NCBI GenBank assembly: GCA_028286245.1
Contig: JAQBRY010000001.1
Coordinates: forward strand, 62,001 to 126,000
Direction of reading: 5' to 3'
Source of the DNA: Candidatus Saccharimonadota bacterium
Lineage (GTDB): Bacteria; Patescibacteriota; Saccharimonadia; Saccharimonadales; UBA4665
Length of the DNA stretch: 64,000 nucleotides
Shown: in pieces, positions 1-64,000 of the stretch
Layout of the letters: each line of letters begins with the position of its first letter
Position numbering within the stretch: position 1 is the stretch's first letter
Position numbers and translations under genes: made by a program
Notes under the pieces: generated by a model
What the model was told of the DNA's origin: nothing
The model's database searches: none
What the model saw: only the letters and a program-made list of their open reading frames with translations

Positions 1-464
1 TGGGCAGTACGGACCGTACCACCAAAGCGATCAATAAAACTGCTTTTAATGGCACTGGAAGCACGGCGGGCGCGGTCCGGGTTAATAGCGTGCACAGAAG
101 ACTTTTGTACCAAGGCTGCCGAGACAACATCGCTTCGGTTAGCGGGGCCGACTGCTTTTACGCTGCGCTTAAGGCTGGCGCCAGGCTTAGGAACGGCGCT
201 GCGCATTAATGTCCTACCAGCCTGCGTACCATGTGCAACAGCGTGTGGCGCCGGATGACGAGCAATATCCATAACAGGAGCGGTCACCTGGCTAACAAGC
301 GGCTGAGGAGCTGCAGCAGGCCGGGGAGCTGCCAAGGCAACGGCTGGACTGGTACCATGGCCAACGACTCCGTCCATCGTGCGCGCCGATCCAGCCTCTA
401 AAACACCCGTCAGGGCATTATAGGTTTGCCCGTTTATTATGATGGTGTTGGTGTTTTTGTTCAC
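1..464 (-). CDS. Ala/Pro/His-rich CPR protein, 3' end outside window
   Basis: The minus-strand frame is open from a GTG at 462-464 to the window edge, so the C-terminus is missing. An AAGGAA lies just upstream of the GTG. The product begins VNKNTNTIIINGQTYNALTG, followed by an Ala/Pro/His-rich low-complexity stretch and then a basic segment with Arg-Ala-Ser-rich runs. I know similar proteins from CPR genomes only as uncharacterised, possibly membrane-associated factors whose membrane segment would lie in the part not seen here. It is divergent from the PEGA gene. Codon-position GC bias supports real coding. Function unknown. Confidence 0.6.
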   Translation of the reverse strand, partial: MNKNTNTIIINGQTYNALTGVLEAGSARTMDGVVGHGTSPAVALAAPRPAAAPQPLVSQVTAPVMDIARHPAPHAVAHGTQAGRTLMRSAVPKPGASLKRSVKAVGPANRSDVVSAALVQKSSVHAINPDRARRASSAIKSSFIDRFGGTVRTA

Positions 465-595
465 GATTTTGTTTATTCCTTATAAGTGCCACGTCGCAGC
501 ATAAGCGATTTATATGTATAGTACCGTCTCTAGGCGACCACTGCAAGCAGATTTTTTCGCTTATACCGCTCGCTAGCCTATAATAAAAAACGTTT

Positions 596-2074
596 ATGGA
601 CTACCTTGACCCTAAAAAACGTCTTCAGCACACTATTATCCTGTACATAGGTTACGTATTAATTGGCATTGCAATCCTGATTGGCACCATCGTTTTGGTG
701 TACCAAGCCTATGGGTTTGGCGTCGACAAAAATGGTACGGTCATTCAAAACGGCATTGTATTCTTTTCGAGCCAACCCAGTTCGGCAAACATCTATATCA
801 ACGGCAAGTTAAACAAATCTAAAACAAATACTCGCCTGTCACTGCCTTCAAACATATACAATGTGGAACTACAGCGAACAGGTTATGATAGCTGGAAACG
901 GACCATTAACGTCGAGGGCGGCAAGATACTGAGCTTTGACTATCCGCTCTTAATTCCCAGCAAACTTACTACCACCAAGCTGGCAACATATGACAGCGCG
1001 CCTTCACTAGCAACTCAGAGCCCCGATAGGCGTTGGATTGTCGTCGCTAAGGCGGGTTCGCTGGCGGAATTTGATGTTTATGACACCCGTGATATTGCTA
1101 AAGCCCCCGTTACCATCAGCCTCCCGGCCGGCATACTTACCGCAGCAACTACCAGTCAAAGTTTAGAACTCAGTGAATGGTCAGCCGATAATAGCCACCT
1201 TATTCTCAAGCATCACTACGATACTAAAACCGAGTACATACTGCTCGACAGAGAACAGCCTGAGCAATCGCAAAACTTAACGCAGGCGATTGGGACACCC
1301 TTTAGCGAACTGACCCTCATTGACCGAAAATACGACCAGTACTACGTGTACGATAGCACCGGCCAAACACTGTCAAAAGCAACGCTCAAAGAGCCCACAC
1401 CAAAACCCTATCTCACCAAAGTTCTCGCCTACCACTCATACTCGGATAACACCGTCCTCTATGCCACCCCGTCTGTGTCCGATAAAGGTCTTGTGGCTAT
1501 AAAGGTTCTGGACGGCGACACTACTTACAATATTCGAACCGAACCGGCGGGGACCACATACCTACTGGATCTTACTAAATTCGAAAACAAATTGTACGTG
1601 GTAGCCGGTGCCAGCAGTGATAACCGGGTATTTATATATAAGGATCCGCTCGGCCAAGTAAATGCCACGACTAATAAAGCCGCCACGCCGCTGCAAGTCC
1701 TGCGCGTTAAGCAGGCCAACTACATCAGCTTTTCCAGCAATACCCAGTACGTCATGGTAGAAAACGGCAATGAGTTTGCCGTCTACGACATAAAAGTTGG
1801 TAGTGGCTATAATTACGTTACTAAACCATCGCTCGACGCGCCGCAGCTCCATGCCAGCTGGATGGACGGCAACCGGATTACTTACGTCAGCGGCAGTAAG
1901 CAGGTTATCTTTGATTACGATAATTCCAACGCGCACAGCCTGACGGCTTCCGGGCCGGCCTATAGCTCATTCTTTACGAGACAGTACAATGTTATGCTCA
2001 CGCTTGCTCCCGCTGATAAAGCTGGTGCCTACGACTTACTACAAACGCCCCTACTGACGCCAGCCGATCGATAA
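596..2074 (+). CDS. PEGA domain-containing membrane-anchored protein
   Basis: A 492-residue protein. A short cytoplasmic N-terminus is followed by one transmembrane helix (about residues 15-38), then a PEGA-like beta domain (about 55-115, with FFSSQPSSANIYINGK and LPSNIYNVELQRTGYDSW). The rest is a beta-rich extracytoplasmic region with WD/beta-propeller-like repeats (e.g. SPDRRWIVVAK, WSADNSHLILK). PEGA domains are usually surface or periplasmic scaffolds; no enzymatic motif is visible. TATAAT at 579-584 lies 11 nt before the ATG, so any 5' leader is only a few bases. It precedes gltX by 56 bp but gltX has its own -10. Family assignment is from sequence pattern; role unknown. Confidence 0.75.
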   Translation: MDYLDPKKRLQHTIILYIGYVLIGIAILIGTIVLVYQAYGFGVDKNGTVIQNGIVFFSSQPSSANIYINGKLNKSKTNTRLSLPSNIYNVELQRTGYDSWKRTINVEGGKILSFDYPLLIPSKLTTTKLATYDSAPSLATQSPDRRWIVVAKAGSLAEFDVYDTRDIAKAPVTISLPAGILTAATTSQSLELSEWSADNSHLILKHHYDTKTEYILLDREQPEQSQNLTQAIGTPFSELTLIDRKYDQYYVYDSTGQTLSKATLKEPTPKPYLTKVLAYHSYSDNTVLYATPSVSDKGLVAIKVLDGDTTYNIRTEPAGTTYLLDLTKFENKLYVVAGASSDNRVFIYKDPLGQVNATTNKAATPLQVLRVKQANYISFSSNTQYVMVENGNEFAVYDIKVGSGYNYVTKPSLDAPQLHASWMDGNRITYVSGSKQVIFDYDNSNAHSLTASGPAYSSFFTRQYNVMLTLAPADKAGAYDLLQTPLLTPADR

Positions 2075-2130
2075 CCGACTGCGGGGATACCCCTGTTTTA
2101 ATTAGCACTTTTCCCTTATAATACATCGCT

Positions 2131-3561
2131 ATGAAACCAGTTCGTACGCGATTTGCACCCAGCCCTACCGGCTTTCTCCACGTTGGCGGTATCCGCACAG
2201 CTTTGTTTGCATGGTTAGTAGCAAGGCAACAGGGCGGCCAATTTATCTTACGATTTGAGGATACAGACAAAAAACGCGAGGTTGCCGGTGCCCGCGAGCA
2301 CCTGGTGCAAAGCCTGCGAGAACTTGGCCTTACCTACGACGAGGGCCCGGATATTGGTGGCCCGTACGCTCCTTACGTCCAAAGCGAACGGCTCGACAGC
2401 TACCAAAAGTACGCCCGACAACTAGTTGAGGCCGGCCGCGCCTATGCCGACCCATACACGCCAGAAGAGGTACAGGGCTTCCGTGAAGCTGCCCAACGAG
2501 CTAAGCAGCCGTTTTTATACCGTAACAGCCGCCCCGAAAACCCACCAGAGTGGGACGGCAGCCAACCGCTGCGGTTTAAGTCCGAGCCAAAGGCCTATGC
2601 CTGGCACGACGCCGTGATGGGCGATTTATCGACCGGCCCGGAAGTGATTGATGACTTTATTCTCATTAAATCGGATGGCTACCCCACCTATAATTTTGCC
2701 CACATTGTTGATGATGCCGAAATGCAAATTAGCCATGTTATGCGCGGCCAGGAATTTTTAGCCAGCACACCCAATTACTTAAATCTTTACGAAGCCCTTG
2801 GGCTCGAACGCCCTGTGCTTGCCACCATGCCGCACATTATGGCCGAGAACGGCAACAAAAAACTTAGCAAGCGCGACGGTGCCAAAGACGTCCTAGACTA
2901 CATTCGCGACGGCTACCTGCCGGAAGCTCTGGTGAACTTTATTGCCTCACTGGGCTGGAATGACGGCACCGAGCAGGAATTATTTACCACCCAGGAACTA
3001 ATCGAAAAGTTCAGCCTGGATCACGTGCAGCGCAGCGGCGCCCGTTTTGATGAGAAGCGCCTTGAGTGGATGAATGGTGCTTACATCCGCCAGCTGGCGC
3101 TCGATACGCTATATGACAAGGTGCGGGGCTTCTGGCCAGCGTCGGCCGAGGCCTATGACGATGATTACAAACTGCGAGTGCTGGGGCTCGCCCAAGAGCG
3201 CCTGAAATTCTTTAGCGAACTGCCCATGCTCACCGAATTTTTCTTTACCGACCTACCGATTAACTCTGAGCTTATTAGCGGTAACAAACAGCTTAAAAAA
3301 CTGGATACAGCCGAAATTCGGAGCCTACTAGAGCAGGCCCAAGTCAGCCTTACGGAAAGCGATTTTAGCGTTCCCGATATCACTGAGCGGCTCAATCTGC
3401 TCTTAGAAGCAACTGGCCAAAAGCCGGGCATCCTGTTTAGTCTCATCCGGATTGCCACCACTCAAGCGCCAGCCAGTCCGGCCCTAGCCGACACCCTCGC
3501 CGTCCTCGGCAAAGACCGCAGCCTCGCCCGCCTAAACGCCCAGCTCGCCGCCCTCTCGTAA
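2131..3561 (+). CDS. gltX: Glutamate--tRNA ligase
   Basis: Class I aminoacyl-tRNA synthetase that charges tRNA-Glu with glutamate in the cytoplasm. The HIGH-type signature lies in PSPTGFLHVGG (residues 10-20) and the KMSKS loop is KLSKR (244-248). The 476-residue length is normal for bacterial GltX, and the C-terminal third is the helical anticodon-binding part. Whether it is discriminating or also charges tRNA-Gln for GatCAB amidation cannot be told from this window. TATAAT at 2117-2122 is 8 nt before the ATG with no Shine-Dalgarno, so the mRNA is probably leaderless. A tRNA-Glu gene lies elsewhere in the window, at 36221-36297. Confidence 0.97.
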   Translation: MKPVRTRFAPSPTGFLHVGGIRTALFAWLVARQQGGQFILRFEDTDKKREVAGAREHLVQSLRELGLTYDEGPDIGGPYAPYVQSERLDSYQKYARQLVEAGRAYADPYTPEEVQGFREAAQRAKQPFLYRNSRPENPPEWDGSQPLRFKSEPKAYAWHDAVMGDLSTGPEVIDDFILIKSDGYPTYNFAHIVDDAEMQISHVMRGQEFLASTPNYLNLYEALGLERPVLATMPHIMAENGNKKLSKRDGAKDVLDYIRDGYLPEALVNFIASLGWNDGTEQELFTTQELIEKFSLDHVQRSGARFDEKRLEWMNGAYIRQLALDTLYDKVRGFWPASAEAYDDDYKLRVLGLAQERLKFFSELPMLTEFFFTDLPINSELISGNKQLKKLDTAEIRSLLEQAQVSLTESDFSVPDITERLNLLLEATGQKPGILFSLIRIATTQAPASPALADTLAVLGKDRSLARLNAQLAALS

Positions 3562-3568
3562 GCCAATA

Positions 3569-4084
3569 CTAGTTGGAGTTGGAGATTTTGTTTTGAACAG
3601 TGTGTGGAATTAGCTGCAGCGGATAGGCAACGCCCTGCAGATAGTCACGGACGTAATCCTTAAGGTCATGGTAACGGATCAGGGAAATATCCATTTGCAG
3701 GAGCTCTTCTGGTGTTACCCACATACACTCAGCAATTTCCAGCTGACCATCTACTATCCCGCTATTTGCAGTCGTGGTATCACCGTTTACCTCACCCAAG
3801 TACACGATGCGGATAACGTGAGTGTCGGGATTGCTACCCGGCACATCATGACGGAGGACAGAGTGTAACCCCAAAATAGCAGTAGGCGTAAATGCAAGGC
3901 CAGATTCTTCGAACGCTTCGCGGGCTGCCGCGCTAGCCGGATCTTCGCCGTAGTCGAGCTTACCGGCTGGGATATTCCACTTACCCTTGTCGGGCAGGTG
4001 GTTTTCTTTAACCAATAAAATTTTACCGTCTCGGACAATAAAGGCACCAACAACAATATAGGGCTGCGTATAGACAAAGCTCAT
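3569..4084 (-). CDS. NUDIX hydrolase
   Basis: A 171-residue NUDIX-fold hydrolase. The Nudix box is clear: G-K-L-D-Y-G-E-D followed by AAAREAFEESGL, supplying the Glu residues that bind Mg2+. Such enzymes cleave nucleoside diphosphates linked to another moiety. The substrate is not predictable; the N-terminal strand pattern (VVGAFIVRDGKILLVKE) resembles housekeeping/ADP-ribose-type NUDIX proteins. It is convergent with gltX, separated by only 7 bp. On the minus strand TAGTAT (4091-4096) is exactly 6 nt before the ATG with no ribosome-binding site, suggesting a leaderless transcript. Confidence 0.92.
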   Translation of the reverse strand: MSFVYTQPYIVVGAFIVRDGKILLVKENHLPDKGKWNIPAGKLDYGEDPASAAAREAFEESGLAFTPTAILGLHSVLRHDVPGSNPDTHVIRIVYLGEVNGDTTTANSGIVDGQLEIAECMWVTPEELLQMDISLIRYHDLKDYVRDYLQGVAYPLQLIPHTVQNKISNSN

Positions 4085-4152
4085 CTTCTCATACTACCTC
4101 ACCCCCATAAATCTTGCCAATCCATGAATGTTGCTTATGCTATAATAGCCAT

Positions 4153-5454
4153 ATGATTGATGACTTTAAGCCGGTTAGGCCCCGGAAGAAGTCTTTGGAA
4201 GCACAAACAAACACCCCATCCAAAGTCGAAACGCCCAAATCAACACCAGAAAGCTTTAAAACGCCTGAACAGGTCGCTGCTAGTGACGCCGTGCCGGCAG
4301 TTGAAGAAACACAGCTAAGCTCGCCGCAGCCAGTGCAGTTTGACGCGCCCGAGCCGGTCAAAAGTGACGCCAAAAAGTCGTTTGCCAGCAGGCTCAAGCT
4401 GACTTGGCCACCGAGTAAAAAAGAAGCTTTGGTGATGCTGGCCGTAATAGTGGTTGTAGGTAGCGGGCTGGGCGGCTTTATCCTCACCCGGCAAGGACCC
4501 GCCCCGGTTGCCGCCGTACCCAAAACCATCGCCAAAAAAGTAGCGCCACCGGCGCCTACCACCGTTGCATCAACGCTCAGTGGGCTCCAAGTAGACCCAT
4601 CCCTTAATGCTCGTCCCGTTACTGCCGTTATGATCGAGAACAGTACCGACGCCCGGCCACAGTCCGGACTAGGGCAGGCGAGCGTGGTTTTTGAAGCCAT
4701 CGCCGAAGGCGGCATCACCCGGTTCTTAACCCTATTCCAAGACACCACGCCAACTGATCTCGGACCGGTTCGTAGCGTCCGGCCGTACTACCTGGAATGG
4801 GCTACGAGTTTTGACGCGCCAATCGCCCATGTGGGTGGCAGCCCGGAGGCCTTAGCCGACATCAAAACCTGGGGCGCAAAAGACCTGGATCAGTTCTTTA
4901 ACGCCGGAGCCTATCACCGTATTACCAGCCGGGCCGCACCACACAATGTTTACACCTCGCTCGATAATTTATTACAGCTCTCGGCAAGCAAGGGATTTAC
5001 CAAGAGCACATTTACCGGCTTTCCACGTAAGGCCGATCAGCCTACAAAAGTTGCACCAACCGAAAAGTCCATTAATTTTGCCATCTCCGGGCCAGATTAC
5101 AACGCACACTACGACTACGACGCTACCTCAAACTCTTACCTGCGTAGTGAGGGTGGTGCTCCGCACATGGACGCCTCTACCAATACACAGATCAGGGCCA
5201 AGGTAGTTATAGGCTTAGTCATTCCATACGCCATCCAGAGCGATGGCAAACACTCGGAATACACCACAGCTGGAGCATCAGGTCAGGCCTACGTGTTTCA
5301 GGACGGCAAGCTGACCATCGGTACCTGGTCTAAGGCTACCCGAACGAGCCAGTTCGTATTTACTGATGCTGCCGGAAAAGTTATTGCGCTTAACGCCGGT
5401 CCTACCTGGTTGACGGCCGTGAGTGCCGCTAACAAAATAACCGCCGCACCCTAA
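4153..5454 (+). CDS. DUF3048 family membrane-anchored protein
   Basis: The chosen ATG at 4153 gives 433 residues; an earlier in-frame ATG at 4114 is rejected because TATAAT (4141-4146), preceded by an extended TGC, sits between the two and exactly 6 nt before 4153. The N-terminal ~80 residues are Pro/Lys-rich and probably cytoplasmic, followed by one transmembrane helix (EALVMLAVIVVVGSGLGGFI). The extracytoplasmic part has the DUF3048 signature (ARPQSGLGQASVVFEAIAEG and GPVRSVRPYYLEWA) found in YerB-like cell-envelope proteins. The family function is not established. It lies 17 bp before a histidine kinase and may be co-transcribed with it. Confidence 0.88.
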   Translation: MIDDFKPVRPRKKSLEAQTNTPSKVETPKSTPESFKTPEQVAASDAVPAVEETQLSSPQPVQFDAPEPVKSDAKKSFASRLKLTWPPSKKEALVMLAVIVVVGSGLGGFILTRQGPAPVAAVPKTIAKKVAPPAPTTVASTLSGLQVDPSLNARPVTAVMIENSTDARPQSGLGQASVVFEAIAEGGITRFLTLFQDTTPTDLGPVRSVRPYYLEWATSFDAPIAHVGGSPEALADIKTWGAKDLDQFFNAGAYHRITSRAAPHNVYTSLDNLLQLSASKGFTKSTFTGFPRKADQPTKVAPTEKSINFAISGPDYNAHYDYDATSNSYLRSEGGAPHMDASTNTQIRAKVVIGLVIPYAIQSDGKHSEYTTAGASGQAYVFQDGKLTIGTWSKATRTSQFVFTDAAGKVIALNAGPTWLTAVSAANKITAAP

Positions 5455-5471
5455 CCTAACCCCGCAAACCC

Positions 5472-7007
5472 ATGGACCATTTCCAGCAAACCTTCAAACA
5501 AATACAGAGTAAAACGTTTTTGTTAGTGCTACTGGAAAACATCGTCATTATTGGCGGCTGGTATCTGCTAGACAGCCTGACCGGCTTAGCACCTTGGTTC
5601 ATTGCCATAATTGTGGCACTGGCAGCAATTGGTCTTGCCGTTGCCGTTAGTAAGCTGGCAGCAATTATCAGCACCGTGCCGCTCAAGGCGCTTTGGCAGT
5701 TAATTGTACACTTGAGTCCCGATCAACAGTCCTCGGTACCACCTAATATTAAAGGTCTTAGGGTGGGCCGGGAGCTTGTCACCAATCTAGCTGGTCAGAT
5801 CTACCAAATAAGCAGCGTTGCCGAAGGCATTGCCAGCGCCGCCCGCAAAGACAGCATTGATATGCATCATAATTTTGTGGCCAATAACTTGCCGCTACCG
5901 CTGCTAGTGCTCGATGCCACCGAGACGGTACAGTTTGCCAACGAGGCCGCTGCCCGCTACATTGGCTCGCCCAGCCAAGATCTGATTGGTAAGAACGTCT
6001 ACATGGTACTCGACATGTCATTCCCGAGTAATGACACCTTTGATAGCTGGCTCAAAGGTGCCAAACAAAATAACGCCACCGCCACCGGAGCTTGGGAACG
6101 AGTTCGGCTGAATGTTCGAGACAATCACCCGACCCGGTTGTTTGATCTGGCAAGCTACTATAATAAGGACAATGCGCTCGGCGCCGAAACTATGCTGGTC
6201 CTCTTTGACCACACCAAGCAATATAGCCAGGACGAGCAAGCTGTCAGCTTTATTGCCCTCAGCGTCCACGAGCTGCGCACGCCACTCACCCTGTTACGAG
6301 GCTACATAGAGGTCTTCGAAGAAGAATTAGCCGACACCAAGGACCCGGAGCTGGCCAGCTTTATGCAAAAGATGAACGCCACTGCCCAACAATTGATGGC
6401 CTTTGTGAACAATATCTTAAATGTTGCCCGAGTAGACGCCGATCAGCTACAGCTGCAACTCCACGAAGAAAACTGGGCAGACGTGCTCAACGAAGCAATC
6501 AGCAATGTTGCGCTCCGCGCCAAAGTCCGCGGCATTAACCTGGAGTGTACCGTAGCGCCCGACCTACCAACCGTCGGAATCGATCGTCTGAGTATCTACG
6601 AAGTTATTAATAACTTGGTCGACAATGCCATCAAGTACAGCGGCTCGAGCGAAGTCATAAAAATCGAGGCCCACCTTACCAAAGACAATATGATAGAAAC
6701 CACCATTCAAGATTACGGCGTCGGTATCTCAAGCAGCGTCATGCCCAACTTGTTTACCAAATTCTACCGCGATCACCGTAACCGGGCTCAGATTGGCGGG
6801 ACCGGCCTGGGATTGTACCTGTCCAAGGCGATTGTTACTGCCCACGGCGGTAATCTTTCGGTGAGCAGTAAAGAGGGTCAGGGCAGTACCTTTGGCTTTA
6901 CGCTTCAACCTTACGGCGCGCTCAGCGCCGAGGATAAAGCCGGCAATAAAGAAATCGTCCGGACGGCTCACGGCTGGATCAAAAACCACTCCATGTACCG
7001 CCGCTAA
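5472..7007 (+). CDS. Membrane sensor histidine kinase
   Basis: 511 residues. Two transmembrane helices (about 15-36 and 41-66), a PAS-like sensor region (about 135-245), then a HisKA dimerisation domain with the phospho-acceptor in SVHELRTPL (His266). A HATPase_c domain follows, with N box (NNLVDNAIKYS), G1 (DYGVGI) and G2 (GGTGLGLYLSKAIV). It would autophosphorylate and pass phosphate to the lone receiver encoded 42 bp downstream. It follows the DUF3048 gene by 17 bp with no Shine-Dalgarno and a C-rich upstream sequence, so its start is less certain than its identity. The signal sensed is unknown. Confidence 0.95.
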   Translation: MDHFQQTFKQIQSKTFLLVLLENIVIIGGWYLLDSLTGLAPWFIAIIVALAAIGLAVAVSKLAAIISTVPLKALWQLIVHLSPDQQSSVPPNIKGLRVGRELVTNLAGQIYQISSVAEGIASAARKDSIDMHHNFVANNLPLPLLVLDATETVQFANEAAARYIGSPSQDLIGKNVYMVLDMSFPSNDTFDSWLKGAKQNNATATGAWERVRLNVRDNHPTRLFDLASYYNKDNALGAETMLVLFDHTKQYSQDEQAVSFIALSVHELRTPLTLLRGYIEVFEEELADTKDPELASFMQKMNATAQQLMAFVNNILNVARVDADQLQLQLHEENWADVLNEAISNVALRAKVRGINLECTVAPDLPTVGIDRLSIYEVINNLVDNAIKYSGSSEVIKIEAHLTKDNMIETTIQDYGVGISSSVMPNLFTKFYRDHRNRAQIGGTGLGLYLSKAIVTAHGGNLSVSSKEGQGSTFGFTLQPYGALSAEDKAGNKEIVRTAHGWIKNHSMYRR

Positions 7008-7049
7008 CAAGGATTAACTGCTCTTAATAAATTCTGCTAGAATAAGCAT

Positions 7050-7511
7050 ATGCCCTCAGAACCAACACCCCTTCCGCAAACACAGCTCGGCGACATACCG
7101 GCCCCACAACCCATTACGGCAGCTCCCGCGACGTTCCGCCGTATACTCTGTATCGAAGATGAGCATTTTATTGCTGAACTCTACTCACGAGCCCTCAGTA
7201 AGGCCGGTTACGAAGTTACCGTTATTATGGATGGTCGGCAGGGTCTGGCTGCTGCCCAAACCGACAAGTACGACATTCTACTACTAGATCTGATGGTGCC
7301 GACACTTACCGGTATAGAGATCCTTCGAGCCCTCCGTGATCCGGCGCAAACACCCCACTTTAAGGCCAAGATTATTATTACTACCAACCTGGAACAGCGG
7401 GAAGATGTCCGAGCCGATATTGAACAGCAGGCCGACGGCTACGTAGTTAAGGCCGAACTGACCCCCCGCGAACTAGCCGAGTTCGTCAACAATATTGTTA
7501 CTGCTCCATAG
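7050..7511 (+). CDS. Single-domain response regulator
   Basis: 153 residues: a ~28-residue Pro-rich N-terminal extension followed by one REC domain. Visible features are the acidic pair (IEDE, about 35-38), the phospho-acceptor Asp80 in LLLDLMVP, and the conserved Thr and Lys (IIITTN and YVVKAE). No output domain follows, so it probably acts through protein contacts or as a phosphate relay. It has its own promoter: TAGAAT (7038-7043) with extended TGC, exactly 6 nt before the ATG, so it can be expressed separately as a leaderless message. The preceding kinase is the likely partner. Confidence 0.95.
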   Translation: MPSEPTPLPQTQLGDIPAPQPITAAPATFRRILCIEDEHFIAELYSRALSKAGYEVTVIMDGRQGLAAAQTDKYDILLLDLMVPTLTGIEILRALRDPAQTPHFKAKIIITTNLEQREDVRADIEQQADGYVVKAELTPRELAEFVNNIVTAP

Positions 7512-7860
7512 CTCAAGCGTTAGCGGAACACCAACACAATTACCCACAAAAACAAGTCTTGGCAAGCCACCGCGGGCAGGACTATAGTAAGGGTCTAGCC
7601 ATGTGCGGGCTGGCCTTCGGGACTTCCACCACACAGACTTATTTACAGGGTGTATACTCACTGGCGGCTCTTAGGAATCGTTAAGCGTCACTGCAAAACC
7701 CTTCATATTTATTCGGTTTTCTGGTCATGGTCTCGACGTGTACGGTCGTCCGATACTTATCCAGTCAGCTTCTCCACTATCCGTTCACTCTTTCGGTCAA
7801 CACCCCTAGAGTCTCTCTTTTATTATCAATTGTGAGGTTTACCCCTCAAGGAGAATGAAT
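7512..7860. other. 349-bp intergenic region before the umu operon
   Basis: I find no convincing gene here on either strand; the small open frames have no promoter or ribosome-binding support. Near the right end there is a short inverted repeat, TGAGG-TTTACC-CCTCA (about 7832-7847), immediately before the AAGGAG of the next gene, which could modulate ribosome access. A TTTATTAT (about 7819-7826) could be a -10 for the operon. The left half contains GC-rich potential stems (around 7570-7640), but I cannot match them to a known RNA family. Confidence 0.4.
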
Positions 7861-8163
7861 ATGACTATTTCTTATTACGATCAAGACACCCCGACTATTA
7901 ACGGTGAGCACGATGTTGAGGTAACAGCCCTCTATTTCCGAAACGCGCGCGGCACCCGCAAGGAGCACTTAGAAAGCTACCCTCGCCGCATGGTGTACGA
8001 GGGCCGCGAGTACAACTTTTTAGAATCCGGCATGCACTATCTGGTCCAAAAAGGTCAGCAGCTTATTAAACTCTTCGACGTCTCTGATGGCAATACCCAG
8101 TACCGCCTGCGCTTGGAAGACAATCGCTGGACACTGATTGGCACCCGGAACTTGAGTTTCTAA
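7861..8163 (+). CDS. Hypothetical protein, first gene of umuDC-like operon
   Basis: The start at 7861 is set by AAGGAG (7848-7853), 7 nt upstream; the ATG at 7855 is too close to it. It gives a 100-residue acidic/basic mixed protein (MTISYYDQDT, ending LIGTRNLSF) with predicted beta strands, no membrane segment or signal peptide. I do not recognise a family. Its TAA overlaps the ATG of the next gene by one base, so it is translationally linked to the UmuD-like and UmuC-like genes. A role in regulating or assembling that translesion polymerase is a context inference only. Confidence 0.75.
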   Translation: MTISYYDQDTPTINGEHDVEVTALYFRNARGTRKEHLESYPRRMVYEGREYNFLESGMHYLVQKGQQLIKLFDVSDGNTQYRLRLEDNRWTLIGTRNLSF

Positions 8164-8534
8164 TGGACCAAGACAACTTACAGGCGCTGGCCGATAGCGG
8201 CGCCGTCAGTCTGCATAGCGGCTTTCCTAATCCGGCACTCGACCGGCTAGGTCAGGGAACTAAACTGGCGCTCGATCTAAACCAAATCTTTATCCAGCAC
8301 CCCAGTAGTACCTACCTATTCCGGGTTGCCGGACATGGCCACGAAAACTATGGCCTCTACGACGGCGATGTGGCCATTATAGACCGCAGCCTCCAGCCTA
8401 GGGCCAATGACCTGGTGCTAGCCTGGCAGGCCGCTGGCTTTATCATCTGTTCCTACAGTCATCTTAATAAACAGTTCGACAGCCTGTGGGGCGTGGTCAG
8501 TACCACCATTCACCGGCGGCGGCAGTCAGTATGA
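8163..8534 (+). CDS. UmuD-like protein lacking catalytic Ser and Lys
   Basis: 123 residues aligning by eye along E. coli UmuD: SGFPNPALD at the cleavage region, LDLNQIFIQHPSSTYLFRV, YGLYDGDVAIID, and a terminal FDSLWGVV block. The S24-peptidase residues are altered. Where UmuD has GDSM with nucleophile Ser60, this protein has GHGH (residues 57-60), and where UmuD has Lys97 it has Cys (FIICSYS). The Cys-Gly cleavage site reads Ser-Gly. It therefore should not self-cleave. It overlaps the UmuC gene by 4 bp (ATGA) and probably serves as a structural partner of that polymerase. Confidence 0.82.
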   Translation: MDQDNLQALADSGAVSLHSGFPNPALDRLGQGTKLALDLNQIFIQHPSSTYLFRVAGHGHENYGLYDGDVAIIDRSLQPRANDLVLAWQAAGFIICSYSHLNKQFDSLWGVVSTTIHRRRQSV

Positions 8535-9823
8535 GCACGCCAGCAGTTTTTGCCCTGATTGATTGCAATAACTTTTTTGTAAGCTGCGAGCGAGTGTTTC
8601 GGCCAGACCTTAACGGCAAGCCGGTAGTGGTGCTCAGCAGCAACGATGGCTGCGCTGTGGCCCGCAGTAACGAAGCCAAGGCACTCGGCATCCCCATGGG
8701 AGCGCCGGCTTTTAAGTACCATCAGATCTTTAATGACCACAAGGTAGTACAGTTCTCGGCAAATTTTGAATTATACGGTGATATGAGCGACCGGATTACG
8801 CGCTTGCTCACAGCGGTGACCCCACGCATCGAAATTTACTCCGTAGACGAGTCATTTCTTGATTTGAGCCAGTTGGATATTACCGATTACGCTGCCTGGG
8901 CAACAGCTGTTCGGCAACGTATCTGGCGCGAGGTAGGCGTTCCGGTGTCAATTGGCATTGCCCCCACCAAAACGCTGGCCAAACTAGCCAGTGAACATGC
9001 CAAGCGAGTCCACAGGCTAGACGGCGTGCTCGACCTTGCGACAGCTCCAGTAGCCGAGCGGGAGCGCTACCTGGCAGAAACGCCCATTCAGGAAGTATGG
9101 GGAATAGGCAGGCGACTGGCCCCTAAGCTCAAGGCTGAAAATGTTTTTACGGCCCTTGGCCTGGCTCACATGAATCCACGCCGCGCCCAGCAGCTAATGG
9201 GTATTCATGGCCGGAGGCTTACCAGCGAATTAAGCGGCGTGTGCTGCAACCCGCTGGAGCAGGCTGGCAAACCACGGCAAACCGTGATGCATGGCCGGAT
9301 GTTTGGTGAAGATACCAACGAGCTGTTTGTACTGGAAGGAGCTATCGCCGGACTAGCGGCCCGGGCCTGCCTTCGGCTTCGCAAGTCTGGGCTCATTAGC
9401 CGCGGGGCCTGCCTCAGCCTCAGTACCAACCGGCACAAGCCGGGCTATCAACAGCTCAGCCAATACATCACCCTTACCACTCCCACGGCTGACACCGGGG
9501 TTATTACCGCCAAGTTGATTGAAGTCTTAGGAACCATGCATAATCCGCGAGCCAGTTACCACCGGGCTAATGTTTTGCTATACGACCTACAGCCTGAGGA
9601 TGCCCTCCAGGCGGACTTACTGGGGCAGGTGGACATTGCCGGCAGTAGCCTCAGCCAAGCCCGCATGCGGGCCCTTGATGCCATTAACAAGCGCTACGGC
9701 GGCCGAACCATTCGTTTTGCAGCCGAAGACTTAAGTCACGCCTGGCAGCCCAAGCGTCAGCTTCGTAGCCCGCACTACACTACCGACTGGGCTGAACTGC
9801 CTATTGCTAAATTACAATTATAA
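8531..9823 (+). CDS. umuC: Y-family DNA polymerase, UmuC-like
   Basis: 430 residues from the ATG at 8531, which overlaps the upstream TGA as ATGA; an earlier in-frame ATG at 8486 lies inside the UmuD-like gene. Catalytic carboxylates are visible in ALIDCNNFFVSCE near the N-terminus and SVDESFLDLS. A helix-hairpin-helix region (VWGIGRRLAPKLK), little-finger domain and a C-terminal UmuC-type extension follow. It performs translesion synthesis past damaged bases. The operon with a UmuD-like partner that cannot self-process implies activation different from E. coli Pol V. No LexA-type operator was recognised upstream. Confidence 0.95.
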   Translation: MSTPAVFALIDCNNFFVSCERVFRPDLNGKPVVVLSSNDGCAVARSNEAKALGIPMGAPAFKYHQIFNDHKVVQFSANFELYGDMSDRITRLLTAVTPRIEIYSVDESFLDLSQLDITDYAAWATAVRQRIWREVGVPVSIGIAPTKTLAKLASEHAKRVHRLDGVLDLATAPVAERERYLAETPIQEVWGIGRRLAPKLKAENVFTALGLAHMNPRRAQQLMGIHGRRLTSELSGVCCNPLEQAGKPRQTVMHGRMFGEDTNELFVLEGAIAGLAARACLRLRKSGLISRGACLSLSTNRHKPGYQQLSQYITLTTPTADTGVITAKLIEVLGTMHNPRASYHRANVLLYDLQPEDALQADLLGQVDIAGSSLSQARMRALDAINKRYGGRTIRFAAEDLSHAWQPKRQLRSPHYTTDWAELPIAKLQL

Positions 9824-9838
9824 TTGTACTATATTTTA

Positions 9839-10534
9839 ATGAGTTTTGAAATGACCCCTGACGAACCTACGATAGCACTTACTGGAGCTGCGCTAAGTGC
9901 CCAAGAGCGACGGCACGACACCGAGCTGCTTGTCCGCTTCCGCGAGGAGCAAGACGCTGGCGCGTTTGAAGAACTATACATAAGATATATGCCCGGCATC
10001 TACGGTAAACACCTCGGCAGTACCGGTGACCCAGACTTAGCAGAGGATCTAGCACAAGAAACGTTTATGCGGGCCATAACTGGAGCGTTTGATGGTCAAA
10101 GTGCAACCAGTAACGTAAACGCATGGCTCTATCGTGTTGCCGGTAACCAGGATATAGACCTCGCCCGCCGCAGATCTCGCGTTCGCGTAAGCCAGCTCGA
10201 CGAAACTAAGCCAAGCCACCAACAAGTCTTAGTTGAAGAAGAGCGTGCCTTCGAACTAATTGACTCCCGCGACAACTACGCCAGGATTTTGGAAGCAATT
10301 CCTAAGCAATTCTTGTCAACATTCGTGGCTTTATATATAGAGCAAAGAACTATCGCCGAAGTTGCCGCCATCGAAAATGTGAGCGAACTTACGGTCCGGA
10401 CCCGAGTTCATCGCGCCCGCAAAGCAGCCATGAAATGCCTAGAGGGCTACGTTGCTGATAGTGAGCACAGTGATGATGAGCTGGCCGAACTGCTAGCAAT
10501 ATATCTGGCTAAACGCACAAGCAGCGTTGCATAA
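9839..10534 (+). CDS. ECF-like sigma-70 family RNA polymerase sigma factor
   Basis: The start is taken at the ATG at 9839 because TACTAT (9827-9832) is exactly 6 nt upstream; this gives 231 residues. Region 2 is recognisable (AFEELYIRYMPGIYGKH, DPDLAEDLAQETFMRA), and region 4 shows the helix-turn-helix (RTIAEVAAIENVSELTVRTRVHRARKA, about 170-200). No region 3 is present, as in ECF-type sigma factors. No anti-sigma gene is adjacent; the next gene is rlmH. The promoters it controls are unknown. Confidence 0.88.
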   Translation: MSFEMTPDEPTIALTGAALSAQERRHDTELLVRFREEQDAGAFEELYIRYMPGIYGKHLGSTGDPDLAEDLAQETFMRAITGAFDGQSATSNVNAWLYRVAGNQDIDLARRRSRVRVSQLDETKPSHQQVLVEEERAFELIDSRDNYARILEAIPKQFLSTFVALYIEQRTIAEVAAIENVSELTVRTRVHRARKAAMKCLEGYVADSEHSDDELAELLAIYLAKRTSSVA

Positions 10535-10541
10535 TAGCGGT

Positions 10542-10970
10542 ATGAAGCTGCACATTATCACCGTGGGAGCGCCCAAGCTGCCCTATGCCAAGCTCGGCTG
10601 GGAGGAGTATTTAGCGCGCCTAAAGCGCAGCCACACCGTGCGCGTTACGCACATTGCTGATAAATATAATACGGCCGAGCACCTCTTGGCGGCTGCGGCA
10701 GGCACTAGTCTAGTAGTGCTAGAAATCAAAGGTAAGCAACTATCTAGTCAGCAGCTCGCTGATCTGCTTACCAAGAAAGCGCTGGAGGCTAAAGAAGTCA
10801 GCCTGATGATAGGCGGTCCGGAAGGCTTACCGCAGCCAGTCATCGACAAGGCCGACTACCTGCTTAGTTTGAGCAGTTTAACCTTCCCGCACGACCTGGC
10901 TATGGTAGTCCTGCTCGAAGCGCTGTACCGAGCCAGCAGCATAAATGCTGGACTTCCATACCACAAATAA
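10542..10970 (+). CDS. rlmH: 23S rRNA pseudouridine-1915 N3-methyltransferase
   Basis: 142 residues from the ATG at 10542. CATAAT (10530-10535), overlapping the end of the upstream sigma gene, is exactly 6 nt before it; an earlier in-frame ATG is rejected for that reason. RlmH is a small SPOUT methyltransferase using S-adenosylmethionine. The knot region MIGGPEGLPQ, the LSLSSLTFPHDLA motif and the C-terminal PYHK are diagnostic (family ends in YH-K/R). It modifies helix 69 of 23S rRNA in assembled ribosomes. Confidence 0.96.
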   Translation: MKLHIITVGAPKLPYAKLGWEEYLARLKRSHTVRVTHIADKYNTAEHLLAAAAGTSLVVLEIKGKQLSSQQLADLLTKKALEAKEVSLMIGGPEGLPQPVIDKADYLLSLSSLTFPHDLAMVVLLEALYRASSINAGLPYHK

Positions 10971-11094
10971 CAGGGGTGGAATTAGCATAAGCAGTATTAT
11001 TTTGTCATAAAATTGTGCAATTGTAAAAATTTATACAGTTACTCCTTACGCTTGGCAGCATACTATGCCTTGTAAACTAACTGAGGAGGGTGCA

Positions 11095-12279
11095 ATGGAA
11101 ACGACTATCAAATCGTGGCAACAGCGCGCAGCTATAGCTGTATCGACCGTTGTTTTGGCTTGTTTTGGCGTAACTGGTTTAGCTTCTGCTACCACTATCA
11201 ACGAAACGGGCGCTGATTCCAGTAATACAATTACAAATACCGTAACAAATGACTGTAACGTCCAAAATAACAATGACCTTGACCTCACTAATAAGAATAA
11301 TCAAACAGCTAACAGCGGCGACTCGGACGTGGCAGAAAACACCGAAGCCGGTAGTACCAGCACCGGTGACGCTAGTAACAATAATGATGTTTCGGCCGAT
11401 GTATCTGTAGATAACAACTCAGCAGTTTGTGCCTGCTCGGCAGCTACCGTACCACCCATCGCACCAGCTTCGATAACTACTACCGGAGCAGATTCCGATA
11501 ACACTATTACCAACGAGGTAACGACTACGACCACTGTAGAAAACAACACTACTGTTGACGTTACCAACACTAATAATCAAACGGCTAACAGCGGCAACGC
11601 AGATGTTACCGAGAACACCGAAGCCGGCGGTAGTACCAGCACGGGGGACGCCTCCAACGATAATACGGCAGCATTCTTTGCCAACATTAGTAATAGCTTA
11701 GCGCTGCCGGCAGCGGCACACCCTAGCGCAACCAATGGGGCAGACTGTGGTCATGGTGGCGGTTCGAGCACGAGCACACCAACACCTGGCCAAGGCCAAG
11801 GTGGTATGGGTGGCGGCTGGTACGGCTCATTCAACCCAGTAACAGCTCCTCACACCTGGGGTGGGGGATATGGAAGCGGCTTTAGCGGCAGTACTCACTC
11901 CATTAGCCGAGCTATAACTCCTGCAGCCCAACACTCGGCCCCAGCAATGACAACTATCGTTAGTACAGCTCCAACTCCAACCGTCAGTGGTGGCCTGGGC
12001 GGTAGCACATCTGTTGAGCACCCCGCGACACCTGCTCCAATGGCGAGTGCACCAAGCATATCCAAAACTGGTGCCGATTCTGCTAATACCATCACCACCT
12101 CTGTTACCACAAATACTACCGTAACAAACAACAATACGGTCAGCTATAGCAACGCCAATAACCAAACGGCTTCGAGCGGTGACAGTTCAAGTAGCCAGAA
12201 CACCTCTGTAGGAGGGAGCGGTACCGGCGATGCCTCAAATGGCAATAGCTCGGGCGCTGGCCTCAGTGTCTCTAACTAG
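11095..12279 (+). CDS. Secreted Asn/Thr-rich repeat protein
   Basis: The start at 11095 is set by a strong GAGGAGG (11083-11089) 5 nt upstream. 394 residues: a signal peptide (about 1-32, hydrophobic core then ASA), then three copies of a ~60-residue unit (T-G-A-D-S-x-N-T-I, Asn/Thr-rich strands, NNQTA(N/S)SGDS and TGDASN). Two units are near the N-terminus and one at the C-terminus, separated by a Gly/Ser/Pro/Thr linker with a Cys-Gly-His stretch. The alternating Asn/Thr pattern suggests a curlin-like or beta-solenoid surface fibre or adhesin. Function is inferred only. It is convergent with the cohesin gene. Confidence 0.8.
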   Translation: METTIKSWQQRAAIAVSTVVLACFGVTGLASATTINETGADSSNTITNTVTNDCNVQNNNDLDLTNKNNQTANSGDSDVAENTEAGSTSTGDASNNNDVSADVSVDNNSAVCACSAATVPPIAPASITTTGADSDNTITNEVTTTTTVENNTTVDVTNTNNQTANSGNADVTENTEAGGSTSTGDASNDNTAAFFANISNSLALPAAAHPSATNGADCGHGGGSSTSTPTPGQGQGGMGGGWYGSFNPVTAPHTWGGGYGSGFSGSTHSISRAITPAAQHSAPAMTTIVSTAPTPTVSGGLGGSTSVEHPATPAPMASAPSISKTGADSANTITTSVTTNTTVTNNNTVSYSNANNQTASSGDSSSSQNTSVGGSGTGDASNGNSSGAGLSVSN

Positions 12280-12287
12280 CGCCAGCG

Positions 12288-13910
12288 TTACGGCTTAGGG
12301 GTACGAGCTTTTTGGACCCTATGGTGCACCGCGTGAGCCGGGCGAGTCTTTAGCGAGTGCGCCTGAGAGACGGGAGTAGACAACTTAGCTGTGTGTGCAA
12401 CTACGGCGGGTTCGTTAATGCTAATCGGTAGTGGCACATTGAGCGGTTCGGGAACGGCGATATCCGCAGCACCATATGGGGCAAAACTTGGGGGAGTCAC
12501 GTCGTTTAGAACAGCGGCGGTGGTTGGCACAACTGGGGGTGTAGCCAGTTCACTTGGCGTATCCACTAGGGGGCCACGTACTTGGTCGTCAAAATACACC
12601 ACACTGGAAGAAGTTGGCTTGGTTCGCACTGCGGCCAGGGCCGGGTCACTAGGTGTAGGTGCAGGCGTAGCGGCAAAGGCCGGACGATCCGCCCTAGTGC
12701 TGGAACGATGCAGCACGTAAGCGTGTCGGTAAACAAGTCGGCTCAAGAACTTAGAGCCGAACATCAAGGCATCGATGGTGAGTAAGATAAGGATAATAAT
12801 GGCCAGTAACAGGGAAATAAGCGGCCAGCGATCCTGGGGTTGCTTGCTAGTTGCCAGTTGCACGGGCGGCAAGGGCTTATCACTCTTGTTAACAGTGATG
12901 GACCGCTTAATAGTTACGCCATCCACACTAGTGACTACTTGCTTATTGCCCAGCCCAACCGTAAAGGCTGCCTGACCCTTACTATCTGTTACCACTGTTT
13001 TATTATCAACCGTAACACTGGCGCCCACCTCGGGTTTACCATCAGCACCCCGGACTATTACCGTCAATGCAATACCAGGTAGCTGTATGGTTTGGTCCGG
13101 GCTCACGGTGGTATTCCCCGCGCCGTCGGCACTCTTTACGCGGTAGTGGAGCAGGGTTTGCGGCGTTAGGAAGCTGCTGGCTAGCGCCACTTCGTGCGTC
13201 AGCGTCTGAGTAGTATTACTCACCGTTAGGCCATAGGTAGCATCAAGCCCGTATTCTACAGCCGAATCACCACCCTCGTTAGTGGTCCAGGTAACAGAGG
13301 CGGCATAGGGTGTGACGGCCTTGGTCTTAATAGCCGAAATAATAGGAGCCGTCGTATCTTTGGGCGGAGCGGGGGCCACCGATTTTGCAGCGCTCGACCC
13401 CGAGCCACTAGCAGAGGAAGGGCTGGCCGTACTACCAAAATTAAGCGTTAAACCGCCTTTAGCAGAGAGAACCTCAGCGTTATCGTATACCAGCGCCGTA
13501 CCACCGGCAAAGCTAAGCGCAGCCGAACCACTAGCGGCCAGCGCCTTAAAGGTGAGCGTCGCCACCAGACCGCTGCCGGTCACAGGAGTGATCGAGCCGT
13601 TAGCCAGCACAACTACACCGCCACTACCGCCATTATCGGGGGTGGTAATACTAAAGGCCGAACCGGTGTAGGATACCCCCACGTACTGTAGTTTGCTTGC
13701 AGGATAGCTTATGTTGGCCTGCACGGTGTTAACATTATCACCGCCGCCATTCATGTAGACTGCTACTATCACGCTACCCCCGGCGGCCACCGTGGTTTTG
13801 TTAGCGGTCATGGTCATGGTGGCACCAGCCGCAAAGACCGCAGCCGATTGGCCAATTACCCCGCTAAAAAGTGTGAGGGCTAGGATAAGGGTAAGTATTT
13901 TTTGCTTCAT
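12288..13910 (-). CDS. Cohesin-like domain surface protein with His-rich cytoplasmic tail
   Basis: 540 residues from the ATG at 13910. A signal peptide (KILTLILALTLFSGVIG...AVFAAG) leads to a ~135-residue domain of cohesin/carbohydrate-binding type (TTVAAGGSVIVAVYMNGGG, VQANISYPASKLQYVGV, LVATLTFKAL). A Ser-rich linker, an FN3-like domain (DTTAPIISAI...), a carboxypeptidase-regulatory-like beta domain, one transmembrane helix (LISLLLAIIILILLTIDAL) and a ~140-residue Pro/Ala/His-rich tail follow. The tail is probably cytoplasmic. It lies 10 bp after the dockerin-bearing gene and is likely co-transcribed. Cohesin identity is by pattern and needs a profile search. Confidence 0.8.
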   Translation of the reverse strand: MKQKILTLILALTLFSGVIGQSAAVFAAGATMTMTANKTTVAAGGSVIVAVYMNGGGDNVNTVQANISYPASKLQYVGVSYTGSAFSITTPDNGGSGGVVVLANGSITPVTGSGLVATLTFKALAASGSAALSFAGGTALVYDNAEVLSAKGGLTLNFGSTASPSSASGSGSSAAKSVAPAPPKDTTAPIISAIKTKAVTPYAASVTWTTNEGGDSAVEYGLDATYGLTVSNTTQTLTHEVALASSFLTPQTLLHYRVKSADGAGNTTVSPDQTIQLPGIALTVIVRGADGKPEVGASVTVDNKTVVTDSKGQAAFTVGLGNKQVVTSVDGVTIKRSITVNKSDKPLPPVQLATSKQPQDRWPLISLLLAIIILILLTIDALMFGSKFLSRLVYRHAYVLHRSSTRADRPAFAATPAPTPSDPALAAVRTKPTSSSVVYFDDQVRGPLVDTPSELATPPVVPTTAAVLNDVTPPSFAPYGAADIAVPEPLNVPLPISINEPAVVAHTAKLSTPVSQAHSLKTRPAHAVHHRVQKARTPKP

Positions 13911-13920
13911 ATTTTTGTTT

Positions 13921-16149
13921 TTACTGCTTTCCAAATCGGGCGAGTAAAACGCTTAAGTCAAATATATCAACTTTACCGTTGTTATTATAGTCCCCGGCAC
14001 CGCTTTTACCCCAATGTGCTAGTAAAATACTGAGGTCATAGATATTTACTTTGTAGTCGCCATTTAGGTCGCCGTAGACCGGTGGCGGTGGATTAGAAAC
14101 AGTAATGGTGATGGCCTGCGAGCTGGTATTACCGCTGGCATCGTAGGCTTTGGCCGTGATGGTCTGGGTGCCGTTAGCCACGCCGTAGCTATCCCAGTTG
14201 ACGGTAAACGGAGCCGTCGTCATGCTCGAAATCATATAACTATTAATGTAGATCTCTACCTTTGCCAGGTCCAGATCATCACTGGCGGTGGCGCTGATGG
14301 GAACGGTAAATTTAATGTCGTCGCCTTGGGCCGGGGCAGTCAGGCTCACCACTGGAGCAACCGTATCGGGCAGCGTATCGGCAAAGGCAATCGGCGATAG
14401 GCCGGATTCGTTGTTGGCAAAATCGAGTGCGCTCACTTGGTAGTGGTAGCGCTGGCCATAGTGGAGGCCCGTATCAACGTAGTGTAGACTCGTTCCGGTG
14501 TAGATAGCAACGCCATCCCGGTAAAGGCGGTACTTAGTGACCGCGACGTCATCGGTGGCAGCGTCCCAATCGAGTGTTATTGAACCGTTGGTGATCACAC
14601 TGAGTGCTAGACCAGTGGGAACTGAGGGCGCAACGGCGTCAGGCAGCGTAGCGATAGTGTATGGGGCCGACTGGGCCGAATTGTTACTTGAGGCATCGTG
14701 AGCCCGAACTTTATAGGTGTAGGAGGTGGCAACACTCAGCCCGCTGTCGGTGAAACTGGTTGATAGGGTAGTCGTAATAAGCGTACTGCCACGATATAGA
14801 TCATAGCCGGACACGCCAACATTGTCGGTGGCAGCATCCCAGCTAAGCGTTATGGTGGTATCGGTCTGGCCGGTACTCGTCAAATTAGCTGGCACGCTCG
14901 GGTTGGTAGTGTCGTAGGCCGTTGTTCCGCGAAAGGTTGCAGACGTATTAGAAACATTGCCGGCAGCATCGACTGCCTTGATAGTGTAGGCATACTCGGT
15001 AACAGGGGTGAGCACCGTATCAGTAAAGGACGTGGTGGTGGGCGACGCTATGAGTGTGCCGTCACGGTACAGCTTGTAGCCAACTACAGCTACATCGTCA
15101 CTAGACGCATCCCAGGAAAGCGCCAGTGAGGTATCTTTGGTATCGGTAAGATGAATATTGGTGGGGCTGGTCGGTGCCGTTGTATCCGGAGCGCTGTTAC
15201 CGGTCAGCGGCGATGACTGGGCTGAGTCATTTCCGGAAGCATCATGGGCCAGCACCGTGTAGGTGTAATTACTGTTTACGCCCAGCCCGCTATCAGTAAA
15301 GCTAGTGCCATTGGGCGAACCAACGAGGTTCCCATCCCGGTACACCCGGTAGCCCGTCACGCTCACGTCATCGGTGGCAGCATCCCAGGAAAGTGTGACA
15401 CTGGTAATAGTCTGGCTAGTTTGATGCAAGTTATCTGGCACGCTCGGTGGTGTCACATCCTGAGCAGTTGAGCCGTACAGGGGCGCTGACAGCACTGTGC
15501 CATTGCCGGCGGCGTCAATCGCCGTCACATGGTAGGTGTAGCCGGTAAATACGGCCAGGCCCGTATCGGTAAAGCTGGTGCCAGCTAAGTTTTTTACAAG
15601 TTGCCCGTTACGATACACATTGTAACTAGCGACCCCGACGTTATCTGCCGACGGGTTCCAGGCCACCGAGATACTGCTAATAGTTTGGCTGGTTTGTCGA
15701 ACGTTGGAGGGCACGCTTGGCGGCGACGTATCGGCTAGAGTTGCCGTGGCCACCGCAGATGATTGGGCCGAATTATTGCTGGCGGCATCGCTGGCTAGCA
15801 CCGTATAGCTATAGGCCGTATTTGGTGCCCGGCCGGTATCATCAAAATCAGTGGCCGACCCGGTGTATACCGCAGTGCCATCCCGAAAGAGCTGGTAAGA
15901 AGTGACTGCTACGTCATCGGTGGCAGCGTCCCATGTCATTTCCACATCGGTGGCCGAGCGCGAGGCTACACGTAAGTTTGCCGGTACGCTGGGCGGCAAA
16001 ATATCAGGATTGGCGGACACTAGTACAGCCCATAGATTCTGGCCGGCGGCAAACACCGTAATTCCGATTACAAGTTCCAGAACATGCGCCGTCGCCGGCA
16101 ATCGCACGGCGAGTCGGCTTTGGCCAAATATTCTGTTTATTTTTTTCAT
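13921..16149 (-). CDS. Six-FN3 surface protein with C-terminal type I dockerin
   Basis: 742 residues. A basic N-terminus and a hydrophobic segment (about 22-42) act as signal or anchor. Six fibronectin type III repeats of ~92 residues follow, each starting near D-x-x-x-P-S-x-P and carrying the SW(D/N)A(A/S)(T/S)D(D/N)V motif. Next comes an Ig-like domain (DTVAPVVSLTAP...) and a dockerin with two EF-hand-like loops, DLNGDYKVNIYDLS and DYNNNGKVDIFDLS, each with the Asp/Asn ligands expected for Ca2+. The downstream neighbour carries a cohesin-like domain, so the pair may assemble on the cell surface. A palindrome CTGTTATAACAG (16184-16195) lies in the promoter region. Confidence 0.88.
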   Translation of the reverse strand: MKKINRIFGQSRLAVRLPATAHVLELVIGITVFAAGQNLWAVLVSANPDILPPSVPANLRVASRSATDVEMTWDAATDDVAVTSYQLFRDGTAVYTGSATDFDDTGRAPNTAYSYTVLASDAASNNSAQSSAVATATLADTSPPSVPSNVRQTSQTISSISVAWNPSADNVGVASYNVYRNGQLVKNLAGTSFTDTGLAVFTGYTYHVTAIDAAGNGTVLSAPLYGSTAQDVTPPSVPDNLHQTSQTITSVTLSWDAATDDVSVTGYRVYRDGNLVGSPNGTSFTDSGLGVNSNYTYTVLAHDASGNDSAQSSPLTGNSAPDTTAPTSPTNIHLTDTKDTSLALSWDASSDDVAVVGYKLYRDGTLIASPTTTSFTDTVLTPVTEYAYTIKAVDAAGNVSNTSATFRGTTAYDTTNPSVPANLTSTGQTDTTITLSWDAATDNVGVSGYDLYRGSTLITTTLSTSFTDSGLSVATSYTYKVRAHDASSNNSAQSAPYTIATLPDAVAPSVPTGLALSVITNGSITLDWDAATDDVAVTKYRLYRDGVAIYTGTSLHYVDTGLHYGQRYHYQVSALDFANNESGLSPIAFADTLPDTVAPVVSLTAPAQGDDIKFTVPISATASDDLDLAKVEIYINSYMISSMTTAPFTVNWDSYGVANGTQTITAKAYDASGNTSSQAITITVSNPPPPVYGDLNGDYKVNIYDLSILLAHWGKSGAGDYNNNGKVDIFDLSVLLARFGKQ

Positions 16150-16183
16150 AAATATTTAATTTTTTGCGCCTCTCACGACACAT

Positions 16184-16195
16184 CTGTTATAACAG
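16184..16195. promoter_or_regulatory. 12-bp palindrome upstream of dockerin gene
   Basis: CTGTTATAACAG is a perfect palindrome 35 bp before the dockerin gene start. Its centre TTATAA could be part of a -10 element, so a dimeric regulator binding here would control the surface-protein operon. The AT-rich leader that follows has no clear Shine-Dalgarno. Confidence 0.35.
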
Positions 16196-16241
16196 TGGTA
16201 TTTTACCACAAACATAACCACAATAAAACAACAGAAAACTG

Positions 16242-17099
16242 CTACAAAACAGTCAGTATAACAACACCCACAACCATGGTCAGCAGCGCCGCCACCTCAC
16301 GCCGCGAAAACCGCTCTTTGTACAATAAAAATCCCAAGATTAGGGCTAAAAGGGCAGTCGAGTTACTGAGCGCCGCCACAATACCAACGTTGTAATTTTT
16401 GGCACCGATCGTATAGGCAACGGTGCCCACGCTAATCAAAGCGCCGTTAAACATTACGAGCTTATTACTCGCCTCTTTAAATAATATTTTCTGTTTTGTA
16501 ATAAATAGGTGAGCACCGGCCGCAATCGTAACTCCCACCTCACAAAGCCAAGCTGCCTGCCACGCACTCAAAGCCCGAGCAGCATATACTAATGCAAAGA
16601 AGAATACACCCCAGCCGAGCGCCGCAATAAGTGCATAGGGAATACCGCTGGCCTTGCTGATAACATCCGAGTTGCGAAGATTTTTGAAATCTATCGACAC
16701 AACTATGTTAGCAAGCACAATAACCACCAGTGCCACCCATTGGCCGCCACTTAAAAGCACTCCCAGAAAAATAAATGACAGCAGTACAGTCACCAGGGGT
16801 GAGGTACCAGCAATCGGTGCCACAATACCTATCCGACTCTCCCGAATAGCATGCGTAAAGGCAAGCACCGGCAGATAGCCAACAATGCCGAGAGCTATGG
16901 TGGCCAGCACAACTTTCGCGTCACCCAGCTTAGAGGCATTCGCCATCGAAGGGATAGCAAGTAAGACGGCTATGGTAATGCCTCTCAGGAATAAGGTCTG
17001 GGGCGCGCCCAGACGCTGTGAAAGTGGCTTAGAATAAACATTGGCCAGTGCATAGGCCACCATCGAAAGTAAGCCGAGCGCAATAGAAATTAGAATCAT
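16242..17099 (-). CDS. EamA/DMT superfamily transporter
   Basis: 285 residues with ten predicted transmembrane helices in two EamA-like halves (first about 1-135, second about 150-285). The DMT-typical features are the short loops, Gly/Pro-containing helices and the terminal GVVILTVL. It would move a small metabolite across the cytoplasmic membrane; DMT substrates cannot be read from sequence. TACAAT (minus strand, 17107-17112) is 7 nt before the ATG, suggesting a leaderless message. It marks the left edge of the accessory zone. Confidence 0.9.
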   Translation of the reverse strand: MILISIALGLLSMVAYALANVYSKPLSQRLGAPQTLFLRGITIAVLLAIPSMANASKLGDAKVVLATIALGIVGYLPVLAFTHAIRESRIGIVAPIAGTSPLVTVLLSFIFLGVLLSGGQWVALVVIVLANIVVSIDFKNLRNSDVISKASGIPYALIAALGWGVFFFALVYAARALSAWQAAWLCEVGVTIAAGAHLFITKQKILFKEASNKLVMFNGALISVGTVAYTIGAKNYNVGIVAALSNSTALLALILGFLLYKERFSRREVAALLTMVVGVVILTVL

Positions 17100-17176
17100 G
17101 CCTAGTATTGTACACTGCCTACGCGAGAGCTAAGGCCATAACTTAGATAAGCTTACCGTATGAGATAATTAGAGGC

Positions 17177-17578
17177 ATGACTGATACTTTACCGATCAAA
17201 GAACTCATAAAGCTTAGACGAGAGAGTTATAATACTACCCAAAATATATACTGTCCATTTCTAAAAGAAGTTATCTATTTCAATAATCAAGGTTTCCATC
17301 ACGCCACTCATGATGGTCGCAACCGCATACGCAATGAGGCCGATGCGAGAATGAGGCTTAATTTATTACCATCTGTTAATCGAGTCATAACAGAATCAAC
17401 TGGGTTCAATAAACCCCCTGTACTCATTCCGAAGAACGATGTAAGAAACAGAGAATCTAAAGAGCTTATATTCTATGAACTCGTATGTCGGTTCAACAAG
17501 AATAAAACAGTAATAGTTGTTTTAAGAAAAATAGGAAATGGAAGATTACATTACTATAGCGTCAGATACGGTAAATAA
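17177..17578 (+). CDS. Small AT-rich protein, possible BECR-fold nuclease/toxin
   Basis: 133 residues, basic, clearly more AT-rich than its neighbours, with codon use unlike them. The pattern is a His-rich central segment (GFHHATHDGRNRIRNEADARMRLNLL) and a C-terminal strand pair (VIVVLRKIGNGRLHYYSVRYG). It recalls phage/RelE/barnase-like BECR nucleases, whose active sites use His/Arg/Tyr at such positions. I cannot confirm this without a profile search. GATAAT (17164-17169) with an extended TGA is 7 nt before the ATG. No antitoxin-like partner is adjacent; horizontal acquisition is likely. Confidence 0.7.
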   Translation: MTDTLPIKELIKLRRESYNTTQNIYCPFLKEVIYFNNQGFHHATHDGRNRIRNEADARMRLNLLPSVNRVITESTGFNKPPVLIPKNDVRNRESKELIFYELVCRFNKNKTVIVVLRKIGNGRLHYYSVRYGK

Positions 17579-17585
17579 ATCAAAA

Positions 17586-17603
17586 CAGACCCCGGAGGGT
17601 CTG
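17586..17603 (+). terminator. Hairpin after AT-rich gene
   Basis: CAGACCC-CGGA-GGGTCTG forms a perfect 7-bp stem with a 4-nt loop 8 nt past the stop codon. The following CATTGTTGTG is only weakly T-rich, so termination may be partial. Confidence 0.55.
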
Positions 17604-18000
17604 CATTGTTGTGCTTGCATTTCCTGCATGAGGGTTACCTTAGCAGAGACGCGAGCTTACGCTCAACAAGCACAAGTACATTATACACTCTTATACATAC
17701 GTAGGTCAATACTGTGACATCTAATAATGCTTACGTCAAATAGACCTGTGTACAACAATTGTCTGTTAAATTTTCAAAGTGTAACTAGTTGCTAAATAAA
17801 CAACAGATACTAACACCTTACAACAGATTAGATAAGTTGTGCATAAGATTACTATAATAAACTTCCCACGATCTTACGATTGGAGTATTAAGCTTTGCGC
17901 TTAAGCTAAAGCCTCATCGTTGCCATGCTCTTTGCCTGCTGTCATGAAGGCGTCTGAGCCCATAATTGTAAATTTATATTTTTTATGTAATAATAATTAT
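17604..18000. other. AT-rich non-coding region with DnaA-box-like words
   Basis: About 400 bp without a gene. It contains one perfect TTATNCACA on the minus strand (17838-17846) and three one-mismatch versions (17681-17689, 17691-17699, 17747-17755 minus). The sequence is AT-rich. No dnaA, dnaN or other origin-linked gene is nearby, so I list these only as an observation. The promoter of the gene at 18001 (AATAAT 17989-17994, 6 nt before the ATG, extended TGT) closes the region. Confidence 0.4.
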
Positions 18001-18447
18001 ATGAGAAGTGCTATTTTCGAAAAAATTGCTGCCTACAGGGCGGATGAGCTGTTATTTCGTATCGAAGTAGGACCCCGTGACATGGGCAAAACCAGCTGGG
18101 CTATCACCCGGGAGAACGAAATCAGAAAAACACACTATGATGCCATGCGTATTCGACTGTACGAAGGTGCTATTAGCGCCTACTTTGCATCACTCGATAG
18201 CGACGGCCCGATTATGCCGGTGCAGCACCCAGGCCCTGATAGCATCGGCTTTCCATACGCCATGCAGATTGCCGCGAACATTGCCGAGGAGCCCGTACTA
18301 GCAGAAGTTCCTGTTACCGGTCCGGACGGCCTATTGTTCCGCTACGCCTTTGTACCGGGCGTCGAAGTACGGGGCACACATCCGTTTGTGGCTGCACTAC
18401 ATCAGGCGGTCCAAATGAGCTCACAAAACTCCTACACTAAGGCATAA
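18001..18447 (+). CDS. Hypothetical protein
   Basis: 148 residues from the ATG at 18001, chosen because AATAAT with an extended TGT ends exactly 6 nt before it; longer versions starting at 17920 would run through the promoter. The protein is soluble and mixed alpha/beta (RSAIFEKIAAYRADELLFRI, HPFVAALHQAVQMSS) with no signal peptide, membrane helix or recognised catalytic motif. It precedes the DUF4396 gene by 9 bp, so the two may share a transcript. Confidence 0.7.
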   Translation: MRSAIFEKIAAYRADELLFRIEVGPRDMGKTSWAITRENEIRKTHYDAMRIRLYEGAISAYFASLDSDGPIMPVQHPGPDSIGFPYAMQIAANIAEEPVLAEVPVTGPDGLLFRYAFVPGVEVRGTHPFVAALHQAVQMSSQNSYTKA

Positions 18448-18456
18448 AGGGGTATC

Positions 18457-18903
18457 ATGTCTTACGGGTTTACAAATCCCATCGCCGTCCGGGCGACGCT
18501 GCACTGCTTGACGGGCTGCGCCATTGGTGAAGTCCTAGGACTAATTATTGGCACCGCGGCGCACTGGAACAATTTTGTGACCGCGGTCGTATCAATTGTG
18601 CTGGCCTTTGTATTTGGCTATGCGCTGTCGACTCGTACTATTCACGGCAGCGGGCTAAGTTGGCGTTCAGCGCTAAAGATAGCGCTGGCAGCCGATACCT
18701 TATCGATAACAACTATGGAACTTACCGACACATTGGTAGTGCTCATTATTCCGGGAGCCGTCACTGCCGGACTCAGTAATGCGGTCTTTTGGGTAGCTAT
18801 GATCGCGTCTTTAACAGCTGCATTTTTTGCAGCCGTACCCGTTAATAATTATTTAATTAAGAGAGGCCGGGGCCACGCGCTGGCGCACGCCCATCACCAC
18901 TAA
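18457..18903 (+). CDS. DUF4396 family membrane protein
   Basis: 148 residues with four transmembrane helices. The family signature is visible: HCLTGCAIGEVLGLIIGT near the N-terminus, TMELTDTLVV and IPGAVTAGLSNAVFW in the middle, and a C-terminal NNYLIKRGRGHA followed by a His-rich tail (LAHAHHH). The conserved His/Cys/Glu residues in DUF4396 suggest metal binding or transport, but no function is established that I know of. It lies 9 bp after the hypothetical gene at 18001. An AAAGGGG precedes the ATG. Confidence 0.88.
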   Translation: MSYGFTNPIAVRATLHCLTGCAIGEVLGLIIGTAAHWNNFVTAVVSIVLAFVFGYALSTRTIHGSGLSWRSALKIALAADTLSITTMELTDTLVVLIIPGAVTAGLSNAVFWVAMIASLTAAFFAAVPVNNYLIKRGRGHALAHAHHH

Positions 18904-18974
18904 ATTAATGTCGGCGACGTGGGCATGCCCGATCCCAGCCATACAGCCATCCATGAGCCAAGGCATATCCTCAA

Positions 18975-19562
18975 TTAGGCTCTTACCGACTGCCGTACCA
19001 TCTCTACCGGGTAATAGGGTGGTGTGCCGAGATCCTCAAAGGGGAGTGCGCCCACATTGGCGTAGGTAAAATTAAGCACAGCGCTTTTGTCTTTGAGAGT
19101 TTCGCTAAACCTAGAGCCTGGCTTTGCTAGGGTAGTTCTAGCAATGCTACGCATACAGCCGGCCTGTAAAGATGTTAAGTGACCATCTGGTTGCAACCAT
19201 GGCGAAAACAGATACGTACCAAAGTTGGGTATAACCCGCGGCAACTTATATTCAGCGATTCTTTTATGGGCCTGCGATTCATGCTCATAAAATACATAGT
19301 CGGTAATGCGGTCCGGTGCTGATAGATCGATACAACGTAGTACCGTCGGTCGTACTATATCCTGACGGCTCCGTGGCTTATCAGGGCCATCGTCCAGTCG
19401 TTGTAGTACAAAGGCGCTTAAATGCTGTAGTCCCTCTGCCGATGTAAATTCTATGGCTGCACCGTGGCCCTCCCAGACTTGGCGGTTTGTCTGGCCTTCA
19501 TAACACACTACGGACTCAATAGTCTGGTCTCGTTCACTCCCCACATAATTAATAAAATTCAT
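18975..19562 (-). CDS. Hypothetical protein
   Basis: 195 residues from the ATG at 19562, which is preceded by AAGGAG (19572-19577) at 9 nt; the GTG at 19571 abuts that site and is rejected. TACAAT on the minus strand upstream could be the -10. The protein is soluble, with two Cys residues and several aromatic segments (FGTYLFSPWLQPDG, PFEDLGTPPYYPVEMV). I recognise no family or catalytic motif. It is one of many single-gene orphans in this accessory zone. Confidence 0.7.
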   Translation of the reverse strand: MNFINYVGSERDQTIESVVCYEGQTNRQVWEGHGAAIEFTSAEGLQHLSAFVLQRLDDGPDKPRSRQDIVRPTVLRCIDLSAPDRITDYVFYEHESQAHKRIAEYKLPRVIPNFGTYLFSPWLQPDGHLTSLQAGCMRSIARTTLAKPGSRFSETLKDKSAVLNFTYANVGALPFEDLGTPPYYPVEMVRQSVRA

Positions 19563-19657
19563 AGGTTGCACTCCTTATAAAATATTGTACAACACCACAG
19601 TTAATCTTTAATACTTTTTTTCGAATAGGGCTATCACGCTTATGCTACACTTTGTAT

Positions 19658-19897
19658 ATGAAAAAGCAGCCAGTAAAAAAGAAATCAGCCGCTTGGTTTA
19701 CTGCTGCCCGTGGCAGTTATCTGCCAAAGACTTGGCAGTCACTCATTATTTACGTGCCGTACTTTGCCTACTTGCTCTACACGGCGTTTGCGAGCTTTAA
19801 ATACGCTCGCCCGGCGCTCGCCGTGCTCTACATAGTGCCCAACTGGATTGCAGCTGCCGTGGTTGCCACCTGGTTTGCCAAGCAGCACGCCAAATAA
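19658..19897 (+). CDS. Small basic membrane protein
   Basis: 79 residues from the ATG at 19658; TACACT (19646-19651) with an extended TGC sits exactly 6 nt upstream, so the in-frame TTG at 19652 is not the start. A Lys-rich N-terminus (KKQPVKKKSA) precedes two transmembrane helices (LIIYVPYFAYLLYTAFASF and LAVLYIVPNWIAAAVVATWF). The positive N-terminus suggests an N-in orientation. No family recognised. It is convergent with the next gene, with stop codons adjacent. Confidence 0.75.
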   Translation: MKKQPVKKKSAAWFTAARGSYLPKTWQSLIIYVPYFAYLLYTAFASFKYARPALAVLYIVPNWIAAAVVATWFAKQHAK

Positions 19898-20497
19898 TTA
19901 GGTAATAATACCGCGCGTCCGATATACCACGGATTGTCGGGCCGGATCACTGACACTGCCGTGCAGCACACCCCGTCCTACAATCAGGGCATCGCCAGCC
20001 TCTAACTCAACCCAGTCAGTAAAATCTCGGGGAGACTTAAGACCACTTTGCTGCCAGGCGGTATGTATAGCGTCAAACGGCGCCAGCGGACTCGCGATTC
20101 GTTCACCATACAGTATGGTTGCTTGGCTGCCCGTAGCTAAATTAACAGAGGTAGAGAGCATAATATTGCGCCCATCAATATGCGGCCTTACCGGTCCGGC
20201 ACGACTCATATCGGGTAGCTGTAGATAGGCGCCGCCCATGGTCGCTAATGGCCCAAGCGTATCAGTAATTACTCTTCCCACCGAGGAGCGGGTCTCTGTT
20301 ATAGCCTCGACCGCGTTACGAAACTGCCACGCAAGTAGGGGGTGTGTCAAAAGCCGTTGTCTGCCAATACGGGGCGTCAGGGCAGCTAGCTCATGGGCGC
20401 GCTTTCTTGAAAGCACACCGCGAACAACCACCAGGCTGCTCTCAAAACTAGCTTGAACACCTTCGGCATATCGACTGGCAGGAAATTCACTTATCAT
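19898..20497 (-). CDS. Putative 2-oxoglutarate/Fe(II) oxygenase-like protein
   Basis: 199 residues. The C-terminal half shows a double-stranded beta-helix pattern with a candidate facial triad: His and Asp in VRPHIDGRN (about 115-123) and a distal His followed by Arg in GRGVLHGSVSDPARQSVVYR. That HxD...H...R arrangement is the hallmark of 2-oxoglutarate-dependent hydroxylases (prolyl/asparaginyl or small-molecule). The substrate is unknown and the assignment needs a fold search. The promoter has the shared accessory -35 (TTGCAT inside ATGCTTGCAT, 20532-20541) 17 bp from TACCGT. Confidence 0.65.
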   Translation of the reverse strand: MISEFPASRYAEGVQASFESSLVVVRGVLSRKRAHELAALTPRIGRQRLLTHPLLAWQFRNAVEAITETRSSVGRVITDTLGPLATMGGAYLQLPDMSRAGPVRPHIDGRNIMLSTSVNLATGSQATILYGERIASPLAPFDAIHTAWQQSGLKSPRDFTDWVELEAGDALIVGRGVLHGSVSDPARQSVVYRTRGIIT

Positions 20498-20551
20498 AAT
20501 CTGTTACTACGGTAGCCCAGATAAGGTGGGTATGCAAGCATGTGCATTTTG

Positions 20552-22021
20552 CTACTGAGCAAAGATATTCGGGACAAAACTGCTCATTTGAGGAGTATTT
20601 TCAAGAATGGCCGTCCGGATAGCTCCGTAAGAAGTTTGGACGGCGGCACGAGCCTTAGGATCCAGGTAACCCAGATACTCCTTAAACTCATCAGGATAAT
20701 TAACAGCGATGTCCACCAGTGAGGCGGCTAACTCATCAACACTCACTTCCGGATGACCGCTCCGCGGGTCGTTTTGGTAGCCATGTTCCGAAATATCACT
20801 CAAAATCTGCGTTTGCCGTATGCTGTCGGCAAAGGCCTGATTAAGGGCGTTGACGGCAGCCTTTTGCTCATCCGTGTAGTGCGCAGCAGTATCGTTGGGC
20901 GCACTATGCAGCACCTCGCTCCGCACAAACCCCATCATTTGGTTGGGAGTGGTGATGGCACACTCGTCTATGTCGTTTGGATCAGCATCTGGATCCTTGG
21001 AGCTATACTGCAAATTAGCAATTTTACCAGCTTGGATTTGTGTAATAATGTAGTTAATATCAGTGGTATGTCCGGGGATCAGCGCCTCCACGTTTTGGTA
21101 GTAGGGAATTAATCCAGGGATGCTCGCCCGCGCCTGCTTAAGCATGACGGCTTTAATAGCCAAGCAACCATTCCTCAGCGCCGTGGCTTTAGCAGAAGTA
21201 TCAGCTTGGGGTGTATTTTCTGATAGTGCCGTCAAACCAAAAGCACCATGCGTAATCTCGTGGGTTTGCGTTGCAATCAGCTGCTGAACCGGGGTTGGTG
21301 TGCGGCGGGCAATCACAATCGTTACTTCGTGCGTTATTTCATTAAATTCCGGGCTCTCAATACCGTCCTTCAGCTCGTCATTGTAGTTATCCGGATTATA
21401 CACAAAGTGCACCTTGCTTACGGCGCCGGCGTCTATAGCGGCACGCACATAGGCAGCCTCTGGCACAACGACGGAGCTCAATAGGGTATCGTAGGTTTGA
21501 TTAGAGGCCGGGTTGGTCCGCGCCTGGGGAGGGCGCTGGTCGGTCACCACTAGGCCGCCCTTAGTATCCACCTCTTCGGTGGCGATTGGGAGGAACGTCT
21601 TCTGTGCACTGTCGGCCGGGCCGACTTTGATTTGCCAGGTTGGCCTAAAGGCAAAAGCGCCGCCAACACCATATTCTTGCTCAATGGCTGGATCGGGGCT
21701 AAATAATACCGGTCCCACCGCTGCTGCCGTAGGTGCAACATCCGCCACCATGGTGTAGCGACCCCTAGACTTGTCTGGAACATTTTGGAGGGCATAGCGC
21801 GTGCTATCTGTAGGGTCAACTGATACACCAAGGGCAGTGTAATCCTCTTGTAAGGCTCCGGGGGTAGCCGACTGCAGGCCGCTCTCGACAACCACGGGCG
21901 CCTCATGCCTGGACGAGCCTGGACCACTAATTCCGCAGCCAGACAGTGTGGCTGAGCCCGCGGCAGCGGCAGCCACAAAGGCTACTTGGGCAACGAGATT
22001 CCTGTTAAACCTGTCTATCAT
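20552..22021 (-). CDS. Lipoprotein with HExxH metallopeptidase motif
   Basis: 489 residues. The N-terminal signal carries a lipobox (ATLSGC, Cys about 29), so it is probably a lipid-anchored extracytoplasmic protein. Around residue 250 the segment QTHEITHGAFGL contains HEITH, the zincin motif, in which two His bind Zn2+ and Glu is the base; a third ligand is not identifiable by eye. The rest is acidic and Pro/Asp-rich. A strong promoter precedes it on the minus strand: TTGACG, 17 bp, TATAAT (22030-22035), 8 nt before the ATG. It could trim host or envelope proteins. Family unknown. Confidence 0.72.
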   Translation of the reverse strand: MIDRFNRNLVAQVAFVAAAAAGSATLSGCGISGPGSSRHEAPVVVESGLQSATPGALQEDYTALGVSVDPTDSTRYALQNVPDKSRGRYTMVADVAPTAAAVGPVLFSPDPAIEQEYGVGGAFAFRPTWQIKVGPADSAQKTFLPIATEEVDTKGGLVVTDQRPPQARTNPASNQTYDTLLSSVVVPEAAYVRAAIDAGAVSKVHFVYNPDNYNDELKDGIESPEFNEITHEVTIVIARRTPTPVQQLIATQTHEITHGAFGLTALSENTPQADTSAKATALRNGCLAIKAVMLKQARASIPGLIPYYQNVEALIPGHTTDINYIITQIQAGKIANLQYSSKDPDADPNDIDECAITTPNQMMGFVRSEVLHSAPNDTAAHYTDEQKAAVNALNQAFADSIRQTQILSDISEHGYQNDPRSGHPEVSVDELAASLVDIAVNYPDEFKEYLGYLDPKARAAVQTSYGAIRTAILENTPQMSSFVPNIFAQ

Positions 22022-22081
22022 TACTAAGTATTATACTATATATAATTAGCTACGTCAATGATAGCTTCGTACCGACCTCTG

Positions 22082-23056
22082 TTATGAGATCAACTTCTTA
22101 AATGATTCTGATCCAGTAATAAGTTCCAGCAGTAGATCGGCTACACGTGCCTGGCGCTCGGCGTCTTGAGCAGCACGGGCGTGCGCGCTCTTCATCGCGT
22201 CAGTAATAAAGCCAGTAGATGTGTCTTGCCTGAGGGCTACAGCTTCCAATTTTGCCGATTCTTTTGACAGTAATTTCACTATGTTCTGCGCGTACAGGTA
22301 AGGAATAGTGCCGTAGGGCGTAATTATCTGAGGTTCGGGATTAAGAACAGAGCCGGTTTCGCTGTGCCTGGAATTGAAGTTTCTATTCGCTAGGCTGTAG
22401 CGTACGCCTCTTATGGTCAACGCGGCCAGAGCGGCTTGCTGGCGTTGCATGGTAGTATCAACAAGCGCCAAGGGATCAACGGCGGCCTCCGCCCGGCGCC
22501 GCCAGAATCGCCAGAATCTGCCTTGCCCAGCTGATGTGTAAAACATTGCTGCGTTAATGCGTTGTGCCAATTCGGCGGCATCCCGGCCGTCCCTATCAAC
22601 CGGTATAACAAAGGCCTCATCGGGGTGACTATCTTTAAAGCGGGCTGCAATGCCATGCTCACGTACCGCACCGCAGAATGCAAGCGATTTACTATCGGGT
22701 GCAGCAATAAGCTCCAGCCGTATACCCGCCTGAGTAATAACATCCTGGTTTTGCACGGGGACCTTGAACTGGATGGTCGGTGTATAACTCTGAGTGGTAC
22801 CACTGTCTGAGAGGAGCGCTTCAGGCGCGGCCGTTATTAGGGGCTGCACTACCTCATCGGACCATGCCTGCCACCGTTCTGCTTGCGCCGGACGCATGGC
22901 TTCAGCTTCATCGGTAATGTAGGTATTCGCGACCTCAACGATTATTTTTACAGCTCGCTCTTGTAACTGCTCATGCCGATCTTGCTGCAGCACTGCGGCA
23001 AATGATGGTGAAAGTTCGGGGAGAATGGCGTTTTCTTGTGGCGATGGAGTATTCAT
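22082..23056 (-). CDS. Hypothetical protein
   Basis: 324 residues from the ATG at 23056. The start is fixed by TAATAC (23064-23069) 7 nt upstream and a -35 TTGCAA (23087-23092) at 17 bp; the in-frame ATG at 23092 lies inside the promoter. The protein is soluble and mostly helical at both ends (FAAVLQQDRHEQLQERAVKIIVEVAN, ARAAQDAERQARVADLLLELI), with a basic FWRFWRRRAEA stretch in the middle. No family or active-site motif recognised. The promoter belongs to the ATGCTTGC group. Confidence 0.7.
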   Translation of the reverse strand: MNTPSPQENAILPELSPSFAAVLQQDRHEQLQERAVKIIVEVANTYITDEAEAMRPAQAERWQAWSDEVVQPLITAAPEALLSDSGTTQSYTPTIQFKVPVQNQDVITQAGIRLELIAAPDSKSLAFCGAVREHGIAARFKDSHPDEAFVIPVDRDGRDAAELAQRINAAMFYTSAGQGRFWRFWRRRAEAAVDPLALVDTTMQRQQAALAALTIRGVRYSLANRNFNSRHSETGSVLNPEPQIITPYGTIPYLYAQNIVKLLSKESAKLEAVALRQDTSTGFITDAMKSAHARAAQDAERQARVADLLLELITGSESFKKLIS

Positions 23057-23112
23057 TAAATAAGTATTACTCGTTATTAGCATGCTTTGCAAGCATAACG
23101 GTTTTGCAGTAT

Positions 23113-23700
23113 TTAGAGTTTAAGTTCAGCTCGAGCAGTGTGCAGGAGCTGATACACATGCGCGTATGCGGAAAGTCGGTTCTGAGGCTGGGCAGGCGGA
23201 AATACTTCGAGCAGCTTGTCGGGGGTACCGGTAGGGAACAGGGCGTACCATTCGCGGGTGCGCTCGTCATCGGGGCGCGCTAAGTTCCGGGCAGTTCTAA
23301 AAATTGAGAAGTAGTCAATATCGCGATTAGCTCGCTCTTCGTGGCGACGCGTGCAACGCTTGACGGCCCGAAAAGTATCTAGGCTCGGAACGTAAAACTG
23401 TAATTGATAGCCAGTCTGGAAGGATCGTTCGGCGGTGCTGACGACCCCGCTTCCAAAGAGCGGCGAAGTCGCTAGCGCCCATTCATGACCTTTATGATCT
23501 TCGACGGGCTCGGTAAACGCAAACCGGGCTTCCCGAGGATGTAGTGCAGCGCTGGTCTCGGGGTACCATAACTGACGCGTGGCGGCTTGGCCTAAATCAC
23601 GCGCCATAGCTAGAGCGTCATGTTGCAGTAACGCAGTTTCTGCTGATTGCTGGACTTCTCCAACTTCGAGTAGGCTAGGGTGAGGGTCGCGGTTACTCAT
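23113..23700 (-). CDS. Hypothetical protein with LLEVG N-terminus
   Basis: 195 residues, soluble. The N-terminus reads PSLLEVGEVQ followed by a helix (LLQHDALAMARDLGQAATRQ); a similar LLEVG-plus-helix arrangement opens the deaminase-like protein at 34853-35461. The remainder is rich in Arg, Phe and Tyr (VKRCTRRHEERANRDIDYFSIFR). No catalytic motif recognised. TATAAT (minus, 23709-23714) is 8 nt before the ATG and TTGTCA lies 16 bp further upstream. Confidence 0.7.
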   Translation of the reverse strand: MSNRDPHPSLLEVGEVQQSAETALLQHDALAMARDLGQAATRQLWYPETSAALHPREARFAFTEPVEDHKGHEWALATSPLFGSGVVSTAERSFQTGYQLQFYVPSLDTFRAVKRCTRRHEERANRDIDYFSIFRTARNLARPDDERTREWYALFPTGTPDKLLEVFPPAQPQNRLSAYAHVYQLLHTARAELKL

Positions 23701-23797
23701 TTCGCATAATTATATCCCCAATTTATTAAATGACAATAGCTTATTTTAAGGATACAAAGTTTGCTTACACGGCACATAGGTAGGCTATAATAAGGCA

Positions 23798-24592
23798 ATG
23801 ACCGACACTGACCTTCAGAGAGCCTTAGAAATTACCCGTGCTGCCGTGGTGGAGGCAGGTGTTGAACTTAAAAAGTTTTACGGCAATATCGAATCACTCA
23901 GTAAAGGTGACGGTAGCAGTGTAGGCGGCGTAGTAACCGAGCTAGACCGTAAAACAGAGCAATTCCTGGCCGATAAACTAGGTGCATTCTCCTCAGAAAT
24001 CGGGTTCCGCGGCGAAGAATTTGGCGTGCAATCCCATGCAGACACAACATGGCTGGTCGACCCTATTGACGGTACCGCCCATTTTATCCGCGGGCTGCCA
24101 TTTTGTACCACCATGGTATCCCTCATAGAGAACGGCGTAGTTGTTATGTCGGTAATACACGACTTTGTACGTGACGACACCTACTGGGCCATTCGCGGGC
24201 GCGGCGCTTACTGCAATGATACTCCCATTTCGGTGAGTAACCGGACACTGGCCCAAAGCTTAATTTCCTTTGAAACCAGAGTCGAAAATCCGCAAAATTA
24301 TGAAAAATATTTAGCAGTTAGAAACCAGGCTAGCATCATTGCAACCATTAACTGTGGCTTTGAGTTCGCCATGATTGCCTCCGGCAAATTAGACGGTCGG
24401 CTTGGCCTGAATCCGTACGGCATGGACTGGGATTTTGCTCCTGGCTCCTTACTAGTGAGCGAGGCCGGCGGTGTTGCTACTAACATAGGCAAAGCAACTT
24501 ATGACTACCAAGATCACGATTATATTATTACCAACGCCGTTATCCACGCTGAACTCACCAGCGGTCCGGATGCTATTTTTCCACTAAGTTAG
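23798..24592 (+). CDS. Inositol monophosphatase family phosphatase
   Basis: 264 residues with the complete Mg2+/Li+-dependent phosphatase signatures: GEEFG (motif with metal-binding Glu), DPIDGTAHFIRG (the WxDPIDGT box) and DWDFAPGSLLVSEAGG (C-terminal Asp). Members dephosphorylate inositol monophosphates, 3'-phosphoadenosine 5'-phosphate or other sugar phosphates; the exact substrate is not evident. TATAAT (23786-23791) is exactly 6 nt before the ATG. It stands alone among unrecognised genes. Confidence 0.93.
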   Translation: MTDTDLQRALEITRAAVVEAGVELKKFYGNIESLSKGDGSSVGGVVTELDRKTEQFLADKLGAFSSEIGFRGEEFGVQSHADTTWLVDPIDGTAHFIRGLPFCTTMVSLIENGVVVMSVIHDFVRDDTYWAIRGRGAYCNDTPISVSNRTLAQSLISFETRVENPQNYEKYLAVRNQASIIATINCGFEFAMIASGKLDGRLGLNPYGMDWDFAPGSLLVSEAGGVATNIGKATYDYQDHDYIITNAVIHAELTSGPDAIFPLS

Positions 24593-24676
24593 CCCCCTCC
24601 ATTGTGGCTGCGAGAATCTTATTAAATAATCCTTGAGTTTCTGGCATGCATTGGGCGACGTTAGTATACTAAAAGC

Positions 24677-24901
24677 ATGATCAGGACCGAGCAGATGTTT
24701 GAAATAATTATCGACCAGAATAAGGTTGTGCTTGAGGCTGTCGGCCAAATGCAAGGAACCATCAAAACCCTGGCCACCAAAGGCGACCTTCATCGCCTCG
24801 AAGTAAAAGTTGATACCATTCAGCTTGCCCTCCCGCATACCAACAAAGACGTCGTCGACCTAAACAGCCGCGTCACCGTCCTAGAACACCACAAGCACTA
24901 A
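24677..24901 (+). CDS. Small coiled-coil protein
   Basis: 74 residues with heptad-like spacing of hydrophobic residues throughout (MFEIIIDQNKVVLEAVGQM, LHRLEVKVDTIQLAL, VVDLNSRVTVLEHH), predicted to form a parallel coiled coil. No membrane or DNA-binding motif. TATACT (24665-24670) is exactly 6 nt before the ATG, good support for a real leaderless gene. Its stop is one base from the stop of the convergent gene. Function unknown. Confidence 0.72.
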   Translation: MIRTEQMFEIIIDQNKVVLEAVGQMQGTIKTLATKGDLHRLEVKVDTIQLALPHTNKDVVDLNSRVTVLEHHKH

Positions 24902-24902
24902 T

Positions 24903-25649
24903 TCAGTCCAGCAAGCCGCCGCCACGCTCGCGCCTTGATCGGGGAAGTGAGATTGGCCTAGCAGGTAATGACTTAGTCTTACGGGTCATATCGGGCTCCG
25001 CCTCCGGACACGCAACACCGCCGAGCGCTTGTGTCACTAGGTCATCGAAGGGCACATAGCCTTCGGCCTGGAGCGTCTTAATATCAGAAGCTTTTCTAGT
25101 GGGCACCAGTAATTTAACGTACGATCCGGGGTAATCTCTATCTAACGGAGCAACATTATGCACCACTGGCTTGATGGATGGGGCCTGCGGAAGTACAAAT
25201 CCGCTGCCGGCATCCAATCTCCCTGAATATACCGTGGCTGTAGGGTCTTTTAACGCAATTCTACCAAAATCACGGCGCGCTGCTTTGGCTGCTTCGTTTT
25301 GTTCGATAAATGTTTTTCGATAATAATTCGTCAGATCCGGGGAAAGTAGCGTGGTAGCAATAGCGGTACTACCATCAAGGTTAAAAAGGGCTGCATAAGG
25401 GAATTCGGGGTCAACTAAGCTATCATAGACGTCAAAGTGAGGGCCGTGACCTTCGGGCTCACGCTGGAATCTCTGCGCCCTAAGTCTATCAGGGGCAACA
25501 CCGGCAAACACGGTATCAGTAAAGCGCAGTAAGCCGCCGCCAAGGTTGCACAGGAGTAACTCGGCATCCCTATGTGGCTCTAACCCGTTAGTTCGAATCG
25601 CTTCTTGTAGCGCGGCTGGCTCGGTATAGACTTCTAGAGGGTTGGGCAT
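24903..25649 (-). CDS. Hypothetical protein, weak oxygenase-like HxD motif
   Basis: 248 residues, soluble. The central part contains GHGPHFDVYDSL followed by an AALFNLDGST strand and, later, VVHNVAPLDRDYPGSYVKLLV. The HFD plus distal His/Arg spacing resembles a double-stranded beta-helix oxygenase, but less convincingly than the 19898-20497 protein. The C-terminus is basic and Arg/Pro-rich. An AAAGG precedes the ATG by several bases, so it probably has a leader. Family not recognised. Confidence 0.62.
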   Translation of the reverse strand: MPNPLEVYTEPAALQEAIRTNGLEPHRDAELLLCNLGGGLLRFTDTVFAGVAPDRLRAQRFQREPEGHGPHFDVYDSLVDPEFPYAALFNLDGSTAIATTLLSPDLTNYYRKTFIEQNEAAKAARRDFGRIALKDPTATVYSGRLDAGSGFVLPQAPSIKPVVHNVAPLDRDYPGSYVKLLVPTRKASDIKTLQAEGYVPFDDLVTQALGGVACPEAEPDMTRKTKSLPARPISLPRSRRERGGGLLD

Positions 25650-25704
25650 GGTAGACCTTTCACATTAGGCAACTATTACCACGAGTATACAACACTATCG
25701 CAGT

Positions 25705-26331
25705 CTAGAGCATCTTGAAGGCGTGGTGCGGGCCGGTGGCTATGCTGTTGTTAATCCAGACCAGCGCCATTGCTTCCAGTGAGCGCGATTGAATAAGACC
25801 ACCGCTATCGAGCGGTTCCCAACCGAATAGGGTGACGATGACGCTCACGCTCTGCTTGGCTTCGGCGTCATCACCGGCAATAAACATGGTTGGCTTTTGA
25901 TCGCCAAAATCCGGATTCAACATGGTGGCGGCACCAACGGTATTAAAGGCTTTCACCACTGAGCTGTCTGGTAGCCACTCCTGAATTTGTTCCGCCATGG
26001 AAACTTCACCACCGCCGTACACCAGAGCATCGCCGACAGGCTTGATTACATTGGTAGTGTCGATTACTACTTTGCCAGCTAAGTTTTCTGCACCGGCCAG
26101 TTGCAGCGCAGCTTCCACGCCGTCCGATTTTACGCAGAGCACAGCCAGCTCGGCGGACTTTGCGGCAGTGGCAAAGTCTGTAACCGTCGCTCCGGCCAAA
26201 TCTGTCTTTAAGCTAGCCGCCTTTTCGCTATCCGGTTCGCGGGTAGCAATATATACTTCGTGGCCCTCAGCTAAAAATCCTTTGGCCAGTGTTGTGCCCA
26301 CAGCTCCACTCCCTAAAATACCTACAATCAT
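25705..26331 (-). CDS. NADPH-dependent F420 reductase-like oxidoreductase
   Basis: 208 residues with an N-terminal Rossmann fold: IVGILGSGAVGTTLAKGF (GxGxxG) and IATREPDSEK, the NADP-preferring second strand. VVIDTTNVIKP and SSVVKAFNTVGA are typical of the coenzyme-F420-dependent NADP oxidoreductase/YrrR-like family, many of which work on NADPH without F420. The product probably reduces a small molecule in the cytoplasm; substrate unknown. AAGGAG on the minus strand lies about 7 nt before the ATG, so this gene has a leader. Confidence 0.88.
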   Translation of the reverse strand: MIVGILGSGAVGTTLAKGFLAEGHEVYIATREPDSEKAASLKTDLAGATVTDFATAAKSAELAVLCVKSDGVEAALQLAGAENLAGKVVIDTTNVIKPVGDALVYGGGEVSMAEQIQEWLPDSSVVKAFNTVGAATMLNPDFGDQKPTMFIAGDDAEAKQSVSVIVTLFGWEPLDSGGLIQSRSLEAMALVWINNSIATGPHHAFKML

Positions 26332-26403
26332 AATCTTGCTCCTTTTAATACCTCTAGTATGACAGCTGCCCCTAAGCGCGCGTGTAAGATAGTCCTCACT
26401 AAT

Positions 26404-27024
26404 TCAGTCTTGGCTTAAGCATTGGAGCGTGGTGCTAATATTTCTAACTTCTTTGACGGGATTGCCTGCAAAGCAGTGGACACTATCGTGACCGAATATA
26501 AAGACGGCCATCATCAAGCCAAACGTACCAATCGCTATCAACGGCCAGTTATGGCTGACGTCTTGGAGGCTGCGTAGCAGGCTGGTACGCTGCTGGCGAT
26601 GCTGCGCCAGCACCCATACCGAAAGGGTCGCTGCGCAAATAATAAATGCTAGGGCAGGTAGCCCTGCCACCAAAAACTGCAGTATGTCCACCGAAAGGCG
26701 ACTTTGCGGGAGCGCATCTGGCCGCAATTCGTTCATTATTATAACAATTATAAAGGGCAACAACAGTAGTAGACTGACCTGTGTGTTGCGCCTGACATAC
26801 TCGGGAGTAGTGTTTGCATAGGCATGGCCGACAACGGCGTAATTCTGCTGTAGCAGGCTGCGTAGCAGGTCACTTGCTGCCCGCAGCCAAACGGTAACCC
26901 GGCCGAGCCTTGAAGGTTGATCAGCCAGCATATCCGCTAATGTTTGCACCATCTGCTCGCCATATTCACCTCTGTACGATTTAGGGAACAAGGTAATTAA
27001 TTTTCGATACGCTCTTAATAACAC
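26404..27024 (-). CDS. Membrane protein co-transcribed with PadR regulator
   Basis: 206 residues starting with GTG at 27024, preceded by GGAGAT and only 1 bp after the padR stop. The N-terminus (LLRAYRKLITLFPKSYRGEYGEQMVQTLADML) matches the soluble helical segment common to PadR-linked permease-like proteins. Three to four transmembrane helices follow (LLLLLPFIIVIIMN, FLVAGLPALAFIICAATLSVWVL, WPLIAIGTFGLMMAVFIFG). It may be a membrane sensor or partner for PadR. Specific function unknown. Confidence 0.8.
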   Translation of the reverse strand: MLLRAYRKLITLFPKSYRGEYGEQMVQTLADMLADQPSRLGRVTVWLRAASDLLRSLLQQNYAVVGHAYANTTPEYVRRNTQVSLLLLLPFIIVIIMNELRPDALPQSRLSVDILQFLVAGLPALAFIICAATLSVWVLAQHRQQRTSLLRSLQDVSHNWPLIAIGTFGLMMAVFIFGHDSVHCFAGNPVKEVRNISTTLQCLSQD

Positions 27025-27025
27025 T

Positions 27026-27367
27026 TTATATCTCCGTATCCCGAGCTATTTGCAACGCCTGGCGGTGCCGAGCCAGTGCTACACTTCGCTCGTAGTGCTC
27101 GAGTTCAGCATTAAGGGCCGCTTTACCGGTCGAGGTAAGGCGGTAGTAGCGACGTCGGGCTTCTGGCTCCTTTGAGTACTCTTCTATGAGTTGCTGCTCA
27201 CGTAGTTGTTTGATACTGCCATACAATGCGCCGGGGCTTAATTTGAGTTTGCCACCCGAGTCGTCTGCTACTTGTTGCATGATTTCATAGCCGTGACGCG
27301 GCTTAAGACTCAAAGCTAAGAGGATGCTGAAAGCAACGTGTGGAAGCTGGTTGTATTGTTTCTTCAT
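27026..27367 (-). CDS. PadR family transcriptional regulator
   Basis: 113 residues from the ATG at 27367: TATAAT (minus, 27375-27380) lies 7 nt upstream, so the in-frame ATG at 27376 falls within the -10 and is rejected. The winged helix is clear (VAFSILLALSLKPRHGYEIMQQV, SPGALYGSIKQLREQQLIEEY, RRRYYRLTSTGKAAL), followed by the C-terminal dimerisation helix. PadR proteins usually repress and sense small molecules. It is divergent from the DUF347-DedA-DUF347 operon, and a 19-bp palindrome covers both promoters. Confidence 0.95.
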   Translation of the reverse strand: MKKQYNQLPHVAFSILLALSLKPRHGYEIMQQVADDSGGKLKLSPGALYGSIKQLREQQLIEEYSKEPEARRRYYRLTSTGKAALNAELEHYERSVALARHRQALQIARDTEI

Positions 27368-27378
27368 ATTTGCCATTA

Positions 27379-27397
27379 TATAACGTAGTACGATATA
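27379..27397. promoter_or_regulatory. Candidate PadR operator
   Basis: TATAACGTAGTACGATATA consists of TATA-A-CGTA-G-TACG-A-TATA: arms are perfect inverted repeats except the paired A/A positions. It overlaps the -10 of padR on the minus strand (27375-27380) and abuts/overlaps the likely -10 (TATAGAT, 27394-27400) of the divergent operon, so one dimer could repress both. Confidence 0.65.
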
Positions 27398-27420
27398 GAT
27401 TCAAGGAGGCGTCCATAATT

Positions 27421-28185
27421 ATGAAACAAAAAATGCTGAATAAAGTTCCCGAAATAACACTCTACTTTTGGATAATTAAGATTCTGTGTACTACAGTAGG
27501 CGAAACAGCCGCCGATTTTTTAAACACCAACCTCAATTATGGGCTGACTAACACCACCTATCTTATGGGTAGTCTACTAGCAGTTGCACTGATAGTTCAG
27601 TTTCGGCTTAACCGATATGTCGCTTTCGTATACTGGTTAGCCGTGGTGTTACTCAGCGTGGTAGGTACACTGATTACGGATAACTTAACCGATAACTTTA
27701 ATGTTTCATTGGTAACGACAACTATCATATTTAGTATTGCCCTAGCTGCTACATTTATAGCCTGGTTCAAAAAGGAAAACACCCTTTCGATTCACAGTAT
27801 AACGACTCTCCGACGAGAGGCTTTTTACTGGCTCGCCATCTTATTCACTTTTGCGCTCGGCACTGCCAGTGGCGACCTTGTAGCCGAACGGCTCAATTTA
27901 GGTTACTTACTTTCGGTGCTCATTTTTGGCGGTATTATTGCCGCGATCACCTTCGTGCATCTTCGATTTAAACTCAACGCCGTACTCAGCTTTTGGTTAG
28001 CTTACATTCTCACCCGGCCACTCGGCGCATCCATTGGCGACTACCTGTCACAGAGCAGGGCAGACGGAGGGTTGGGATTAGGAACTAACGTTACCAGCGC
28101 CATATTCCTGGTAGCAATACTTGGCCTCGTTATTTATTTGACACTGACTAGACGAGACGCAACGGAGGCCATTACACATGCATAA
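27421..28185 (+). CDS. DUF347 (COG4705) membrane protein
   Basis: 254 residues from the ATG at 27421, with AAGGAGG (27403-27409) 11 nt upstream. Eight predicted transmembrane helices form four DUF347 repeats, each with the conserved aromatic motif (FWIIKILCTTVGE, FVYWLAVVLLSVVGT, FYWLAILFTFALGTASGDL, FWLAYILTRPLGASIGDYL). The family is membrane-bound and functionally uncharacterised as far as I know. It shares an 8-bp overlap with the DedA gene and is clearly paralogous to the gene at 28785, suggesting a complex or redundant pair under PadR control. Confidence 0.9.
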   Translation: MKQKMLNKVPEITLYFWIIKILCTTVGETAADFLNTNLNYGLTNTTYLMGSLLAVALIVQFRLNRYVAFVYWLAVVLLSVVGTLITDNLTDNFNVSLVTTTIIFSIALAATFIAWFKKENTLSIHSITTLRREAFYWLAILFTFALGTASGDLVAERLNLGYLLSVLIFGGIIAAITFVHLRFKLNAVLSFWLAYILTRPLGASIGDYLSQSRADGGLGLGTNVTSAIFLVAILGLVIYLTLTRRDATEAITHA

Positions 28186-28798
28186 TTTGCTGGACCCAAC
28201 CTATCTCATTAAGCACTTTGGGTATCTGGGTATATTCATTACCATTTTTCTGGAATCGGGTATCATCGTGGGATTTTTCCTCCCCGGCGACAGCCTACTC
28301 TTTGCCGCCGGGCTTCTGGCGTCACAACATTATCTAAATCTTGCCGGGTTAATTGTGGTGGCGGTTATCGCTGCTATCCTTGGAAATACCGCTGGATACT
28401 TTACGGGCAAAAAATTAGGACCAACACTCTTTACACGTAAAAGCTCGCTGCTGTTTTCCCAAAAACGTGTAAATGAGGCACACGTCTTCTTCGAAAAGCA
28501 GGGGCCACAGTCCCTCGTTCTGGCCCGCTTTATACCCGCCGTGCGCTGCTTTGTGCCCATCATCGCCGGCGTAGGCAACATGGAATATCGGTCATTTCTG
28601 ACCTTTAACAGCCTCGGCGGCGTTCTCTGGGGCATATCTGTTCCGATCCTCGGCTATACGCTGGGCAAGACCGTGCCAAGCATTGATAAATATTTATTGC
28701 CCATCATCGTCCTGATTGCAGCTATCTCTGTGCTACCAGTTCTACTTCAGTACCGTAAATCAAAGCAGACAGGGAAGATGAGCGATGACAATAAGTAG
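28178..28798 (+). CDS. DedA family membrane protein
   Basis: 206 residues with the VTT/SNARE-associated fold: SGIIVGFFLPGDSLLFAAG near the N-terminus, the amphipathic re-entrant segment, and the conserved LARFIPAVRCFVPIIAGVGNM block with essential Arg residues. Five to six transmembrane helices. DedA proteins are linked to lipid scrambling/undecaprenyl phosphate recycling and membrane-potential homeostasis. It overlaps its neighbours on both sides (8 and 14 bp), so the three genes are one tightly coupled operon. Confidence 0.94.
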   Translation: MHNLLDPTYLIKHFGYLGIFITIFLESGIIVGFFLPGDSLLFAAGLLASQHYLNLAGLIVVAVIAAILGNTAGYFTGKKLGPTLFTRKSSLLFSQKRVNEAHVFFEKQGPQSLVLARFIPAVRCFVPIIAGVGNMEYRSFLTFNSLGGVLWGISVPILGYTLGKTVPSIDKYLLPIIVLIAAISVLPVLLQYRKSKQTGKMSDDNK

Positions 28799-29549
28799 TT
28801 ACCTGCGGCGGCCTTTGCTCAGAAAAGTGCCCGAAGTGACAATTTACTTTTGGATAGTTAAACTGCTCACCACGGCGCTTGGAGAGTCAACCTCCGACTA
28901 TCTGGTACAGCGGCTCAACCCGTACGTGGCGGTACTCGTTGGACTGGTGTGCTTTGCTATTGCCATCGCTATTCAGTTTCGCGTCCGGCGCTACATAGCA
29001 TGGGTATACTGGCTGGCAGTCAGCATGGTTGCCGTATTTGGCACTATGGCTGCCGATGTGCTCCACAACGCACTCGGCGTTCCATACATTGCGTCGGTCC
29101 TGTTCTTTGGCACAGCACTGGCGGTAGTTTTTAGCGTTTGGTATAAAACCGAAAGAACATTATCAATCCACAGCATCAACACGCCGAGGCGGGAACTATT
29201 TTACTGGGCAACGGTGCTCACTACCTTTGCGCTCGGTACCGCTGCCGGCGACCTAGCTGCCTATAGTGCAGGGCTCGGTTTCCTTTCTGCCGGCATCCTT
29301 TTTGCCGTGATATTTGCTGTGCCAGCCGTGGCCTGGTGGCGATTCCGTCTACACCCAATCGTCGCATTCTGGGCGGCCTACATCATGACCCGTCCGCTTG
29401 GAGCGTCCTTTGCCGACTGGACGGGCAAATCACTGCGTAGCGGTGGGCTGGGCTGGGGCGACTTGCCCGTTAGTATCGTCTTAGTGATTTTGATCGCCTC
29501 CATTGTCGGTTACCTTTCTCTATCGCGGGCCGACGCAGCAAAATCCTAG
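28785..29549 (+). CDS. DUF347 (COG4705) membrane protein, paralogue
   Basis: 254 residues, same length and architecture as the product of 27421-28185: eight transmembrane helices with VTIYFWIVKLLTTALGES, YIAWVYWLAVSMVAVFGT, FYWATVLTTFALGTAAGDL and FWAAYIMTRPLGASFADWTG. The two share roughly half of their residues by eye, including the motif LSIHSI(N/T)T. It begins inside the DedA gene (14-bp overlap). The duplication flanking a DedA gene suggests a heteromeric membrane assembly, which is an inference. Confidence 0.9.
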   Translation: MTISSYLRRPLLRKVPEVTIYFWIVKLLTTALGESTSDYLVQRLNPYVAVLVGLVCFAIAIAIQFRVRRYIAWVYWLAVSMVAVFGTMAADVLHNALGVPYIASVLFFGTALAVVFSVWYKTERTLSIHSINTPRRELFYWATVLTTFALGTAAGDLAAYSAGLGFLSAGILFAVIFAVPAVAWWRFRLHPIVAFWAAYIMTRPLGASFADWTGKSLRSGGLGWGDLPVSIVLVILIASIVGYLSLSRADAAKS

Positions 29550-29621
29550 CCAAAGCTGGCTACGTTAACGCATTTTGGAAAAGTGCTATTATAAAACTAT
29601 ATTTAAGCAGGATAATCAATT

Positions 29622-30698
29622 ATGACCCTCGACGTCCAAGAGCTCGCTCCATTTCAGACACAACTTGAAAACCTTGAGGCCGCCAGATTGCGTACTAATA
29701 GTTTAAATACTTTTAATAATATGGACGTGGCAGCACAACGTCGCAATATACCGAAGTATGAAAAGGCTGATCTGGCTGAACGCGAAGCTACCGTGAGGCT
29801 GGTTGATGACATTTATGCGGCCGACGCCGAGGTGTTGAGTGAACCTCAAAAAGCAATCGCTACTAAGGTGTTGGCCAATTTCTCGCGGGGCCCTATACCC
29901 GAAAAGGTGGCAAAAATAAACAGCGGCTTCCAGGTTTTTGAGCGAGTCCAAGAGGATGTCGAGCGCAGCCGGGGGACTGTCGCAGAAATCGGTGTACGCA
30001 CGGTTAGCCTTTACGAAAGCAAGGGCGCGGAGGACATAGTGGTTAGGCGTTTGCATCAAACAGCGTACGGGGGTCTCATTAGCGTTGATTTGAACGACGG
30101 CGTAAAGGTAAGTGTTCAGCCGTGCGAACATGTCAGTTTTCCTGACCCCTGGCTGGAGCCAACTAGCCTGTCTATCGATCTGCTCCCAGCTGGACCCGCG
30201 GAAGATGTTGCTAGCGAGTTGAAGAGATTTGACCCTGCATCCCCTATGTATGGACAGGGGTTGATACGATTAGGAACAGAGGCTAAACCCGGAGATATTT
30301 TAGACTCTCACCTTACGACCGACGAGCAGCGTTTTGCCGCCCGATTCTTAACAGCGTCTGTTCAGAAATGGCAGTGGATACACGTAACACCACCGAGTGA
30401 GTCGCTTAAGAACGTCGTAGTTGATAACATGTCTAGGATCTATCTCGAATTATTATCCGACGTGGCACCCTCAGATGAGTTGGCTGGGGGACGGCAGCGC
30501 CAGACACCGCTGGCCTCCTATGATCAGGATGGCCGACGCAAGCTATTTTTTGCTGCCGACGTGAGCGCTAGCGATGTAGAGCTCGCTACCCGCGAAAAAC
30601 TTGCCATGCTGCGCATTAGCTCCAAGGCGAGCGATATAGCCAAGTTCCTACGCGCAAGCCAGCATGCCAACACTTTTTTTGAAAAAATTGCCGGCTAG
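29622..30698 (+). CDS. Hypothetical protein
   Basis: 358 residues, soluble, with a helical N-terminal third (LENLEAARLRTNSLNTF, DLAEREATVRLVDDIYAAD) and a mixed remainder. No signal peptide, membrane helix or recognised catalytic signature. A promoter TTGGAA-17 bp-TATATT ends about 18 nt before the ATG, and AGCAGGAT near the start could act as a weak ribosome-binding site; GATAAT (29611-29616) 5 nt before the ATG is an alternative leaderless -10. Family unknown. Confidence 0.72.
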   Translation: MTLDVQELAPFQTQLENLEAARLRTNSLNTFNNMDVAAQRRNIPKYEKADLAEREATVRLVDDIYAADAEVLSEPQKAIATKVLANFSRGPIPEKVAKINSGFQVFERVQEDVERSRGTVAEIGVRTVSLYESKGAEDIVVRRLHQTAYGGLISVDLNDGVKVSVQPCEHVSFPDPWLEPTSLSIDLLPAGPAEDVASELKRFDPASPMYGQGLIRLGTEAKPGDILDSHLTTDEQRFAARFLTASVQKWQWIHVTPPSESLKNVVVDNMSRIYLELLSDVAPSDELAGGRQRQTPLASYDQDGRRKLFFAADVSASDVELATREKLAMLRISSKASDIAKFLRASQHANTFFEKIAG

Positions 30699-30879
30699 TA
30701 CATCTACGCCAGGGGCTACGTGCTCATGCTTGCCATCCATCTTGCGGCGACACGTCCATCGAGACAGAAATGCCGCTTTTAGTCAGTGTCTTTCAATCCT
30801 CCGAAGTTTCTTGCCTGATCCCCAAGATTTTGTTGCCTAGAGTTTATGACTCCGCAGCGAGTAGTGCCATAATAGGATT
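30699..30879. promoter_or_regulatory. Spacer with isolated ATGCTTGCC word and promoter for 30880
   Basis: ATGCTTGCCA at 30726-30735 resembles the shared accessory -35 but has no -10 at 17 bp. The real promoter of the next gene is CATAAT (30868-30873) with extended TGC, exactly 6 nt before its ATG. Confidence 0.45.
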
Positions 30880-31332
30880 ATGCCTGTCGCCTCCCCTGGA
30901 AATCTTGAGATTATTGACGCTGCAAAGCTGGTATTTGATGACGGCATGGATAATTTTGCGCCACTAACTGACAGTCAAAATTATGCAGGCCTATCAGTAG
31001 TTGCACCTGAGGTAATAATTCATGGTGCCTCGACACGAATATATACCGCATTCGACTACGATGCTGCCTGCCCAGTGGATGGGATAGAAGTGCTTTCCTA
31101 CGCGAAGCGCGCCGCTGCAGCTTCACAATCGTTTCACTTTATAATATTGCAGTGGTTAAAAGGAGATTGCGGCAAATATTTTATTACCCCAGAAGACGGT
31201 CAGGTACAAGAGCGTAACGACCCGTTCGGCCAAAGAAGGAACCGCATGGTTGACGTACAGAGAGAAGACGCCATCCGCCAGCGCATTCTGCGCGGCCTCG
31301 GCGCCCTGGCCGACAGCCGCTTCGACACCTAA
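30880..31332 (+). CDS. Hypothetical protein
   Basis: 150 residues, soluble. The first ~95 residues look alpha/beta (VIIHGASTRIYTAFDYDAACPVDGIEVLSYAKRAAAASQSF), the C-terminus is basic and Arg-rich (RRNRMVDVQREDAIRQRILRGLG). No recognised family. The leaderless-type promoter (extended TGC plus CATAAT, 6 nt before the ATG) supports the start and reality of the gene. It is one of several orphan genes between 29.6 and 36.2 kb. Confidence 0.72.
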   Translation: MPVASPGNLEIIDAAKLVFDDGMDNFAPLTDSQNYAGLSVVAPEVIIHGASTRIYTAFDYDAACPVDGIEVLSYAKRAAAASQSFHFIILQWLKGDCGKYFITPEDGQVQERNDPFGQRRNRMVDVQREDAIRQRILRGLGALADSRFDT

Positions 31333-31398
31333 CTCTTCTGTCCAAAATTAGCGTTAATGCTTGCATCGACTAGTACCGCAATGCATACTCGACATACT

Positions 31399-32028
31399 AT
31401 GAGCGTTGAATTTGGATTTCCTGGCGACCCGGCACCACAGCTAGAAGCCAGCAGAAGATATTTTGCCGAGGAACTCCCCGACAGCGAGCCAGGTGAGATA
31501 CTCAGTGGACGTGTCAGCCTAGACGAGGCAGATTTTATTTTCGGTGCAGTATTAAGTCATGACCACAAGAACGCCGTCGTAGTTGTCGATGCCTATGCAC
31601 AGACTAACGATGCGGCACTTATTCAGTTTCCAGAGTCATTTGAGCCTGCAGCGTTATTTAGAACGTGCCTGCTCAACGCACTGGCAGAATTGTACCCTGA
31701 TATGTTAAGTGAGCTTGCGGGGGTGAAGGAAGTACCACAAGGCTTTAAACTCTTCGCTTCGCTCCGAGAATATTCTGACGAAGATGATGAGCAGTTTTTT
31801 CTCGAAAACATCGAGGCCCTAAGTTATCCCATTCCGCTGGACCGCTCACAACCAACCTACGCCTACCTGTTTGAACGCATTGGTTATGGCGGTTATGAGC
31901 AGAAAGAGCAGGGTGTTGGCGCGGTCATCTTTGCAACAGGCCTAAAAGATGGCCAGGATGGTATTCCACCTTACTGGGTGTACACATCGCCTGCGAGTGG
32001 CAATGCAGAAGAGCTAGAAGACGAGTAG
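31399..32028 (+). CDS. Hypothetical acidic protein
   Basis: 209 residues from the ATG at 31399; the in-frame ATGs at 31357 and 31381 lie upstream of or within the promoter, which is TTGCAT (31361-31366), 17 bp, CATACT (31384-31389), 9 nt before the start. The protein is strongly acidic (SDEDDEQFFLENIEAL, EELEDE tail), soluble, with alternating strands and helices. No catalytic motif recognised. The ATGCTTGCAT at 31357-31366 is shared with other accessory promoters. Confidence 0.7.
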   Translation: MSVEFGFPGDPAPQLEASRRYFAEELPDSEPGEILSGRVSLDEADFIFGAVLSHDHKNAVVVVDAYAQTNDAALIQFPESFEPAALFRTCLLNALAELYPDMLSELAGVKEVPQGFKLFASLREYSDEDDEQFFLENIEALSYPIPLDRSQPTYAYLFERIGYGGYEQKEQGVGAVIFATGLKDGQDGIPPYWVYTSPASGNAEELEDE

Positions 32029-32043
32029 ATCCTAAAAGCCGGG

Positions 32044-32757
32044 CTATTCAACAGATACTGGCACCCATTGGGCCATGCCCGATTCGGCCACAAAATCCTC
32101 GCCGAGACTGCGTACAGCCAAGGCGCGGTGCCTACCGTTTTGAATTGACCAATCGTCACTTATCATCAGGTGGTCCGGCGCTGCATGAGCTGCGTCAATA
32201 CTAAGACCGGCAAACTGCGCATTATAGGCGATAGGGTCGGCCATTATGGTAGCGACGCCATGAATCCAGCTGCTAACGTCGGCACCTCGCCCGCTGCGCG
32301 ACTGGACGCGCCTCCAGTCTGTATGACCCAACCGCGCTACATCTACGAGGTCCGCTGAACCGTTGTAGGCGTATCCGCTTGCATATGGCGCCCCAAACCG
32401 TTCTTGCTCACTGGTAATTTCTTTAATACGTGTGGCAAAGAAGCCAACTTCCGGCACTTCAAATCGGGGCTGAGGGCGAAGAGTCCTACTACTAAGATCG
32501 ACTTTAATGCCTTCAAGTTGATGAAACGATTCCGGACTTTCGGGGTCGAGGCCAATATGCAGCATTAAGCTATGCATTTGGCCGCGGCGGACGCCCCGCA
32601 GCATTGGATTTGCTCCTGGCCCTGCTTCGGCGAGCCAGGCCATCAAAGCCTGAATCTGTTTATACGCCTCTAAAAACTCCAGAAGCTCAGCAACTTCTGG
32701 GTCATGCCGTACTTCGGGGCCATTATCGCCACCACTAAAACTTTCTGGGCCTGCCAT
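32044..32757 (-). CDS. Hypothetical protein with ParB/Srx-like C-terminal motif
   Basis: 237 residues. The N-terminal half is helical (VAELLEFLEAYKQIQALMAWLAEA). The C-terminal part contains DDWSIQNGRHRALAVRSLGEDFV, which closely resembles the ParB/sulfiredoxin-fold box (xxDGxHRxxAxxxLG) that binds nucleotides in ParB, Srx and SNF-type nucleases. The usual Asp is replaced by Asn (QNGRHR). The rest does not look like a chromosome-partition ParB. Function unknown. It is convergent with the 31399 gene. Confidence 0.66.
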   Translation of the reverse strand: MAGPESFSGGDNGPEVRHDPEVAELLEFLEAYKQIQALMAWLAEAGPGANPMLRGVRRGQMHSLMLHIGLDPESPESFHQLEGIKVDLSSRTLRPQPRFEVPEVGFFATRIKEITSEQERFGAPYASGYAYNGSADLVDVARLGHTDWRRVQSRSGRGADVSSWIHGVATIMADPIAYNAQFAGLSIDAAHAAPDHLMISDDWSIQNGRHRALAVRSLGEDFVAESGMAQWVPVSVE

Positions 32758-32808
32758 AGAATATTATGATATCATATTTTTCTGTTTTTACAATAGTAAT
32801 GTCATAAA

Positions 32809-34098
32809 TTAACATCCAGGGACATCGGCCAGTAATCGATCCCGTAATGGATCGGAGATCTCACTCTGCATAGATAATAGCGTTACCAAGTTCCTAAAGT
32901 AGCTGCTCGTGCTGGCATCTTTAGCTTTGATAGGTATGACCACCGCAAGTTCTTCGTTACGTACGGCTTTTTGCAAATGCGTCGTAAAGTTATCACTGCC
33001 CAGAATAACTTTCGCAGAAGTATCGTCATAGGTCACAATAAGAATTTTTGAATGTGAGGGCTCAGTTCGGTGTGGGCTGCTAATCCTGGCTGCTCGCTTG
33101 CGGCGCTGATAGCGTGCATTTAGGATGTTGTAAGGGAAGGCTGTTTCGCGGTAATCACTTACCGGTTCGAGCGGCGTGTGGACATCGGCACCGTACACCC
33201 TATCTGCATGTTCCAAAGCCCGGTACAACAAGCCGTCAGGCGGGTACTGCGAAAGAAGCACAATGCTACGTGGCTGTTTAACAGGGTTCTCAAAGGGATT
33301 AGTAATGACGGGGTCACTTAACGGATCAATCGCTAACAAAGCTTCGGATAAAATCCTTGGCAGCCGGGCAGGCTCACCAGCATTACCTATGTCATGTACA
33401 AACAGGACATCTTCACTTCCAGGGAATACGTGCAGACCACTAGTGCCACCAAAGCCGCCGCTAACTGATCGCATTACAAACGCTGCCGCTTGCCCATGCA
33501 CGCGCACTAGTAAATTATGCATTCCTGCTGCCATGGCTCCATCCGGTTCTGTCAGATCAGAATCAGTAAAATTGGCGCTCCCCAGCCAGGCTGTCACATC
33601 CCCGCGCGTGCGAGCTACGTAGGCTGCTTTCATATGGCGAGTGGACAGTTGCTGTGCCAGGTGGATGCTGCCGATTTGGCGCAGTCGAGGCACGTAACCT
33701 CGAACTGGCTTACTAGGCGCATCACGAATAAGCATTCCGTATCCGTCGAGCGTCTGTAGCCAACCCGCTGTACGGAGTTGGCTTTCTCGTCGCTCCCGGC
33801 GCGCGGATTTAGAAGTCAGGGGCAGAATGTCGGGGTAGTCTCTGTTGCCAATTCTGGTCATCGTATCCACGTAGCGGCCGTCAATGATTAATTTAGCATC
33901 TACACCTCGGCGCTTGGAATCAATCATCGCCGTCAGCACACTATACACAACTGACAGCTCTTCGGAATGCTGCATTTCGAACTGCATAGTAGCAATACCG
34001 GCCTCATCGCCAATCACGGTCGTATGCAAATGAGCAATATATTCGTCAGCAAACTCTGAACCACGGAGAGGCAAGGGAAGCTCGTTATTACTACTCAT
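32809..34098 (-). CDS. Phospholipase D-like protein with degenerate HKD motifs
   Basis: 429 residues, two PLD half-domains. First motif: RHMKAAYVA...LGSANFTDSD (about 180-205); second: SHSKILIVT...LGSDNFTTH (about 345-370). Both keep the catalytic His and Lys and the GSxNF block, but the Asp four residues after the Lys is Ala in the first and Thr in the second. PLD-family members include cardiolipin synthases, nucleases and toxins; no membrane segment or signal peptide is visible here, so a cytosolic nuclease/phosphodiesterase is as likely as a lipase. Promoter: TTGCGT, 17 bp, AATAAT, 8 nt before the ATG. Confidence 0.82.
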   Translation of the reverse strand: MSSNNELPLPLRGSEFADEYIAHLHTTVIGDEAGIATMQFEMQHSEELSVVYSVLTAMIDSKRRGVDAKLIIDGRYVDTMTRIGNRDYPDILPLTSKSARRERRESQLRTAGWLQTLDGYGMLIRDAPSKPVRGYVPRLRQIGSIHLAQQLSTRHMKAAYVARTRGDVTAWLGSANFTDSDLTEPDGAMAAGMHNLLVRVHGQAAAFVMRSVSGGFGGTSGLHVFPGSEDVLFVHDIGNAGEPARLPRILSEALLAIDPLSDPVITNPFENPVKQPRSIVLLSQYPPDGLLYRALEHADRVYGADVHTPLEPVSDYRETAFPYNILNARYQRRKRAARISSPHRTEPSHSKILIVTYDDTSAKVILGSDNFTTHLQKAVRNEELAVVIPIKAKDASTSSYFRNLVTLLSMQSEISDPLRDRLLADVPGC

Positions 34099-34214
34099 GT
34101 AGCCTCATTATTCTTTAGCAGCTCACGCCACGCAAGCATAAGCAAAACGTATTTTCTGCTTACCTGAGCGGGGGTGCTTAGCTTTATGCTTAAAATATGG
34201 TATTGTGTGCTTAT

Positions 34215-34802
34215 ATGCCTGAGTTGATACCAGTTTCAGAGTTAGCACCAGTTCAAGAGCTTCAGCCCGGATTAATTTTGCCGGATTCTCCGCAAAGAGA
34301 AATACTCGAGAAAATAGAAAAAGAAGCGTACAGCGAATGGTATGGTGGCTTTGGTAGCAACAAATATACGGCCGACGCCAACGCTATTGCTAACTCCGTG
34401 TCCCAAATTCCAGAGATCGAGCTGTTAGTGCCCTCAGATTACGGTGTTGGGTATCATAATCGCTGTGCGCACTTTGCTTTCGGGAAGTTGCTTGGCGAAG
34501 ACTGGGCCGTGCCGCACACAGAACTCCCAGCCGAGCTGTGGTCTGATCCGGTAGAATTTCTTAAACAAAAGGGTTTTGTACAAGTTATAGATTCCGCTCC
34601 CGGTGACCTTGTGGCCTACGCTCGCATAAGAGATCGTGCTCCTGATGATGAAGCACTTCGATTTGAACATTTCGCAGTTTTAGAGACGGGGAACAAAGCC
34701 ATATCTAAGCTTGGGCAGGGCCCAGTCGTGCGGCATCCAGTTGAGCTCGTGCCGACCAGCTACGGCAACACCGCTTTCTTCTTTAGAAAACAAGCTGCCT
34801 AA
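34215..34802 (+). CDS. Papain-fold (NlpC/P60- or CHAP-like) candidate
   Basis: 195 residues from the ATG at 34215; TATTGT (34201-34206) lies 8 nt upstream, although an ATG at 34197 with TATGCT 6 nt before it is an alternative. NRCAHFAFGKLLGE supplies a candidate nucleophile Cys at a helix start, APGDLVAYARI is the beta strand typical of NlpC/P60/CHAP proteins, and RFEHFAVLETG provides a His. This order Cys, GDLV, His fits cysteine peptidases/amidases acting on peptidoglycan or proteins. No signal peptide. Only a profile search can confirm. Confidence 0.65.
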   Translation: MPELIPVSELAPVQELQPGLILPDSPQREILEKIEKEAYSEWYGGFGSNKYTADANAIANSVSQIPEIELLVPSDYGVGYHNRCAHFAFGKLLGEDWAVPHTELPAELWSDPVEFLKQKGFVQVIDSAPGDLVAYARIRDRAPDDEALRFEHFAVLETGNKAISKLGQGPVVRHPVELVPTSYGNTAFFFRKQAA

Positions 34803-34852
34803 TCTTCTTTACCGGCGCGCTTAAGCCTTACGCTACACGTAGGCGTCCGCTA

Positions 34853-35461
34853 TTAGTAATCTGCCAGGGCCAAAGACAATGATGCCGTGTCAACCCGAAT
34901 GGCTCCGGTACCTGTGTCACGCCATATATTATCGAGTATCGTTAATCCTACCGCTCTCAGGTGTGCGTCGTCCACTTGTACCACCTCATAGGGCAAGCTG
35001 ACTCTTGTGGCACGCTCAAATATTGTTTCATCATGATGGTTTACTAGCCCTCTGGAAGCGGCGTCGGCACGTGATAATCCAAATGCCACTCTTGTTAACC
35101 CGGGCTGCGTGGCTAAATAGTCCTGGCACTGAGTGCACGGTTCTAGCGTTGTTACTACCGTACCGGATACGGCACCTGCAACGTCAAATTTAGTATCGAA
35201 TAAAGACATAACTTCGGCATGAAGAATGGGCTGACCTAACCGCCGATCGCTAGCGAAACCTCGGCCTACAATCTCAGCACCACGAAGCGCCACAGCGCCG
35301 ACTGGCATATCGATGCCATGTGTAAAAGCGCTTTCTAGTGCTAACGCCGTGGCGTGATGCAACGCCGCAGCTTCCCGTGCATCTTGCACGCTATTAGGGT
35401 CACCTCCCACTTCAAGTAATTGCGGTGCTCGATTAGCAGGAGTAAATAACGGTTCTCGCAT
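34853..35461 (-). CDS. CMP/dCMP-type zinc deaminase family protein
   Basis: 202 residues. The zinc site is explicit: LHAEV (His and catalytic Glu) and EPCTQC (two Cys) with MPVGAVALRGAEIVGRGF upstream, the arrangement of cytidine/deoxycytidylate/tRNA-adenosine deaminases. The N-terminal ~40 residues (PQLLEVGGDPNSV...ALHHATALALE) and the ~70 C-terminal residues are not typical of TadA or ComEB, so the substrate is open. TATAAT (minus, 35468-35473) is exactly 6 nt before the ATG and TTGATA lies 17 bp upstream. Confidence 0.88.
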   Translation of the reverse strand: MREPLFTPANRAPQLLEVGGDPNSVQDAREAAALHHATALALESAFTHGIDMPVGAVALRGAEIVGRGFASDRRLGQPILHAEVMSLFDTKFDVAGAVSGTVVTTLEPCTQCQDYLATQPGLTRVAFGLSRADAASRGLVNHHDETIFERATRVSLPYEVVQVDDAHLRAVGLTILDNIWRDTGTGAIRVDTASLSLALADY

Positions 35462-35540
35462 TTTCGAATTATAAAATATCCATACTAAATTATCAACTGA
35501 TCGCCGAGAGCTACCGGACTTTTCCGCTAAACGCTCATGC

Positions 35541-35569
35541 TTGCACTAACGCCTTTGGTGCGCAACAAT
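35541..35569 (+). promoter_or_regulatory. Promoter with ATGCTTGC -35 element
   Basis: ATGC directly precedes TTGCAC (35541-35546); 17 bp later is AACAAT (35564-35569). It drives the gene at 35592 and is one of five accessory promoters with the same ATGCTTGC word at -35. Confidence 0.6.
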
Positions 35570-35591
35570 AGCCATATAACTAGGAGCTACC

Positions 35592-36170
35592 GTGTCAGAC
35601 TTCGAAACTTTCGTGCCAGAAACAATCACTTACAGCGACCCAGCGCTTGAAAAAATCCAGTATGAGTTTGTCGCCCAGTCCTACTACGTCTATGCCGACG
35701 GTGCTTTTAACGCCGTTCGCGAGAAAATCGTCACAGAACCCACCGTGGAGCAAATGACTGACAGTATAATCGGTCACAACACGCTCTTAAGCTGGGTAGA
35801 ATTTTACCAGCGCGTAGTTATTCAGGTGCGCCATCCCGAGCGATTTGAGGGAGATGTGGCAGGGCCACAATGGTTACTTACCGAAGAGGATGTGCCCACA
35901 AATATCGAGACTGTTCGTGGGCAAAAATTCGTTGCCGCTCCAGTACAGTTACTTACCGGCTTTTCTGAGCAGACCAGACCACAGTTTGCCACCACAGCAG
36001 AAGTACTAGAGACGGGTAGCGTTACCCCATTTATGGAAGCGTGGCTTGATCGCTTTGCGCACGATTCTCACACCTACGGCTACGCAAGGCACCTCAAGCA
36101 ACTATTTCCAATCCTTGACCCTGCGCTCGTCAGCCGCCTCCAAAAAACAAAGTTTCCCCACGGTCTATAG
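35592..36170 (+). CDS. Hypothetical protein
   Basis: 192 residues starting with GTG at 35592, preceded by TAGGAG at 5 nt. Soluble, acidic, mostly helical in the first half (ALEKIQYEFVAQSYYVYADGAFNAVREKI). No family or catalytic motif recognised. Its promoter is of the ATGCTTGC type and it ends before a bidirectional terminator. It is the last gene of the accessory zone before tRNA-Glu. Confidence 0.72.
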   Translation: MSDFETFVPETITYSDPALEKIQYEFVAQSYYVYADGAFNAVREKIVTEPTVEQMTDSIIGHNTLLSWVEFYQRVVIQVRHPERFEGDVAGPQWLLTEEDVPTNIETVRGQKFVAAPVQLLTGFSEQTRPQFATTAEVLETGSVTPFMEAWLDRFAHDSHTYGYARHLKQLFPILDPALVSRLQKTKFPHGL

Positions 36171-36193
36171 CACTCATGGCGCTCAATAAAAAG

Positions 36194-36217
36194 CCACCCT
36201 TTGGGTGGTGTTTTATT
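36194..36217. terminator. Bidirectional intrinsic terminator
   Basis: CCACCC-TTT-GGGTGG (36194-36208) followed by a T-rich run on the + strand and, on the minus strand, by TTTTTATT. It can stop both the 35592 gene and the minus-strand tRNA-Glu. Confidence 0.85.
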
Positions 36218-36220
36218 TTC

Positions 36221-36297
36221 TGGTGATCCCTGCGGGATTCGAACCCGCGATCTCTTGGATGAGAACCAAGTGTCCTAGACCACTAGACGAAGGGACC
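36221..36297 (-). tRNA. tRNA-Glu (anticodon CTC)
   Basis: 77 nt including an encoded CCA. The acceptor stem GGTCCCT pairs with AGGGATC with one G-T wobble. The anticodon stem CTTGG/CCAAG encloses the loop TTCTCAT, giving anticodon CTC (codon GAG, Glu). The T-arm GCGGG-TTCGAAT-CCCGC is perfect. The discriminator is A. A candidate -10 TATTCC preceded by TGC lies just upstream, and an 18-bp palindrome sits further upstream. Confidence 0.95.
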
Positions 36298-36316
36298 GTG
36301 AGGAAGGAATAGCAGA

Positions 36317-36334
36317 AATTATGCTTGCATAATT
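36317..36334. repeat. 18-bp perfect palindrome upstream of tRNA-Glu
   Basis: AATTATGCTTGCATAATT: arms AATTATGC and GCATAATT around TT. The core ATGCTTGCAT equals the word found at -35 in several accessory promoters. It is 20 bp upstream of the tRNA gene. Confidence 0.6.
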
Positions 36335-36504
36335 ATGCCAACTCCGACGAGCGGTTACTATCTCGGAGAGATAGGGCCGTGTTGCCGTGAGCCCGCATAT
36401 CTTACCATATCTGTTAGCGACCGTCTAGCGGGCCCTCTATTTGTGTTATATAGTTATAGTATGAACAAATTCAATTTATTACGCACTAGTACTAAAAGGT
36501 CTCC

Positions 36505-36630
36505 ATGAGTGATATTGTTTCGCCCAAACCGTCAAAATCAGCTATGCGGGTAGTAAAAGCTGCCATCAAAAATTCATATAACGATCAACGAGCTATCAGT
36601 AAGTGGGCAAGTGCGCTTAGAAATAGCTAA
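36505..36630 (+). CDS. 41-residue small protein
   Basis: A short ORF (MSDIVSPKPSKSAMRVVKAA..., ending SKWASALRNS) encoding a basic, probably helical peptide. Support: AAAAGG about 5-8 nt before the ATG, a TAGTACT-type -10 upstream, and a strong intrinsic terminator beginning 20 bp after the stop. No similar protein is known to me. The isolated promoter-ORF-terminator arrangement makes it likely to be expressed, either as a peptide or as a small mRNA/sRNA. Confidence 0.6.
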   Translation: MSDIVSPKPSKSAMRVVKAAIKNSYNDQRAISKWASALRNS

Positions 36631-36650
36631 CCGTTAGCGTTACAGCTCTA

Positions 36651-36677
36651 AACAGCCCTTTGGGGCTGTTTTATTTT
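36651..36677 (+). terminator. Intrinsic terminator
   Basis: AACAGCCC-TTTG-GGGCTGTT followed by TTATTTT. Perfect 8-bp stem; terminates the 41-residue gene. Confidence 0.9.
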
Positions 36678-36793
36678 AACCGCGCCGTGCGTTAAACATA
36701 AGCCCGTTGCATAATCCGCTCCAGATTGGGATAATAGGGATAGTTATATGACAAAAACCGTACCGCTCAGTTGTAATGTGGGACGGGTAGCGA

Positions 36794-38083
36794 ATGCTAT
36801 CCGGGAACTTTGTGGTGGCCATGTTCAAACTTAGCGGGCTTGGCAAAAAAAACGCCCACAACACCGCACTGGCTGCCAACCTTAAAAACGAACAGCAAAA
36901 GTTTGAGCTTATCGTCAATACTATCGAAGACGGCGTGGTTTTACTTGATGCTGAGGGCGTTATCCAGCTCTTTAATCCTGGAGCGGGTAAGATCAGCGGC
37001 TGGGACCCGGATGAGGCCTGCGGCCTAAGCAGCAAATCCGTGCTCAAGCTGGTTGATAATAAAAACCAGCTCTATAGCGATGAGGCCAATCCATTCTTGA
37101 CCGTTTTCCAAACCGGCGAAGTAACTAAGCATGACGACGCCTTGCTACTCACTAAATCCGGCAGCCAACTGCCCGTTAGCATCCAAATATCACCCCTAGT
37201 TACTAATGATACGGTTACGGCAGCCGTGGTGGTATTCCGCGATGTTGAGCAGGAACGCGCCGAAGAGCAGCGCCGGGCCGACTTTATAAGCACTGCCAGT
37301 CACGAAATGCGTACGCCGGTTGCCGCCATCGAAGGCTACCTGGCACTGGCACTCAACAATAAAGTTACCACTATTGATAACCGGGCCCGTAATTATTTAG
37401 AGAAAGCCCACGCCTCTACGCAGCACCTCGGGCAGCTGTTCCAAGATTTACTTACCAGTGCCAAGGCCGAAGACGGTCGCCTCAGCAGCCGGCCGGTAGC
37501 CGTGGAAATGGGCTCATACTTGGAGCAGCTCACCGGCGATCTTAAATTCGCTGCCGAGAAAAAGGGACTATTTATGGAATTCGTGGTTGGGTCCAGCCGC
37601 AACAAGGATGCCAGTGGCGGCGCCACCGGCGGCGAAAGAGTCGTTCGGCCATTGTATTACACGCTAGTAGACCCAGACCGCGTCCGCGAAGTAGTTACCA
37701 ACTTGTTCGATAACGCCGTTAAGTATACCGATTCGGGCAAAGTATCAATTGGGTTGACCGGCGATGACCAAGTAGTGCAGTTTTACGTCCGCGACACCGG
37801 ACCCGGTATTCCCGCCGAGGATGCCCCGCACCTGTTTCAAAAATTCTACCGGGTTGATAACTCGGCTACGCGTACTATTGGCGGCACCGGGCTAGGCTTA
37901 TTTATATGCCAAAAAATTGTGGAGCTGTATCATGGGCGCATTTGGGTAGAGAGTGAAGTCGGCAAGGGCAGCACCTTCTTTATCAATTTTCCACGCCTGA
38001 CCACCCAGCAAGCTGCCGAACATCAGGCTGCCGAGGCTAAGAGCACCGAGCTGCAACCGATTAACTCACTCGCATCATCGTGA
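36794..38083 (+). CDS. PAS-domain histidine kinase, soluble
   Basis: 429 residues with no transmembrane helix; the start could also be the ATG at 36821. A PAS domain (about 38-148: FELIVNTIEDGVVLLDAEG...LFNPGAGKISGW) is followed by HisKA with His170 in STASHEMRTP and HATPase_c (NLFDNAVKYT, DTGPGIP, GGTGLGLFICQKIVELYHG). A 28-codon ORF (36748-36834) with a GATAAT promoter upstream overlaps its start in another frame and might be a leader. It is followed 50 bp later by a receiver protein that is the probable partner. Cytoplasmic redox or ligand sensing is possible. Confidence 0.93.
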   Translation: MLSGNFVVAMFKLSGLGKKNAHNTALAANLKNEQQKFELIVNTIEDGVVLLDAEGVIQLFNPGAGKISGWDPDEACGLSSKSVLKLVDNKNQLYSDEANPFLTVFQTGEVTKHDDALLLTKSGSQLPVSIQISPLVTNDTVTAAVVVFRDVEQERAEEQRRADFISTASHEMRTPVAAIEGYLALALNNKVTTIDNRARNYLEKAHASTQHLGQLFQDLLTSAKAEDGRLSSRPVAVEMGSYLEQLTGDLKFAAEKKGLFMEFVVGSSRNKDASGGATGGERVVRPLYYTLVDPDRVREVVTNLFDNAVKYTDSGKVSIGLTGDDQVVQFYVRDTGPGIPAEDAPHLFQKFYRVDNSATRTIGGTGLGLFICQKIVELYHGRIWVESEVGKGSTFFINFPRLTTQQAAEHQAAEAKSTELQPINSLASS

Positions 38084-38133
38084 TACAATGAAATCAAACA
38101 TAAGCATAAAACATATATAACAGGGGTAAACCA

Positions 38134-39390
38134 ATGGCAAAGATAATGCTGGTCGAAGATGATAATAACCTACGTGAGATTTATGAAGCACGTTTGCAGG
38201 CCGAAGGCTACGATATAGTAGCTGCTCACGATGGGGAAGAGGCTCTAGTTGTTGCCAAAGCCGAAAAGCCCGACCTGATTATTTCTGATGTTATGATGCC
38301 AAAAATCAGTGGCTTTGAGATGCTCGACATTCTGCGTAACACTGATGGCCTTAAGGACGTAAAGGTAATTATGCTTACCGCTCTTGGTCAGAGCGACGAC
38401 CAGCAGCGCGCCGACCGCCTCGGTGCCGATCGCTACCTGGTTAAGTCACAGGTTACCCTCGAAGATATTGTTAAGGTCGCCCAGCACTTGCTCCAAGCAG
38501 ATGCGCCAATTGGCGACGTGACCGGTGCCGCAGCCATAGCCGCCATAGGTACTGCCGATCCTACCGTCGCGCCAGCCGAGCCGGCCCAGCCAGCTCCGCA
38601 GCCCGAACCGATCGTTACGCCACCAGTGGTCACAGCACCAGCGCCCGCAGCAACGCCAGTGCCAGAACCAAGCCAGCCGGCCACAGTTGCGCCCGCTCCC
38701 GTTACTCCTGTACCCGAACCCGTGGTCACGCCTCCCGTTGTAACTCCCCCAGCTCCGCAGCCCGAACCGATCGTTACGCCACCAGTGGTCACAGCACCAG
38801 CGCCCGCAGCAACGCCAGTGCCAGAACCAAGCCCAGAACCGACAGCCGAAGTAACCTCACCAACCCTGAGCGAGCTCGAAGCCCTCACAACCGGGCAAGA
38901 GCAGGCCACCGTAGATGCCCAAATTAATGAATTTGCCGTTGCTCCCGCACCGGAACCGGCTGTAGTAGAACCCAGCGATACGCCAATCCCCGTCGCCGAA
39001 GCCGAACCCGTGGTCACGCCTCCAGAACCAGCAGAAGCAGCTAACACCGCCGCCAACGACACTACTATGGCAAATGCTGTTGAGTCGCTATCAGATGCCA
39101 ATGTAGACACAACTGTGATTGCTCCCACGGAGCCGATAGCCGCACCAGAACCAGCAGTAGAGCCAACACTGGCCACTCCTTCGAACACTGATGGCCGTGG
39201 TAAAAAAATTATTGCCCCGCTTGATACCCCAGAAGGTAAACCCGACCTAGCCGCACTCTTAGCCATCGAAGAGGCTAAGGAGAACGGCACTGATCCCGTC
39301 AAGCCATCGGCCGCAACACTTTCAACCCCTCCCACGCCGCCTGCCACCCCCGGCCAAGAACCCTTTGACCCTAACAGCATCGCACTCTAG
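38134..39390 (+). CDS. Response regulator with long Pro/Ala/Glu-rich tail
   Basis: 418 residues. The receiver domain spans about 1-122: acidic pair EDD, phospho-acceptor Asp52 in IISDVMMP, Thr in MLTALGQ and Lys in LVKSQ. The remaining ~290 residues are a low-complexity Pro/Ala/Val/Glu tail with repeated blocks such as QPEPIVTPPVVTAPAPAATP, ending in a conserved-looking GRGKKIIAPLDTPEGKPDLAALLAIEEAKE. There is no DNA-binding domain. The tail may act as a spacer or interaction scaffold at the cell pole or envelope. An 85-bp exact duplication lies in its coding sequence. Confidence 0.92.
   Translation: MAKIMLVEDDNNLREIYEARLQAEGYDIVAAHDGEEALVVAKAEKPDLIISDVMMPKISGFEMLDILRNTDGLKDVKVIMLTALGQSDDQQRADRLGADRYLVKSQVTLEDIVKVAQHLLQADAPIGDVTGAAAIAAIGTADPTVAPAEPAQPAPQPEPIVTPPVVTAPAPAATPVPEPSQPATVAPAPVTPVPEPVVTPPVVTPPAPQPEPIVTPPVVTAPAPAATPVPEPSPEPTAEVTSPTLSELEALTTGQEQATVDAQINEFAVAPAPEPAVVEPSDTPIPVAEAEPVVTPPEPAEAANTAANDTTMANAVESLSDANVDTTVIAPTEPIAAPEPAVEPTLATPSNTDGRGKKIIAPLDTPEGKPDLAALLAIEEAKENGTDPVKPSAATLSTPPTPPATPGQEPFDPNSIAL
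38590..38833 (+). repeat. 85-bp direct repeat inside the regulator gene
   Basis: 38590-38674 and 38749-38833 are identical over 85 bp, offset 159 bp (53 codons, in frame). The nucleotide identity, including synonymous positions, points to a recent duplication that lengthened the proline-rich tail. Confidence 0.95.
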
Positions 39391-39414
39391 CAACCACTAC
39401 CGTATACTGGCCTC

Positions 39415-40095
39415 ATGCGTATTAATAAGTATCTTGCCCAAAGCACGGGTATTAGTCGTCGGATGGCCGATAAGGCCGTCCTGGCGGGCCGCGTCGACGT
39501 TGATGGCCAGCCAGCGCAACCGGGTACCGACGTCGGTCCCGGCAGCTTGGTACGGCTCGACGGCCGAATTGTTACAGCCTTAGAGCAGACCACCACAATT
39601 ATCTTTCATAAACCGGCTGGCTACGTGGTGAGCCGTGACGGACAGGGCAGCAACACCATCTACGACATTCTGCCGCAGCCGTATCGACTCCTTAAGCCCG
39701 TGGGGCGCCTCGATAAGGACTCCTCGGGCTTACTGCTCCTAACAAACGACGGCCAGCTTGCCAATGAGCTCACTCATCCGCGCTATGCTAAGGTTAAGGT
39801 GTACGAAGTTACCCTCGGCAAACCGCTGGAACCGCTCCACCGCCAAATGATAAACGACCACGGATTACAGCTTGAGGACGGCAATAGTAAGTTGCAGCTG
39901 CAGCGCCTGCACGACGGTGATGACACCCAGTGGCAGGTCACCATGCACGAGGGCCGCAATCGCCAGATCCGCCGGACCTTCGAATCGCTCAACTACTATG
40001 TAAAAGGTCTCCGCCGTATTCAATTTGGCAATTACGCCCTACACGACCTGCCGGTAGGGCAGGTTAAGGCTGTAGAGACAGCTAACGATCACTAG
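39415..40095 (+). CDS. RsuA/RluB-family rRNA pseudouridine synthase
   Basis: 226 residues. An N-terminal S4 RNA-binding domain (MRINKYLAQSTGISRRMADKAV...) is followed by the catalytic domain with the essential Asp in GRLDKDSSGLLLLT, plus the KVYEVTLGKPL and EGRNRQIRRTFESLNY motifs. It isomerises a uridine in 16S or 23S rRNA; which one cannot be said. TATACT (39403-39408) is exactly 6 nt before the ATG, so it is probably leaderless. Its 3' end overlaps the convergent gene by 14 bp. Confidence 0.95.
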   Translation: MRINKYLAQSTGISRRMADKAVLAGRVDVDGQPAQPGTDVGPGSLVRLDGRIVTALEQTTTIIFHKPAGYVVSRDGQGSNTIYDILPQPYRLLKPVGRLDKDSSGLLLLTNDGQLANELTHPRYAKVKVYEVTLGKPLEPLHRQMINDHGLQLEDGNSKLQLQRLHDGDDTQWQVTMHEGRNRQIRRTFESLNYYVKGLRRIQFGNYALHDLPVGQVKAVETANDH

Positions 40096-40717
40096 CGGGC
40101 ATTAGCCCAAGACCAGCCGCAGCACGGCCTAGCCACGTCCTAAAAAGATCTTGCTCTTGGTGTTTAATTATCTGCTCCGGATCCTCGGCAGTAGTGGCTG
40201 CCATTGCCTCATAGGCAACGGTGTTTGGGCCGTGAGCGACCACGGAACGGGCTCGGCTCACGTCTTCACGCAAGAACTCTAGCAGCACAGTGCCGCTATC
40301 GTCAGTCACACCCATTTGTAAATACACGTCGGCCTGACGCGCCGTAATTAAGGGATTGAGCTTACGAGCAAAGCGTAGGGCTTCATCACCCTCTAATTTA
40401 TGTGGTGTACTAGGGTTAAGATCGTGCTGGGGATCGTATGCAACCGTCTTGGACAAAGAAACATTTACCATGCCGTCAAACAGCGAGCTGTGCATTCTAA
40501 TTGGTCTGTAATCAATGGTCGCAGTGCTAGTAGGTCCGTCGCTGTCCTGCGGATCGCTAAAAATAGCTTCTATGCCGACATGAGAGGTGATAATATCAAA
40601 AAGATTGGAGGCCATTAACTCTTTTCGGGCATAGGTCTGTACTCGACGAAAGCCCGCTTCGTTTGCCAGTTGGGCCGGCTCAGCGGCGTTGCCCTTATGA
40701 GATCTTTTAAAATTCAT
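40082..40717 (-). CDS. Hypothetical protein
   Basis: 211 residues, soluble, basic at the N-terminus (MNFKRSHKGNAAEPAQLANEAG, suggesting nucleic-acid contact or a short tail) and acidic later. No recognised domain. A canonical promoter is present on the minus strand: TTGACA, 17 bp, TATAAT; a second -10-like TACAAT (40724-40729) lies exactly 6 nt before the ATG, so initiation from it would be leaderless. Convergent overlap of 14 bp with the pseudouridine synthase. Confidence 0.7.
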   Translation of the reverse strand: MNFKRSHKGNAAEPAQLANEAGFRRVQTYARKELMASNLFDIITSHVGIEAIFSDPQDSDGPTSTATIDYRPIRMHSSLFDGMVNVSLSKTVAYDPQHDLNPSTPHKLEGDEALRFARKLNPLITARQADVYLQMGVTDDSGTVLLEFLREDVSRARSVVAHGPNTVAYEAMAATTAEDPEQIIKHQEQDLFRTWLGRAAAGLGLMPASDR

Positions 40718-40827
40718 AACTATATTGTATTATATATGTTTTATTCTGTTTTGTCAAGCTTCATCTACTCATTTAGAATAAAATTTGGGGCTTTTGTCAA
40801 TGGCTCTTATCTGTTATAATAGGGTCA

Positions 40828-42426
40828 ATGGCTAAAAAACTTCCTATTATCGCAATTGTTGGGCGCGCAAATGTCGGCAAATCGAGCTTGTTCAACGCAA
40901 TCCTCGATCGCCGAGAGGCGATTGTGGCCCGTGAGGCCGGCACTACCAGGGACAGCATCATGGCTAAGGCCAGCGTCCTCATACATAAGACCGAAGGGCG
41001 CCAGGCGCACACCGAAATCCTGACCGGCGAAGCTGCTAGTGCCGACGAAGAGCGCCAAGACTTTTGGATGGTTGATACCGCCGGAGTTAAAGAAGCCGAG
41101 GACGACTTTGAATTTACCATCCAGGAGCAAATTGCCCAGGCCGCCGATAGCGCCGATGTAATCTGGGTACTGGTAGAAGCTGACATCCCAATTACCGAAG
41201 AGGACCGTAAGGTCGCCAAGATGGCGCTCAAAACTAAAAAGCCGGTCTTTTTAATTATCAACAAGGTCGATAAGGCCCGTAAACTCGACCTCTCGGGCTT
41301 TGACCGCCTCGGCATCAAACCCATCATCCGGACCAGTACCACCCACGGTACCGGCATTGATCAGCTGTTAACGACACTACTGACCGCCATCCCCAAGGCC
41401 ACCCAGACCGACGAAGACGACCGGCTCAAAATTGCCATCCTCGGCCGCCCAAACGTTGGCAAATCCCAGTTATTTAACACCCTCGCTAAAAAGCAGCAGG
41501 CCATCGTTGCCGATAGGGCAGGCACCACTCGTGACGTTAACCGCACCGTGGTGCGCTACCAGGGCCGGGAAGTCGAAATCCTTGATACGGCTGGCATCCG
41601 CCGAGCCGGCAAAATTGAGGTCGGTATTGAGCGCTTTAGCGTTATCCGAGCCCTTGCCGCCATCGAAGAAGCCGACGTCTGCTTTATGCTCATGGACGTC
41701 AACGAATTAAACGTCCAGCTTGATCAAAAAATTGCCGGCATGGTCAAAGAAGCGGGCAGGGGCCTGGTGCTTGTAGTCAGCAAATGGGACGCCGCCGAAG
41801 ACAAAGATGCTTTTACCCGTGATGCGCTTGCTCCGCAAATTGCACACAACTACGACTTTGTGCCTTGGGCACCCCTTATCTTTACCAGCGCCATCAGCGG
41901 CCAGAACGTCACCAAACTATTTGACCTCGCTTTTGACATCGACATCCAGCGCCACAAGCGTATTGCCACCAACGACCTCAACAAGTGGCTCAAACAAGCT
42001 ATTGATGCCCATCCGCCAGCTGGCCTCAAAAACCGCAGCCCAAAGCTTAACTACATCGTCCAAGAAGACGATAACGACATTCCGGCCTTTAAGATTTTTG
42101 GCTCTCAAACCAAGTACGTTCACTGGAGCTACCGCCGTTTCCTAGAGACTCGTCTCCGTAAAACCTACGGCTACGAAGGCACGCCCATTCAGCTGTGGTT
42201 TATCGAAAAGCACATTGCCCACAAACACGGCAACTCACCCACTAAGCCGGAGCGTTCTTACAGCGCGCCCGACCGTACGCGGCCAAAGCCCAGCCGTTTT
42301 GCTAATCGCGCCCAAGACACGGCGCCCGGCGCTGCCTTTGACGGCAAGCAACGCGAAGAGCCAGGGTTAATAGCGCAACCTAAGCGCCCGCGTCCGCAAC
42401 AAGAAAAACCTGACCGCGTTTACTAA
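40828..42426 (+). CDS. der: Ribosome biogenesis GTPase Der (EngA)
   Basis: 532 residues with two tandem GTPase domains: G1 motifs GRANVGKSSLF (about 11-21) and GRPNVGKSQLF (about 208-218), DTAG switches, NKVD and SKWD specificity motifs, then the KH-like C-terminal domain (KSPKLNYIVQ-type region). Der assists 50S subunit assembly. An extra ~65-residue basic tail rich in Pro/Arg/Lys follows the KH-like domain and is longer than in E. coli. TATAAT (40815-40820) is 7 nt before the ATG. Confidence 0.97.
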   Translation: MAKKLPIIAIVGRANVGKSSLFNAILDRREAIVAREAGTTRDSIMAKASVLIHKTEGRQAHTEILTGEAASADEERQDFWMVDTAGVKEAEDDFEFTIQEQIAQAADSADVIWVLVEADIPITEEDRKVAKMALKTKKPVFLIINKVDKARKLDLSGFDRLGIKPIIRTSTTHGTGIDQLLTTLLTAIPKATQTDEDDRLKIAILGRPNVGKSQLFNTLAKKQQAIVADRAGTTRDVNRTVVRYQGREVEILDTAGIRRAGKIEVGIERFSVIRALAAIEEADVCFMLMDVNELNVQLDQKIAGMVKEAGRGLVLVVSKWDAAEDKDAFTRDALAPQIAHNYDFVPWAPLIFTSAISGQNVTKLFDLAFDIDIQRHKRIATNDLNKWLKQAIDAHPPAGLKNRSPKLNYIVQEDDNDIPAFKIFGSQTKYVHWSYRRFLETRLRKTYGYEGTPIQLWFIEKHIAHKHGNSPTKPERSYSAPDRTRPKPSRFANRAQDTAPGAAFDGKQREEPGLIAQPKRPRPQQEKPDRVY

Positions 42427-42452
42427 TAGCCGGCCTCTGCTACACTAGTGGC

Positions 42453-43097
42453 ATGGCATTATTCCAGAGACGCCCCCAAGTAAGCGACAGCTTTCAGTAT
42501 TACAGCGCCGGCATGAATCGCAACGTGCTTATTGTTGGGCTCGGCAACCCGGGCAAGGAGTACGATCTCACGCGTCATAACGTCGGTTTTGAGGCAGTAG
42601 ACAGCTTTGTGGCAAAGAATCCCGAGATGGACGGCTGGATCGCTAAAAAGGACCTTAAATGCCACATCAGCAGCGGCCGCTTTGGCGATACACGGGTGTA
42701 TGTCATTAAACCCACTACTTTTATGAATCTCAGCGGCGAAGCCGTGCAAGCCGTAGCCGGTTTTTATAAAATCCCACTCGATCACATTGTGGTGGTATAC
42801 GACGAGCTGGATATTGACTTTGGCCAGATACGCCTCCGGGTTGGCGGCAGCAGCGCCGGGCATAATGGCATCAAATCCATTAGTCAGCTGCTGGGCGAAG
42901 ATTACGGCCGCATCCGGATTGGCATTGGACCAAAAAAGCCGGCCCGGATATCCGCCGCCGACTACGTATTACAGAAATTCTCCACCGACGAGCAGGCCCA
43001 GCTTCCCAACCTCCAAAAAGAGGTCAGCGCCATCTTAAGCGAGTACGTCTACGGCAGCGACGTGCTACCTACCGACACCCGCACTTTCCTTATCTAG
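42453..43097 (+). CDS. pth: Peptidyl-tRNA hydrolase
   Basis: 214 residues with a ~20-residue N-terminal extension before the standard start of the fold (MNRNVLIVGLGNPGKEYDLTRHNVGFEAVD). The catalytic His is in TRHNVGF, and KPTTFMNLSGEAV, VVVYDELDIDFGQIRLRVGGS, GHNGIKSI complete the family signature. It recycles peptidyl-tRNA released from stalled ribosomes. TACACT (42441-42446) with extended TGC is exactly 6 nt before the first ATG, which supports the extended start. Confidence 0.96.
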   Translation: MALFQRRPQVSDSFQYYSAGMNRNVLIVGLGNPGKEYDLTRHNVGFEAVDSFVAKNPEMDGWIAKKDLKCHISSGRFGDTRVYVIKPTTFMNLSGEAVQAVAGFYKIPLDHIVVVYDELDIDFGQIRLRVGGSSAGHNGIKSISQLLGEDYGRIRIGIGPKKPARISAADYVLQKFSTDEQAQLPNLQKEVSAILSEYVYGSDVLPTDTRTFLI

Positions 43098-43111
43098 GAG
43101 AGTGTATAGTT

Positions 43112-43411
43112 CTAGCGACGAGCGAGGCGAGCCCACCGCTCGGAAATTTCCGGCGCGCAGAGCTTATCGACTGTGCTACTGTATATGCTCAACCAAGCTG
43201 CTTGCAATAACTGTTGGCGGCGGTGCTCAGCCGCAACTGGATTGGTCTCTTGATCTAGTTCATAGCCCGCTTCCGCTACTAAATTTTCAGCATCGGTGCT
43301 TAAGGCATCTGCCTTTTTGAGCGCATCGCTGACGAGGGCGGTTTCTTTTACACCATACAGTAACACTTCAGTGGGATTACTAATTATAAAATCACCATTT
43401 CTACCTACCAT
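43112..43411 (-). CDS. Small hypothetical protein
   Basis: 99 residues, helical (VSDALKKADALSTDAENLVAEAGYEL, HRRQQLLQAAWLSIYSSTVDKL), soluble, no recognised family. AGGAG lies 6 nt before the ATG and a TAAAAT-type -10 further upstream. It is on the same strand as, and just downstream of, the ncRNA candidate terminator, and convergent with pth. Confidence 0.68.
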   Translation of the reverse strand: MVGRNGDFIISNPTEVLLYGVKETALVSDALKKADALSTDAENLVAEAGYELDQETNPVAAEHRRQQLLQAAWLSIYSSTVDKLCAPEISERWARLARR

Positions 43412-43454
43412 AAAAATCTCCTCGAATTTTAACTATCAGCTATAAAAAGTCACT

Positions 43455-43496
43455 AAAAAAGGCCATCGAGAGGGGGTGGGCACCGCTCGACGGCCT
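43455..43496 (-). terminator. Intrinsic terminator of ncRNA
   Basis: Stem between 43486-43495 and 43461-43470 (one G-U pair, extendable by an A-T) with a 15-nt loop, followed on the minus strand by six T (43455-43460). Confidence 0.88.
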
Positions 43497-43833
43497 ATTT
43501 CAGAAGAGAATCCACCGAAGTGAATTCTCTTCATACCCTTCAACCCACCCGAACGAAGCATCGATGTCTATAATCAAATGACTCGTGCCAGACCCGGAGG
43601 TCTACCATTTAGGCTCGCTTTGAATTCGGGACCTCACTCTAAGCGTGGGGATTAGTTAAAGGGGTTAGTATGTTTTAGAGCGTGCCCAGGCTTTATGCCG
43701 GGGCGTTTAAGAAAAAGTGGAGGGTAACAACTAGTTCATAAGCGCTCTAAAACACTCTAACGATGTTTAACCCTTGCGGATTAAACGTTAGATTGGGGTA
43801 AAAGGTGCGGAATTCTACTTAGAGAACTCATAG
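43455..43833 (-). ncRNA. Candidate ~380-nt structured ncRNA with own promoter and terminator
   Basis: No ORF of useful length occupies this stretch. On the minus strand TTGACA (43863-43868), 17 bp, extended TGC and TAAAAT (43840-43845) form a near-consensus promoter placing the start near 43833. The transcript contains stable elements: CTAACG/CGTTAG closing TTTAATCC-GCAA-GGGTTAAA; GTTTTAGAGCG pairing with CGCTCTAAAAC about 60 nt apart; AGACC/GGTCT; and a 13-bp hairpin capped by TTCG. It ends in a GGCCGTCGAG/CTCGATGGCC stem plus T6. I could not match it to tmRNA, RNase P, SRP or 6S consensus. Confidence 0.72.
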
Positions 43834-43839
43834 TTTGCT

Positions 43840-43868
43840 ATTTTAGCAAAAGCATTACATATTGTCAA
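43840..43868 (-). promoter_or_regulatory. Near-consensus sigma-70 promoter for ncRNA
   Basis: Minus strand: TTGACA at 43863-43868, 17-bp spacer, TAAAAT at 43840-43845, preceded by the extended TGC. One of the best -35/-10 matches in the window; predicts strong, probably constitutive expression. Confidence 0.85.
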
Positions 43869-44016
43869 TACTTTAAAACATTAACTATCATTTGGCAATA
43901 AGCTTATGTTTTTAAACAGGGGTGACTAAATAGATACTACCGCACATTTTTTAAATAATTATTAACTTATTGCATATAAATATGACATTGGGGAGCGCAC
44001 AGCCTACACTCGGTCT
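43869..44016. other. AT-rich divergent spacer between ncRNA and dprA
   Basis: No gene seen. It carries the dprA promoter at the right end: TACACT (44005-44010) exactly 6 nt before the dprA ATG. Confidence 0.5.
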
Positions 44017-44883
44017 ATGCCTATTAGTAAAACAGCCCTGAACGACCCTGATTTTCCACGCCGCTTGACATACATATCAGATCCGCCGGAGCAGTTATAC
44101 CGCCTGGGGGCGCCGCTGAACGACCTCTTGGCACGGCCGTGTGTGGCTGTTGTAGGCAGTCGCCGGGTTACGCCCTATGGGCGGCAGATTACCCTGCAAA
44201 TTGCCGGAGAACTGGCAGCACAGGGCATTACAATCATTAGCGGACTGGCGCTTGGCGTGGATGGGCTAGCACACCAGGCAGCATTGGAGGCAGGCGGCCT
44301 TACCATCGCCGTTATGCCGCAGCATTTGGGCAAGCTATATCCAGCCACCAATGCACGGCTGGGCCAGCGCATTCTTGATCAGGGCGGGGCACTGGTATCT
44401 GAGTATGACGCCAGCGCGGAGTTTGTGTACAAAACTAATTTTATCGCCCGCAACCGACTTATTTCGGGCTTAGCCGACGCCGTACTCATTACCGAGGCGG
44501 CCATCGACAGCGGCAGTCTGCACACGGCAGAGTTTGCGCTCGATCAGGGCAAGGAGCTCATGGTCGTTCCCGGTAACGTCACTAGCCCCATGTCTCGGGG
44601 CGCTAATAACTTGCTGCGATCAGGAAAGGCCCACTTTATCACCCACACCCGCGACGTGCTCAATGTCTTAAATATTGCACCGCAACATACGCAGACCACT
44701 ATTATAGGCCGCAACCCAGCCGAGCAGACGGTGATAGAGCTGTTGGTGAGCGGTGTCTCGGCGGGCGACGAACTGATTACCATGAGTGGGCTGAGCGCCA
44801 GCCATTTTAATCAAACGCTGACCATGCTCGAGATAACTGGCAAGGTCAGAGCCCTCGGAGGCAACCAGTGGGTGCTCCGTTAG
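44017..44883 (+). CDS. dprA: DNA-processing protein DprA
   Basis: 288 residues with the Rossmann-like DprA/Smf fold: VAVVGSRRVTPYGRQ, ITIISGLALGVDGLAHQAAL, NFIARNRLISGLADAVLI, SLHTAEFALDQGKELMVVPGNV. The C-terminus has the winged-helix DML1-like region. DprA binds incoming single-stranded DNA and loads RecA during natural transformation, so this genome probably takes up DNA. TACACT is 6 nt before the ATG. Followed, with a small convergent gene between, by topA, a common dprA-topA neighbourhood. Confidence 0.95.
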   Translation: MPISKTALNDPDFPRRLTYISDPPEQLYRLGAPLNDLLARPCVAVVGSRRVTPYGRQITLQIAGELAAQGITIISGLALGVDGLAHQAALEAGGLTIAVMPQHLGKLYPATNARLGQRILDQGGALVSEYDASAEFVYKTNFIARNRLISGLADAVLITEAAIDSGSLHTAEFALDQGKELMVVPGNVTSPMSRGANNLLRSGKAHFITHTRDVLNVLNIAPQHTQTTIIGRNPAEQTVIELLVSGVSAGDELITMSGLSASHFNQTLTMLEITGKVRALGGNQWVLR

Positions 44884-45386
44884 GGCTGCGTGATGGGGAG
44901 GTACTTTTCGTCTTCTAGCATTCGTTCGTAGCCCATGTCCCACAGCGCCTCGGCACCCAGCCGTCGATAGTGTTTGTAACGATACACGTCATCAATAGCA
45001 CCCGGTATTTCTCTCAGCAGCGTATCGGTAGGTAGCAGTAAGGTTCTCAGTTGTTCCTGATCATACCCAGCCACCGTACCAGCCACCGTGACAATGCCGG
45101 GATCAATCCGAAGCCCGGAATACTCATAGGCACGAAGAGCGCTTCCCACCACCGCGTCCACCCCTCCCTCGGGAATAGCACGCAACTTACCGGTCCGCTG
45201 CATCTGGCTCACCGTTTCTAAAACTCCTTCTGTAAACGGTGAACAAAATGACTCGAGTACTGCCGGCACCCAGGCGTTATCCATATCAAAACCAAAAGAG
45301 AGACCGTCTAACAGGCTACAGTAGGCAGCCGCGACCTTCCGTTCGGACCAGCCTGTTCGGCCGGGTTGGAGTTCAAACTTTGCCAT
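44880..45386 (-). CDS. Hypothetical protein
   Basis: 168 residues from the ATG at 45386; an upstream ATG at 45410 would add 8 residues. Soluble; the first part reads KFELQPGRTGWSERKVAAAYCSLLDGLSFGFDMDN, later segments are mixed helix and strand. No family or motif recognised. It is convergent with dprA, with a 4-bp overlap of stop regions, and divergent from the 55-residue membrane gene. Confidence 0.66.
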   Translation of the reverse strand: MAKFELQPGRTGWSERKVAAAYCSLLDGLSFGFDMDNAWVPAVLESFCSPFTEGVLETVSQMQRTGKLRAIPEGGVDAVVGSALRAYEYSGLRIDPGIVTVAGTVAGYDQEQLRTLLLPTDTLLREIPGAIDDVYRYKHYRRLGAEALWDMGYERMLEDEKYLPITQP

Positions 45387-45435
45387 AACTAATGGAATCC
45401 AGCATAGCATATATAAAAGCTGTTACACTAGCTTT

Positions 45436-45603
45436 ATGAAGCTTATGATTACGCTCGGTATTTTTATATTTAGTTCACTGGGCGGCTGGCTCGGCTCACT
45501 CATGGGCGGGGGCGCCTTTGGCACTTGGTCACTGGTTTTGAGCGTCGTGGGATCGTTCTTTGGCATCTGGGCCGGCTACTGGGTTGGTAAAAATTACTTA
45601 TAG
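45436..45603 (+). CDS. 55-residue Gly-rich membrane protein
   Basis: A small protein with two transmembrane segments rich in Gly (IFIFSSLGGWLGSLMGGGAFG and LVLSVVGSFFGIWAGYWVG), the pattern of glycine-zipper helices that pack tightly or oligomerise. TACACT (45424-45429) is exactly 6 nt before the ATG, the same arrangement as established genes here, which strongly supports it. Similar short membrane proteins sit next to topA/dprA in other CPR genomes, as far as I recall; function unknown. Confidence 0.75.
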   Translation: MKLMITLGIFIFSSLGGWLGSLMGGGAFGTWSLVLSVVGSFFGIWAGYWVGKNYL

Positions 45604-45698
45604 CACTTTCCGACAGTGGTCGGGAGTAGCCAGAGCAGGTGGATTTTACGGCATTGTTCTTATATATAGTTTGCATTTAGTGGGCGGTTCCGCTTAAG

Positions 45699-48002
45699 AT
45701 GGAGTACGTGGCAAAAAATTTAGTTATTGTAGAGAGCCCCGCAAAGGCCAAAACCATTGAAAAATTCTTAGGTAAAGATTATATCGTTAAGAGTAGCTTT
45801 GGACACATCCGAGACCTTCCTAAAAAAGGTCTCAATATTGATTTGGAAAAAAACTTCAGCCCCCATTATGAAATTAGCGCCGACAAGCGCAAGGTAGTCG
45901 CCGAGCTTAAAAAAGCCGCTGCCGGCGCCGAAGTTTGGCTGGCAAGCGATGAAGACCGCGAAGGGGAGGCAATTGCCTGGCATTTGGCGCACGCCCTCAA
46001 GCTGGACCCTACTAAAACTAAACGCATCGTCTTCCACGAAATTACCAAACCAGCTATCGAGGCAGCAATTGCCAACCCGCGCACTGTCGACATCAAACTG
46101 GTAGATGCCCAGCAGGCCCGTCGCGTACTCGATCGCCTGGTCGGCTACGAGCTGAGCCCGGTACTCTGGAAAAAGGTTCGCACTGGCCTAAGCGCCGGCC
46201 GCGTCCAGTCGGTGGCCGTTCGCCTGATAGTGGAGCGCGAGCGCGAAATCCGCGACTTTAACGCCATCAGCACCTTTAAGGTCACTGCCGTCTTCCTAGT
46301 AGACGGCGTGGAATTACCCGCCGAGTTATCGGTTAAATTCGATAGCGAAGCCGAAGTAACCAGCTGGCTCGAATCAATTGGCGCTGCCAGCTATACCATC
46401 CAGGACATTGCCCAAAAACCCGGCACCCGCAGCCCGGGCGCACCATTTACTACCAGCACCCTGCAGCAAGAAGCCTCTCGGCGGCTCGGCTACTCTGTGC
46501 GCCAAACCATGACGTTAGCCCAACGCCTGTACGAATCCGGCTACATTACCTACATGCGTACCGACAGCACCATCCTGTCATCGCTGGCCATCGGTGCCGC
46601 CAAGGATTACATCTTAAAAGAGCATGGCGAGCAGTACCACAAGCTCCGTCAGTTCAAAACCAAGAACTCCAGCGCCCAGGAAGCCCACGAGGCCATTCGC
46701 CCCACCAACTTTAACGCTTCTTCTCTCGGTGGCGATGATCAACAGATTAAACTGTACAAGTTGATCTGGCAGCGGGCCCTCGCCTCACAGATGAGTGAAG
46801 CCAAAATTGAACGCACCGAAGTTACTATTGCCGTTAGCGGCAAAAAGGAACAGTTTATAGCCAAAGGCGAAGTCCTTAAATTTGACGGATTTATGAAGGT
46901 ATATGGCGGCGGCAAAGACGACACCCTTTTGCCACCCCTTACCAAAGGACAGGCCCTCACCGCCCAGTCCGTGAGCGCCACCGAAACCTTTAGCCGTTCT
47001 AGCGCCCGCTACAGTGAAGCCATGCTGGTTAAAAAACTGGAAGAGCTAGGCATTGGCCGCCCAAGTACCTATGCGCCGACTATTTCCACCATCCAGACCC
47101 GCGGCTACGTCGAAAAGACCGATCTAGAGGGCAGCGAACGAGAAGTTATTGAGCTCAGTCTGGTTGATGGTTCCGTGCAACGTGTCGTCAACAAAGTAAT
47201 CACCGGTGCCGACCGTAACAAGCTAGTGCCCACCGGTATTGCCGAAGTGACCACCGACTTCTTAGTAAAACATTTCCCAAGTATTGTGGACTTTGATTTT
47301 ACCGCCAAGGTAGAAGCCGAATTTGACGATATTGCCGAGGGCGACCTGGAATGGCAAAAAATGATCGCTACCTTTTATAAGACCTTTCACCCACTGGTAG
47401 AGCAGTCGGCCGACATTAGCCGCCAAGAAGTCTCCCAGGCGCGCCTGATTGGCGATGACCCTAAGTCTGGTGAGCCAATCTACGCCCGCTTTGGCCGTTA
47501 CGGCGCCATGCTCCAAATGGGCCGCACCGAAGACGAAGATAAGAAACCAACCTTTGCACCGCTGCCAAAAGGGCAGACCATCGACACCGTAACGCTTGAG
47601 CAGGCTCTGGTCAGCTTCCAGCTGCCACGCTTGGTCGGCACCACCGAAGACGGTCTGGAGATCAAAGCTAACATCGGTCGATTTGGGCCTTACGTTCAGG
47701 TGGGCAAAACCTTCGTGTCTATTAAGCCGCTCGATCCGCACACCATCACTCTTGAGGAGGCAACGACCCTCTACACCGAAAAGCTCGCCAAGGATGCTGC
47801 CAAGCACATTAATGAGTTTGCCAGCGGCATCAAAATCTTAAATGGTCCTTACGGTCCTTATGTTACTGACGGCAAAAAGAATGCCCGAATCGCTAAAGAT
47901 GTCGATCCCAAGGGTTTAACCGAAAAGGATGCCAAGGCACTCCTAAAGGCCGCGCCCGCTAAGAAACGCTCCTTCAAACGCAAAGCTCCCGCCAAAAAAT
48001 AA
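45699..48002 (+). CDS. topA: DNA topoisomerase I
   Basis: 767 residues, type IA topoisomerase. TOPRIM signature LVIVESPAKAKTIEKFLG and DEDREGEAIAWH bind Mg2+; the active-site Tyr lies in GYITYMRTDS. The central gate domains are intact. The C-terminus has no Cys4 zinc fingers; instead it carries topoisomerase C-terminal repeats (GRYGAMLQMG, GRFGPYVQVG, GPYGPYVTDG) and a Lys-rich end. It relaxes negative supercoils. The start is either the ATG at 45699 or the GTG at 45708; no Shine-Dalgarno or -10 decides it. Confidence 0.97.
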   Translation: MEYVAKNLVIVESPAKAKTIEKFLGKDYIVKSSFGHIRDLPKKGLNIDLEKNFSPHYEISADKRKVVAELKKAAAGAEVWLASDEDREGEAIAWHLAHALKLDPTKTKRIVFHEITKPAIEAAIANPRTVDIKLVDAQQARRVLDRLVGYELSPVLWKKVRTGLSAGRVQSVAVRLIVEREREIRDFNAISTFKVTAVFLVDGVELPAELSVKFDSEAEVTSWLESIGAASYTIQDIAQKPGTRSPGAPFTTSTLQQEASRRLGYSVRQTMTLAQRLYESGYITYMRTDSTILSSLAIGAAKDYILKEHGEQYHKLRQFKTKNSSAQEAHEAIRPTNFNASSLGGDDQQIKLYKLIWQRALASQMSEAKIERTEVTIAVSGKKEQFIAKGEVLKFDGFMKVYGGGKDDTLLPPLTKGQALTAQSVSATETFSRSSARYSEAMLVKKLEELGIGRPSTYAPTISTIQTRGYVEKTDLEGSEREVIELSLVDGSVQRVVNKVITGADRNKLVPTGIAEVTTDFLVKHFPSIVDFDFTAKVEAEFDDIAEGDLEWQKMIATFYKTFHPLVEQSADISRQEVSQARLIGDDPKSGEPIYARFGRYGAMLQMGRTEDEDKKPTFAPLPKGQTIDTVTLEQALVSFQLPRLVGTTEDGLEIKANIGRFGPYVQVGKTFVSIKPLDPHTITLEEATTLYTEKLAKDAAKHINEFASGIKILNGPYGPYVTDGKKNARIAKDVDPKGLTEKDAKALLKAAPAKKRSFKRKAPAKK

Positions 48003-48044
48003 ATGCCCTCTATGGCAGCAGACAGGGCATAAATGTGCTCTTTT

Positions 48045-48083
48045 AAGCATAAGAACAGTGGTGACCACTGGTTGTATTATGCT
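48045..48083. repeat. Nested inverted repeat after topA
   Basis: TAAGCATAA ... CAGTGGT-G-ACCACTG ... TTATGCTTA: a perfect 7-bp inverted repeat with one central base (48056-48070) lies inside a second, 9-bp inverted pair. It follows an ATGCCCT/AGGGCAT stem (48003-48031) right after the topA stop. Could be a terminator complex or an operator for the next gene. Confidence 0.6.
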
Positions 48084-48192
48084 TACGCTTATTATTGCTA
48101 TGCAACAGAGAGAATTACATAACAATATTCCTAAACATTATATGCGCAGAACCGTCACGAATGTGCTACTATATATTTAGTACCTAAAACGT

Positions 48193-48221
48193 TTGACTTT
48201 TAAAAATTTAAGTTTTATAAT
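48193..48221 (+). promoter_or_regulatory. Consensus-like promoter for sigma/HARE-HTH gene
   Basis: TTGACT (48193-48198), 17 bp, TATAAT (48216-48221). The start codon is 45 bp downstream, so unlike many neighbours this gene has a real 5' leader, with AGGA near the ATG. Confidence 0.85.
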
Positions 48222-48266
48222 ACTAGTATTCATCTTACTAGACCTAGAACAGGAAATTATATTCAC

Positions 48267-49307
48267 ATGATTGAGACCGAAACCGTAGCTGCATTATCAA
48301 CCGAGCAATTGGTGGGCGATATACTGGCAACTATTGAGCGCGAACGCGAACGAGAGATCGTCGCCCGCCGCTTCGGGTTATTCGACCGTAAAGAGACTTT
48401 GGAACAAATTGGCGAAATGCTTGGCATTACCCGTGAACGCGTTCGCCAGCTCGAAAAATCAGTCGTTACACGCCTTCGCACCTCAGCGGAGCAGGGCACG
48501 CTTCCTCATATTAGTGATTTCCAAGCCAAACTTCTTGAACAGCTCAACGCTCACGGCAAGGTCGCCCGCGTTAGCAATTTGACCGCCCTTATTGCCGAAG
48601 ACCCAAACAGGGTAGAGCAGGCTCGTACCGCATTCCTCGCAAAACTATGCCCGGAACTGATTGTTATCAGCGAAGACGACCACTTTTACTACAGCGTCGC
48701 CATTAAAAGCGCCTATGACGAAAAATCCCTCAAGGCTGCGGTTGCCAACATCATCGAAACCATCAAAAAAATCGGTGAACCGGAGTCTATCGAAAAAATA
48801 GCCGAGCAGGCTAAAATTAGCGACGCTCAACAGGCAGAGGCCTTAGCTAGCACCTCAAAGGCCCTAGCAACGCTCAACAACCGTTGGGGACTTATCAAGT
48901 GGCCTATGGTTAACCCTAAGAACATTCGCGACAAAATCTACGTTATCTTAAAAGAGCACGGCAAGCACCTGCACTTTAACGAAATCGCCGAAGCTATCAA
49001 GGCCAGCGAGTTCAAGCGCAAGGATGTTACCACCCAGGCTATTCACAACGAGCTCATCAAAGACAAGCGCTTCGTCCTGATTGGTCGCGGTATCTATGCA
49101 CTCAAGGAGTGGGGCTACGCCAAGGGAACTGTCGCCGACATCATCACCGAAGTCCTAAAAAAGGCTAACGAGCCGCTTCACCGCGACGAAATCGTCAAGC
49201 GCGTTCTCGAAAGCCGCTACGTCAAAGAAACTACCATCCTTCTGAACCTCCAGGGCAAATCCCAATTCAAGCGCGTTGCCAAAGCCACCTACGAACTAGC
49301 AGAGTAG
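48267..49307 (+). CDS. Sigma-70 region 4-like / HARE-HTH regulatory protein
   Basis: 346 residues. The N-terminus carries a sigma region-4 helix-turn-helix (ETLEQIGEMLGITRERVRQLEKSVVTRLR, about 48-76) without regions 1-3. Two HARE-HTH-like winged domains follow (about 225-290: HLHFNEIAEAIKASEFKRKDVTTQAIHNELIKD; about 295-345: PLHRDEIVKRVLESRYVKETTILLNL), as in RNA-polymerase delta subunit. It probably modulates RNA polymerase. Proteins of this build are common in CPR genomes; precise function unknown. Consensus-like promoter and conserved context suggest it is housekeeping. Confidence 0.88.
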   Translation: MIETETVAALSTEQLVGDILATIEREREREIVARRFGLFDRKETLEQIGEMLGITRERVRQLEKSVVTRLRTSAEQGTLPHISDFQAKLLEQLNAHGKVARVSNLTALIAEDPNRVEQARTAFLAKLCPELIVISEDDHFYYSVAIKSAYDEKSLKAAVANIIETIKKIGEPESIEKIAEQAKISDAQQAEALASTSKALATLNNRWGLIKWPMVNPKNIRDKIYVILKEHGKHLHFNEIAEAIKASEFKRKDVTTQAIHNELIKDKRFVLIGRGIYALKEWGYAKGTVADIITEVLKKANEPLHRDEIVKRVLESRYVKETTILLNLQGKSQFKRVAKATYELAE

Positions 49308-49314
49308 TATCCCT

Positions 49315-50013
49315 GTGGCAGCCCAAGGAATCCAGCCTACTATTACCCTCGAACGCAGACCTGAGCTACAGCAATTACTCGAAATAAACGGCCCGTTGGC
49401 GGCCTACGACCTCGATTACGATCCGGCCGCTGCCCGCCAAACGCTTATTGACGCCGGCCACGATGGAGCAGGGCGCTTAACGGCTAGCGTTTCTGATGTC
49501 AGCATCTTTCATTATGATACCTATACCCCCGGTAACGACTTTCTAGATATTGATCTCCAGACGGGTATCAAACGATCTGTAAAGCGTTTAGCGCAGACGG
49601 GCGGCATCAGTATTCAAGAGGTGAATCAGCGCCTGCACCGTAATGCCGTCTACTGCATAAACCGAGCAGTGTACGGGAAGACCGACCCCGAGCGTCATAT
49701 GGCAGAGTATGTATACAGCCGCAGAATAATTAACCATGCCCTGGTCTTTAACTACGGCGGCGGTATTCTATTAGGAGTTAGTGCAGCTTCAGTGGATGCC
49801 CTTTTGTTAAACGAGGCTCCCTTTGGTTATGGCCCAGGTATAAGCATGCTGACAATCGGTGTGGTCGGAGCCTACCGCATGCGCCGGGCGCAGCAACGAC
49901 TCTTTGACTCCCCGGCCAATCTATTTGCTCGGGCAGCAGCCGAGCGTGCCAGCGATTATCCGCCAATCTTATCAATAATTCCAAAGGACCAGGCAACCTA
50001 TGACTACACCTGA
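49315..50013 (+). CDS. Hypothetical protein with two membrane segments
   Basis: 232 residues with a GTG start at 49315, 7 bp after the sigma/HARE-HTH gene; a TAGTAT overlapping the previous stop lies 4 nt upstream. The first ~150 residues are soluble; then two hydrophobic helices (ALVFNYGGGILLGVSAASV and PGISMLTIGVVGAYRM) close to the C-terminus. No recognised family. Its 3' end overlaps the next gene by 14 bp, so they are translationally linked. Confidence 0.72.
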   Translation: MAAQGIQPTITLERRPELQQLLEINGPLAAYDLDYDPAAARQTLIDAGHDGAGRLTASVSDVSIFHYDTYTPGNDFLDIDLQTGIKRSVKRLAQTGGISIQEVNQRLHRNAVYCINRAVYGKTDPERHMAEYVYSRRIINHALVFNYGGGILLGVSAASVDALLLNEAPFGYGPGISMLTIGVVGAYRMRRAQQRLFDSPANLFARAAAERASDYPPILSIIPKDQATYDYT

Positions 50014-50575
50014 TAACCTCCAGGCATATTTAACCGGCCAGCAGGTCAACCTTGAAAATAGCAGGGCGCTCCACGCCTTCGAAGATGAGCTGGTTGCCAT
50101 GATATTGCCCTCTGAGTTGCCGCCTAATTACTACGAGAAAAAGGAGCGAGTTGATCCATGGCTTACCCGTGAGCAAACCCTCGAAGCGGTTCGTCCAAAA
50201 ACTTTTAACGGGCAATTCAAAAATATCGGCGTCACAGCCCTTGCAGCGCCTTACGAAGCATTTGCGCTCCAGTACGCCACTATCGTTAGCCAATCCGGCT
50301 TACGGGACCCTGAGTGGCTTCCAACGCATGTTATTGGCTACTCGCTGACCGCCGAGATGCCAACCTCTAGCCGTGTCGGCGCCGGCATGGTCGCTACTCG
50401 TGTCTGGATTTACCAGCGCTATCTGCAAAATGGCACGCCTAAGACTGCTGAGCACAACCGCAAAATTGCCAAACCCGAATATATGAGTGAGCCTTCAGAG
50501 GCTGCCCCAGCGTCCCGCTACGTATCCGGGCTGCACCGCCAGAGCACGCTCAACGTGTTTGGCATACACAACTAG
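50000..50575 (+). CDS. Hypothetical protein
   Basis: 191 residues, soluble, starting inside the previous gene (14-bp overlap). Contains Pro/Glu-rich helices (SELPPNYYEKKERVDPWLTREQTLEAV) and a central alpha/beta part (FKNIGVTALAAPYEAFALQYATIV). No motif recognised. Likely expressed with the upstream membrane protein. Followed by an imperfect inverted repeat at 50602-50639. Confidence 0.72.
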   Translation: MTTPDNLQAYLTGQQVNLENSRALHAFEDELVAMILPSELPPNYYEKKERVDPWLTREQTLEAVRPKTFNGQFKNIGVTALAAPYEAFALQYATIVSQSGLRDPEWLPTHVIGYSLTAEMPTSSRVGAGMVATRVWIYQRYLQNGTPKTAEHNRKIAKPEYMSEPSEAAPASRYVSGLHRQSTLNVFGIHN

Positions 50576-51397
50576 ACCCAGTTATCACCCCTGATGGACC
50601 CCTGTTACATGGTCACCTCTTTTGATCACCTTGTAACAGATGTAACTATGAACATATACCGAACATTTATGGTATATAAGGCCTCAAAATACACATAATT
50701 GCTAAAAGTAGCTAGAATCCAATGAGTAAGCAAGCACGGCCACATAGTAGCTAGAGCACGTTTAGCGCAGTGAAACGCACAAACTAGAGCAGTGCAGCAA
50801 AAATAATTTTAGCGCCAGAGAATTTACGAGCCGTAGAGCGGGACAGGCAAGTCATAATCAGCCGCGAAATGATTCTATATTAGACGTCGCACAATATATC
50901 TTTTACGACGCGCTAATAATAAACAAAGAGGTAAACCTGTGCCACTGCTGCGGGGGACCAGTCTATAATAATGCCTGCATACGCATACTATAGCTGCTTA
51001 CTTTTTATAAATCGTGGCCTTTTTACTCCCGTTACAATAGTCGCTCAGCCACTCTATGCCTCCACGGCTACTATGCTCAAAACGCCTAGTGCCTGGTTGT
51101 GATTTGCCACACTATTTGACTTATCCACAGTTATGTCGTGAAAACTTTACTTTTTAGGGCTTTTGTTTCAAATATTAACTATTCCCTATTTATCCTTCCC
51201 CACCCCTAATGTTTTGACATTTAATAGTTTTTGTATGTTTATATAGTTTTTTGACTTTTACACTGATATTATAAATCTCGAACAAAATACGAACTAGCGG
51301 GGCAGCAGTATAGGGGAACCACTGTTAATCTCCGTTAAAACTCGGTAGCTCCCTGTACTTTTCACTAAATATGTTTACAGACCCCTACCCCTGTTAG
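50576..51397. other. 822-bp gap between convergent genes
   Basis: No convincing ORF. Contents: an imperfect 12-bp inverted repeat CTGTTACATGGT (50602-50613) and ACCTTGTAACAG (50628-50639); a perfect DnaA-box-like TTATCCACA (51121-51129); a strongly AT-rich stretch (51150-51290) with TTGACA (about 51214) followed by TTTATA about 18 bp later; and many short repeats such as TAGCTAGA and GCAGTG. I could not identify tmRNA, RNase P RNA or any rRNA. Either a non-coding RNA or a replication/segregation site is possible. Confidence 0.5.
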
Positions 51398-52321
51398 CTA
51401 CTTGTAATATGCCCTGCCGTCAACCCGGACGTCCACATACTCACCGGGGGTAATTCCCTGCGACTCCAAGCGTTCACGCAACGCTAAAAAAGTACCTGCC
51501 TGTTGGGCAGCGGTATTACTCTGGAGATTAAACTTAATCAGGTAGGGCTGACCGCTAATCCGCACGCTCAGCTGGCTGGTGCCGGCGGGGAGCGTCAAAG
51601 TGTTAACGGTGAGACCCTTAGCATTTAACTGGGTAATTACGTTACGAATAAAACTAACGTTTCCTGTAGAAAGCGCTTGCTTATGGAGCGTGACCTTGAT
51701 GCCGCTCTCATCTGTTATAAGAGGCAGATTGAGCTTGCTTAGCTGCGCCAGACGCGCCCCAGTGGCCAGCGCAGTGCCGGAGCGGTCGAGGGCAAAGCTG
51801 CCGCTCGGTGTCGCCAAGAGGAGTACCGGCTGGCTGGCCTCCACATAGAGAACAGGCGTTCGTCCAAAGAATGGCAGCACCAGCCGAGCGCTGGCCAATT
51901 CTGGGAATTGTCGCTGTAAGCTACTACCAATGCTTGCCGTAGCCACGGTGACTTTATTTTGATTAAGGATCGACGAAGCTAGGATTTTTTGTGCAGCCGC
52001 CGTATAGTCATTGGGGTTCTGAATAACTGAGGTGGCGTGCGCCGCGTCTTCTATTACTAGTTTAGGAGAAGTGGTTAAGGAAGTCCCATAGAGCCCCAGC
52101 AGAACTGCAATAACTACTCCGCTCGTAACCAGTAGCCGCTTACGGCTCAGGCGTTTGCGGTGGCGCGAAACACTGGTGGCAGCCTCCTTATTAACCGATT
52201 GCCGCCCGGCCGCAGGATTGAGCTGTTCTGAGCGCCGATTGTAATACGAAAATGACGCCACATTATTGGTGCGCTCTAGCCGTTGACGGCCAACCGGTTG
52301 TTTTTGTTTTTTCTTAAACAT
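51398..52321 (-). CDS. ftsQ: FtsQ-like cell division protein
   Basis: 307 residues. A ~75-residue basic cytoplasmic tail, one transmembrane helix (LLVTSGVVIAVLLGLYGTSL), then a POTRA-like region (about 100-160) and the beta domain (PVLYVEASQPVLLLATPSGSFALDRSG). This is the FtsQ/DivIB architecture and it lies last in the dcw cluster, 6 bp after murG. It connects FtsL/FtsB-type proteins with the divisome. The tail is longer than in E. coli. No ftsA or ftsZ follows. Confidence 0.88.
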   Translation of the reverse strand: MFKKKQKQPVGRQRLERTNNVASFSYYNRRSEQLNPAAGRQSVNKEAATSVSRHRKRLSRKRLLVTSGVVIAVLLGLYGTSLTTSPKLVIEDAAHATSVIQNPNDYTAAAQKILASSILNQNKVTVATASIGSSLQRQFPELASARLVLPFFGRTPVLYVEASQPVLLLATPSGSFALDRSGTALATGARLAQLSKLNLPLITDESGIKVTLHKQALSTGNVSFIRNVITQLNAKGLTVNTLTLPAGTSQLSVRISGQPYLIKFNLQSNTAAQQAGTFLALRERLESQGITPGEYVDVRVDGRAYYK

Positions 52322-52327
52322 GTCTAT

Positions 52328-53494
52328 TTATTTATTGGCTTGCTCTAATAATACCACTGCCAGCTTATGGGCGGCATCATGATGGCCGAACTGCTGTAGT
52401 GCCTGTCCGAGCGACTGGCGTTTGGCAGCATCTTTGAGTAGTTCACTGACAGCGCGCGCCAGGTAGTTCGGATCGGCCTGAACCGCGGCTTCGTCCAGTA
52501 TCACCGCTGCATTTTTATCAGCCATATATTGCGCATTTTTAAGCTGGTGACCCCCTGTTAGGAAAGGGCTCGGTATAACAATACAGGCCTTGCCCTGCAC
52601 GGCAAATTCTGCCAGATTAGTAGCGCCGGCGCGAGTAATAACCACGTCGGCGGCACCACTGTATCGATAGACGTCCCCCAAAAATCCGTGCACCTGCACG
52701 CGCTTATTACTCACCTCGTTGAGTGAGGCGTCATACGCTGTGCGCACAGCTGTTTCGTTATTACGGCCAACACCATGCACCACATACAAATCATTAAACT
52801 CAGCCAGCAAATGCGGCATTACTGCCACTACAGCATCGTTTATGCGCTGTGCCCCGAGTCCACCTCCAATAATAAACAACATTTTAGCCTGCGCTGGGAT
52901 CGACAGCTCTTCGCGGAATTGCTGCTTAACCGCCGCAGTCACCAAGCTGTATTGTGCCACGAGTGGGATGCCGACGGTAAGCGTCTTGTCCTTGGGGTAG
53001 CGGTAGACTTCCCTAGGAAGAGCCACGGTGTGCAGCGCTGCCCATTTGGCAATAATCCGATTAGCCAAACCAGGAATGGCATCTGAATCATGGGTAACGT
53101 ATGGAATGCCAAGGCGAGCAGCAGCTAACCCCACCGGCACGCCTACGAAGCCCCCTTTTACAAAAATTACCGATGGACGAAGCTTCCGCAGTAGTCGCCA
53201 GCTCTGCCACATACCGATCAAAACATACAGACTGTCGCGCATATTTTTTACGAGCGTGGGCACATCGAGCAGCTGGCGTAATCCTTCCCCGTGATAGCGG
53301 CGGAACTTCCCTGCCCTTACGCTGTAGACTTGGTCAATGCTCGGGTCAGCGGCCGGCACATCAGCCAGCGCATCGCCCTTTTGGCCGATGTAAATAATTT
53401 TAATTCCGGGCTGCAGCTTCTTGAGCTCAGCGGCGACCGCTAAGATCGGGGTGATATGCCCCCCGGAGCCGCCGCCCGTCATGACGATTGTCAT
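52328..53494 (-). CDS. murG: UDP-GlcNAc transferase MurG
   Basis: 388 residues from the ATG at 53494, preceded by GGAAGG; a longer version from 53539 is less likely. GT-B fold: TIVMTGGGSGGHITPILAVA at the N-terminus, FVKGGFVGVPVGLAA, GGGLGAQRIND in the C-terminal donor-binding domain and GATNLAEFAVQGKACIVIPSPFLTGGHQ. It adds GlcNAc to lipid I to make lipid II on the inner face of the membrane. The start overlaps the 3' end of ftsW by 68 bp. Confidence 0.96.
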   Translation of the reverse strand: MTIVMTGGGSGGHITPILAVAAELKKLQPGIKIIYIGQKGDALADVPAADPSIDQVYSVRAGKFRRYHGEGLRQLLDVPTLVKNMRDSLYVLIGMWQSWRLLRKLRPSVIFVKGGFVGVPVGLAAARLGIPYVTHDSDAIPGLANRIIAKWAALHTVALPREVYRYPKDKTLTVGIPLVAQYSLVTAAVKQQFREELSIPAQAKMLFIIGGGLGAQRINDAVVAVMPHLLAEFNDLYVVHGVGRNNETAVRTAYDASLNEVSNKRVQVHGFLGDVYRYSGAADVVITRAGATNLAEFAVQGKACIVIPSPFLTGGHQLKNAQYMADKNAAVILDEAAVQADPNYLARAVSELLKDAAKRQSLGQALQQFGHHDAAHKLAVVLLEQANK

Positions 53495-54713
53495 TGCTCT
53501 GCCTTCCTTGTTCTTGATTATCAACCGCCAGAGGCGCACTAAAGGACGTATACTTGGAAACCTGGAATACCAGGCCGATAGCAGCTGCTACAAACACCAC
53601 GCTAGTGCCGCCATAGCTCACGAGCGGTAAGGTAATACCCTTGAGTGGCAGTAGCCCCAGCATAGCACCAATATTGATGATTGATTGCACGCTCAGCCAG
53701 GCAAGTACCCCGCAGGTCAGCAATCGACTAAAGTTATCTGGCGCTCGTTCGGCTATAGTTTTTAGGCGGCTAAACAGCGCGGCCAGCAGCCCTAGCAGCA
53801 TCACACTGCCTATAAAGCCGAACTTCTCGGCATAAATAGCAAAGATCGAGTCGTTAGCTGCCTCCGGTAGGTAGCCGTAGGCCTGTACGCTGCGTCCCAG
53901 GCCTAAGCCCGCCATTCCACCCGATCCAACGGCAATAAGGGCCTGACAGGCCTGATAACCGGCATCCTGGCAATTTGATTCGGGGTGTACAAAGGTGGCC
54001 AGACGCTCGCGGCGATAGGCTGAGGGTAAAATCACCATTACCACCAGTATCGCCAGCACAGCCGCACCCAAAAGAATGCGCTTCATCTGAAAACCCGCCA
54101 CAAAACACATAGCGCCCACCAAAGCTATCAGGACCGCCATAGAACCAAGGTCACTTTGGGCATGCAGCTTTTGCGGCCCGGCAATCAGTACGCCGGCTAT
54201 GAGTACCCCGAGTAGGAGTGGTTTGATTGTTTTTTGCCAATCGTTAATGCTGTCATCGTCGATCCGGCTAGCAAAAAATCCGGCTACCGCCAAAAGCGCC
54301 GCAAACTTTACAAGCTCTACGGACTGAAACGAAAAACTGCCAAGCCGCACCCAACGGTGTGCCGGATAGGCCGGGTTAACCGGCATCAGCAGTGCCACAA
54401 TGGTTGCAAAGCCGGCAAACAGCAACATTGGTATAGCCAGCCCTTTCCAGACACGCAGTGGAATCTGGGCCGTCGCAATAAAGGCGATAATCGCCAGGCC
54501 GATGGCCAGCAGCTGACGACTCACAAAGTAGCTTGAGCTCACCTTGGCCGCCTGGCTGAGCGCCGGGCTAATCGCAAAAACGACCACCAGACCTATTGCC
54601 AACAAAGCGGCGCAGATAACTAACAAAAAATAATCGGGACGATGCTTACGGCCCAGTGTCGTTTTGACCGTTGGTTGTGGTCGGGCTCGGCGACGCGTCG
54701 TTTGCGGCCGCAT
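53427..54713 (-). CDS. ftsW: FtsW SEDS glycosyltransferase
   Basis: 428 residues with about ten transmembrane helices. SEDS family features: NPAYPAHRWVRLGSFSFQSVELVKFAAL (Arg/Asp motif region), GPQKLHAQSDLGSMAVL, and GLPLKGITLPLVSYGGTSV near the C-terminus. It polymerises lipid II with its partner FtsI (PBP). The C-terminal tail extends ~45 residues beyond the last helix and overlaps murG. Separated from mraY by 4 bp, so co-transcribed. Confidence 0.96.
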   Translation of the reverse strand: MRPQTTRRRARPQPTVKTTLGRKHRPDYFLLVICAALLAIGLVVVFAISPALSQAAKVSSSYFVSRQLLAIGLAIIAFIATAQIPLRVWKGLAIPMLLFAGFATIVALLMPVNPAYPAHRWVRLGSFSFQSVELVKFAALLAVAGFFASRIDDDSINDWQKTIKPLLLGVLIAGVLIAGPQKLHAQSDLGSMAVLIALVGAMCFVAGFQMKRILLGAAVLAILVVMVILPSAYRRERLATFVHPESNCQDAGYQACQALIAVGSGGMAGLGLGRSVQAYGYLPEAANDSIFAIYAEKFGFIGSVMLLGLLAALFSRLKTIAERAPDNFSRLLTCGVLAWLSVQSIINIGAMLGLLPLKGITLPLVSYGGTSVVFVAAAIGLVFQVSKYTSFSAPLAVDNQEQGRQSNDNRHDGRRLRGAYHPDLSGRR

Positions 54714-54717
54714 GGCG

Positions 54718-55755
54718 TTAGCTCGTCCTGCTTAGCAAGTACAGAATAAGTCCGGAGACGCTGGCAACCTGCCCTAGAATCCAAAAACGCATAGTGACTT
54801 TGGTTTCTGGCCAGCCGATGGCTTCAAAGTGATGGTGGATCGGCGAGGATAAAAAGACTTTTTTACCGTGACGTAATTTGCGTGATAACCGGTTAATAAT
54901 TACTGAACCTGTTTCCATAACATAGACTGCACCAATGATTGGCAGCACCCAAATAGTATCGGTTAGCATAGCCACTACACCCAGCGCAGTGCCAAGGGCA
55001 AAGGCACCAACGTCACCCATAAAGAATCGCGCTGGATAAATATTGAACCAGATATAGCTTAAAAGCGAGCCGACAATGGTCATACAGAAGGCCGCTAGAG
55101 CGTACTTACCTTGAATGGCGGCAATAATTGCATAGGCCGTAAATGACGAAGCCAGGAGACCACCAGCTAAGCCATCGAGACCATCAGTTATATTGACCGA
55201 GTTGGCAGTGGCCATCACAACTAACCAAAAAATAGCAATAATAAAGGCGCCCACCGCCACTGCGCCAAAACCCGGGATGTAAATTGAGTGAACGTCCAGC
55301 TTAAAGTAAAACCAGGCACCACCGAGGGCAGCAACTATGCTATAAAGGCCAAATTTTACGGCCGACTTCATACCGGCTATTTTGTTCGTACCCCGAATGT
55401 TCATGATATCGTCAATCAAACCGATTGCCCCTGCCCCTAATAAGCCGGCGAGCGGTAACCATGTCTGACTGCGGCTTAAGTTTCCAAACAGCGTTACTAG
55501 CGTAATAGAAAATACAAAAATCAAGCCGGCCATATTCGGGATATTGCGTTTATGCTTGGCAGCGTGCAGCTTGTTGTAAACAGTGGCTGCCCCGCCCGAC
55601 CAAGAATCAGTCCGCGCCTTCTTCCACCACTGTTTTTTGTAGGCTACCGTGGTGTAGATTGGGGTTACTAACATGCTCAAAGCAAAGCCGGCAAATGCCA
55701 GCAGAAAAATTCTGATCAGGTCGTGGCTGGTAACGGCAATAGTTAAAGTGTTCAT
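54718..55755 (-). CDS. mraY: Phospho-N-acetylmuramoyl-pentapeptide transferase
   Basis: 345 residues, ten transmembrane helices. Diagnostic blocks: RNIPNMAGLIFVF, GLIDDIMNIRGTNKIAG (Asp pair), NSVNITDGLDGLAGG and SPIHHHFEAIGWPETKV. It makes lipid I from UDP-MurNAc-pentapeptide and undecaprenyl phosphate. Minus-strand TATAAT lies about 21 nt before the ATG, giving a short leader and showing that the cluster has more than one promoter. Confidence 0.97.
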   Translation of the reverse strand: MNTLTIAVTSHDLIRIFLLAFAGFALSMLVTPIYTTVAYKKQWWKKARTDSWSGGAATVYNKLHAAKHKRNIPNMAGLIFVFSITLVTLFGNLSRSQTWLPLAGLLGAGAIGLIDDIMNIRGTNKIAGMKSAVKFGLYSIVAALGGAWFYFKLDVHSIYIPGFGAVAVGAFIIAIFWLVVMATANSVNITDGLDGLAGGLLASSFTAYAIIAAIQGKYALAAFCMTIVGSLLSYIWFNIYPARFFMGDVGAFALGTALGVVAMLTDTIWVLPIIGAVYVMETGSVIINRLSRKLRHGKKVFLSSPIHHHFEAIGWPETKVTMRFWILGQVASVSGLILYLLSRTS

Positions 55756-55821
55756 TTTAAAAGAGTTGCACTTATTATAGCACTTTTGGCCTCGGATACC
55801 GCTATCGCTCTATGAGGGCCT

Positions 55822-57591
55822 TTAGTGCGTTTTAGGAGTAACCAATGATTCGTCGATGAGCATGTGAGCAATACTCCCAAAGACCGGCTGAGCGGCCGCC
55901 GTGCCCGCATAACCGGCATTGGTTGGCTTTTCGATAAATACTACAATCACATACTGGGCGCTGTCCCCACCCACTACACCGGCGTAGGTACCGTTAAACA
56001 GCTCGTCGTAGTAGCCTCCACCCGGCTTGGCAATCTGGGCCGTGCCCGTCTTGCCGCCCACCAGGTACTTGCTGTGGTCAAAACCAGGATAAAAATTATG
56101 CTTTTGGACCACATAATCCAGTATTGGCAGAATAGCCTGCGTTACCGCTGGCGAAACAGCATTTTTTTCGAGAACTTTTGGTGCCCTATTGCTAACCTTA
56201 CCGCTGCTATCGATGGTCTGGGCAATAAGCGTCGGCTGATAGTAGGTTCCGCCATTAACCACGGCTCCTAGGGCAGCAGCCATCTGAATCGGCGTGGCCG
56301 TCAGTGCCTGGCCAAACGCGGTATTGGCATAGGTCAGGTTAATGCCTGCCCCGTTGTCTTTAGGAGTCGGAATATAACCGTCGGCTTCATAGCCCTGTTC
56401 TATACCAGTGGCTTTGCCGAGCCGATAGTGATTGGTCATGTAATCGTACCAAGCAGTGCGGGCCTTAAGATTAATTTGGCCGCCGCCCATTTGCATCAGC
56501 TCCCAGGTGGCACCGGTGTTCAGCGACAAGTTAAGAATATCGGCAATCGACTTGGTCCCGGCGCCCCCATCTTCTTCGATGTTGGTAATATTAAACTGAT
56601 CAACCGTCCAGTGAGATGGGTCGTAGTAGGTGGTGTTTGGCGTAATAACTCCTTGGTCGAGGGCAGCCGCCGTCGTCAAGGTCTTCATGGTTGACCCGAC
56701 CTCAATCGGCTGACTCACCGCGGCATTCTGAAAAAGCTGGGCATTATCAACGTTAAAATACTGTGAAGGGTCGTAACTAGGATAATTAGCCATTGCCTTG
56801 ACTGCTCCCGTCTTGGGATCAAATATAACAGCACTGCCGCCACTGGCCTTGGACTGCTCCACGCCCTTTTTAAGTGTGGTTTCGACCTGTTGCTGCATTG
56901 CCAGATCAAGCGTGGTCACAATATCATCGCCCTTTTTGGCCGGAACTTCGGTGTTGCTCGGGCTCGAGGCCAGCGGTATGCCATTAATGTCAGTAATCGC
57001 CTTGAGTGAACCCGGTGTGCCAGTTAACTGTTTATTAAAATACTCTTCCAGACCATAGCGGCCCGTACCACCATCGTCCACAAAGCCCAGTATTTGGGCG
57101 GCCAATGTGCCCTGCGGGTAGGTGCGGTAATCTTGGGCAACCGTGCCGATCCCCGGTAGTTTAAGCTTGATGATTTTATCCTTTTGCTCGGGTGTCAACT
57201 TTTTAGCAAGCACCACGTAGCGCGTATCTTTGGTCTTTAAAAGCGCGGCGTACTTAGTAGCCGTACCACCGGTAATGGCGCTCAGTTGGTTGGCGGTTTT
57301 ATCGAGGTTTTTAATATACGATGGATCCCCGTACAGCGTGTAGAGCTTTTGGTTGAGCACAATCGGCACCAGCTGGCCGTTGTCGCTGGCCTTGATAACC
57401 CCCCGCGTTGCGGGAATTTCGTACTGCTTTAACTGGTCGCTCAGCGCCGCAGTTTTGTAGTGGTTATAGCGGATTACCTGCACGTAAAATAAGCGCACGC
57501 CAAAGATGGCGATAATAACCAGCAGAACCCCGTAGCCCAAACGAACCCGACTAACTGCTTTGATTGGCGTGTGTGTATTTGGCAATGCCAT
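55822..57591 (-). CDS. ftsI: FtsI/PBP2-type peptidoglycan transpeptidase
   Basis: 589 residues. N-terminal membrane anchor (LGYGVLLVIIAIFGVRLFYVQ), dimerisation domain, then transpeptidase with SxxK (Ser300-Thr-Met-Lys303), SxN (Ser356-Leu-Asn358) and KTG (Lys514-Thr-Gly516). No PASTA domains. It cross-links septal peptidoglycan with FtsW. TATAAT on the minus strand (57599-57604) is 7 nt before the ATG with no Shine-Dalgarno, so ftsI has its own leaderless promoter inside the cluster. Confidence 0.96.
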   Translation of the reverse strand: MALPNTHTPIKAVSRVRLGYGVLLVIIAIFGVRLFYVQVIRYNHYKTAALSDQLKQYEIPATRGVIKASDNGQLVPIVLNQKLYTLYGDPSYIKNLDKTANQLSAITGGTATKYAALLKTKDTRYVVLAKKLTPEQKDKIIKLKLPGIGTVAQDYRTYPQGTLAAQILGFVDDGGTGRYGLEEYFNKQLTGTPGSLKAITDINGIPLASSPSNTEVPAKKGDDIVTTLDLAMQQQVETTLKKGVEQSKASGGSAVIFDPKTGAVKAMANYPSYDPSQYFNVDNAQLFQNAAVSQPIEVGSTMKTLTTAAALDQGVITPNTTYYDPSHWTVDQFNITNIEEDGGAGTKSIADILNLSLNTGATWELMQMGGGQINLKARTAWYDYMTNHYRLGKATGIEQGYEADGYIPTPKDNGAGINLTYANTAFGQALTATPIQMAAALGAVVNGGTYYQPTLIAQTIDSSGKVSNRAPKVLEKNAVSPAVTQAILPILDYVVQKHNFYPGFDHSKYLVGGKTGTAQIAKPGGGYYDELFNGTYAGVVGGDSAQYVIVVFIEKPTNAGYAGTAAAQPVFGSIAHMLIDESLVTPKTH

Positions 57592-57702
57592 TAGCGGTAT
57601 TATACCCTTAAAACTAAATAGAAACTAGGAACCGGGAAATAGCAAACCCCGCGCTCTAGAACCAAGAGCGAAGACTACTTTCCAATTGCTAGCTTCTATT
57701 TA

Positions 57703-58050
57703 TTAATTTTGTAATGAATCGCTAGGCGCAACTGATACCAAACCTTTGGCAACACTACTGTCCTGCACCCGAGCAAGCGACTGTAAACGAGCCGAGGCAA
57801 CCTCTAGATCATCGTGTTCGCTCTTAAGCTGGGCTTGGCGCTGTTGCAAACCGTTAATCTGGTAGCCGTAGGCATTGGTCTTTGTGACCTGCGTCAGGTA
57901 CAAAAGTCCGAGCAAACATGCCAGTACTATCAAAATGATGGTGTTACTGACGGGACCAAGGGCGTGAACCGATGGCCGAAAGCTCACCGTATTCTGATTG
58001 CGAGGCACGTAGCGACTGCGATTCATGCTTAAACTACTTGAATATGTCAT
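57703..58050 (-). CDS. ftsL: FtsL-like division protein
   Basis: 115 residues: ~37 basic cytoplasmic residues, one transmembrane helix (NTIILIVLACLLGLLYLTQV) and a predicted coiled coil (INGLQQRQAQLKSEHDDLEVASARLQSL). This bitopic coiled-coil plan and position between rsmH and ftsI identify it as FtsL-like despite low sequence conservation. The start at 58050 is uncertain; an ATG at 58026 would remove 8 residues. Confidence 0.8.
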   Translation of the reverse strand: MTYSSSLSMNRSRYVPRNQNTVSFRPSVHALGPVSNTIILIVLACLLGLLYLTQVTKTNAYGYQINGLQQRQAQLKSEHDDLEVASARLQSLARVQDSSVAKGLVSVAPSDSLQN

Positions 58051-58227
58051 ACGTAAATCTTTTTTGTTTTATATTTTTTATTGTATCGAGTCTCCCGCCC
58101 TATTTTTGAGCGGAAGACCGACGGTTTTAGTGTCGATGGGTAGATTAAACTACTTTAACGACGACTTTGTAGGCACGGGATGTGCTTTTGACCTGGATTG
58201 GCATGCGTATCCCTTTCTTTTTTTATT

Positions 58228-59115
58228 TTATTTTTTGACTGCGGCACGTAACTTGGCGCTACGGGCTCGCGGATTGGAAACTAATTCAGTGGGACCTGCG
58301 GAAATTGGTCGTTTGGTAAGTAATCGCAGGTCAGCGTCATACCGTTCACCAGCTCGATCGGCTAGGAACCGCTTTACTACCCGGTCTTCCAGACTATGGA
58401 AGCTTATAACGGCTATGCGTCCACCGGGAGCAAGAAGGTCAATCCAAAGTGGCAGGCTGCGTTCCAGGAGCCCAAGTTCGTCATTGACGGCTATGCGCAA
58501 TGCTTGGAAGGTTCGCGTCGCCGGATGGGTCCGGCTGTAACCTGGCCATATTTTGGCTACAAGTGCGGCAAGTTCAGCAGTTGTGGTAAGTGGCCTGGCT
58601 GCTGCGATTGCCTGCGCAATTCGCGCGGCTTTCGGCTCTTCGCCATAGCGTTTCAGAATGTCAGTTATTGCGTCCGTGCTGTATGTATTAACAATTACTT
58701 CTGCGGTTAATAGCTGTCGTTGATCCATGCGCATGTCGAGTGGGCCTGACTCGCTGAACATGAAACCCCGCTCAGCAAGGTTTAGGTGCGGTGATGATAC
58801 GCCAAGGTCGGCCAAAATCATATCGAATTTTTGTGATTCATCGACCAGTAGCTGGCTGGCGGTCAAAAAGTCGTCGTTTATAATGCGGGTACCGCTCTTA
58901 AAGACGGTGCGTAGTTCTTGTATTGCGTTCTCATCACGGTCAACCAAGGTTGCCGCGTCAGGATTTTGGGTATGAGAAATAATCGCCGAAGCGTGTCCGC
59001 CATAGCCGGCCGTCAAATCAAGGTAGCTATCCCCTTTTTGTGGGCTGAGGCATGCGACAACATCGTCGAGCAATACCGGAACATGTAACTGGTTTTGGTT
59101 TTTGTTTTGGTGCAT
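58228..59115 (-). CDS. rsmH: 16S rRNA (cytosine-1402-N4) methyltransferase
   Basis: 295 residues. SAM-binding signature YLDLTAGYGGHASAI, then DMILADLGVSSPHL, RGFMFSESGPLDMRMD, RTHPATRTFQALRIAVNDEL and ISFHSLEDRVVKRFL, all diagnostic of RsmH (MraW). Its length is normal. It lies second in the dcw cluster, separated from mraZ by 359 bp, an unusually long gap. No clear Shine-Dalgarno precedes the ATG. Confidence 0.97.
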   Translation of the reverse strand: MHQNKNQNQLHVPVLLDDVVACLSPQKGDSYLDLTAGYGGHASAIISHTQNPDAATLVDRDENAIQELRTVFKSGTRIINDDFLTASQLLVDESQKFDMILADLGVSSPHLNLAERGFMFSESGPLDMRMDQRQLLTAEVIVNTYSTDAITDILKRYGEEPKAARIAQAIAAARPLTTTAELAALVAKIWPGYSRTHPATRTFQALRIAVNDELGLLERSLPLWIDLLAPGGRIAVISFHSLEDRVVKRFLADRAGERYDADLRLLTKRPISAGPTELVSNPRARSAKLRAAVKK

Positions 59116-59474
59116 CTATTCTTTGTTTTTATTTTTGAATACGAGATCACCTAATCAGCAGTCAACTGTTTGTTTTTTTGTGTAGTTTTTGTTTTTGGGT
59201 GACTACCTGGCCGTTAGTGTAAAAAGGTAAGTTACGCGTAAAGCGTAACGAACTGTTTACTGGATAGATAGTCAAGTTTGAGAGACTTATGTGTGAGGTG
59301 GAGTTTTGGGAGGTGTTTTAAAATGTGCAAGGGTTTTTTTGGTGGTTTGCCCCAAGGTGCCACTGTTGACTGCCGAATAGCCGAGCTCGAAACTTTTACT
59401 TACGTTTCGATTGTTCTATTCGTTTTTTTTCGAATTGTTAAGGAGCTCAACCTATTTTGCGGGCTTTTTGCGGA
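59116..59474. other. Long mraZ-rsmH intergenic region with hairpins
   Basis: No gene seen. A perfect stem GTTACGC-GTAAA-GCGTAAC (59231-59249) and a CGAAAC/GTTTCG stem closer to mraZ lie in the transcribed strand. T- and A-rich runs dominate. mraZ and rsmH are often adjacent in other bacteria, so this spacer may hold transcriptional or RNA regulation. Confidence 0.45.
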
Positions 59475-59846
59475 CTAGTCTGCGAGTTCAGCAGCAACAA
59501 TGCGCCAATACTGACCAACACCGATTGCAACAACATCACGTTCGATCTTAGCGTAGTCCAGCAAATGCTGTTCTAGCGTGATTCGTCCCTGCTTGTCGTC
59601 TGGTCGCACCTCGACTTTGCCTTTTCTGAACTGTACGTTCAAATCAGCAATTTTTTCGTCAAGAATATCGCCAGCCAATCGTGGCTCGACTAAATTGTTC
59701 CACACATCTAACGGATAGAGGTGCAGATACGTACCAAAGCCTCGCGTTACAACTACCCCGTTCGCAAACTTGTCACGAAGTTCGGCAGGTATGGTTAACC
59801 GCCGCTTGTCGTCAAGCTTCCGTTCAAAATAATCTACGATGGCCAT
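59475..59846 (-). CDS. mraZ: MraZ transcriptional regulator
   Basis: 123 residues. Two AbrB-like MraZ domains: the first begins near FERKLDDKRRLTIPAELRD and the second near KVEVRPDDKQGRITLEQHLLDYA. MraZ is a conserved first gene of dcw clusters and represses that cluster by binding GGG-containing repeats. AAAGG is a plausible ribosome-binding site. Upstream, GGGT words on the minus strand with 10-bp spacing fit its known operator type. Confidence 0.96.
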   Translation of the reverse strand: MAIVDYFERKLDDKRRLTIPAELRDKFANGVVVTRGFGTYLHLYPLDVWNNLVEPRLAGDILDEKIADLNVQFRKGKVEVRPDDKQGRITLEQHLLDYAKIERDVVAIGVGQYWRIVAAELAD

Positions 59847-59902
59847 TGGTGCCCTTTAAGTTGCTAGTGGTTTTTGTTTTATTGTGAGTAGCTCTTTTGG
59901 CT

Positions 59903-59948
59903 ACCCCGTGTTACCCACTAACAAGAGCATACTACCCACGATCACCCC
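59903..59948 (-). promoter_or_regulatory. Candidate MraZ box array
   Basis: On the minus strand GGGT-containing boxes start (as ACCC on the + strand) at 59903, 59913, 59934 and 59944: two pairs, each with exactly 10-bp period, the pairs 21 bp apart. MraZ of E. coli binds TGGGN repeats of 10-bp period upstream of its own gene. Confidence 0.75.
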
Positions 59949-59966
59949 CTGCAATACACAAAACAC

Positions 59967-59993
59967 AAAAAAGGTGGTGTTTTTGACACCACC
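59967..59993 (-). terminator. Intrinsic terminator after small membrane gene
   Basis: Minus strand: GGTGGTGT-CAAAA-ACACCACC, 8-bp stem, followed by T6. Isolates mraZ from the upstream gene at 60022-60414. Confidence 0.93.
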
Positions 59994-60021
59994 CCTTAGG
60001 CTCTATCTGTTACGCTTATGT

Positions 60022-60414
60022 TTACTGATGCGGAGAAACAGTTACGTTATCTACGGGGCCACCTGGCAAGCCGGCGGGGCCCCCTTCCTGCTGTTCGAGC
60101 GCCTTGCGAGCCTCTTCTGCCTGTTGCTGGCGAGCAGCCTCGCCAAAGTGCTCTGTTTGCAGCACGGCATCGGGCGGAGTAACTCCTGAATCGTCAGGCA
60201 ATTTGCTCTCACCTACAACAAGGCCTGCGGTCAGCACAACACCAGTAACCGCGGTGGCGGCAGCTATGCCGAGGTGGCGAATTGTTCGCTGGCGACCAGC
60301 AGTTAGAACTTCAGATTGGTCTGCACCATTAGTGTTCCAGTCAAATTCTTTTACCCCTGCTCGGTACAAGAAACGCTCTTTTACTTCCTGTAATTTAGTT
60401 TTTTGTGGTGTCAT
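60022..60414 (-). CDS. Small single-span membrane protein
   Basis: 130 residues: cytoplasmic N-terminus with basic/acidic helices (LQEVKERFLYRAGVKEFDW), one transmembrane segment (LGIAAATAVTGVVLTAGLVVG), then an acidic Gln/Glu/Pro-rich extracytoplasmic tail (ARQQQAEEARKALEQQEGGP). GAGGAGC lies 7 nt before the ATG. No family recognised. It precedes mraZ but a terminator separates them. Confidence 0.75.
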   Translation of the reverse strand: MTPQKTKLQEVKERFLYRAGVKEFDWNTNGADQSEVLTAGRQRTIRHLGIAAATAVTGVVLTAGLVVGESKLPDDSGVTPPDAVLQTEHFGEAARQQQAEEARKALEQQEGGPAGLPGGPVDNVTVSPHQ

Positions 60415-60439
60415 AGTATGCTCCTCTGTAAATATCGGA

Positions 60440-60670
60440 TTAAAAATTAGCTGAACGCGACGGGGTGCGCTGTGAGGTGTTGTAGCTGATGTAGTGTGAC
60501 TCAGCTTCTTCCTTCTCGCGGCGGTGGTGGTCGTTATAGCTTAGGTCGTGCGTTACCGCTGTCTGGGCTTCTGGCACAACTACTGAGCATAGGACTGCAG
60601 CGGTCGTCATAAGTGCGATACCGGCGTATTCAGCAATGTTTATTAGTTTTTTATTTTTTGTATTAACCAT
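60440..60670 (-). CDS. Small membrane protein
   Basis: 76 residues with a hydrophobic segment (IAEYAGIALMTTAAVLCSVVVP) after a Lys-rich start; then a His/Arg/Glu-rich segment (YNDHHRREKEEAESHY). Promoter on the minus strand: TTGACA, 17 bp, TAATGT, 4 nt before the ATG. Function unknown; probably in one transcript with the following 130-residue protein. Confidence 0.7.
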   Translation of the reverse strand: MVNTKNKKLINIAEYAGIALMTTAAVLCSVVVPEAQTAVTHDLSYNDHHRREKEEAESHYISYNTSQRTPSRSANF

Positions 60671-60778
60671 ACATAATTACATTAGCAAATAGTGTCGCTT
60701 TTGTCAAGCTTATGCTAATAAACCTATCCCTTTAGGTGCGTTTATAGTATGGCACTCATATCTGCCCTTTTAGAACCG

Positions 60779-61765
60779 TTAGGCTAGTAGATCAACCAGA
60801 GTGTTGGCGACGGCTTCGGCGTCGTGCCGGATGAGTGAGCGGCGTATAAAGGTGTCGTTTTGATTTCTGGCAATGGGTGCTGTCGACAGATAGTTGCCGC
60901 CGATCGCCTGGTAGCTGGCGCCGCTAAAGGCGGCCTGCATAACGGTGACCGGGTATTCTTGTTCGAGTGCGTACTTAGAAAGTAATTCCTCGTCGGGGAC
61001 GTTGATGTTGTATAAAACGGCATCGATTATGCCGGGGGTTGTTAAACGCTCGAGTTCGGCCACGTACTCGTTAACGTCAAAGTCAGCGGTATGATTGGGC
61101 TTATTGACCAGGTTACACACAAAGATTACTTGGGCTTTGGCGGCAGCGAGCGCCCCGGCCACACCGTCGACCGTTAGGGCCGGGGCCAGCGACCCGTAGA
61201 GATTACCGGGCGCGATTACCACCATATCCGCCTCGGCAATCGCTTTGGCTGCATCGGTGTTAATGGTGGCTGGGCCGTCAAAGAATATGTCTGGGTGGGT
61301 GTGGGGCGGCAGCATGGTGAGCTCAATAGCGCGCTGACCGTGCACCACGCCCGCCTCAGTTTGCATACTGAGTTTGCAGTTGTCGAGCGTCATCGGCAGC
61401 ACGCGGCCCTGTATGTTAAGAACGTCACCGGCCATGCGGACCGCGTCCTCGAAGTTATTAGTCATAGTTTCGACGGCGCTCAGGAAGATATTGCCAAAGG
61501 AATGGCCTTCGAAACTACCGGTTGGAAAGCGGAAATTAAAAAGGTCACGGAGCTCCTGCGAAGCGTCGCTGAGTGCCACCAGACATTGCCTGATGTCACC
61601 GGGCGGCAGCACGCCCAGTTCGTCGCGAAGTACACCGGTGGATCCGCCATCGTCAGCCATTGCCACCAGAGCCGTAATGGATAGCTCCTTACGGAATTTT
61701 AGCGACTGAAGAAGCGTATAACTCCCCGTGCCACCGCCAATAACAACTACTTTTGATTGTGCCAT
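60779..61765 (-). CDS. yvcK: YvcK/CofD-like family protein
   Basis: 328 residues. VVVIGGGTGSYTLLQSLK at the N-terminus, MADDGGSTGVLRDELGVLPPGDIRQCLVALSD, FNFRFP...GHSFGNIFLSA, and VVIAPGNLYGSLAPAL are the family signature. In B. subtilis YvcK binds UDP-GlcNAc and links metabolism to peptidoglycan synthesis; whiA and rapZ, its usual neighbours, are not present here. TATCAT (minus) is exactly 6 nt before the ATG, a leaderless arrangement. Confidence 0.94.
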   Translation of the reverse strand: MAQSKVVVIGGGTGSYTLLQSLKFRKELSITALVAMADDGGSTGVLRDELGVLPPGDIRQCLVALSDASQELRDLFNFRFPTGSFEGHSFGNIFLSAVETMTNNFEDAVRMAGDVLNIQGRVLPMTLDNCKLSMQTEAGVVHGQRAIELTMLPPHTHPDIFFDGPATINTDAAKAIAEADMVVIAPGNLYGSLAPALTVDGVAGALAAAKAQVIFVCNLVNKPNHTADFDVNEYVAELERLTTPGIIDAVLYNINVPDEELLSKYALEQEYPVTVMQAAFSGASYQAIGGNYLSTAPIARNQNDTFIRRSLIRHDAEAVANTLVDLLA

Positions 61766-61787
61766 GCTCTTATGATAGCAGCCCTGG

Positions 61788-62654
61788 CTAGGCTAACGTA
61801 TCAAGGGCGTCAATTTCTGCCTGGGTCAGTTCGATACTGGCCGCAGCAATATTTTCTTCGAGGTGCTCCAGTGACGACGTCCCCGGTATGGGCAACATGT
61901 TTGGCGAGTGAGCCAGCAGCCACGCCAGCGCAATCTGGTGGGCGGTAGCGTCGTGTGCTTCTGCTATATCAGTCACGACTCGTTGTTGCAGGTCCGTGCG
62001 TCCCCCTCCGACCGGGAAGTATGGAATAAAGGCAATGTCATGCTGCTCACAGAGTTTTAGGACTTCCTCGTGTTCACGGTTAAAGAGGTTGTAATTGTTC
62101 TGCACGCTCACAAACATACCCATCGACAGCGCAATCTCAAAATGTTCAGGTTTAATATTACTGAGGCCGATGTGCCGAATTTTGCCCTCTGATTGCAGAT
62201 CCAACATGGCCTGGAATGAATCTTGGAATGGCACCTCCGGATCAACGGTATGCAGTTGATATAGGTCAATTCGCTCAAGCTTGAGCCGTTTAAGACTGGC
62301 ATCGCAGGCTTGCCGCAGATGCTCAGGGCTACAATCCGGTACCCAGTTACCGGGACCAGGACGCGTTATGCCGCCTTTGGTAGCAATAATAATTCCCTCG
62401 TATGGGTAGAGCGTTTCGGCAATCAAATTTTCTGACACTTCCGGTCCGTAGGCATCAGCAGTATCAATCAGGTTTACGTCGTAGCCTACCGCTCGTTTTA
62501 GCACTGCTTTGGCAGTTTCCGGATCATCGGGTTCTCCCCAAATGCCCTGGCCGGTGAGGCGCATGGCACCGTAGGCCAAACGATTAATATGGAAATCTCC
62601 TATTTTTACTGTGCCCGCATGGAGCGCAGAGACTTTTTGAGCGGCTTCATTCAT
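61788..62654 (-). CDS. Aldo/keto reductase
   Basis: 288 residues, (beta/alpha)8 barrel. Catalytic set visible: Asp in LIDTADAYGPE, Tyr in the same segment, Lys in IATKGG, and His in LYQLHTVDP. The C-terminal NADPH-binding block (LPIPGTSSLEHLEENI) is intact. It probably reduces an aldehyde or ketone; substrate unknown. GGAGGAG on the minus strand is 5 nt before the ATG, so this is a Shine-Dalgarno-led gene. Confidence 0.93.
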   Translation of the reverse strand: MNEAAQKVSALHAGTVKIGDFHINRLAYGAMRLTGQGIWGEPDDPETAKAVLKRAVGYDVNLIDTADAYGPEVSENLIAETLYPYEGIIIATKGGITRPGPGNWVPDCSPEHLRQACDASLKRLKLERIDLYQLHTVDPEVPFQDSFQAMLDLQSEGKIRHIGLSNIKPEHFEIALSMGMFVSVQNNYNLFNREHEEVLKLCEQHDIAFIPYFPVGGGRTDLQQRVVTDIAEAHDATAHQIALAWLLAHSPNMLPIPGTSSLEHLEENIAAASIELTQAEIDALDTLA

Positions 62655-62690
62655 AGGTTCTCCTCCCTTATGATGCTATAGATTATGCAA

Positions 62691-63335
62691 TCAGGCAGCG
62701 ACATCAAGCACTACTGGTACACCATTTTCTAATTTTATAAATTTGATTCCCTCAACGTTCAGCGCCTGCTCAATACCACCATACATTTGGGCACGAGCTT
62801 CTTCGCTCCAGTGCCAGTCGTGGATGGGTAATACATAGGTAGGTTTTAATTCCAGAGCGAGTCGGACGGCCTGCACCGCACTTCCCCAAGGTGCCGTTAC
62901 GGGTAGGGCAAGCACTGCTTTGGTCTCGGAAAACGAATGACTATCGCCCGGATGCGTCAAAGTATCTAGGTAATGCACGCCTATTTCTTGGGGAGTTTCA
63001 AATAAGGGGGTGACCGGCTCGTGCGGGGCATCAAAAAGGACAATACCGTCGCTGGCTTGGTCGCTGGCAGTAATTCCCTCTTTTGCCAGCTCGGCAACAA
63101 TTTCAGCAGGAGCAGTAATGGCAACATTAGGAAATTTTTCGACAAGTTGTTTTATTAATTTAAGGCTAAAATGATCACCATGCTTATGCGTAATGATAAT
63201 GTCATCAAGGTAGTCAAGCTTGGAAATATCAAGCAGTGCTTCGCTCATCATGCCCGGATCAAACAGGGTCGTCCTATTAACCGGATCTGGCATTTCCACT
63301 AGTAAACAGGAGTGGCTGTACTTTGTAATTTTCAT
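62691..63335 (-). CDS. MBL-fold metallo-hydrolase
   Basis: 214 residues. Metallo-beta-lactamase motifs: THKHGDHF (HxHxDH), LTHPGDSHSF (His/Asp) and PIHDWHWS near the end. The N-terminal ITKYSHSCLLVEMP is typical of the UlaG/YtkL-like subfamily. It would hydrolyse a phosphodiester or ester with two metal ions; substrate unknown. GGAG lies 7 nt before the ATG. An 8-bp inverted repeat with a 5-nt loop (63353-63373) overlaps the promoter. Confidence 0.93.
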   Translation of the reverse strand: MKITKYSHSCLLVEMPDPVNRTTLFDPGMMSEALLDISKLDYLDDIIITHKHGDHFSLKLIKQLVEKFPNVAITAPAEIVAELAKEGITASDQASDGIVLFDAPHEPVTPLFETPQEIGVHYLDTLTHPGDSHSFSETKAVLALPVTAPWGSAVQAVRLALELKPTYVLPIHDWHWSEEARAQMYGGIEQALNVEGIKFIKLENGVPVVLDVAA

Positions 63336-63352
63336 AGGAGACTCCTTTTTGA

Positions 63353-63373
63353 TTGGTATACTTTTTATACCAA
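63353..63373. promoter_or_regulatory. Inverted repeat at MBL gene promoter
   Basis: TTGGTATA-CTTTT-TATACCAA: perfect 8-bp arms. It starts 18 bp upstream of the MBL gene start and includes TATA sequence that could be the -10, so it is a likely operator. Confidence 0.6.
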
Positions 63374-63440
63374 ATATGAGCAGTGCAAAGCTGTAAGAAA
63401 AGTAACATTGCTACTTAAAATTCTAGATTACTATAAATCG

Positions 63441-64000
63441 CTATTTCTTTTTTCGGTCAAAGTAGGCGAGTTGGCGTCGCAGCTGATCAAGCCGAATAAT
63501 CTTTGGCTCAAATACTTTGAGTAGGCTGGAATACTGCCAGTTTGGCGTTAAGATGTTAGCAAGCTTACCCTGTTGCTCAAGATACTCAGCCAGGCTAAAA
63601 AAGTCGCCGTCACCAGATACAATAATGGCCTGCGCATAATGAGGCATTTCTTTCATGGCATAGAGCACGAGCTCGGCATCAACATTGCCTTTAATAAACG
63701 ACTTATCCTTATCTTTTTCTTCGGCTGGTTTGTCGGTGCTAGCGGGATTTACACCTGTCGCAGGGGTATCATTATGTGCCTGAGCCTGCACCGATACGTC
63801 AACCGTTGGCTTGAGTACTACGAGGTAGCCCAGTTCGTGCATGTGCTCATACAGCGATTCGTTTTCGCTCATATAGCCAATAAATAAATAGGCGTGCGTA
63901 ACGTTGTGGGTGGTACGCAAATATTCACGGAATTTCCGCCAGTCCATTTTCCAACCCATGCGTTGAATGCCCAGGTTAAGGTTCTGGCTATCTACAAAAG
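63441..64000 (-). CDS. NYN domain protein, 5' end outside window
   Basis: The frame stays open through the window edge, upstream of the Met at 63959, reading FVDSQNLNLGIQRMGWKMDW, which is the conserved start of LabA/DUF88-type NYN domains. The N-terminal few residues are therefore missing. Later come GNVDAELVLYAM and AIIVSGDGDFFSLAEYL with the conserved metal-binding Asp residues. NYN domains are PIN-like ribonucleases. A Lys/Glu-rich insert (about 85-100) and a basic C-terminus are present. Confidence 0.9.
   Translation of the reverse strand, partial: FVDSQNLNLGIQRMGWKMDWRKFREYLRTTHNVTHAYLFIGYMSENESLYEHMHELGYLVVLKPTVDVSVQAQAHNDTPATGVNPASTDKPAEEKDKDKSFIKGNVDAELVLYAMKEMPHYAQAIIVSGDGDFFSLAEYLEQQGKLANILTPNWQYSSLLKVFEPKIIRLDQLRRQLAYFDRKKK

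Follow-up and report, generated by a model that had tools for sequence, protein, structure and literature searches.

A structured noncoding RNA encoded in Saccharimonadales genomes carries a 3' terminator hairpin whose apex recurs in hairpins of viral contigs. The RNA represents a previously undescribed family, and both the family and its mimicry by phages are well supported. Sequence comparison establishes the RNA together with its predicted promoter and helices, its synteny, and its distribution. As an explanation of the whole, the balance tips modestly toward an order-specific, trans-acting noncoding RNA whose 3' hairpin is targeted by phage RNA decoys.

Promoter and extent of the RNA gene

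The window analyzed here is a 64,000-nt stretch of a 1.13-Mb Saccharimonadales genome (G000). An earlier note on this DNA had described a near-consensus minus-strand promoter with a 17-bp spacer, a stretch without a usable ORF behind it, and a GC-rich terminator stem followed by T6, and all three were recovered. The promoter (43840..43868, minus strand) combines TTGACA at 43868-43863, a 17-nt spacer with an extended -10 TG, and TAAAAT at 43845-43840, which amounts to 11 of 12 consensus matches. The pattern TTGAC[ACT]-16/17-TANNNT is present in all 105 non-redundant homologues, 104 of which also have the TG. Transcription from this promoter would begin about 7 nt past the -10 box and yield an RNA of ~379 nt (43455..43833, minus strand) that ends in the T-run; the terminator stem occupies 43496-43460 on the same strand, and the T-run reaches 43455. 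No usable ORF was found inside the RNA, the longest one listed being 41 aa. Behind the RNA lies a 99-aa ORF (43112-43411, minus strand), to which a single close relative (L006) has a 34% match.

Secondary structure and covariation

The strong structure expected from several apparent stems was confirmed by folding a 384-nt stretch, which gave a minimum free energy (MFE) of -145.5 kcal/mol compared to -99.1 +/- 5.65 for 100 dinucleotide shuffles (z = -8.2). At the 5' end, a hairpin of variable sequence (43810..43829, minus strand, as are all features of the RNA below) appears in both the MFE and centroid structures and is paired in the alignment consensus. It is followed by the conserved pyrimidine-rich strand GCACCUUUUACCCC (43795..43808), which reads GYACCUUAUACCCC in relatives, and by a CUAAC segment (43787..43791) that can compete with a second, 3' CUAAC for pairing to GUUAG at 43761-43757. 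All three segments are conserved, so that both CUAAC copies are rivals for one GUUAG, and the competing pairings could constitute a switch or a folding intermediate.

The central helix P4 is formed by a 5' part (43743..43761), consisting of GUUAG and the strand UGUUUUAGAGCG (43754-43743), and a 3' part (43664..43682), in which alignment A1 places the P4 3' strand at 43682-43671 and the 3' CUAAC at 43668-43664. The long-range pairing claimed in the earlier note, GUUUUAGAGCG/CGCUCUAAAAC, corresponds to 43754-43743 with 43682-43671 and is indeed present; 99.2% of the alignment cells of P4 are paired, and double-sided changes occur in seven pairs. The conserved loop motif GUUGUUACCCUCCACUU (43715..43731) is near-invariant in A1, and its counterpart in family f26 is CUACCCUCCACUU. 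Across the 70 sequences of A1, which covers the central helix and the loop stem, 96.7% of cells pair and 10 of 22 pairs show double-sided changes. None of 500 shuffles reached any of these measures, and slid partners paired in 31-51% of cells.

The core is closed by a long-range helix between CCCUUUAAC (43655..43663) and GUUGAAGGG (43536..43544). A compensatory change from C-G to G-C was observed in 12 sequences along with further U-A/C-G changes, the compensated versions including CCCUUUAAG:CUUGAAGGG and CUCUUCAAC:GUUGAAGAG. These counts are conservative, since automatic picking of the helix strands misplaced a strand in approximately 15 of 123 sequences. The single-sequence MFE had suggested ACCUUUUACCC as the 5' partner of GUUGAAGGG; it was dropped in favor of CCCUUUAAC because the latter co-varies with GUUGAAGGG.

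Covariation in the relatives, which had been proposed as a check, exceeded not only the shuffled and slid controls but also a tree-aware null of our own design, applied to MAFFT alignments uncurated by hand. Seventeen column pairs exceeded every value of this null, some of them being cross-links of neighboring pairs in the terminator stem. They fall in the terminator stem, where they include consecutive pairs, in the hairpin AGACC/GGUCU (43590..43603; pairs 43603-43590 and 43602-43591), and in the helix GGCAC...GAUGC (43558..43588; pair 43588-43558). A hairpin of 13 bp with a UUCG loop, also noted earlier, does exist at 43503..43532 but is not a constant part of the RNA: this segment differs between species, varies in length, and is missing from some homologues.

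The terminator hairpin (43460..43496) has the strongest covariation in the RNA and a fold z of -5.6. At its tip is the apical element GCGGUGCCCACCCCCUC (43470..43486) with the 9-nt loop UGCCCACCC, the portion common to the phage hairpins; the common, f1-type form of this element is GCGGTGCCCACCCCCTC. The terminator loop sequence CCCACCC is complementary to a GGGUGGG strand (43544..43550) just 5' of GUUGAAGGG, and GGUGGG or GGGUGG was found in at least 105 of the 123 scored homologues, several of the exceptions being mis-located matches. The two strands may form a pseudoknot or a kissing contact; because both are near-invariant, the argument for this contact is their complementarity. A resemblance of GUUUUAGAGC to the start of a type II CRISPR repeat was dismissed as coincidence, because f26 carries an unrelated stem at that place.

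Relation to known RNA families

The earlier note had left the choice between a divergent housekeeping RNA and a new one, and the searches decide for a new one. No Rfam 15 family matched the RNA at its gathering score and none was credible at E <= 10; the best match, rsmX (14.1 bits versus the 56 needed, E 4.6), is a chance match. In the literature searched, no RNA of this kind is described.

The length, the single copy, and the order-wide conservation would suit a divergent RNase P RNA, tmRNA, SRP RNA, or 6S RNA. However, the genome encodes its RNase P RNA (RF00010; C3:20405-20764, 253 bits) and its tmRNA (C2:49539-49942, 48.8 bits, just above the cut-off) elsewhere, and ARAGORN detected no tmRNA in the window, in line with the absence of tmRNA, RNase P, and SRP features reported earlier. 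Rfam gave no SRP RNA match in the window, and the conserved blocks of the RNA lack a GNRA/AGCA motif. No 6S RNA (RF00013) match was obtained for the RNA or anywhere in this genome, and the multi-helix consensus structure is unlike 6S RNA, which forms one long hairpin interrupted by a central bubble. Identity with one of these known housekeeping RNAs is thus highly improbable.

SRP RNA was also considered as a missing housekeeping RNA and set aside, given the lack of the motif and a whole-genome motif scan that returned only chance-like sites. SRP RNA (RF00169/RF01854) was detected in none of the Saccharimonadales genomes searched, 13 with the small model and 9 with the large one, and a crude scan of G000 for a pair of GTPase motifs of the Ffh/FtsY type came back empty. 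These genomes may lack the SRP pathway, and nothing here indicates that this RNA replaces SRP RNA. A relative (G037) has a weak 6S match (L037:1501-1654, 32 bits, below the cut-off) close to its RNase P RNA.

Distribution and genomic context

A DNA search for homologues, the collection of which was another check proposed in the earlier note, matched 51 of 60 relatives, and 105 non-redundant homologues could be aligned. A pattern scan of 85,000 species yielded more than 100 loci, nearly all in Saccharibacteria, with a profile telling real copies from GC-rich chance matches. Using a covariance model of the central helix with strict filters, we detected the RNA in 170 of the 247 genomes of the order, representing 106 of 133 genera, and in none of 265 other Patescibacteria genomes. 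In one genome, two central-domain copies score equally (G365:C4:35617-35721 and G365:C9:87725-87829), as a result of either duplication or assembly overlap. One locus, L049:94-556, carries the RNA flanked by der and pth in a bin named Parcubacteria that is probably misnamed or mixed.

The gene neighborhood is conserved: in 39 of the 40 testable loci, the RNA is flanked by dprA or topA at one end and by pth or der at the opposite end. At 14 of the 40, topA is present without an adjoining dprA, and therefore the RNA is not tied to dprA. These surroundings also bear on a reading of the RNA as a cis-acting leader or attenuator of the 99-aa ORF with CUAAC/GUUAG/CUAAC as its switch. The ORF begins about 45 nt past the terminator on the same strand, and the three mutually exclusive segments are conserved, as such a reading would have it. 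In contrast, the ORF has no Pfam match, few homologous ORFs lie downstream in relatives, and in many relatives pth comes next, in convergent orientation and at distances ranging from several to several hundred nucleotides. Because the RNA persists at loci without a gene in the same direction behind it, we regard a leader function as very unlikely.

In family f26, the RNA initially seemed to be missing but was located at the usual site; its P4 stems differ there, and its apex takes a second form, GTGATGCCCACCCTTAC. In this host apex (GUGAUGCCCACCCUUAC), the 9-nt loop UGCCCACCC is unchanged and the closing pairs differ (A4-U14, U2-A16). The GTGATGCCCACCCTTAC apex is also borne by family f151 (G340, G361); thus, the two forms are not split strictly between f26 and all other families. 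The apical pattern was found in 239 of 295 host genomes and twice in none of them, while the reversed control pattern was never found.

Phage hairpins carrying the apical element

The link to phages, absent from the earlier note, emerged when a scan for the terminator apex matched viral contigs, each time in a hairpin. In a wider scan, the exact f1-type 17-mer was present in 36 viral contigs, 34 of which have stems of at least 5 bp around it; these stems are mostly unrelated, with 32 distinct arms among 33 tallied. One- and two-base variants of this 17-mer have stems in only 4 of 47 cases, including L249, where the paired change G3C/C15G keeps the pair, and L238, where the change gives a G-U. 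The second apex of f26 led us to predict phages with the f26 form, which were then searched for: the f26-type 17-mer occurs in 38 viral contigs, in 35 of them in hairpins whose stems are again mostly unrelated. We infer that the contigs with these hairpins infect Saccharimonadales. The viral sets were gathered by the loop itself and many of the contigs are fragments, and loop identity within a set therefore does not count as independent evidence; the stems, the f26 prediction, and the exchange of loops described below do.

Each of 48 virus records has a single occurrence of the apical pattern; L187 has two and L398 has none. A T-run follows 10 of 33 f1-type and 8 of 35 f26-type hairpins, so most are not terminator-like. 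Among 31 f26-type and 32 f1-type hairpins, 10 and 5, respectively, have a -10 box (at least 5 of 6 positions) at a distance of 10-16 nt ahead of the loop, compared to 2-3% of control sites, and a 6/6 TATAAT lies just upstream of 5 of 31 f26-type hairpins versus 0.4% of control sites; some of the -10 boxes overlap stop codons.

Intrinsic terminators are hairpins, and a generic terminator style common to phages and hosts, or plain chance, might in principle produce such likeness. The controls already contradict this: a composition-matched scramble had no viral match, a one-base variant of the first form had a single one without a convincing stem, and variants are mostly without stems. Moreover, most phage hairpins lack a T-run and there is exactly one per genome, leaving chance or a shared terminator style with a negligible probability. 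Phage att cores are often located at RNA genes, which raises the possibility that phages attach at the terminator region, with the apex as a common att core. Such an origin is very improbable, as the stems differ between phages and hosts and among phages, with the apical element alone in common; furthermore, the phage hairpins sit in structural operons, an extra copy was found in none of 295 host genomes, no host shows a prophage boundary at the locus, and the neighbors are kept at all but one of the testable loci.

Several other searches were less informative. Relatives of the phage terminases in host genomes are only distant (22-31%), and a terminase search for prophages was set aside as host evidence for that reason; the absence of a second hairpin copy from the 295 host genomes also weighs against the assignment of the contigs to these hosts. 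BLAST of the N-flanked loop against named phages gave no match, the query being probably below its sensitivity. The 14-mer GGTGGGTTGAAGGG is too short for a viral marker, and among the matches listed most are due to chance. The phage 17-mers GTTGTTACCCTCCACTT were likewise rejected: 16 of 18 viral matches are without any sign of the RNA, most of the 16 being one recurring sequence of unrelated phages, and the exceptions are L187 and L398.

Loop exchange and larger phage copies

On the phage side, the hairpins, their specificity, and an exchange of loops are established at the level of nucleotide sequence. Eight related phages with the common form, as well as L249, have the hairpin in the gap that separates a small gene from the structural gene behind it, where it precedes a second hairpin, a Shine-Dalgarno sequence, and an ATG; the same arrangement is seen in L459. 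At this intergenic site, L459 has the f26 form where its relatives have the common form; its portal and terminase proteins are 57-63% and 72-75% identical to theirs. No other single argument speaks as strongly as this exchange for a loop under selection to match the version of the host.

Two viral contigs appear to carry more than a hairpin. L187, a 38-kb contig with genes for RecT, an FtsK-like protein, and a DNA methyltransferase, bears the entire RNA with promoter and terminator (7913-8381, plus strand) and, separately, a hairpin with the same apex on the opposite strand (6863-6879, minus strand). L398 encodes what looks, in this one sequence, like a mini-version of the RNA near position 4666 of the reverse complement. 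It begins with TTTGCTAGAAT and a hairpin, continues with GCACCTT and a stem around GTTGTTACCCTCCACTT, and closes with a terminator whose stem contains UACCCUCC and its complement; the promoter-like start, GCACCTT, and the CU-rich loop are shared with the RNA.

The main rival to decoys accepts the same RNA and a shared partner but takes the phage hairpins as cis elements that borrow a host RNA-binding protein for the stability, processing, termination, or translation of phage mRNAs. It would be suited by the one intergenic place between structural genes that the eight phages, L249, and L459 keep, by the hairpin of L166/L176 inside an ORF, and by the terminator-like character of about a quarter of the hairpins; the first two observations speak against decoys. 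On the other hand, the phages carry one copy each at varying places beside unrelated genes, some copies have their own -10 box just upstream, the hairpins of L472 and L477 are flanked by genes on the opposite strand, and L187 also bears the whole RNA. We consider the cis role the less likely of the two. The single copy per phage, the unrelated neighboring genes, and the whole or shortened copies of the RNA make a trans-acting decoy the best-fitting alternative.

Proposed function of the RNA and its phage mimics

Under the favored explanation, a single-copy noncoding RNA would have a strong promoter to itself and rely on an intrinsic terminator for its 3' end. Its predicted architecture comprises a core closed by the CCCUUUAAC:GUUGAAGGG helix, a long central helix with the conserved CU-rich loop, and the 3' terminator hairpin, the loop of which (UGCCCACCC) is probably bound by the neighboring GGGUGGG strand, by an RNA-binding protein of the host, or by both. 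Such an RNA would act in trans as a regulator or as an RNP scaffold. Its pyrimidine-rich strands, one with an anti-Shine-Dalgarno core, would fit translation regulation or RNP assembly, which is speculation. The phages appear to encode hairpins with the apical element in the version of their host's family, and individual phages the complete RNA or what looks like a mini-version. The hairpins most likely compete in trans, as RNA decoys, for the partner of the 3' hairpin. The patterns described above suggest that the mimics interfere with this binding partner or borrow it; the partner, the direction of the effect, and the cellular role are our inferences.

A bolder reading, to which we give tentative credence a little short of even, makes the RNA the core of a previously unrecognized RNA-based system, whether for antiviral defense or for global regulation that phages have to disable, with family-matched decoys of the 3' hairpin in phages and a whole or shortened RNA in single ones.

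Saccharibacteria are epibionts of other bacteria and are common in the human mouth, soil, and water; to our knowledge, few of their regulators and few of their phages have been described. An order-wide RNA without a known relative, the 3' hairpin of which is copied in the matching host version, offers a handle on a host-phage conflict or a shared dependence. The apex can serve to recognize phages of these hosts by sequence, and the RNA is a testable target in cultured members.

Comparison with known systems

Among lineage-restricted RNAs, OLE, GOLLD, and ROOL are large and highly structured, and GOLLD and ROOL also occur in phages. The present RNA is similarly large, highly structured, and confined to some lineages, but it has no Rfam match to them and differs in size, architecture, and syntenic host locus. 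The raiA RNAs are conserved bacterial noncoding RNAs, the known ones being located close to competence-related genes. The present RNA is likewise conserved and often adjoins dprA; however, it does not match the raiA motif in Rfam, and dprA is not adjoining at the 14 testable loci mentioned above. C-rich loops are typical of regulatory RNAs such as Staphylococcus aureus RNAIII and Helicobacter pylori RepG. Here too, there are conserved C-rich single strands, a terminator loop rich in C that could bind G-rich sites, and a central loop containing CCUCC, the anti-Shine-Dalgarno core. No sequence relation to RNAIII or RepG was found, and in the present case the C-rich loop has a complement within the same RNA.

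The nearest known concept is the phage RNA mimicry of CRISPR repeats (PMC10651486). The RNA anti-CRISPRs (Racrs) are solitary phage copies of a host RNA hairpin, often right behind a promoter, and this host-matched mimicry sequesters host proteins (PMC10651486). The phage hairpins described here also copy a host RNA element; only a minority of them (10 of 31 f26-type and 5 of 32 f1-type) have a -10 box upstream, in some cases one overlapping a stop codon. In contrast to the Racrs, the mimicked RNA is a chromosomal, order-wide noncoding RNA rather than a CRISPR repeat, no Cas protein is implied, and the inhibitor action is putative. Phage pseudo-ToxI RNAs directed against ToxIN, as cited in the same article (PMC10651486), are another instance of a phage RNA mimicking a host RNA; ToxI differs in being a short antitoxin RNA, repeated and encoded beside a toxin gene, an arrangement without a counterpart at the present locus. 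The biochemical mode may prove to be of a known type, and the novelty lies in the combination of the RNA family with its mimicry by phages, which suggests that phage RNA mimicry reaches beyond CRISPR repeats and antitoxin RNAs.
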